From a virus: a stretch of DNA of 20,296 nt. The notes below the pieces were generated by a model. That model worked only from the letters and a program-made list of their open reading frames with translations, was not told the origin of the DNA and did no database searches. Below are positions 1 through 20,296 of this stretch, piece by piece (position 1 is the stretch's first letter; each line of letters starts with the position of its first letter). The stretch lies in IMG/VR virus record IMGVR_UViG_3300030202_000791, positions 3,864 to 24,159 of that record. One strand, given 5' to 3'. The position numbers and the translations under genes were made by a program.

Positions 1-1549
1 GTATTGACAGATTGTCAGACTTAATAACCAAATTATAGTTTGGTATGTTTTTTGAACACTGTATAGTGTAGATATTTTTATTAAATAAATTAGATAAATT
101 TTTATCTTGTTTAATTAAGTTTATAAAATTTTCTACATTAGGTGCTTCTAATTTATTTCCATTTGTAGTAAATATATTTTGTTTAGCATAGGTTTGTAAC
201 TTGTTTACAATGTTATCTTTAGTTTCTAACTTTTTTAACTTACCTAAATCAACCATAATATTTTCAGATATTTGATTTGCATTAATTGTATTTGTAGTTA
301 AATCATCAAACTTATCTGTTCTGTTATCAGGAGTATCTTCACTAACAGTTTTAATTTTACTTTCTTTATAAGGTAAAGCAGATGCACGTTCAATATATAT
401 ATTATATGCATCCTCTCTAACTTGATTATCTATTTGTTTTTGTGTTACTTTATCTCCATGTTCATTTCTAGCTTTTAGCTCAGACTGTCTTTGCTGTTCA
501 GGAGTTAACTTAAATCTTGCTTGTTGAGTAGCTTTCTCATATATATAATTTTGTGATAATTTATTTACTTGATGAAAATCTATAGGAACTTTATTAATTA
601 TAGATTTAGTTATTTCTGGTTTTAGAGTACCACCAACTATGTCATTTTTAATACCTGCATAATATTGACCACCTATAGCTTCATGTGCAGGTCTAGTATT
701 ATATCCAAAGAATCCACCTAATAGATATTCATATAATTGCATTTCAATAGGTTCATCTCTAAGAGTTGCAGGTAGTCCTGTAAAACTTGCACCTATAGAA
801 GATTTTAATATTGCTTCTACTCTTTTAGATTGTTGTGGATTACCTTTAACTAAATTACCTAAAGCTTTCCAATTACCTAGTCCACCAAATGCACCACCTG
901 CTAATGCACCTCCAAAGAATGTATTAATATACTCATCTGGTCCAGCCCATATATTAGATATTGTACTTGCTGCTCCTAATCCTAAAGCTTCTTCTGCAAT
1001 ACCAAATGCTTTAGTTCCTGGTTTTAAAGCTCCATATCCTAAGATAGCTCCTGGTTTTGTTGCTGCAGTAAATCCTGTTTTTACACCCCTAGAAACTTTC
1101 ATAGGTATAGATACATTATCTAAAAATGATACTAATGGTTGACCTACAAATCCTTTTTGTTTTTGTAATTTATTTAACTTATCTGCAGATTTTAAAAGAC
1201 CTAAGCCTCCTGCTGATAATCTTGCTATAGATGTACCAAGTCTTAAGGGTACAGATAATATACTAGGAGCAAATCCTGCTAGATGTCCTAAGCTTTGTGC
1301 TATTGCATCATATGTAGTTCTTGGTTTATCATCAGGTGGAAATAAAGGAACTAAACCTTTAACAAAGCCAGAAGCAAAATTACTAGCTAAAGAACCTAAT
1401 GTTGTAGTATCTCTTAATGGTTTAAAAGCTATTCCGTATTGGTCAGCTTTATTTTGTAATACATCTAATTGTGCATCATCAAATTGTCTTGGAGTGCTTC
1501 TATATTTATTTACAAGGTCTTGAACTTGCCTTCTTTCATGAAAAGACAT
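1..1549 (-). CDS. Large glycine/alanine-rich ejection-type virion protein, 3' end outside window
   Basis: The frame is open from an ATG at 1549 to the window edge, giving 516 residues with no stop. The ATG directly abuts the TAA of the preceding gene (TAAATG), so it is probably translationally coupled. Residues about 8-43 form a small N-terminal domain (a Y..TP.QF.D.Q pattern ending in AFKP) that resembles the N terminus of the gene starting at 2123. Hydrophobic Gly/Ala-rich stretches follow at about 82-120 and 205-225. The rest is Lys/Asn-rich and mostly helical-looking. I see no catalytic motif. Last place in the virion gene block, after the nozzle and other glycine-rich proteins, suggests an internal or ejected protein comparable in role to P22 gp7/gp20/gp16. 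That role is inferred from position and composition, not from recognised homology. Confidence 0.75.
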   Translation of the reverse strand, partial: MSFHERRQVQDLVNKYRSTPRQFDDAQLDVLQNKADQYGIAFKPLRDTTTLGSLASNFASGFVKGLVPLFPPDDKPRTTYDAIAQSLGHLAGFAPSILSVPLRLGTSIARLSAGGLGLLKSADKLNKLQKQKGFVGQPLVSFLDNVSIPMKVSRGVKTGFTAATKPGAILGYGALKPGTKAFGIAEEALGLGAASTISNIWAGPDEYINTFFGGALAGGAFGGLGNWKALGNLVKGNPQQSKRVEAILKSSIGASFTGLPATLRDEPIEMQLYEYLLGGFFGYNTRPAHEAIGGQYYAGIKNDIVGGTLKPEITKSIINKVPIDFHQVNKLSQNYIYEKATQQARFKLTPEQQRQSELKARNEHGDKVTQKQIDNQVREDAYNIYIERASALPYKESKIKTVSEDTPDNRTDKFDDLTTNTINANQISENIMVDLGKLKKLETKDNIVNKLQTYAKQNIFTTNGNKLEAPNVENFINLIKQDKNLSNLFNKNIYTIQCSKNIPNYNLVIKSDNLSI

Positions 1550-1975
1550 TTATAAGGCTACGCCAACATTTCCAATATTTGGGCTCATTCTTGGTGATAA
1601 CATATTTAAGAACCCTTTATTACCTGCAGGTCCAAGATATGCACCTCCAACTCCACCAGTAATACCTCCAAGTAAAGCACCTTCTAAAGCTCTACCTGCT
1701 GCTGCTGATGGGTCTTCTGCGAAATCAGGAAGACCATATATTCCTGCACCACCTACTGCACCACCTATAGCTCCTCTAGCAGCTAATCCCATACCTGCAC
1801 CTTTTGCAACACTTTGTGCTAAGAAACCTGCACCTCCACCTGCTAATAATGGAGCTAAGTACCCAATGTTTGCTACATTTCTAGCAGCACTTTCAGAACT
1901 TGTTTCTCCAAAAAACTCTTCACCTCTACTTACAGGTCTACCACTATCTGGAAGTAAACCAAATGTCAAATGCAA
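1550..1975 (-). CDS. Gly/Ala-rich ejection-like protein, downstream part of a frame-disrupted gene
   Basis: This frame encodes up to 141 residues from a TTG at 1975. An in-frame TAG lies two codons upstream and there is no good Shine-Dalgarno sequence, so an independent start here is weak. The N-terminal stretch FGLLPDSGRP followed by SRGEEFFGE reads as a continuation of the upstream 59-residue frame (1944-2123): skipping one base near 1964 would join them into a product of about 190 residues. Beyond residue 35 the protein is dominated by Gly/Ala hydrophobic segments (about 36-80 and 97-115), like membrane-inserting or membrane-channel virion proteins. The stop at 1550 abuts the next start. 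Probably a DNA-ejection or internal virion protein. Whether the break is natural, programmed or an assembly error cannot be told from the sequence. Confidence 0.6.
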   Translation of the reverse strand: MHLTFGLLPDSGRPVSRGEEFFGETSSESAARNVANIGYLAPLLAGGGAGFLAQSVAKGAGMGLAARGAIGGAVGGAGIYGLPDFAEDPSAAAGRALEGALLGGITGGVGGAYLGPAGNKGFLNMLSPRMSPNIGNVGVAL

Positions 1976-2123
1976 ACTTTTCTAAAGCTTTGCTTTCAGG
2001 CTTAAATGGTAAATTTAACCTATAAGCTAAAAATGCTATTTGCTTAGCTTGTGAATCTGTATATTGTTTAGGGTCTTGATTATATCTAGCTACTATACCT
2101 CTAGCTTGTTGTTCTGGATTCAT
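1944..2123 (-). CDS. N-terminal part of frame-disrupted ejection-like protein (59 aa)
   Basis: The ATG at 2123 has a good ribosome binding site (AGGAG about 7 bases upstream), so translation very likely begins here. The 59-residue frame ends at TAG 1944-1946. Residues 8-42 carry a pattern (RYNQDPKQYTDSQ, later FKP) shared with the N terminus of the gene starting at 1549. The last residues after KFAFD are out of keeping with the rest, and the +1 frame continues sensibly as FGLLPDSGRP. I read this as the first quarter of one gene whose remainder is the 1550-1975 frame. As it stands, normal translation gives a short peptide that overlaps the next frame by 32 bases. Confidence 0.6.
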   Translation of the reverse strand: MNPEQQARGIVARYNQDPKQYTDSQAKQIAFLAYRLNLPFKPESKALEKFAFDIWFTSR

Positions 2124-2135
2124 ATTATACTCCTA

Positions 2136-2807
2136 TTACCTAACTTCTGATTGTAGAAAAAGATCATTATCAAATTGATATGCTTCTCCACCAAATTGTT
2201 TTGTTAATTGATTAAGTCTTTCTTGTTCTGTTTTAAGGTTTTGATTATAACTATTAATATAACCTAAATAACTTTCATCTAATATAACATTATCTGGTAT
2301 ATCTATTTCAGATGGTCGTGTATTTATTGCATCTATAGCATTATCTCTACTTGTTTTAAATTCTTCATAAAGAGCTGGGTTTACAGCAGGTTCTCCACCA
2401 AAAAATCCTGGTTTACTTTGTTTTTCTAAATATTTTTCAAAAGTATTACCAACAAAATTATTCATATATATAGAACCTATAAAGCCTTGTCCTTCTGCTT
2501 CTTTTTCTAATTCATTATAATCATCTTGTTGAGTTGCTAATTTTTGCTTAACAGCTTCAAAATCATTATTAGCTTTTCTTTGCATTCTTTGTAAATCATA
2601 TGATTCTTTATATAAATCACTAAAAAATGTTTTATTATCTAATCTTTGTTGATACTCAGTCTTTCTCATTTCTGCAGCTTCTTCAGCTAACTTAAGTCTT
2701 CTATCATTATCATTAGCTTGTTGGTCTTGTCTACGTAACTCTAAAGCATACCTTGGAAGATTATTTAAAAAATTACCTATTGGGTCTTGTGTTATTTGTA
2801 TAGCCAT
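2136..2807 (-). CDS. Coiled-coil virion-module protein, function unknown
   Basis: A 223-residue protein with an ATG preceded by GGAGGA, a strong ribosome binding site. Residues about 24-105 are rich in Q, E, K, R and A with heptad-like spacing, suggesting a long helix or coiled coil (segments such as RRLKLAEEAAEMRKTEYQQR). The C-terminal half is mixed and ends near QSEVR. There is no signal peptide, membrane segment or catalytic motif that I recognise. It sits between the Q/R-rich 403-residue protein and the disrupted glycine-rich gene, with only short gaps, so it belongs to the tail/ejection transcription unit. A structural or internal virion role is inferred from this position only. Confidence 0.75.
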   Translation of the reverse strand: MAIQITQDPIGNFLNNLPRYALELRRQDQQANDNDRRLKLAEEAAEMRKTEYQQRLDNKTFFSDLYKESYDLQRMQRKANNDFEAVKQKLATQQDDYNELEKEAEGQGFIGSIYMNNFVGNTFEKYLEKQSKPGFFGGEPAVNPALYEEFKTSRDNAIDAINTRPSEIDIPDNVILDESYLGYINSYNQNLKTEQERLNQLTKQFGGEAYQFDNDLFLQSEVR

Positions 2808-2810
2808 CTA

Positions 2811-4022
2811 TTATCCTCCATAAACATTATAAAAATTTTGACCTGATTGAGTTTCTTCATAACCCTCTCTATTTGAAAAATAGTTTTGTGCATCTAAGCT
2901 TAATGGTGCTTGATTAGGATTCATAGCATCAAAATCACCTTCTAAACCACCACCTAAATTAAATGGTTGTGTTGGAAATACTGTAGCATCAGCACTTTGA
3001 TTAGGAGGTAAACCTAAATTTCCTTGTCCAAATGCAGCATCCATATTACTCATTGTATTGCCAAAATCACCTCCAAGGTCAGCATCTAATCTAAATCTAT
3101 CTACATCTGCACCTGATTCTATTAAGTCAATTAATGACCTTCTAGTGTCAGATTGAAATCTTTGTCTCATACCAAATACATCTTGTTCAAAACCTAATCC
3201 AGCTCTACTTAAATCTCTTTCCATAGAACCTTGAGCAAAACCCATTTGGTCAGATAACTCTCCACGCTGTTGTCCTCTTTGAAAATCTTGTGCACCAAAA
3301 CGTGCCAACTCAGCTTCCCTATCTAATCCCATAGCATCTCTTTGCAAATCTCTTCTACTTTCATCAATACCAAATCTTGTTTCAGACAAATCTTGTCTAC
3401 TTAATAAGTCTTGTGATGTATCTCTTAAGTTTGAAAGCTGTGATTCAAAAGCTCCAGTTTGTGCATCTATTGCTCTTTGTGCTCTTACATCTCTTCTACC
3501 TGCACCTGAAAATCCACCACCTTGGTTTTCTTGTTGTTGCTCATATGCAGTCATTAAATTATCTCTACCAGAATCAAGAGTTTGTCCTTCTCTTCTATCT
3601 ATTAAATCTTGCTCTCTACTAAATTGACCTCTTTGAAATTCTTGTTGTGATAATGATTGTTGTGCATCTAAGTCTAAACCTTGTTGTGCTAAACCAAAAG
3701 ATGATTCTGCACGTTGCATTGCTCCTGCTTGTTGCTGTTGTCCAAAATCTAAAGCTTCACCTTCTCTAGTAAATCTACCTTGTTGTTGTTGAAATCTTGC
3801 ACCTATATCACCTTCTTGTAACTCTAAACCTCTTTGTGCAAATCTTTCTTGTGATGGGTCATATTCATCAAAAAACATATCATATTCTGCAGTTAGCTTT
3901 TCTGTATCATAATCTTCTAATATACTAGAAAGTTCTGTACTAGGTGCTGATGGGTCAAAATTAGATAAATCCATTTGATAACCTGTATTTAGTTGTGCTC
4001 TTTGTAACGGATTATTAGCCAT
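2811..4022 (-). CDS. Gln/Arg-rich helical virion protein, possible internal (ejection) protein
   Basis: A 403-residue protein starting with ATG behind a GAGGT ribosome binding site and ending 3 bases before the next start. The N-terminal 55 residues are acidic with aromatic residues (DYDTEKLTAEYDMFFDEY). From about 60 to 300 the sequence is made of loosely repeating Q, R, D, E, G and F-containing units, with recurrent pieces such as FQRGQ, QQQ and RD-L, typical of an extended helical or periodic structure. The last 100 residues are Asn/Gly/Pro/Gln-rich and look disordered. No enzyme motif is visible. Placement among the post-nozzle genes suggests an ejected or internal virion protein. I do not recognise a named family. 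Confidence 0.75.
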   Translation of the reverse strand: MANNPLQRAQLNTGYQMDLSNFDPSAPSTELSSILEDYDTEKLTAEYDMFFDEYDPSQERFAQRGLELQEGDIGARFQQQQGRFTREGEALDFGQQQQAGAMQRAESSFGLAQQGLDLDAQQSLSQQEFQRGQFSREQDLIDRREGQTLDSGRDNLMTAYEQQQENQGGGFSGAGRRDVRAQRAIDAQTGAFESQLSNLRDTSQDLLSRQDLSETRFGIDESRRDLQRDAMGLDREAELARFGAQDFQRGQQRGELSDQMGFAQGSMERDLSRAGLGFEQDVFGMRQRFQSDTRRSLIDLIESGADVDRFRLDADLGGDFGNTMSNMDAAFGQGNLGLPPNQSADATVFPTQPFNLGGGLEGDFDAMNPNQAPLSLDAQNYFSNREGYEETQSGQNFYNVYGG

Positions 4023-4025
4023 ATA

Positions 4026-5015
4026 TTACCTCATCCCTTGTCTATAATTTGCCATAGGTAGTCCTAAATAATTTCCTGCAATAGACTGTGGTGAAGGTAC
4101 TGTTGGTCCTACCAATTGGTTAGGATTCATAACTGATTCAAATAAATCTGCTCTATTTTGCATATCACTAGATAAACCAGTACTTTTTAATTGGTCTACT
4201 AAAGATTGACTAGGGTCAAATCCTAAAGCTTGTGCTAGTAATGTATTTTGATTTGCTGTACCACTATAACCTGCAAATGCTGGTAATGTTGCATCTGGAG
4301 ATAAATCACGTAATACATTCACAGCTCCTTCTGGTGGTCTACCCATTGGGTCCCCACTTACATTTGGTCCTATTGCATCTAATGCAGTTCCACCTAATTG
4401 TAACATTTTATTTGCATTATCTGCAGATATAACTGCATCTTGTGCTAATGTAGCTCTATTTGATATATTAGTTCCTACATTAGAAATAGCTTGTATTAAA
4501 GGATTTTGTGCAAATCCAGATTTAAATCTTGATATTCTATCTGGTAATGTTTGACCAAATTCATTTAGTACACTACCAATACCATCTTGAGATAATTGTT
4601 TTCCTATCTCAGTATTTCCAAGAGTATATGCACTAAATGCTCTACTAGCAGCTTTACCAAACCTTGAATCATCTAAAGCATCAGATGCAGCACTTTGAGA
4701 ATCTTGTATATCACGTGTTTGATCTCTATATAATTTGCCTTCTTCTAATTTATCAAACTTTCTTTCAGCTCTTTTACCACCTATTGATTGTCCTATATAA
4801 GAACCTAAACCAGCACCTAGAGCTAATCCTAATGGACCAAGACTAGTCAATGCTAATGCACCAGCACCACTACCAAATAAGTCAAGTAAATTCATTTTAT
4901 TAGATTTACTTTGTATGTTTGATTGAGCTGTACCCATTTGTGTATTTACTCTTTGTCCTTCATCTCTTTTTAAGATTGTTTTTTTTACGTCCTTAGCACT
5001 TGTATATATTGACAT
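4026..5015 (-). CDS. Ejection-like virion protein with glycine-rich hydrophobic segment
   Basis: A 329-residue protein with an ATG behind a strong GGGAGGA site. After a basic N-terminal 40 residues comes a Gly/Ala/Leu-rich hydrophobic stretch at about 42-80 (for example LGLALGAGLGSYIGQSIGG), which resembles a glycine-zipper membrane-insertion segment. The remainder is polar and helical with several NPxQ/NPL motifs and a Pro/Gly-rich end. The start overlaps the stop of the 73-residue gene by one base. Such proteins commonly follow the nozzle gene in podoviruses and enter the host with the DNA. That role is inferred here; no family match can be confirmed. Confidence 0.75.
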   Translation of the reverse strand: MSIYTSAKDVKKTILKRDEGQRVNTQMGTAQSNIQSKSNKMNLLDLFGSGAGALALTSLGPLGLALGAGLGSYIGQSIGGKRAERKFDKLEEGKLYRDQTRDIQDSQSAASDALDDSRFGKAASRAFSAYTLGNTEIGKQLSQDGIGSVLNEFGQTLPDRISRFKSGFAQNPLIQAISNVGTNISNRATLAQDAVISADNANKMLQLGGTALDAIGPNVSGDPMGRPPEGAVNVLRDLSPDATLPAFAGYSGTANQNTLLAQALGFDPSQSLVDQLKSTGLSSDMQNRADLFESVMNPNQLVGPTVPSPQSIAGNYLGLPMANYRQGMR

Positions 5016-5236
5016 TATATTAAATCCTCCCAGTTGTTAGTTTTAGCTTCTTCTATAGCTATAAATTCATTATAGTATAAATTTGTTCCCTTTTTTACGT
5101 ATAATCGTAAATTTTGATTAGGGGCTAAAACATATACTTGTTCCTCATCATTCAATTGGTCAGGTGAAGGAGGTGTATTTAAAAACACAACTTTACGTTG
5201 ACCTAAATTTCTTAATCTTCTTTCTATACTATCCAC
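5015..5236 (-). CDS. Small conserved-looking phage protein (73 aa)
   Basis: Starts with GTG at 5236, overlapping the end of the nozzle gene by 8 bases, with a GAGAG ribosome binding site about 8 bases upstream. It encodes MDSIERRLRNLGQRKVVF followed by NTPPSPDQLNDEEQVYV, then a basic-aromatic stretch (LRLYVKKGTNLYYNEF) and an acidic end. I recall similar short proteins next to tail genes in marine phages, but have no name or function for them. The order of a short helix, a proline-rich linker and beta-like strands suggests a small structural accessory protein. Its tight overlaps on both sides show co-translation with the nozzle and ejection genes. Confidence 0.75.
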   Translation of the reverse strand: MDSIERRLRNLGQRKVVFLNTPPSPDQLNDEEQVYVLAPNQNLRLYVKKGTNLYYNEFIAIEEAKTNNWEDLI

Positions 5237-7688
5237 TTGTTACTCTCTTAAATAAAGCTCTATACTCTATTGATATGTCATTAATTTCTATTCCTGTAGT
5301 AGTACTAGTGGTTGTAGTATTTTCTATCTTAATTTTAATACTTTGAAACTCTACAGGAGAAGATACTACTGCTCTAAGTTTTTTCCAAGCAGAAGATACT
5401 TCCATGTTACCAGTCATTGCTACAAAAGTATCAGAACCATCTATTGCATAAAATATTGGATTTGTTTGTGGAGTATCACTTTTATAAGTAATTGTAACTG
5501 CATATAATTTTTTTGCTTTTGCAGGTATTCCTAAATCAAAATCTTTTGTAGCTATACTAAATTTACCACTAGCTACAGCTCTTGGATTATCAGACCATTC
5601 TTTTACTACTATGTTATCACTAGATGATTGCCAAACTCTATTTTCTAAACTATCCCATGTAGAAAGAACTTTATCTATTGTAGGTTCAGTTCTAAGTTTA
5701 TTAGAATATGCAACTAACATATTACCATTCCAATCAGTAACCATATTAGACCTGTTTACACTATTATCAAATGCATCTGTACCTTTAACAAATGATTGTG
5801 TTCTAAAATCATATATATAAACTGTACCACTATTTGCAGTAGCAAATGAATCATTTAAAATAACTACATAATATTTTTTAGGATTATATCCTACTGAAGT
5901 AGCTTTACCAAAAAATGATTCCCATTCAGATTCTTTTATTTTACCTCTAATTAAATTAGTAATACCACGACCATCATATAAAAATACTCCATATTCATTA
6001 GCCCATACTATACCAGCTTCTGTTTTTACAGATGCACCTGGGTGTGATATGCCACAAAAATCTTTTATGTCTTCTAAAAACCAAGAAGATGATGCACCAG
6101 ATATATTTATGATATATAATCTTTTTTGTTTAAATGCTAATAATCTATCAGAATATTCTTCTAACTTAACATATTCTTCTGAATCACCTTGAACTACATC
6201 AACAAAATAACTTCTTGGAAATGTATCAAATTTATTTACAGGGCTATACATAATCCTGTCTCTCATTTGAACTAACTCTCCATCATTATTTAATGTTTTT
6301 ACATTAGCAACAAATGTTCTTTTGTTAGCAACTACAGAAGTTTTATAACCTTCTCCGTTACCACTAATTGTAATTTTAGTTTCATCAGGTCCAAAGCCAT
6401 TTAAAATTTCATATGTTTCTAGATTTGGTCCATTAGATATTAATGCAGTATTGCTAATCTTAGCTTCTGTACCATCACTACCATTTTCCCATGGATTATA
6501 AACATTAGATAATTTAGTTCTAGCACCATCTCTCATACTAATATCTGTAAATAAACCCCACGGATCATCACTACCACTATCTCTATAATATATTCTTGCA
6601 CCAGATAACCTAGGTTCATATGCAGACTTAGCTCTTAACTCAATAGTCATAGTACTAAAATCAGCAGTAGGTGAAAATGTATTATTAGAAGATGGTATAA
6701 ATAATAATGATTCTTGACCACTTTCATCATAAATAAAAGATAATGCAAATTCATATGTTTTAGCACTTCTCCAAAAACCAGTATTAACACTACCACTAGC
6801 TAATGTAAATTCAAATCCAGTACCTGAACTAGGATAGTTAGAAGCATGTATAGTTAAGTTACTAGGAACTGCTAATGTATTAGCTTTTGAAAACCAATTA
6901 TCATATGTATCAACAGAACTTGTTCCATGAAAATGTGAGCGTTTAATATATAAATATTTATGTGGTTGTAGTTGTTCTCCAAAAGCTCTATCTGCAACTC
7001 TTAATCCTTCGTTAGCATAATAAAATTCAGCTTGGAACATTTTTGTTAATACAGGAGTTCCACTTTCATCTTCATCTTGTATTAATTCTCCAGAATGGTC
7101 TAAAGTAATAGTTAGTGCAACTACATCTTTTACTTTTAATGATGCAAAATTATTAGCTGTATCATCAACACCATTTAAACTAATTATATCTCCTTTTCTA
7201 ATACCATCAATATTACTACTAGCTCCATCTACATCTAAAAATGAACCATCATCACGTACAATAGTATCAAGTACTCCAGATGACCCTCGATTAAATCGTA
7301 ATTTATTTGCACCTAAAGTCTCAGATGTAACTGTTCCTAAATCTATTGCTTCAGCTTCAAAAGAATCGTCTGTTAAATTATAAAGGTCAACAGTACCTGT
7401 TATACCATCAGCAATTGCTAACCAATTTTCTCCTGTATCTAAAGAGGCAGAACCTGCTTCATGGTCTGATTCAAATACAAATACTCCTGAACCTGCAGCA
7501 ATTCCACCTGCTTGTGTAGATGGTACATCTTGATGTGTAATATTACCACCTAATGGTTTAATACTATTTCTTTCGTCAAGAATAATATTATCTGCTAATG
7601 ATAATGCATTATCAGGAATATCTCTAGCATTAGTAGCATTAACTAAACCACCTTCAAATCTATTTACGCTTATTAGAGCTTTTGGCAT
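5229..7688 (-). CDS. Tail nozzle / stabilization-like protein (P22 gp10 or T7 gp12 type role)
   Basis: At 819 residues this is the largest protein in the window. The N terminus (residues about 8-48: NRFEGGLVNATNARDIPDNA, then an ADNI-x-LDERNSIKPLGG stretch) matches the start typical of podovirus nozzle proteins: an FxGGL opening, an IPxN/DxA step and a strand leading to a glycine. The rest is beta-rich, with many Ser/Thr/Asp and aromatic residues. Around 520-610 are motifs such as KRLYIIN and YGVFLYDGRGITNLI that look like blades of a beta-propeller. The C-terminal domain is also beta-rich. The start overlaps the preceding micro-ORF. In this family the protein forms the tail tube tip below the adaptor. 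The assignment rests on N-terminal pattern, size and context. Confidence 0.75.
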   Translation of the reverse strand: MPKALISVNRFEGGLVNATNARDIPDNALSLADNIILDERNSIKPLGGNITHQDVPSTQAGGIAAGSGVFVFESDHEAGSASLDTGENWLAIADGITGTVDLYNLTDDSFEAEAIDLGTVTSETLGANKLRFNRGSSGVLDTIVRDDGSFLDVDGASSNIDGIRKGDIISLNGVDDTANNFASLKVKDVVALTITLDHSGELIQDEDESGTPVLTKMFQAEFYYANEGLRVADRAFGEQLQPHKYLYIKRSHFHGTSSVDTYDNWFSKANTLAVPSNLTIHASNYPSSGTGFEFTLASGSVNTGFWRSAKTYEFALSFIYDESGQESLLFIPSSNNTFSPTADFSTMTIELRAKSAYEPRLSGARIYYRDSGSDDPWGLFTDISMRDGARTKLSNVYNPWENGSDGTEAKISNTALISNGPNLETYEILNGFGPDETKITISGNGEGYKTSVVANKRTFVANVKTLNNDGELVQMRDRIMYSPVNKFDTFPRSYFVDVVQGDSEEYVKLEEYSDRLLAFKQKRLYIINISGASSSWFLEDIKDFCGISHPGASVKTEAGIVWANEYGVFLYDGRGITNLIRGKIKESEWESFFGKATSVGYNPKKYYVVILNDSFATANSGTVYIYDFRTQSFVKGTDAFDNSVNRSNMVTDWNGNMLVAYSNKLRTEPTIDKVLSTWDSLENRVWQSSSDNIVVKEWSDNPRAVASGKFSIATKDFDLGIPAKAKKLYAVTITYKSDTPQTNPIFYAIDGSDTFVAMTGNMEVSSAWKKLRAVVSSPVEFQSIKIKIENTTTTSTTTGIEINDISIEYRALFKRVTSG

Positions 7689-7800
7689 TCTTTACTTTCT
7701 TTTTCTTTTTTTTACCATAATGTTTTCTACGTTCTTGATTTATATCTTTTAATACTTTCATATCAGTTAAATATTTAAATAGTCCTCCAAGTGAACTCAT
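7660..7800 (-). CDS. Lysine-rich micro-protein (46 aa)
   Basis: The ATG at 7800 overlaps the TGA of the upstream membrane protein as ATGA, a standard coupling arrangement, and the frame runs to TAG at 7660. It encodes MSSLGGLFKYLTDMKVLKDI followed by a basic tail (RRKHYG, six lysines, then VKNAKSSNKRK). The end overlaps the nozzle gene by 29 bases. Without this gene the space between the flanking genes would be unused, unlike elsewhere in this compact genome. Function is unknown. The amphipathic N terminus and polybasic tail would fit membrane or nucleic-acid contact, which is only a guess. Confidence 0.6.
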   Translation of the reverse strand: MSSLGGLFKYLTDMKVLKDINQERRKHYGKKKKKKVKNAKSSNKRK

Positions 7801-8108
7801 TTCATATCATAGATTAAATCTCTTAATCTAATTATTTCAGCTTCATGTTTTGCCATCTCTCTTTCAAGAAAACGAAGAGAGGTATTTTGTATGTGGTCTG
7901 AACTTATAGGCTGGTCCTGTGAAGAGGAAATTCCTTTTTGAATAGCATCAATATGTTGACTATTATTAGATGTTATTGTTTCCAAAAAACTAATTCTGGA
8001 ATCCAACTGACTGTAACCCCAAACTCCAAGTACGATTGCAGTAATTATTTGAATGAGAAAACTGAGGCTGAATTTTATTCCAGAGCTCTCTTTTAACTCT
8101 GTAGTCAT
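7797..8108 (-). CDS. Single-membrane-segment coiled-coil protein (i-spanin- or holin-like)
   Basis: A 103-residue protein behind a GGAGAG ribosome binding site. Residues about 12-31 are a hydrophobic helix (FSLSFLIQIITAIVLGVWGY). The remainder is polar with heptad-like hydrophobic spacing in the last 30 residues (FLEREMAKHEAEIIRLRDLI). A short cytoplasmic N terminus, one membrane segment and a coiled-coil exterior is the topology of inner-membrane spanins, and also of some single-pass holin-like proteins. It closes the lysis module, overlapping the metallophosphoesterase by 4 bases. I cannot decide between these roles, because no conserved spanin signature exists. Confidence 0.65.
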   Translation of the reverse strand: MTTELKESSGIKFSLSFLIQIITAIVLGVWGYSQLDSRISFLETITSNNSQHIDAIQKGISSSQDQPISSDHIQNTSLRFLEREMAKHEAEIIRLRDLIYDMK

Positions 8109-8863
8109 TTAATTAACTCTCCATTTAATGATGTTCTACCATCTATAATAGTCATAACATTTAAATTAAAGAAACCATCTTTATATATATCTAGTATTGC
8201 CATATTATGTGTCCAATTAGTAGCTCTATTTTTTAAAAATTCTTTATTCATATCACATAAGCATCCTAAAGAATGTGCCATCTTTGCACCATCCAAGTGT
8301 GAAACAACACTTTTAATTGCATCATGAGTGTGTCCATAAATAATATTAACTCCCAAATTTTGGACATGAGACCTTGTATGGTTAATACCAGACCAATGAC
8401 CCCCATGGTATGCATACAGTTTACTATTAAGAATTTTAAATTCAAGACCATAATCATACCACTTGTAACCACGTTCTTTAATTCGTAATACTTTTTTACT
8501 TCCATATTCTGTTAGATAAGGATTCTCTAATACAAAGTTATCAAACCAAACTTCATGATTGCCTTGTGCAAATAGTTTAGTCTTAACATTTACTTTATCT
8601 AATACCTCATCAATCCTATCAAAATGTTTATTTACTTCCTTAACTTCTTTTTTAATAGAAGGTAGTTGATACTCCAAAGGAGGTCTTTTCTTTTTTTTCC
8701 ACATCCAATGTGAAACTGAATTTCCTTCAGCAATATCTCCTATGCAAAGAAAAGCAGATGGTTTAACTATTTCCAATACTTTTAAAGCACACCTAAATGC
8801 CTTTTCATCATGTAGTGGAAAATGTAAATCAGGAAATATTACAACTTGTTCTACAGCCTTCAT
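8105..8863 (-). CDS. Calcineurin-like metallophosphoesterase
   Basis: A 252-residue cytosolic-type protein with the full metal-binding motif set of the calcineurin-like phosphoesterase fold in order: D12-x-H14 (FPDLHFP), G42-D43 (CIGDIAEGN), G101-N-H-E104 (AQGNHEVW), H153 (AYHGGHW) and G177-H-T-H180 (IYGHTHD). These bind the two-metal centre, so the enzyme is predicted to be active. Its substrate (nucleic acid, nucleotide or phosphoprotein) is not shown by the sequence. It overlaps the endolysin gene by 4 bases upstream and the membrane protein by 4 bases downstream. A phosphoesterase gene inside a lysis cassette is unusual enough to note. It may be a passenger gene expressed late. A role in nucleic-acid processing is possible but unproven. 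Confidence 0.9.
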   Translation of the reverse strand: MKAVEQVVIFPDLHFPLHDEKAFRCALKVLEIVKPSAFLCIGDIAEGNSVSHWMWKKKKRPPLEYQLPSIKKEVKEVNKHFDRIDEVLDKVNVKTKLFAQGNHEVWFDNFVLENPYLTEYGSKKVLRIKERGYKWYDYGLEFKILNSKLYAYHGGHWSGINHTRSHVQNLGVNIIYGHTHDAIKSVVSHLDGAKMAHSLGCLCDMNKEFLKNRATNWTHNMAILDIYKDGFFNLNVMTIIDGRTSLNGELIK

Positions 8864-9255
8864 ACATCTCTGATTTCAAAATGAGGTAGATCGTCAAAGT
8901 TATTATCTTTAACTTGGGTATCCATATCCCAATCTCCTCCCCATCTGATTTTTAATCCCATTTGATAAGCTATACCTACAACATAACCTGCAAAGTATGT
9001 AAATCTTTCTCTATCATTCCAATCAATTGGATATGGAGCTACGTCTACTGCTTTACTTGGTGTTGCATTATGCTTACCTTTGGGATATTTCAGCTTTGAT
9101 TTTCCTTCATCAAATAGTTTATTTTGCCTATCTTTACTTCTATGACCTTCAATAATTGTACAGTCAAACTTTTTTACTACACGTAAAAACAAATCTTGTA
9201 AACGCTTATCACAAGTCTCTAGTTTAGATAAAGATTTTTTACTAAATCTAGGCAT
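8860..9255 (-). CDS. M15 family peptidase endolysin
   Basis: A 131-residue protein that probably cuts the peptide stems of peptidoglycan (L-alanyl-D-glutamate or DD-peptidase type, as in phage T5 lysin). Zinc ligands are visible: H62 and D71 in KHNATPSKAVDVAP, and H125 in LPHFE. An acidic catalytic pair D121-D122 lies just ahead and a WGGDW motif (105-109) sits between, all typical of M15. The first 40 residues include the family pattern IIEGHRSKDRQN. The ATG has an AAGGA site and overlaps the previous stop (TAATG). There is no signal peptide, so release would depend on the membrane protein(s) encoded next to it. The length is normal for a single-domain phage M15 enzyme. Confidence 0.92.
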   Translation of the reverse strand: MPRFSKKSLSKLETCDKRLQDLFLRVVKKFDCTIIEGHRSKDRQNKLFDEGKSKLKYPKGKHNATPSKAVDVAPYPIDWNDRERFTYFAGYVVGIAYQMGLKIRWGGDWDMDTQVKDNNFDDLPHFEIRDV

Positions 9256-9440
9256 TACTTTTCCTTAGTAAGAACACTTTCTAATACTTCACTTACTGTG
9301 CTCCATACTGCTTTTAAAATCTTCTCTTCTGTTTTTTCATTGATAATAGGGATATTAATATTTTCATTTAACTTTTTAATAACCTGTTTTTCAACTTCTT
9401 CATCAGTAATGTAATTAAGAATTAATTTACCTACGTTCAT
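9255..9440 (-). CDS. Small helical protein in lysis module (61 aa)
   Basis: The ATG at 9440 overlaps the upstream TGA by four bases (ATGA) and has a GGAG site. The 61-residue product is helical and charged (DEEVEKQVIKKLNENI, then ILKAVWSTVSEVLESVL), with amphipathic segments but no true membrane span. The stop overlaps the endolysin start. I do not recognise a family. Being wedged between a holin-like gene and an endolysin gene, it could be a lysis accessory or antiholin-type protein, but position is the only support. Confidence 0.65.
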   Translation of the reverse strand: MNVGKLILNYITDEEVEKQVIKKLNENINIPIINEKTEEKILKAVWSTVSEVLESVLTKEK

Positions 9441-9703
9441 ACTCCAGCCTTTCTTTTTTGTTTGCTACCACGACCATTACCTATCTTTGCTTCTATATAG
9501 TTTAATTGGTCAGTTACTTCATCATTAAGTTCTTTAAATTCATCTTTCATACTATTCTTAGAATCTATTAACTTTATTATTATACTTTCAAGCCTATCTA
9601 ATTTTTTAGTAAGCTCTCCAGTCATCCATTTAAATACGGTAAACAAAAGCACAGCAGCTAAACCTGCGAAACCTAACTCAGCTATTCCTTCCATTCCATT
9701 CAT
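9437..9703 (-). CDS. Putative holin-like protein (one membrane segment plus coiled coil)
   Basis: An 88-residue protein. Residues about 7-26 form one hydrophobic helix (IAELGFAGLAAVLLFTVFKW). A charged coiled-coil-like region follows (KKLDRLESIIIKLIDSKNSM, later ELNDEVTDQLNYIEAKI), and the C terminus is strongly basic (RGSKQKRKAGV). Small size, one N-terminal membrane helix, a basic tail and a position directly before the endolysin genes fit a class III or BhlA/phi29-like holin. The start is uncertain by one ATG: an alternative lies three codons in. It could instead be a structural membrane protein. Confidence 0.65.
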   Translation of the reverse strand: MNGMEGIAELGFAGLAAVLLFTVFKWMTGELTKKLDRLESIIIKLIDSKNSMKDEFKELNDEVTDQLNYIEAKIGNGRGSKQKRKAGV

Positions 9704-9705
9704 TA

Positions 9706-9828
9706 TTAATACCTAGTACTTACTTTCTTATTACTAGGTCCTTTTTTCTTACCCATTTTCATTTTAGAACTTTTTCTCACTTTGACTTTCTTAGGCATTT
9801 TACCAGCCTTCGGTTTTCCATACGCCAT
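9706..9828 (-). CDS. Very basic micro-protein (40 aa)
   Basis: This frame is too short for most gene callers but well supported. The ATG at 9828 has AAGGAG about 8 bases upstream, embedded in the 3' end of the preceding gene, and the stop at 9706 lies 2 bases before the holin-like gene. It encodes MAYGKPKAGKMPKKVKVRKS and then a lysine-rich tail ending in STRY. By my count 14 Lys and 2 Arg among 40 residues, with no acidic residue. The composition is protamine-like. It belongs to a run of four lysine-rich genes and is probably a nucleic-acid-binding or virion-packaged peptide, though function cannot be read from sequence. Confidence 0.65.
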   Translation of the reverse strand: MAYGKPKAGKMPKKVKVRKSSKMKMGKKKGPSNKKVSTRY

Positions 9829-9829
9829 T

Positions 9830-10039
9830 TTACTTTCTCCTTTTCTTAGCTTGTTTAACACGAGATTTTTCTACTGCTTTTAAATTAATTTTTTTACCTG
9901 CTTTATATAGCTTTGCAGTTCTTTTTATTTCTGCAGCTTTTTTCCTAGGGTTCTTAGAACCTTTGGTGTACTTAGCAGGAACTCCATGTTTATATGGTTG
10001 CTTCCTTTTACTTTTTCTTTTTTGTTTTTTTCTTTGCAC
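9830..10039 (-). CDS. Very basic small protein (69 aa, GTG start)
   Basis: The frame starts at GTG 10039 inside the end of the previous gene (32-base overlap). No in-frame ATG exists further in, so the exact start is uncertain; coupling or re-initiation from the upstream gene is likely. The product is MQRKKQKRKSKRKQPYKHG, then a KYTKGSKNPRKKAAEIKR segment and a tail ending KQAKKRRK. I count 31 Lys or Arg among 69 residues and only 2 acidic residues. The AAEIKRTAKLYKAGKKI helix resembles short proteins I recall from marine phages, but I cannot name a family. A role in binding DNA or RNA, or in the virion, is plausible. Confidence 0.65.
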   Translation of the reverse strand: MQRKKQKRKSKRKQPYKHGVPAKYTKGSKNPRKKAAEIKRTAKLYKAGKKINLKAVEKSRVKQAKKRRK

Positions 10040-10274
10040 CTTTTCTCAAATCTGTATCATGTTTTCTACTACCTCGAATGTAAGAATTTACTCTACCCAT
10101 AGCCCATGCTGCCATAGGTACATTTCTACTACCACTAGATAAATATGCAGCTTGACCTCTTTTATATACTTTCTTTAAAGTACCAAGAGCTATGCCAGAA
10201 CTTTTAGCTTTACCAGCTAGTCCTTTACCACCACTACTTTTTTTCTTTACTGGTTTTTTCTTCTTTACTGCCAT
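10008..10274 (-). CDS. Lysine-rich small phage protein (88 aa) with conserved-looking core
   Basis: The best start is ATG 10274 (MAVKKKKPVKKKSSGG). The frame is open further upstream to 10322 but then overlaps the previous gene much more, and an extra ATG at 10286 is also possible. The core GTLKKVYKRGQAAYLSSGSR and NVPMAAWAMGRVNSYIRG resembles a motif (an aromatic start, then W-x-M-x-RVNS-I-x-G, then DxDL) that I recall in small phage proteins of unknown function. Both ends are poly-lysine. It overlaps its upstream neighbour by 41 bases and its downstream neighbour by 32, always within A-rich runs that code for lysine. A nucleic-acid-binding role is possible; the conserved core suggests a folded domain. 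Confidence 0.65.
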   Translation of the reverse strand: MAVKKKKPVKKKSSGGKGLAGKAKSSGIALGTLKKVYKRGQAAYLSSGSRNVPMAAWAMGRVNSYIRGSRKHDTDLRKGAKKKTKKKK

Positions 10275-10410
10275 TACATTTCCCATCTTCACAACATTCT
10301 GATAAAGCTTGTTTATACCCAATCAATTGATTTTGCTCTGCACTTAATGCTTGTATTTGTTGTGGTATTTCTTTTAATCGTCTATTAATATCTTCTTTTT
10401 TTAATGCCAT
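10234..10410 (-). CDS. Small helical protein with CC-x4-C motif (58 aa)
   Basis: The start is chosen at ATG 10410 because it has AGAGGA just upstream; a longer frame to 10500 would run through the previous gene. It encodes MALKKEDINRRLKEIPQQIQ, then a Gln/Leu helix (ALSAEQNQLIGYKQALSE), then CCEDGKCNG and a charged Lys/Glu tail. The first 40 residues look like a short coiled coil. The three cysteines might bind a metal or form disulphides. I do not recognise a family. The start lies 1 base after the upstream stop. Confidence 0.65.
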   Translation of the reverse strand: MALKKEDINRRLKEIPQQIQALSAEQNQLIGYKQALSECCEDGKCNGSKEEKTSKEKK

Positions 10411-10411
10411 A

Positions 10412-10732
10412 CTATCCTCTTTTTTTTTTAGATTTATTTCTTTTACTAATTGCTTTAGCTTTTTTCTTAGCATCAACTTTACTACTTGCACCCCAAGCAT
10501 TCAATGATAATAAAAGTCTAGTCTTTTCTTTCTTACCAGTCTTTTTATTTACTTTATACTCAGGACCTTTAGCTCCACCCATTCTAGCTAAGAAAGATGC
10601 TCTTCTAGGATTATCACCACTCTTAACAGGTGCTTTTAATTTACCACCTTTATAAGAAGCTCTACCCTTAGCATTTAATCCACCTTTAGGATTCTTACCT
10701 TCTTTTCTTTGCCATGCTGGAGTTTTAGCCAC
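10412..10732 (-). CDS. Basic small phage protein, DUF6321-like (106 aa)
   Basis: I place the start at GTG 10732 (GGAGA 8 bases upstream; one-base overlap with the previous TAG), giving MAKTPAWQRKEGKNPKGG. The frame is open to a TTG at 10747, but that start has no such support. The sequence TPAWQRKEGKNPKGGLN, then KAPVKSGDNPRRASFLARMG, then KTRLLLSLNAWGASSKV matches a short basic family I recall from marine phages and cyanophages as DUF6321. That name is from memory and unverified. The end is poly-lysine (KRNKSKKKRG). Function is unknown; the many basic residues and PRR motif suggest nucleic-acid contact. Confidence 0.75.
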   Translation of the reverse strand: MAKTPAWQRKEGKNPKGGLNAKGRASYKGGKLKAPVKSGDNPRRASFLARMGGAKGPEYKVNKKTGKKEKTRLLLSLNAWGASSKVDAKKKAKAISKRNKSKKKRG

Positions 10733-10974
10733 TAATACAATCTCCAATCATTTGCTAAATTATTCCAATCTTTATACTTAGTTCTATTTGTATCTTTTTT
10801 TACAATTTCAAACTGCTCATGTGTATAACACCAAAGCCTTGTAGAATCTTGATTAAACAAAACTACTCTATTATAAAAATGACCTTTACCATTTTGATCT
10901 CTTAGTATATCCATATTATTTACTCCATTACAACTTAAAGATAATAGAATAGGTATGAATAATTTTTTAAGCAT
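10732..10974 (-). CDS. Putative small lipoprotein (80 aa)
   Basis: The N terminus (MLKKLFIPILLSLSC) has two lysines, a hydrophobic stretch and a cysteine at residue 15: a signal peptide with a loose lipobox (LSLSC rather than the ideal LAGC). The mature part of about 65 residues is polar, with aromatic and charged residues (HFYNRVVLF, RLWCYTHEQFEIV, DWNNLANDW). I chose ATG 10974; a TTG at 10980 has a better-spaced AAGGA site, so the start may be two codons earlier. The gene overlaps the fibre gene's end. An outer-membrane lipoprotein of this size just ahead of a lysis module could be an o-spanin or a superinfection-exclusion protein; neither is shown. Confidence 0.65.
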   Translation of the reverse strand: MLKKLFIPILLSLSCNGVNNMDILRDQNGKGHFYNRVVLFNQDSTRLWCYTHEQFEIVKKDTNRTKYKDWNNLANDWRLY

Positions 10975-12268
10975 CTTCAAGAACTTTTATCCTTGCACTT
11001 AATTCTTGTATTGCTTTTAATGACAATACAAATACATCTTGATAGTTCAAACCTAAATACCCATCTTCATTTGCTATTGCAGAAAGTGGTAATATTTTTT
11101 GCACTTCATTAGCTGAAAGACCATAAAACTTTTTATCTTCAGCTACTTCATCTCCATCTATATTTGTGGATTTTGGAAAGTCATTTGTATTTGGGTCTTT
11201 CTTTTGATATTCACCAATCTTAGTAAGTGTATTTATTTTATCAGTTGCATTTTCAAAAACATTCCAATTTTGTTTTAATCTTTCATCAGAACTTATAGCT
11301 GAAAAACTTGTTGCTCCTGAAGTTAATTCTACACCTCCTGAGTTTGAAATTACCTGTACTATTGTACTATTAATAGATTTGAGAATATTTGGATTTCCAC
11401 CACCTCCACTATATTCTGCTGAAGTAACTTGAAAAACACCATTAGCTTCATCCAAGAAAACAATCTGATTAACTGCATCTGTTCCTACAAATGTTATTGG
11501 TTTATATGATGTAGTTCCACCAGGGGCTAATCTTAATACTTCTGAAGAAACTGCATTACCATCAGTAATACTAAATCTTAATTCAGTTCCATTTTCTGAA
11601 GCACTCCATTGTGCATCACAAATAGCTTCTATCTGTGCACCTTCAGTAATAGTAGCCGAACCATCTTCAGCTCCTAAAAAAGTGATTGCACCAAGCCTAT
11701 CACCACTCTCCATTGTTGAACCATCATCTGTAATAAGTTGTATTTCTGCACCTGAAGTTGCACTACCTTCTGTTGATGTTTGAACTTTAAAACCAGGATT
11801 TGCTAATGCTCCAGTAATTGTAATACCTTGATTACTTGTAGTTAATCCTGGGGCTAACCTTAATACTTCAGAAGAGGAAGCGTTGCCATCAGTTATATTA
11901 AATCTTAATTCTGTTCCATTCTCACTTGCACTCCAATTATTATCACAAATAGCTTCTATTTCTGCACCCTGTGTAATTGTACTACTAGCATCTTCTGCTC
12001 CTGAAAATTCTATAACTCCTAATCTATGACCAGTTGCCATAGCAGCTCCATCATCAGATTGTAATATTAAAATTCCACCTTTATCTGCTGCAGATGCAGT
12101 AGGGTTGTCTACTACTATTGCTTCTGTTGAGACTTGTAATGCAAAAGTAGTGTCATTATCACCATCTTTAATATTTACTAAAGTAGCTCCATTACCTCCT
12201 CCATCTCTATCTACATGTAATAGTTGTTCGTAACTATTTGCTATTGTTTGTCCTGTTAAAGCTCCCAT
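10967..12268 (-). CDS. Tail fibre/appendage with C-terminal S74 self-cleaving chaperone domain
   Basis: A 433-residue protein with an AAGGAG site. Residues about 1-320 are beta-rich fibre repeats. The C-terminal ~110 residues are an intramolecular chaperone (Peptidase_S74): S327-D-E-R-L-K332 contains the Ser/Lys dyad, five residues apart as in endosialidase chaperones, with self-cleavage expected just before S327. Typical S74 patches follow: FYGLSANEVQKILP (381-394), GYLGLNYQDVFVLSLKAIQE (403-422) and a trailing coiled coil. The chaperone trimerises the fibre and is then cut off. The shaft contains a clear duplication of about 100 residues (see repeats). It is the likely receptor-binding or appendage protein of this phage. 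Confidence 0.85.
   Translation of the reverse strand: MGALTGQTIANSYEQLLHVDRDGGGNGATLVNIKDGDNDTTFALQVSTEAIVVDNPTASAADKGGILILQSDDGAAMATGHRLGVIEFSGAEDASSTITQGAEIEAICDNNWSASENGTELRFNITDGNASSSEVLRLAPGLTTSNQGITITGALANPGFKVQTSTEGSATSGAEIQLITDDGSTMESGDRLGAITFLGAEDGSATITEGAQIEAICDAQWSASENGTELRFSITDGNAVSSEVLRLAPGGTTSYKPITFVGTDAVNQIVFLDEANGVFQVTSAEYSGGGGNPNILKSINSTIVQVISNSGGVELTSGATSFSAISSDERLKQNWNVFENATDKINTLTKIGEYQKKDPNTNDFPKSTNIDGDEVAEDKKFYGLSANEVQKILPLSAIANEDGYLGLNYQDVFVLSLKAIQELSARIKVLEDA
11486..11791 (-). repeat. Second copy of internal fibre repeat
   Basis: Residues about 160-261 of the fibre protein. They match residues about 42-152 with a constant offset of 109 residues at the RLG, CD-x2-WSASENGTELRF and SSEVLRLAPG motifs. 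The copies differ at scattered positions. Confidence 0.8.
11813..12145 (-). repeat. First copy of internal fibre repeat
   Basis: Residues about 42-152 of the fibre protein. Shared blocks with the second copy: a DDG-x2-M-x2-G-x-RLG start, the EAICD-x2-WSASENGTELRF core, and an ITDGNA-x-SSEVLRLAPG end. It has about nine extra residues near its start compared with the second copy. Confidence 0.8.
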
Positions 12269-12280
12269 ATTTAAATCTCC

Positions 12281-12412
12281 TTAAACTGATTGTTCCCAAG
12301 TATTGTTTTGATTATCCCATAAGTCCACATGTGTTTCCCAAAAACTTCTAAGTGAAGCTATGGATTCATCTAAAATTGTCATTATCGTATTTGTTAATCC
12401 TAATCTAGGCAT
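12281..12412 (-). CDS. Micro-protein between fibre and small beta protein (43 aa)
   Basis: The frame runs from ATG 12412, one base after the upstream TAA, to TAA 12281; the fibre gene's AAGGAG overlaps its end. It encodes MPRLGLTNTIMTILDESIAS, then LRSFWETHVDLWDNQNNTWEQSV. Three tryptophans spaced at about 8 and 7 residues and an amphipathic helix stand out. No Shine-Dalgarno sequence is obvious, so translation would rely on coupling to the upstream gene. It fills what would otherwise be a 145-base gap in a nearly gapless gene set. Function is unknown; neighbours suggest a fibre or neck accessory. Confidence 0.55.
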   Translation of the reverse strand: MPRLGLTNTIMTILDESIASLRSFWETHVDLWDNQNNTWEQSV

Positions 12413-12413
12413 A

Positions 12414-12758
12414 TTATGGACCAAAGTAAATTACTACTTTGTCTCCTGCTGTTTGTAAATCTAAGCTTAACCATCTACCATATATAGTTACACCTTTAGG
12501 AAAGGTATCACTATTTGCAACAGTTGCACCATTTGTGCCAGGGGCTGCTGCAGTTGTTCCATAATGAAAACTTGTTGATTCAGGTGTTAATGCTGCAAAT
12601 TCAACATCAGTTAACATTGTTATAGCAACAATAACTGAACCTGATGGTGGTGTATATAAATCTGTAGTATCTGTAAATGCTGCTCCAGTTTGACCTAGTG
12701 CTACATTTTGTGCTTCAACTACTGTATAATTTTGAGCTGAACTTTTTCCAATAGCCAT
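12414..12758 (-). CDS. Small beta-rich virion-module protein (114 aa)
   Basis: The ATG at 12758 has AAGGAG about 8 bases upstream. The sequence is rich in Thr, Ala, Val and Gly, with strands predicted throughout. The end, TFPKGVTIYGRWLSLDLQTA followed by GDKVVIYFGP, resembles short proteins I recall beside tail-fibre genes in marine phages. It has no signal or membrane segment. It is likely a small virion component, such as a decoration or fibre-linked beta-sandwich, judged from composition and its place immediately before the fibre gene. No family name can be given. Confidence 0.7.
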   Translation of the reverse strand: MAIGKSSAQNYTVVEAQNVALGQTGAAFTDTTDLYTPPSGSVIVAITMLTDVEFAALTPESTSFHYGTTAAAPGTNGATVANSDTFPKGVTIYGRWLSLDLQTAGDKVVIYFGP

Positions 12759-12779
12759 TTTTTTTCTCCTTGTTTATCG

Positions 12780-12815
12780 TATGCCTTTCCGTGCAAGAAA
12801 TTTCACATGGGCATA
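12780..12815 (-). other. Imperfect stem-loop in short leader
   Basis: The 62 bases between the 31-residue ORF and the 114-residue gene hold six-base arms TATGCC (12780-12785 on the plus strand) and GGCATA (12810-12815). The loop contains the palindrome GAAATTTC and GTG/CAC. The direct repeat TATCGTA occurs at 12775-12781 and 12814-12820. No U-run follows, so this is not a classic terminator. It could be an mRNA processing or stability element. Confidence 0.3.
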
Positions 12816-12820
12816 TCGTA

Positions 12821-12916
12821 TTAACTTGCTTCTGTATATGTTGAACTTTCAGTCATAGTAGTTGTTGATACGACAACTTCTGTTATAGTTGCTGTAGATA
12901 CTACTACTTCTGTCAT
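12821..12916 (-). CDS. Thr/Val-rich micro-protein with tandem decapeptide repeats (31 aa)
   Basis: The ATG at 12916 overlaps the upstream TGA (ATGA) and has AAGGA 7 bases upstream, a textbook start. It encodes MTEVVVSTAT, ITEVVVSTTT and MTESSTYTEAS: three units of about ten residues, the first two nearly identical. Nothing similar is known to me. Such a short beta-prone repeat could be a structural peptide, but the start signals are the main evidence that it is translated at all. Confidence 0.5.
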   Translation of the reverse strand: MTEVVVSTATITEVVVSTTTMTESSTYTEAS

Positions 12917-13347
12917 TCTTCATCCTTATCTCTTGTGCTATGTACTGTTGGTTCAAAGCCTTGTAATTTAATAACTGTCTTTTGAACTCTGCCAGTATTA
13001 GCATATCTTTTTCCTTCTATAACGCCTAAATTGTATTGACGTTCCCAATATGTTGCAGTTGATAAAGTATCTGGATTTAATTCATATCCTCTTTGTATAG
13101 CTTTAGCTACAACTGCATGTCTAAATTCTTCTGGAATATCTGGTTCTTCAGTATATCCTGTTGTTGTATTTGTAGTTCCTGTATCAGCAGCAACAAATTT
13201 ATTAGGTTTTTTAACTGCAAATATAGTTACAGTTTTAACTTCACTTGGTGAGTTATAAGATGTTGATGTATCACCAACTGATCTTGAGATAATTGCTATT
13301 GCATCTCTCTCAACATAATATGCAAAATTACGTTGACTACTTGGCAT
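12913..13347 (-). CDS. Head-tail connector/adaptor-like protein (144 aa)
   Basis: A 144-residue protein. The first half is beta-like (DAIAIISRSVGDT, EVKTVTIFAVKKPNKF). The second half has the helical pattern typical of phage connector C termini: PDIPEEFRHAVVAKAIQRGY, then TATYWERQYNLGVIEGKRYA. It follows another adaptor-like gene and a 52-residue ORF and overlaps both neighbours. I infer a role in the neck joining the portal to the tail. It could work together with the 89-residue protein, which looks like an N-terminal adaptor half. Confidence 0.65.
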   Translation of the reverse strand: MPSSQRNFAYYVERDAIAIISRSVGDTSTSYNSPSEVKTVTIFAVKKPNKFVAADTGTTNTTTGYTEEPDIPEEFRHAVVAKAIQRGYELNPDTLSTATYWERQYNLGVIEGKRYANTGRVQKTVIKLQGFEPTVHSTRDKDEE

Positions 13348-13495
13348 TCTTATGTTTCATCATTACAGAAAATTTAGCTGTTTTAGATGCTCCTTTATGT
13401 GGTTTATAAACACCTTTTGTTTTCATTAACTTATATGTAGTCTTTCCTGTTTTCATCCAATGAAAGCCTTTTGGGGCTGGTACTGATTTCATCAT
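13337..13495 (-). CDS. Lysine-rich micro-protein (52 aa)
   Basis: The ATG at 13495 overlaps the upstream TGA as ATGA (a second ATG follows at once) with GAGAGA upstream, and the frame ends at TAG 13337. It encodes MMKSVPAPKGFHWMKTGKTT, then YKLMKTKGVYKPHKGASKTA and KFSVMMKHKNAK. The repeating YKxx(K)PHKGA style and high lysine content look like a small phage protein I recall from marine phages, without known function. It is inserted between two adaptor-like genes and overlaps the next gene by 11 bases. Confidence 0.6.
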   Translation of the reverse strand: MMKSVPAPKGFHWMKTGKTTYKLMKTKGVYKPHKGASKTAKFSVMMKHKNAK

Positions 13496-13761
13496 GTTAT
13501 ATCTCTCTTTTCTGGTCTAGTTCCTAATCTTGGAATATCATATCCATCATAATCTACTGAGGTTATTTCTATTATATCATCAGACAAACCATAATATCTT
13601 TGGTCTGCTACTGTGCTAAATGTAAAAGCACCTTCTTTAATTCTTGTTTTTCTAGCAAAATCATCCATAGCTTGATTTAAAAATAATCTAACTTGTGTTT
13701 CACTAAGTGTAGGATGATGTTGTCTTACCATCTCTATCATTTGTTTTTGTGTCATTGCCAT
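13492..13761 (-). CDS. Adaptor-like neck protein, short (89 aa)
   Basis: The ATG directly follows the upstream TAA (TAAATG) without a clear ribosome binding site, so it depends on coupling; an ATG two codons in is also possible. The sequence MTQKQMIEMVRQHHPTLSET then QVRLFLNQAMDDFARKTRI is a helical N-terminal domain. QRYYGLSDDIIEITSVDYDG follows, where phage adaptor proteins usually have a Y-x-LPDD-x-I-x-I-x-x-V strand. This is the typical start of a gp4-like or other neck protein, but the protein stops early at 89 residues, while such proteins normally continue for another hundred or so. Confidence 0.65.
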   Translation of the reverse strand: MAMTQKQMIEMVRQHHPTLSETQVRLFLNQAMDDFARKTRIKEGAFTFSTVADQRYYGLSDDIIEITSVDYDGYDIPRLGTRPEKRDIT

Positions 13762-14382
13762 TTATTTTTGACCTCTAATTCTTTGTAGTTCAGCACGATA
13801 ATCTTGTTCTAAATTTTGTGAAGAAGCTAATGTTGCATTTTGTAATTCTATATCTTCATTAGCATTGTCTTCAGAAGATAACTTAACCATAAATTTAGCA
13901 GCAGCACCTAACACTACAGCATACTCAGCACTACTTGGAAAATTATTTATAGCAGTTGTACTATTTACATTACCACTACCATCAAAATCTGTAGGATATG
14001 CAAAACTTAATATTTCACCTTTTTGACTTGATGTAGGTGTATCTAATATAAATAAACTACTACCTTTATAATAAAATACTGGGTCTCTATCTTGAGTAGC
14101 ATCAGCATAATAGATAGACCCTGTATCAGCAATTCTAGCAGATTGTCCATATGGTACTTCATTAGCATAAAAACCATTTCTACTTACAGACAATATTCTA
14201 CTATCACTTATACTAGTTGGATTACTAGTTACTTCTGTAAGTGTAGCATTTTGAATAAGATTTTTTCTAGGTAAAGTATCAGCTACTTCTCTTGCTGTAG
14301 ATAATAACATATCATCTAATGCAGTAGTATCTGTTATTGTCCTACCTACTAAATCTTCTACTTTTACTTTAAATGTTGACAT
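13762..14382 (-). CDS. Putative head-tail adaptor / neck protein (206 aa)
   Basis: A 206-residue protein. The N-terminal region is helical (VEDLVGRTITDTTALDDMLL). A beta-rich middle follows, and the C-terminal helical region AEYAVVLGAAAKFMVKLSSE, then LASSQNLEQDYRAELQRIRG, is like phage connector proteins. It comes after the capsid and decoration genes, where podoviruses place the tail-adaptor gene. The ribosome binding site is weak (AGAAAGA). It is separated from the decoration gene by a hairpin, so expression is probably lower than for the capsid genes. The adaptor role is inferred from location and general pattern. Confidence 0.65.
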   Translation of the reverse strand: MSTFKVKVEDLVGRTITDTTALDDMLLSTAREVADTLPRKNLIQNATLTEVTSNPTSISDSRILSVSRNGFYANEVPYGQSARIADTGSIYYADATQDRDPVFYYKGSSLFILDTPTSSQKGEILSFAYPTDFDGSGNVNSTTAINNFPSSAEYAVVLGAAAKFMVKLSSEDNANEDIELQNATLASSQNLEQDYRAELQRIRGQK

Positions 14383-14402
14383 TTTTTCTTTCTAACAGAT
14401 TT

Positions 14403-14430
14403 GGGGTAAAACCTTTATACGTCTTACCCC
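14403..14430 (-). terminator. Hairpin downstream of decoration gene, possible attenuator or partial terminator
   Basis: Inverted repeat: arms at 14403-14412 and 14421-14430 pair over 10 bp (one G-U on the minus RNA) with an 8-base loop. The arm core is GGGG/CCCC, GC-rich against an AT-rich background. No run of U follows on the minus-strand RNA (next bases AAATCTG). It may reduce read-through or act as an RNA-processing or stability element after the highly expressed capsid genes, rather than a full intrinsic terminator. Confidence 0.5.
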
Positions 14431-14450
14431 TAGTTCTGCTTAACTATTTA

Positions 14451-14849
14451 TTATCCACTTGAAGCAGCAGCGTTATCAGCAATTGCAAACATAGTAACGA
14501 AATAATTAGTTCCATCACAAATTATGTCTACTCTTTCACCAACTTCAGCATTACTAGCAACAAATGTTACTTTATCTGCAGCATCAATAATTGTATTAGT
14601 ATCTCCAACTTCTACACCTATCATTACATCAGCAGTACCACCAATGATGTCAAAATCGTTTGCACCTTTAGTACCTAAAACAAAAGTACCAGTCCAACCT
14701 TTTGCATCACCAACAGCAGGTAATGTAATATCATATGCACCTGCTTGAGAACAGACAAAGATTTTGCCTGTATCTGCAGGGGATAATGATTGTGTAGCTG
14801 CTAAAGCCTTGATTGCAGCGTTTGTTCCTCCGATAAATGGTCTAGCCAT
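14451..14849 (-). CDS. Probable capsid decoration protein (132 aa)
   Basis: A 132-residue protein directly after the major capsid gene (gap of 12 bases). The ribosome binding site GGGAGGT (complement at about 14855-14861) is one of the strongest in the window, which fits a protein made in many copies. The sequence is beta-rich and small-residue-rich (GAYDITLPAVGDAKGWTGTF, later IICDGTNYFVTMFAIAD), with no catalytic motif. Position, size and expression signal fit a head decoration or stabilising protein. The family cannot be named with certainty. The function is inferred, and a head fibre is the alternative. Confidence 0.65.
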   Translation of the reverse strand: MARPFIGGTNAAIKALAATQSLSPADTGKIFVCSQAGAYDITLPAVGDAKGWTGTFVLGTKGANDFDIIGGTADVMIGVEVGDTNTIIDAADKVTFVASNAEVGERVDIICDGTNYFVTMFAIADNAAASSG

Positions 14850-14854
14850 AGTTT

Positions 14855-14863
14855 ACCTCCCTT
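14855..14863 (-). promoter_or_regulatory. Very strong ribosome binding site of decoration gene
   Basis: The minus strand reads AAGGGAGGT six bases before the ATG at 14849, close to a full match to the 16S rRNA tail. It marks this gene for high expression. Confidence 0.7.
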
Positions 14864-16166
14864 AAGCTGTTATTGTAAATAGTTTATGGGATTCTACTAA
14901 GGTTATACCAATACCTTCGTCAGACATATATTGATCCTTCACTCCATCAAATGCATCATCAGTTTTGATGTTTGTTTGATAAACTGGTGGTCTATATACA
15001 GAATGAAAAAGATTCTCATCAGAAACAATAAGCATTTGCTTGTTGTGCTCTGACCTAAGAACTGGTGTTGGAACTAATGCAAGAACTCCATGAGGAGTTT
15101 CTAACATTCTCATATTGAAACCATAAGAACTTCTTTCTGTTGGTCCTAAGTTTACAGTCCAACCTGAGTTTCCTGCAATACCTGAAGAACCATCTATTTT
15201 AGAAAAGTAACTCATAGCACCTCTACCACAAAATGCAAACTTCATTCCTTCTTCAGGAACATATTGGAAAACTTTTTCCATATCGTCTACAAAGTTGCTG
15301 TAGCTGTAAGTTGCTTCTGAAATGGTAAATCTATTCTGGTCATCACCAGAAGTAGTACCATACTTTTCAATAGCAGTTAATATTCCAACTGTTGAACGTA
15401 CAACATTTCCAGATGCATCTGTAATAGCAGCATCAGCAAAAGTTTCACTTCCACCTAGATTAGTTCCTTTTGGATTGTGTCCAAATAAGAAAGCACGTTC
15501 TTTTTGAATCTTATGCTCTTGTGCTTTTTGCATTCTAAGTCTTGCCAACTCAGAAGATTCTCCACGTAGAGCAGCAGCTTCTAGAGTACCAGTAATCTCT
15601 AATGGTGTCTTAAAGATTTGTGTACTATTATAAACTACTTGTAATTCATCAGACCATGCAGCTGGGGAAACAGTTCCTTCACCATGAGCATTACCAATAA
15701 TAACGAACTTGTCATTATCATCAGCATCAATTGCTGTAGTACCAATGTTTTTGAATTTAACAGCATCTGCAGCAGTTGCAGTTGTTATAAGTGCATGTCC
15801 TAGCATAGTAGCATAGGAATCAGTAGCATCCCATACTTCAGCAACAAGACCTACCCATGAAGCATCTGGTGTTGAGGCTAAGCCTGAAATACCATCAACT
15901 GTTAAAGCAGCAGATTCAGAATTTGAACCAGCAGCTACATTAGCAATGTCTGTTCCATTGACTAAGAATGTTTGTCTTTGCCATGGGTTTCTATGTTCGA
16001 ACATTTTGAAAACGGGGTCAGTAGGTGTTCTTTGTTCACGATTGGCTACTAGAGTTGTAAAAGGTGTTACATCAGTCCATAGTTCTTTAACAACATCTGG
16101 GCTGATATAAAAATCTCGCCTATCGGTAAACAATACACCTGAGCCACTAAGATTTTTTGTAGCCAT
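14862..16166 (-). CDS. Major capsid protein (HK97-fold type)
   Basis: A 434-residue protein that begins MATKNLSGSGVLFTDRRDFY and has an AAGGAA site. Position after a scaffold-like gene and before a decoration gene, and a size close to P22 coat (430), indicate the major capsid protein. Residues about 177-230 (QVVYNSTQIFKTPLEITGTL, then RGESSELARLRMQKAQEHK and ERAFLFGH) match the pattern of SU10-like capsid proteins (DUF5309): N-x-TQIF, a TGT step, ELA, and a helix with E-x-K..E-x-A-x-L-x-G. I recall this pattern but cannot confirm the family here. It forms the icosahedral shell. No internal protease gene is seen nearby, consistent with scaffold-based assembly. Confidence 0.85.
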   Translation of the reverse strand: MATKNLSGSGVLFTDRRDFYISPDVVKELWTDVTPFTTLVANREQRTPTDPVFKMFEHRNPWQRQTFLVNGTDIANVAAGSNSESAALTVDGISGLASTPDASWVGLVAEVWDATDSYATMLGHALITTATAADAVKFKNIGTTAIDADDNDKFVIIGNAHGEGTVSPAAWSDELQVVYNSTQIFKTPLEITGTLEAAALRGESSELARLRMQKAQEHKIQKERAFLFGHNPKGTNLGGSETFADAAITDASGNVVRSTVGILTAIEKYGTTSGDDQNRFTISEATYSYSNFVDDMEKVFQYVPEEGMKFAFCGRGAMSYFSKIDGSSGIAGNSGWTVNLGPTERSSYGFNMRMLETPHGVLALVPTPVLRSEHNKQMLIVSDENLFHSVYRPPVYQTNIKTDDAFDGVKDQYMSDEGIGITLVESHKLFTITA

Positions 16167-16171
16167 TTGTA

Positions 16172-17053
16172 TTATTTCCTTCTTTTATATGATTTGCTAA
16201 GAAGAGCTTGATTAAACAAGTCTTGGTCATTCATTTGAGGCTGTGAAACTCCTGGTGCAACCGTAGTTGTTGTTGGAATTTTTAAAGCTTCATTTTGATT
16301 TTGCATAGCTTGTTTTTTTTGCTCTACTTGGCGTTGTTGATTAGAGGGAGCATTTTGTATTTCAAATAGCTTGTGTAATGAATCTACTGTAATGTTGTTT
16401 GGGTTTACTGCCCAAGTAACAAAGTCAGCAGCTTTTTTTTGATCGTAACCATATGTATTCTGTGCTTGTACATATGTTTGATTAATCAATTGTCTTTCTT
16501 GTGCTTTTTGCATATCAACTTTTTGTTGTTGCATTCTTGCACCTTCTAAACGCTCTACATAATCTAAACGTGCATCACGATACTTATCATTTTCAATTCT
16601 ATATTTGAAAGAATTGCTCTCTGGGTCATTGTAAGCATCAACCTCATTATAGGAAATTGGTTTTTCTGGTCTAACTGGCTCTTCAACTGAACTAGAACGT
16701 AGCCTGTTCTGGGGTTCATTGGAGACTGATGTTTTTTGTAATTGCTGTTCATAAAGTTGTTTATACTTTTGAGTTTCTTGTGCAATTAAATATGCATCAT
16801 TCTTTGCCTTGTCAGTTTGTGATTGCCAATATGCTATCCTATCTGGGTCATCCTTTGCAGATACATTGTCTTGTGCCTCAGCAACTGGACTGGCTTGTTC
16901 AGTTTGAGACTGTTCATTATTTTGCTCTAAAGGAGCTTGAGTAATTGTAGGTGCAGGTTGTACTGTATCTGAGCTAGGGTTTTCATACATAAATGTACTA
17001 TCAACTCTATTATCAACCTGTGCCTCAGCATTACTTTGTTCTGGTTGTTCCAT
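16172..17053 (-). CDS. Scaffold-like protein, Gln/Asn-rich (293 aa)
   Basis: The gene lies between portal and capsid, the usual place for a scaffolding protein. The 293-residue product is Gln-rich and acidic in its first 80 residues (disordered-looking). It then has helical stretches (DPDRIAYWQSQTDKAKNDAY, later RLEGARMQQQKVDMQKAQER) and ends basic (SYKRRK), a feature common in scaffolds that touch the coat. The start overlaps the portal stop as TAATG with GGAGG upstream. The scaffold role is inferred from position and composition. No protease motif is present, so it is not a prohead protease. Confidence 0.7.
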   Translation of the reverse strand: MEQPEQSNAEAQVDNRVDSTFMYENPSSDTVQPAPTITQAPLEQNNEQSQTEQASPVAEAQDNVSAKDDPDRIAYWQSQTDKAKNDAYLIAQETQKYKQLYEQQLQKTSVSNEPQNRLRSSSVEEPVRPEKPISYNEVDAYNDPESNSFKYRIENDKYRDARLDYVERLEGARMQQQKVDMQKAQERQLINQTYVQAQNTYGYDQKKAADFVTWAVNPNNITVDSLHKLFEIQNAPSNQQRQVEQKKQAMQNQNEALKIPTTTTVAPGVSQPQMNDQDLFNQALLSKSYKRRK

Positions 17054-19251
17054 TATTCCTCCAATGGTATTATAGTATCATTTGTGGATTCTTCCTCAGC
17101 AACGATACCTTTTACTTTTTTTAGTTCATCTTCGCTTCTAGCATTATATAACTTTGTAGCCATATCTACTTTATTAGCTGATGAATCAAGTTGAGATTTA
17201 AATTTCTCAACTTCTACTCTCTGCCTAGCGTGAATTGTTTCACGTTGTGCAGTTTGCAAGTCTCCTCGCAAATCTTTAATTTGTTTTGTTTGTGCTGAAA
17301 CTTGTCTTTGTAGTTGTTGTATTTGACCTTTACGATTTAATACATCTTCTACATTTGCAACATCAGTTTGCTTTAGAACTTCTATTTGGTCAATGATACC
17401 AGTTCTATAAAGTTCCATATAATATTCAAAACGTGCATATCTATTTGATGGTAAAGTAGAGCCAGACACTACAACAACATCATATTTACCAACTGTTACG
17501 TCATTAAGCTTACCAAGGAATTCGCCTGAGACTTCATCATATATAGGTTGATTTAAACTTACTTGTTTTGGTTTATGGTTGGGCTGTAGTAATCTAACTA
17601 CTTTTAAGTTAGTGTATGTTGCTTGTATAAACTGAACTACAGTTTTTGCTAATTCATTAACAGCACCTTCAATATCATCACGTTTTGATTTAATTCTTCT
17701 TTGTCCATACTCATCTATTGCCAATGTACCTTTATAAGTTTGCGGCATTTGACGAGCATCTCCTTGCATTAATGCATATATGCCAAGTATTTTTTCTATA
17801 TCAGCTTTTGCATCTGCTTCATTTTTATACAATTCGTTAGGTAAAGGAACTGGACCTGCAACTATTGGTTGTCCTAACTCAGGGTCAAACTCTATTACAG
17901 CAGTACCTGCTCTACCCCACTCTTCTTCTAATTGCTTTCTATTCATAGAACCTCTTGGTATAAGAAGTTTTACATTTGTAGAAGATGATGCATGTGCAAC
18001 AATGAGTGAACGAATTTTATTTATATAAGATTGTAATCCTTTTACCATTCTAACATCACTTTGTGGATATGGGTTTCTATTATGATTATTCATCATAGTA
18101 ACTATTGGATATTCTTCTAAAGGTAGAATTACATCAAACAGAAGTTCTCCTCCTGCTGATACAATTTGTCTTACTCTATCTATTTCAAATTGTGTAACTA
18201 GTATATCTCCAGTTGCAATTAAATCTTCAAATGTTAATTTAGTTAGAATAGTTGTACTATTAGGTATAGCAGTAGGTGTTTCTTTACCTTGCATCATATT
18301 TTGTGTTTGAGTTATTGGATTTATCATTAAATGAAATGTATCTCCAAACTCATCTAATATACCTTGATACTGTTTAACTTCATTATCATCTGTAACTATT
18401 TTGTCTTTATCTAAGTTAGAAACTTTAAATGCAGGTTTTTGTTTATAGACTTCATACTCTTCAGGAGATAAAACTTTTTCTGAATTTGTAATAGGGTCAA
18501 ATGTTCTAAAGTAAGGTATACGTATTTTAGTATATCTTTCTATTACTTCTATTTGCCTTTCATCCCTATTATTCATATTATAACTTTGTATTTCATTCTT
18601 TGAAATAATTTGATCTTCTAATCCAAAATTAATAGTTTCTACAGTAGGAGCTACTTGACTTTCATTTGCATTTGCAATTACATCTTTGAATTCTGGATAC
18701 ATTTCAATAAGTGTCATTTCTGGGAAAAGGCGTGAGACTATTATATTAGCTGCATCTCTTGAGAAAGGGTCAGTCGAAGAGGGGCATATGTATAAATCAA
18801 GAGGGTCTATTGCTTTTATAAAAATCTCACCTTTTCCATAATCTGCATTAGGATTGCTATAAGACATTAGTACACCCATACCTTTAACGTAATAATCATC
18901 TATAGCTTGTTTTAATTCAGTATTTCCACTAGACTGTTCCCATACCCAACTCATTAAGTCAGACATTATTTGTCCAGTTTTTACATCACTAGCTTCTCTA
19001 CCTGTAGATTGAAATCTTGGGGAGTTTGCAGTTAACATAGCTTTTGCTTGTTCTACTGCAGGATATATAACATTAACTACTAATGGCTCTTGAGCTCTTT
19101 TTCTTAACTCATTTACCTGTTCTTTGGTCCATTGCATACCATTTCTAAATTCATTATCGTCGGTTGCTTGTCTAGCCCATTTAGAACGTACAGATGCATA
19201 CTCAGCAAGGAGTTCTTCATTCCTCTTAACTTCTGGATGTTTCTCTGCCAT
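17053..19251 (-). CDS. Portal protein, P22-like
   Basis: 732 residues, close to P22 gp1 (725). An N-terminal helical region (EYASVRSKWARQATDDNEFR, then QWTKEQVNELRKRAQEPLVV and NVIYPAVEQAKAMLTANSPR) matches the P22-type portal start. It continues with LMSWVWEQSSGNTELKQAID, then KGMGVLMSYSNP and IKAIDPLDLYICPS. The last 93 residues form a coiled coil (RKGQIQQLQRQVSAQTKQIK onward), like the barrel or C-terminal helix of P22-type portals. The dodecameric ring at one vertex feeds DNA into the head. The ATG lacks a Shine-Dalgarno sequence and follows a 44-base gap containing a 10-bp palindrome. Confidence 0.88.
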   Translation of the reverse strand: MAEKHPEVKRNEELLAEYASVRSKWARQATDDNEFRNGMQWTKEQVNELRKRAQEPLVVNVIYPAVEQAKAMLTANSPRFQSTGREASDVKTGQIMSDLMSWVWEQSSGNTELKQAIDDYYVKGMGVLMSYSNPNADYGKGEIFIKAIDPLDLYICPSSTDPFSRDAANIIVSRLFPEMTLIEMYPEFKDVIANANESQVAPTVETINFGLEDQIISKNEIQSYNMNNRDERQIEVIERYTKIRIPYFRTFDPITNSEKVLSPEEYEVYKQKPAFKVSNLDKDKIVTDDNEVKQYQGILDEFGDTFHLMINPITQTQNMMQGKETPTAIPNSTTILTKLTFEDLIATGDILVTQFEIDRVRQIVSAGGELLFDVILPLEEYPIVTMMNNHNRNPYPQSDVRMVKGLQSYINKIRSLIVAHASSSTNVKLLIPRGSMNRKQLEEEWGRAGTAVIEFDPELGQPIVAGPVPLPNELYKNEADAKADIEKILGIYALMQGDARQMPQTYKGTLAIDEYGQRRIKSKRDDIEGAVNELAKTVVQFIQATYTNLKVVRLLQPNHKPKQVSLNQPIYDEVSGEFLGKLNDVTVGKYDVVVVSGSTLPSNRYARFEYYMELYRTGIIDQIEVLKQTDVANVEDVLNRKGQIQQLQRQVSAQTKQIKDLRGDLQTAQRETIHARQRVEVEKFKSQLDSSANKVDMATKLYNARSEDELKKVKGIVAEEESTNDTIIPLEE

Positions 19252-19261
19252 AGATTAATCT
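19252..19261. repeat. Perfect 10-bp palindrome before portal start
   Basis: AGATTAATCT reads the same on both strands and ends directly at the portal ATG (19251). It lies in an otherwise AT-rich, SD-less gap. It could be chance in such DNA, or a binding site. Confidence 0.35.
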
Positions 19262-19295
19262 TATAATAATATAAATACTTTTACAATAAAAAGTT

Positions 19296-20099
19296 TCAAG
19301 AAATCATCCAATCATTTGATTTTTTTGTAAAATTATCTGTAGAGTGATGATTTTCTTTTATAATTTTTTTATTATGAGGTGGATAATTATGTTTAGTTGC
19401 ATAATACAACCCATCAAGTAAGTCATCATGTTTACCTCTAGGAAACATTAATAATTCATCTTTTAATTCATTCATACCTTCTGTTACATATATTTTTTTT
19501 TGTGCAAACCATGGCTGCATAGTTTCTAATCTTGATGATTTACTATTACGTGGGCTTTCTTTTATTTCAAGTCCAGGAATAAATAAACCTTCATCATCAG
19601 CTCTTTGACGTAAGTAATCTCTTAACATCTCTTGATAACCTACAGATTCTATTCTAGTCTTCATTGGTTTATACTTTTTAAAGTATTCTATAATATGGTC
19701 AGCTAATTGCATAGGTGTAGACCTTTTTCTATAGTAAGGTAATACATACTTATTATTCTTTGAATCAACTGCAACAACTACGATAGTAGAATAGTCTGCA
19801 TGTTTTTTTACAGAACTAGCTGGGTCTATACCCATAAATACATTTACTGGTTCAATTCTACCAGATTCAAATTCTAAACAATGTTCATCATTAATAAATT
19901 TAAAATCACCGTTAGGATATTTGTTAAAAAATATATTAGCTTTTTCTTCAAACGTATCACCACCAATAGCCATTTTCATTCTTAATGAACTTTCAAGTGG
20001 TTGATCTAAAACTTCGCCAGTATTCGGATCTTGTACATAACCTTTGTTAACCTTACTGTTTTTTTCATATTCAGCAAATTCTTCTGCAAATGTAGGCAT
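19296..20099 (-). CDS. terL: Terminase large subunit, nuclease half as a separate gene
   Basis: 267 residues, about half a normal large terminase. It has no Walker A or B motif, so the ATPase half is absent from this gene. The RNase H-like nuclease residues are all visible: D92 (FMGIDPAS), E151 (TRIESVGYQEML) and the D225-D229 cluster (HDDLLDGLYYA). Residues 30-90 look like the linker that normally joins ATPase and nuclease (DTFEEKANIFFNKYPNGDFK). A strong GGAGGA site with ideal spacing before ATG 20099 argues that this is a genuine separate start. The product cuts the DNA concatemer at packaging; the ATPase must come from another gene upstream of the window. It precedes the portal as usual. 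The symbol is used loosely for this half only. Confidence 0.85.
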   Translation of the reverse strand: MPTFAEEFAEYEKNSKVNKGYVQDPNTGEVLDQPLESSLRMKMAIGGDTFEEKANIFFNKYPNGDFKFINDEHCLEFESGRIEPVNVFMGIDPASSVKKHADYSTIVVVAVDSKNNKYVLPYYRKRSTPMQLADHIIEYFKKYKPMKTRIESVGYQEMLRDYLRQRADDEGLFIPGLEIKESPRNSKSSRLETMQPWFAQKKIYVTEGMNELKDELLMFPRGKHDDLLDGLYYATKHNYPPHNKKIIKENHHSTDNFTKKSNDWMIS

Positions 20100-20296
20100 T
20101 TATATTCCTCCAAATAAATTAGATAAAGCTCTGGATCTTTTTACGTCTAACATAATATCAAAAGTATCTTGTTTAGAAAAACCAAATTTTTGTAATTGTT
20201 TTGAAAATTCTTCTTGTGATTTGTCTGCTTCTTCTTGTGAAATACCGTAGGTTTCGGCATCAAAAATTAAATTGGGTTTAAATTCTGGATCACCTG
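20100..20296 (-). CDS. C-terminal 64 residues of an upstream gene, unknown
   Basis: A frame enters from the window edge and ends at TAA 20100-20102, one stop before the terminase-nuclease ATG (TAAATG). The 64 visible residues read GDPEFKPNLIFDAETYGIS, then SQEEFSKQLQKFGFSKQDTF and DIMLDVKRSRALSNLFGGI. The sequence is charged and helical with no terminase motif. It may be the tail of the ATPase half of the terminase or of an unrelated inserted gene; the window does not show which. The GGAGGA site of the next gene lies within its last codons. Confidence 0.65.
   Translation of the reverse strand, partial: GDPEFKPNLIFDAETYGISQEEADKSQEEFSKQLQKFGFSKQDTFDIMLDVKRSRALSNLFGGI

Follow-up and report, generated by a model that had tools for sequence, protein, structure and literature searches.

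The window analysed here, a stretch of 20,296 nucleotides, spans bases 3864-24159 of a virus record that is 24,159 bases long, and carries on its minus strand the late genes of an uncultured tailed phage, including those for a large terminase, a portal protein, a major head protein and an 819-aa virion protein (Table 1). A search of 50,697 phage records gave no close isolate, the portal protein matching 3 of them at 24-25% identity and the head protein 5 at 24-26%. A broken gene lies among the late virion genes, between a 223-aa gene and a giant gene that runs past the window start. The record is a scaffold, in which ten N at C1:3854-3863 (L047:3854-3863) form a gap directly before the window start, about 2 kb away from the break; the frame of the giant gene is open on both sides of this gap.

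Table 1. Late-region features of the window and components of the broken gene (window positions)
Feature	Position	Strand	Match or remark
Large terminase, C-terminal part		-	phrog_38, 4e-35
Portal protein		-	phrog_156, 8e-59
Major head protein		-	phrog_1328, 2e-17
819-aa virion protein (tail-type gene)		-	phrog_3287, 2e-9
Upstream part of broken gene	1965..2123	-	53 family-like residues: two-helix module and start of third helix
Break point	1964..1965	-	1 nt (A, 1964) against 18 nt coding six residues in 22/22 relative contigs
Out-of-frame tail of the 59-codon ORF	1944..1964	-	IWFTSR, stop TAG at 1946-1944
Downstream part of the same gene, +1 frame	1550..1963	-	137 residues and stop
Next gene (giant), first 516 codons	2..1549	-	protein of at least 1804 aa; runs past window start and 10-N gap

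The late region has several further characteristics. On the minus strand, similarity to the relatives L002 and L003 changes abruptly at a boundary at 5015-5236: identity to L002/L003 is 92-97% for the 819-aa and 73-aa genes and only about 30-60% for the genes that follow the boundary (329, 403 and 223 aa, and the broken gene), a drop that would fit a swapped or fast-changing cassette. A series of short, very Lys/Arg-rich ORFs occupies 9706-10747 and 13337-13495 (minus strand), two of them matching DUF6321 (5e-16) and DUF5824 (2.5e-7). The protein encoded at 10967-12268 (minus strand) carries at its C-terminus a Peptidase_S74 domain (endosialidase chaperone; E 2.3e-6) and is probably a self-processing fibre. 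A metallophosphoesterase gene (PF00149, 5.6e-7) lies at 8105-8863 on the minus strand, adjoined by a weak M15-type endolysin candidate at 8860-9255.

Frames of the broken gene

The broken gene opens on the minus strand with an ORF of 59 codons (2123-1944), whose ATG is preceded by AATAGGAGTATAAT, a good Shine-Dalgarno sequence. The overlapping +1 frame (1975-1550, minus strand, 141 codons) opens with a TTG two codons past a TAG and is free of stops from that TAG, at 1984-1982, down to 1550. Between the last base of KFAFD, 1965, and the first of FGLLPDSGRP, 1963, lies the single base 1964, and the two parts together amount to 53 + 137 = 190 residues. These coordinates agree with the first-pass annotation, which had described a 59-residue frame with a strong Shine-Dalgarno sequence going on as FGLLPDSGRP in the +1 frame, a protein of about 190 residues once base 1964 is dropped, and a downstream frame with no convincing start. 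The TTG codons at 1975 and 1969, the first available starts of that frame, have indeed no good Shine-Dalgarno sequence. No N or odd bases are present near the break, and the Ala of KFAFD is not a sign of damage, since the relative L046 has Ala as well.

This is the only gene in the window for which two convincing ORFs match one ORF of a relative. The other double match concerns two stretches of 35-45 codons that overlap, in another frame, an intact gene at 12414-12758, and the remaining genes of the window align to their relatives with no break in frame.

Relatives and the missing nucleotides

A scan with the downstream part yielded one relative, L002, in which a single ORF of 195 codons matches both frames of the window. 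Eight further loci were found via the next gene, and profile A2 (eight relatives) led to 17 IMG/VR contigs, the first nine loci included. In each of these (17/17) a single ORF crosses the point, and six residues separate the KF..D/E and FG.L segments. A further scan, which made no use of the broken gene, took the N-terminal part of the next gene as its query and gave 19 IMG/VR contigs, 14 of them already known and 5 new (L061, L062, L063, L065, L066). In 19/19 the gene lies immediately upstream and is unbroken over the point, and the new contigs also have the six residues. Combined, the 22 distinct contigs carry one continuous frame in every case, with 18 nt, exactly six residues, where the window has 1 nt. 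This set contains near-copies (L007/L008; L004/L005/L042; L006/L032), and L039 and L045 run out at the contig edge further downstream than the break. The whole gene comprises about 175-360 codons in the relatives. Because a single ORF of the relatives matches both window frames, the frame split is more than chance, and the proposal of one gene in two frames, for which a comparison with homologues had been asked, is borne out by a continuous product in 22/22 contigs.

The cause suggested at first, a single surplus base at 1964, has to be abandoned together with the corresponding one-base insertion, since all 22 contigs have 18 nt against 1 nt in the window. Relative to these contigs, the gene is short of a net 17 nt within the third helix of the N-terminal region. 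The 17 nt are a net figure against the relatives, because a near-identical relative was not found and the direct parent sequence is not among them: the closest reach at most 64% amino-acid identity in the upstream half and 52% in the downstream half. Scans with the 53-residue upstream part, the 223-aa neighbour and the exact junction yielded no nearer relatives, the 53 pattern matches among genome contigs included no relative, and the 50,697 phage records gave no match for the broken gene or its giant neighbour. No relative has the same break (0/22). A continuous gene in 22/22 relatives and a break in one genome constitute the pattern of a lone indel frameshift, and the option of an indel, by mutation or in assembly, is supported.

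The six missing residues correspond to residues 56-61 of L002, inside a predicted helix (48-63) of a structure model with a mean pLDDT of 56.4 overall, usable only for about residues 1-70. The third residue of this linker is Asp in 22/22 contigs and is invariant in the 14-row alignment (A3), from which L008, L032 and L042 of the 17 were excluded as near-copies. Solved structures gave nothing convincing for the protein (best E 0.63). The product of the broken gene and the giant protein begin with paralogous modules of about 40-70 residues (hhalign probability 93.4%, E 2.5e-7), which are nearly equal in spacing over this stretch, where the alignment has one single-residue gap; the module shared by both genes is also seen in L062, L063, L065 and L066. 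It could be a signal that virion-packaged proteins have in common.

Preservation and expression of the downstream half

With conserved columns defined as those conserved in at least 12/14 relatives, the window keeps 20/24 in the upstream half and 25/30 in the downstream half, that is 0.83 in both, compared with 0.79-1.00 for the 14 relatives upstream and 0.81-1.00 for the 12 that reach through the downstream half. Third-position GC is 0.15 and 0.11 in the two halves and 0.15 in the portal gene. The suggestion that the gene is decaying is therefore not supported as regards advanced decay, with which a downstream half as conserved as the upstream one is at odds. In a random-substitution count the downstream half stayed stop-free in 40% of trials at 0.05 substitutions per site and in 4% at 0.2; an old neutral remnant is therefore unlikely, and the count gives no closer dating of the event. 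As the halves are equally preserved, the event may be recent, may be absent from the living phage or, less likely, may have been compensated; we infer that it is recent.

A rival reading is that the ribosome changes frame (+1, or -2) in 1981-1947, as a programmed or a corrective event that fuses the halves, for which a stop-free downstream frame, conserved as well as the upstream half, and a short overlap between the two stops that permits a shift can be invoked. We regard it as very unlikely, since the gene is continuous in 22/22 relatives, none of which shifts here, and since a product made by a one-base skip would be six residues short of the family length, the shortening falling in the middle of a predicted helix and removing the constant Asp. 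Stimulatory RNA structure is not always required for +1 shifting, and the local RNA fold is ordinary (z -0.68; 48/200 shuffles as stable). The zero-frame codons ahead of the TAG are TTT ACT TCC AGA, so that AGA, and not CUU or UCC, precedes the stop, and no CUU-stop or UCC-stop site exists in the overlap, as had been noticed at the outset in the form of a missing classic slippery motif. Stop-codon forward-shift sites have been described (PMC10885494, PMC5009743), and the authors of PRFect, in their account of motifs, state that most recorded forward sites have CUU or UCC directly ahead of the stop, and also list simple runs of three or four identical bases among the forward motifs (PMC10885494). 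The overlap does contain runs of three T and, at its very start, one run of four A, which count for little because this sequence is AT-rich and such runs are common in it. A break conserved across related genes, as expected of a frameshift gene, occurs in 0/22 relative contigs. A programmed +1 shift, which the first-pass annotation had listed among its options, is accordingly rejected on the absence of a known stop-type site, of unusual RNA structure and of conservation.

It is equally improbable that the locus has split into two genes, one being the 59-codon ORF and the other using a coupled start at TTG 1975/1969 or at ATG 1792. The stop at 1946-1944 overlaps the second frame and an AGG lies seven bases upstream of ATG 1792, which would suit such an arrangement; against it stand the poor ribosome sites of both TTG codons, the loss of 57 residues from ATG 1792, including the best conserved stretch, RP.SRGE...GET, and the absence of any split in the relatives. 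A broader proposition, that the 17-nt loss is fixed and tolerated, either with low-level shifting or restart yielding enough of a protein six residues shorter or with the halves acting as separate virion proteins, is also improbable, if slightly less so.

Origin of the break and comparison with known systems

We propose, with a probability of roughly 86%, that the break is a lone, non-programmed event in which a net 17 nt were lost, whether by recent deletion from the phage molecules that were sequenced or through a fault in library or assembly. Ribosomes starting at 2123 would stop after 59 codons, leaving the remaining 137 codons out of frame and with no good start, and no full protein would be made from the broken gene. 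Two considerations weigh against this explanation: a stop-free downstream half would also fit continued expression, and the gene is kept in all relatives, so that its loss might be lethal to the phage, a point rather in favour of an artefact or some form of rescue.

Of the two forms of this explanation, a real and recent deletion, whereby the genome or a fraction of the population makes only the 59-residue fragment, has in our estimation about an even chance. It is consistent with the clean bases around the break and with the divergence from the relatives, which places both sides in one gene, and it is rare for a k-mer assembler to introduce a 17-nt loss that no read contains; the intact gene in 22/22 relative contigs is the argument against it, as the loss would probably be costly. 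That the phage has the 17 nt and the record lost them, by a chimeric read or an erroneous join where coverage was low, is a less probable though serious alternative. It would agree with a scaffold gap about 2 kb away, with the otherwise preserved gene and with the singleton nature of the break; conversely, a 17-nt loss is unusual as an assembly error, and the unbroken state of all other window genes speaks against generally poor sequence.

The break itself looks ordinary rather than like a special translation signal, and the case calls for caution, in that a frame break in a lone metagenome record could be taken for a +1 recoding site until the relatives revealed 17 missing nucleotides. A by-product of the comparison is an undescribed, well conserved phage protein family adjoining a giant late protein, with an N-terminal module common to both. 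The description of the gene as ejection-like is plausible from gene order, and no family library names the protein, for which Pfam and PHROGs gave no significant family match. The gene is located among the late virion genes, where the tail-type 819-aa gene and Gln-rich genes precede it and the giant gene, of at least 1804 codons, comes next, and this order suggests a role in DNA ejection.

The gene order resembles that of the T7-like internal virion (ejection) proteins, with small genes after a tail-type gene and then a giant protein gene, the latter having a weak match to phrog_342 (E 0.0071); the difference is that the product of the broken gene has no significant Pfam or PHROGs family and no match in the 50,697 phage records. 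With the prfB-type +1 programmed frameshift, in the features given for it in PMC5009743 and PMC10885494, the locus shares a short upstream frame and a long downstream +1 frame, but it has no CUU_U-stop site, its break is not conserved and its relatives need no shift. The closest parallel in kind is with the 'singletons' of PMC3711429, whose treatment of lone frame transitions validated by homologues expects sequencing errors or recent indels: the change here amounts to a net 17 nt rather than one base or a homopolymer slip, and in common with those cases the locus presents a break in one genome, a continuous gene in the relatives and no recoding signal.

Follow-up and report, generated by a model that had tools for sequence, protein, structure and literature searches.

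A split DUF5824 protein and a free-standing DUF6321 protein as candidate head and packaging accessories in a cassette of short basic phage genes

In this viral sequence, a cassette of short, strongly basic genes appears to carry the protein family DUF5824 in two pieces, encoded by genes of 69 and 88 amino acids, together with a free-standing DUF6321 domain in a protein of 106 amino acids. Our preferred reading, to which we give a little better than an even chance, is that the 69- and 88-aa proteins form one split DUF5824 unit and that both it and the DUF6321 protein are accessory proteins of the head and packaging apparatus, predicted to bind DNA and present in limited copy number.

The window (the whole stretch of DNA analysed) covers 20.3 kb out of a 24.2-kb viral record, and all genes recognised in it lie on the minus strand. 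Most gene names that we use (terminase large subunit, portal, scaffold, capsid, adaptor, S74-type fibre, the small genes, M15 endolysin, and metallophosphoesterase) are putative, being read from sequence, gene order, and annotated relatives. The same gene families occur in the same order in marine pelagiphages and in IMG/VR contigs (e.g., L007, L167, and L248), and deposited phages give the window portal nothing but very distant matches. The features that concern us are the following.

10412 to 10732, minus strand: 106-aa basic protein, DUF6321 (PF19846, phrog_4689); its GTG start overlaps the upstream stop (TAGTG)
10234 to 10410, minus strand: 58-aa protein, non-basic and coiled-coil-like, with the cysteine cluster CCEDGKC; net charge +2, outside the basic set
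10008 to 10274, minus strand: 88-aa basic protein, C-terminal half of DUF5824 (phrog_28338), matching PF19141 positions 64 to 110 of 127
9830 to 10039, minus strand: 69-aa basic protein, phrog_38321, equivalent of the DUF5824 N-terminal half; GTG start; 32-bp overlap with the 88-aa gene
9706 to 9828, minus strand: 40-aa Lys-rich peptide with zero acidic residues; no Pfam or PHROG family matched
13337 to 13495, minus strand: 52-aa basic protein; its family is distinct and conserved, with relatives in 75 viral contigs; no Pfam or PHROG family matched
7660 to 7800, minus strand: 46-aa basic protein with an MSSLGGLF leader and a Lys-rich tail; overlaps the start of the 819-aa tail protein gene; no Pfam or PHROG family matched
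Elsewhere in the window, minus strand: 88-aa holin-like gene and the 819-aa tail protein, named mostly from sequence, order, and annotated relatives

The first-pass annotation had described four neighbouring, extremely basic genes at 9706 to 10732, between fibre and lysis genes. All four are present on the minus strand, with net charges of +16 (40 aa), +29 (69 aa), +26 (88 aa), and +29 (106 aa), but they are not strictly consecutive, as the 58-aa gene lies between the 106- and 88-aa genes. Composition confirms the residue counts given at the time: the 40-aa protein has 16 Lys/Arg (14 Lys and 2 Arg) and no Asp or Glu, and the 69-aa protein has 31 (23 Lys and 8 Arg) against 2 acidic residues. 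The two additional basic micro-ORFs reported at 7660 to 7800 and 13337 to 13495 are also real ORFs, of 46 and 52 aa and net charge +14 each, the 52-aa protein with 14 Lys and no acidic residue. Over the whole basic set, Lys and Arg make up 27 to 45% of the residues and net charge runs from +14 to +29, a composition as extremely basic as that of protamine-like viral core peptides. The cassette is a tight string of overlapping or abutting genes from fibre to lysis. The 88-aa gene shares 41 bp with the 58-aa gene and 32 bp with the 69-aa gene, the 106-aa gene starts at the TAGTG junction, and the other junctions involve 1 to 2 bp, so that joint expression with the fibre and lysis genes is likely. 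A scan for promoters and terminators found sites no commoner than in shuffled sequences and no internal terminator on the coding strand. Directly before the DUF6321 gene lies an 82-aa lipoprotein-like gene (10732 to 10980, minus strand; LSC after a hydrophobic start), which might encode a spanin or lipoprotein.

Short Lys-rich frames might arise by chance in an AT-rich genome, or be decaying genes, and some members of the set look the part: the 40-aa gene is almost unconstrained (dN/dS of 0.73 to 0.84 against close relatives), and the 40- and 46-aa families are confined to 10 and 6 loci, respectively. For the 58-aa gene, whose family occurs in 14 loci, dN/dS is 0.43 to 0.63, and for the 46-aa gene it is 0.07 to 0.39. 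The 69-, 88-, and 106-aa families, in contrast, are found in hundreds of viral contigs and are under strong purifying selection against close relatives (dN/dS of 0.02 to 0.05, 0.08 to 0.14, and 0.14 to 0.17, respectively), which refutes chance or decay for three of the four genes. Moreover, although the charge of the basic families drops somewhat as GC content rises, at a GC content of at least 50% it still stands at +0.26 per residue for the 69-aa family, +0.20 for the 88-aa family, and +0.16 for DUF6321, compared to −0.02 ± 0.045 for ORFs of more than 200 aa in the same loci; AT bias is therefore not its explanation. We consider the chance of this reading practically negligible: the three genes are conserved and under purifying selection, and the 40-aa gene encodes a Lys-rich peptide that evolves fast and whose role is uncertain. 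The 46-aa protein begins MSSLGGLFKYLTDMKVLKD, and a near-identical leader (MSSLGGLFLYMNRLDKALKD) is fused before a 69-aa-family domain in contig L011 (9117 to 9362), which suggests, from the sequences compared, shuffling of a short leader.

For the 69- and 88-aa genes, the evidence points to one protein carried in two pieces. The 88-aa protein matches DUF5824 above the Pfam gathering score (E = 1.8e-7, 31.8 bits against 25 bits) and phrog_28338 at E = 1.1e-20, and the 69-aa protein matches phrog_38321 at E = 6.1e-10; searched alone, the 69-aa family has no match in Pfam. When ORFs were extracted from all fetched loci and searched with profiles from the window proteins, the 69-aa family was also present in 78 of the 80 contigs found via the 88-aa protein, the next commonest family occurring in 16. 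Removal of overlapping loci left a distinct set of 144 viral loci, in which each of the two families occurs 63 times and both occur together in 62 (62 of 63 paired), at most 100 bp apart in 60. Their arrangement in the distinct loci is free, in that (i) the 69-aa gene is upstream in 30, (ii) it is downstream in 24, and (iii) the two are fused in 8. Fusions, found in 13 loci, give ORFs of 130 to 217 aa with the 69-aa family in the N-terminal position; three of the four fused forms tested match most of the 127 positions of PF19141, starting at 1, 9, or 15 and ending at 109, and the fourth matches 55 to 109. Since fused ORFs match DUF5824, the named family would be the fused protein, which the window, unlike these natural homologues, appears to carry as two overlapping genes. 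Phage C48C1 has PF19141 positions 1 to 55 in one gene (E = 2.9e-4) and 63 to 125 in the next; judged by sequence, this is an independent split, with an N-terminal match that is sub-threshold. A linkage that survives both order swap and fusion argues for two chains working as one. The earlier proposal of a set acting together thus holds for two of the genes, the near-obligate pair, and the conserved gene order that was to be sought in related phages turned out to be conserved proximity, with the order itself free.

The DUF5824 domain is found in other settings as well. It is part of cytidylyltransferase-like proteins of HTVC008M and Melnitz, and in two contigs (L340 and L342) it shares one protein with a phrog_7595 module, which is a separate gene near the 69/88 pair in three other contigs and also occurs inside phrog_220, annotated as “minor head protein and DNA pilot.” Outside the window, the 52-aa family directly adjoins fused DUF5824 or DUF6321 genes: it is at most 100 bp away from DUF5824 in 5 distinct loci, and from DUF6321 in contig L133.

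In relatives of the window, the pair is typically a neighbour of packaging genes. It lies within 1 kb of TerL or portal in 25 of the 29 distinct contigs with a recognised terminase or portal, at a median distance of 211 bp compared to 1729 bp for random ORFs of 50 to 200 aa on the same contigs (P < 5e-4; 0 of 2000 permutations as close), figures subject to possible drift of the iterated terminase profiles and to the choice of all contigs by similarity to a window protein. The neighbouring TerL genes belong to phrog_38, phrog_2/5902, and phrog_2472 and the portals to phrog_145, phrog_1216, and phrog_332/156, so that more than one kind of packaging module is involved. One Adonisia turfae contig has an 88-like domain C-terminal to Phage_portal_3 in the same protein (portal E = 4.7e-32; domain HMM, 1.2e-12). 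Among known phages, the 88-aa family is present in the pelagiphages HTVC026P, HTVC111P, and HTVC202P and in Prochlorococcus phage MED4-184; in MED4-184 both halves lie between portal/head-morphogenesis and capsid genes, and in HTVC026P the 88-aa family lies between an M15 peptidase and a phosphodiesterase gene, partly similar to the window layout. Unlike in the window, no DUF6321 was recognised beside the 88-aa family in the regions of these four phages that we read. The window cassette itself, between fibre and endolysin and away from the terminase, is an exception among relatives; the fibre/lysis position emphasised in the first-pass annotation is real but particular to this lineage. That annotation had also spoken of a virion gene block, and here the context and fusions of the relatives point to the head and packaging apparatus as the probable setting.

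Because the basic genes adjoin TerL in many contigs, they could be small-terminase-like packaging factors that recognise phage DNA. Yet separate small-terminase genes (phrog_309/606) coexist with the pair in L049, L054, and L061, T4-like phages carry gp16 too, and the Pfam and PHROG searches gave no match to a small-terminase family. We rejected a small-terminase identity on these grounds and regard such a function as very unlikely.

DUF6321 may be linked to the virion by a different route. The 106-aa protein spans the whole DUF6321 model, positions 1 to 72 of 72 (Pfam E = 4.5e-16, 59.7 bits against a gathering score of 28.5; PHROG E = 7.5e-26), and is free-standing with Lys-rich ends, whereas in T4-like cyanophages DUF6321 is the C-terminal domain of proteins of 300 to 900 aa. 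One of these is T4-GC119 of the cyanomyoviruses, a much larger mosaic with other modules, which has DUF6321 in common with the 106-aa protein (as its C-terminal 70 residues in S-SM1) and whose gene adjoins the terminase gene gp16 or gp17. In the records compared, the GenBank label “similar to Synechococcus phage S-SM1 protein” is attached to GC119, GC190, gp3, gp14, gp15, gp18, gp19, gp20, gp21, and gp23 and is missing from gp16, gp17, gp22, and the replication genes. The S-SM1 study reports 41 virion proteins, with gp14, gp21, and GC190 among the newly detected ones (PMC3037559). Read against this, the record labels suggest that T4-GC119 was detected in S-SM1 virions. DUF5824 was not found in two cyanophage GC190 proteins tested, so the virion detection of GC190 does not transfer to DUF5824, and we dropped it as direct evidence for that domain. 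Within its own loci, DUF6321 is no closer to TerL or portal than random (P = 0.39), although it lies near the terminase in Methylophilales phage MEP402 and, in L336, follows terminase and portal side by side with the 88-aa family; its co-occurrence with DUF5824 is rare (3 of 63 distinct loci).

Several database entries met in this survey deserve mention. The T4-GC119 of S-SM2 (L326, 1802 to 3928) contains a DUF192 domain (E = 3.6e-24) upstream of DUF6321. MT375525.1 and OQ594354.1 label the feature that DUF6321 matches “RecA-like recombination protein,” probably a mis-annotation. OQ594354.1, OL906435.1, and PP438419.1 agree in length (65,014) and in their match, with Synechococcus, Planktothrix, and Planktothricoides as stated hosts, and are possibly one genome deposited three times. 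The title of OQ414635.1 (L001) reads EXVC031P Hodr and its locus tags EXVC032PBaldr.

These neighbourhoods also bear on the view that the basic proteins act inside the cell, as nucleic-acid binders on the host nucleoid, transcription, or ribosomes, and stay outside the virion. Their strong basic charge would suit such a role, as would the fusion of DUF5824 to a cytidylyltransferase-like protein in HTVC008M and Melnitz, near primase-helicase genes. The terminase/portal adjacency across several unrelated modules, the portal fusion, and the GC119 label pattern argue against it, and we hold a purely intracellular role to be unlikely.

Structure prediction speaks to what kind of basic proteins these are. 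The best of five AF2 models of the DUF6321 protein has a mean pLDDT of 89.8 and a pTM of 0.75 (the other models are near 76), and in the fused DUF5824 model residues 73 to 128 form a helical core predicted with confidence (pLDDT of about 90), next to a poor N-terminal half; the alignment behind this model consisted of fused and 88-aa members only, and the 69-aa half is therefore poorly modelled. Searches of the PDB by sequence and by fold gave nothing significant for either domain, and staphylococcal nuclease variants were rejected as DUF5824 relatives, their profile matches being non-significant (E of 0.16 or worse). A viral structure library contains a protein listed as DUF6321 whose structure aligns with our model of DUF5824 (80 columns at 36% identity, probability 1.00, E = 0.018), and this model-based alignment suggests that the two domains may occur in one chain. 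Both cores have conserved Trp, Gly, Asn, and Asp positions and are predicted to fold, as opposed to the unstructured, low-complexity chains of protamine-like core peptides; only the 40- and 46-aa peptides possibly are such chains.

This matters for the proposal of the first-pass annotation that the peptides are protamine-like and condense or neutralise the packaged genome in bulk, in the manner of the adenovirus core or baculovirus P6.9. Like those core peptides, the window proteins are short, strongly basic, and encoded with late genes; their positive charge is extreme and conserved, the genes are co-encoded with fibre and lysis genes, and relatives lie in a head/packaging context. Unlike them, the window proteins are Lys-rich and predicted to be folded, with conserved uncharged positions. 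The stoichiometry is also demanding, since one full set contributes about +100 charges and a 36-kb genome (a size assumed from contig L008) has about 72,000 phosphates, so that half neutralisation would need about 360 copies of every protein. There is, moreover, no evidence that basic proteins contribute much to the neutralisation of phage DNA (PMC3281028). Finally, the cassette has been lost from a close relative, L243, which shares 94% capsid protein identity with the window, compared to 80 to 82% in the carriers L007 and L248. In L243 the 106-aa gene is cleanly absent, and a deletion reaching from within the 88-aa gene into the 40-aa gene has fused the start of the former to the end of the latter across Lys-rich tracts. 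What is left is a 44-residue Lys-rich chimeric ORF (7126 to 7260), with the same junction in a second contig, L332. The chimera implies loss, and the cassette is thus not essential in that lineage. The 58-aa gene persists there, with its flanking basic genes gone. Between predicted folds, copy number, and dispensability, the protamine idea in its strict sense is not supported, and we rate bulk condensation as quite unlikely.

Under the preferred reading, the 69- and 88-aa proteins, as two halves of DUF5824, would act as one small, basic, partly helical unit, and the 106-aa protein would be a free-standing DUF6321 domain, both serving as accessories of the phage head and DNA-packaging apparatus. 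Through their conserved positive charge they would most likely attach to DNA, or to the side of portal and head that faces it, and the proteins, in limited copy number, may enter the particle with the genome. To the observed families, pairing, fusions, and neighbourhoods, this reading adds complex formation, binding to DNA, and a place in the virion or packaging apparatus of this phage, all of which we infer.

DUF5824 and DUF6321, named domains without an assigned function, are found across hundreds of genomes and contigs from marine phages, and a literature search (family names, Pfam and PHROG accessions, pelagiphage virion proteomics, and phage protamine-like proteins) found no paper on either. 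As far as the literature searched shows, neither the pairing of the split halves in free order nor its association with terminase and portal seems to have been described. With the split pair near terminase and portal, and with DUF6321 ending a probable virion protein, these micro-genes become candidates that can be tested as components of the head or of packaging. Phages are generally held to make hardly any use of basic proteins on packaged DNA, a view that abundant basic head proteins would qualify. More tentatively, we speculate that marine phages draw on a common kit of short basic domains (DUF5824 in split or fused form, DUF6321, the 52-aa family, and phrog_7595), mixed as single genes, pairs, and C-terminal add-ons of portal and other head-associated proteins, that places DNA-binding surfaces inside the head, the 69- and 88-aa genes being one protein reassembled from two genes in either order. 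We see this as possible, though not probable; if true, the kit of basic domains would be a phage counterpart of DNA-associated virion proteins.
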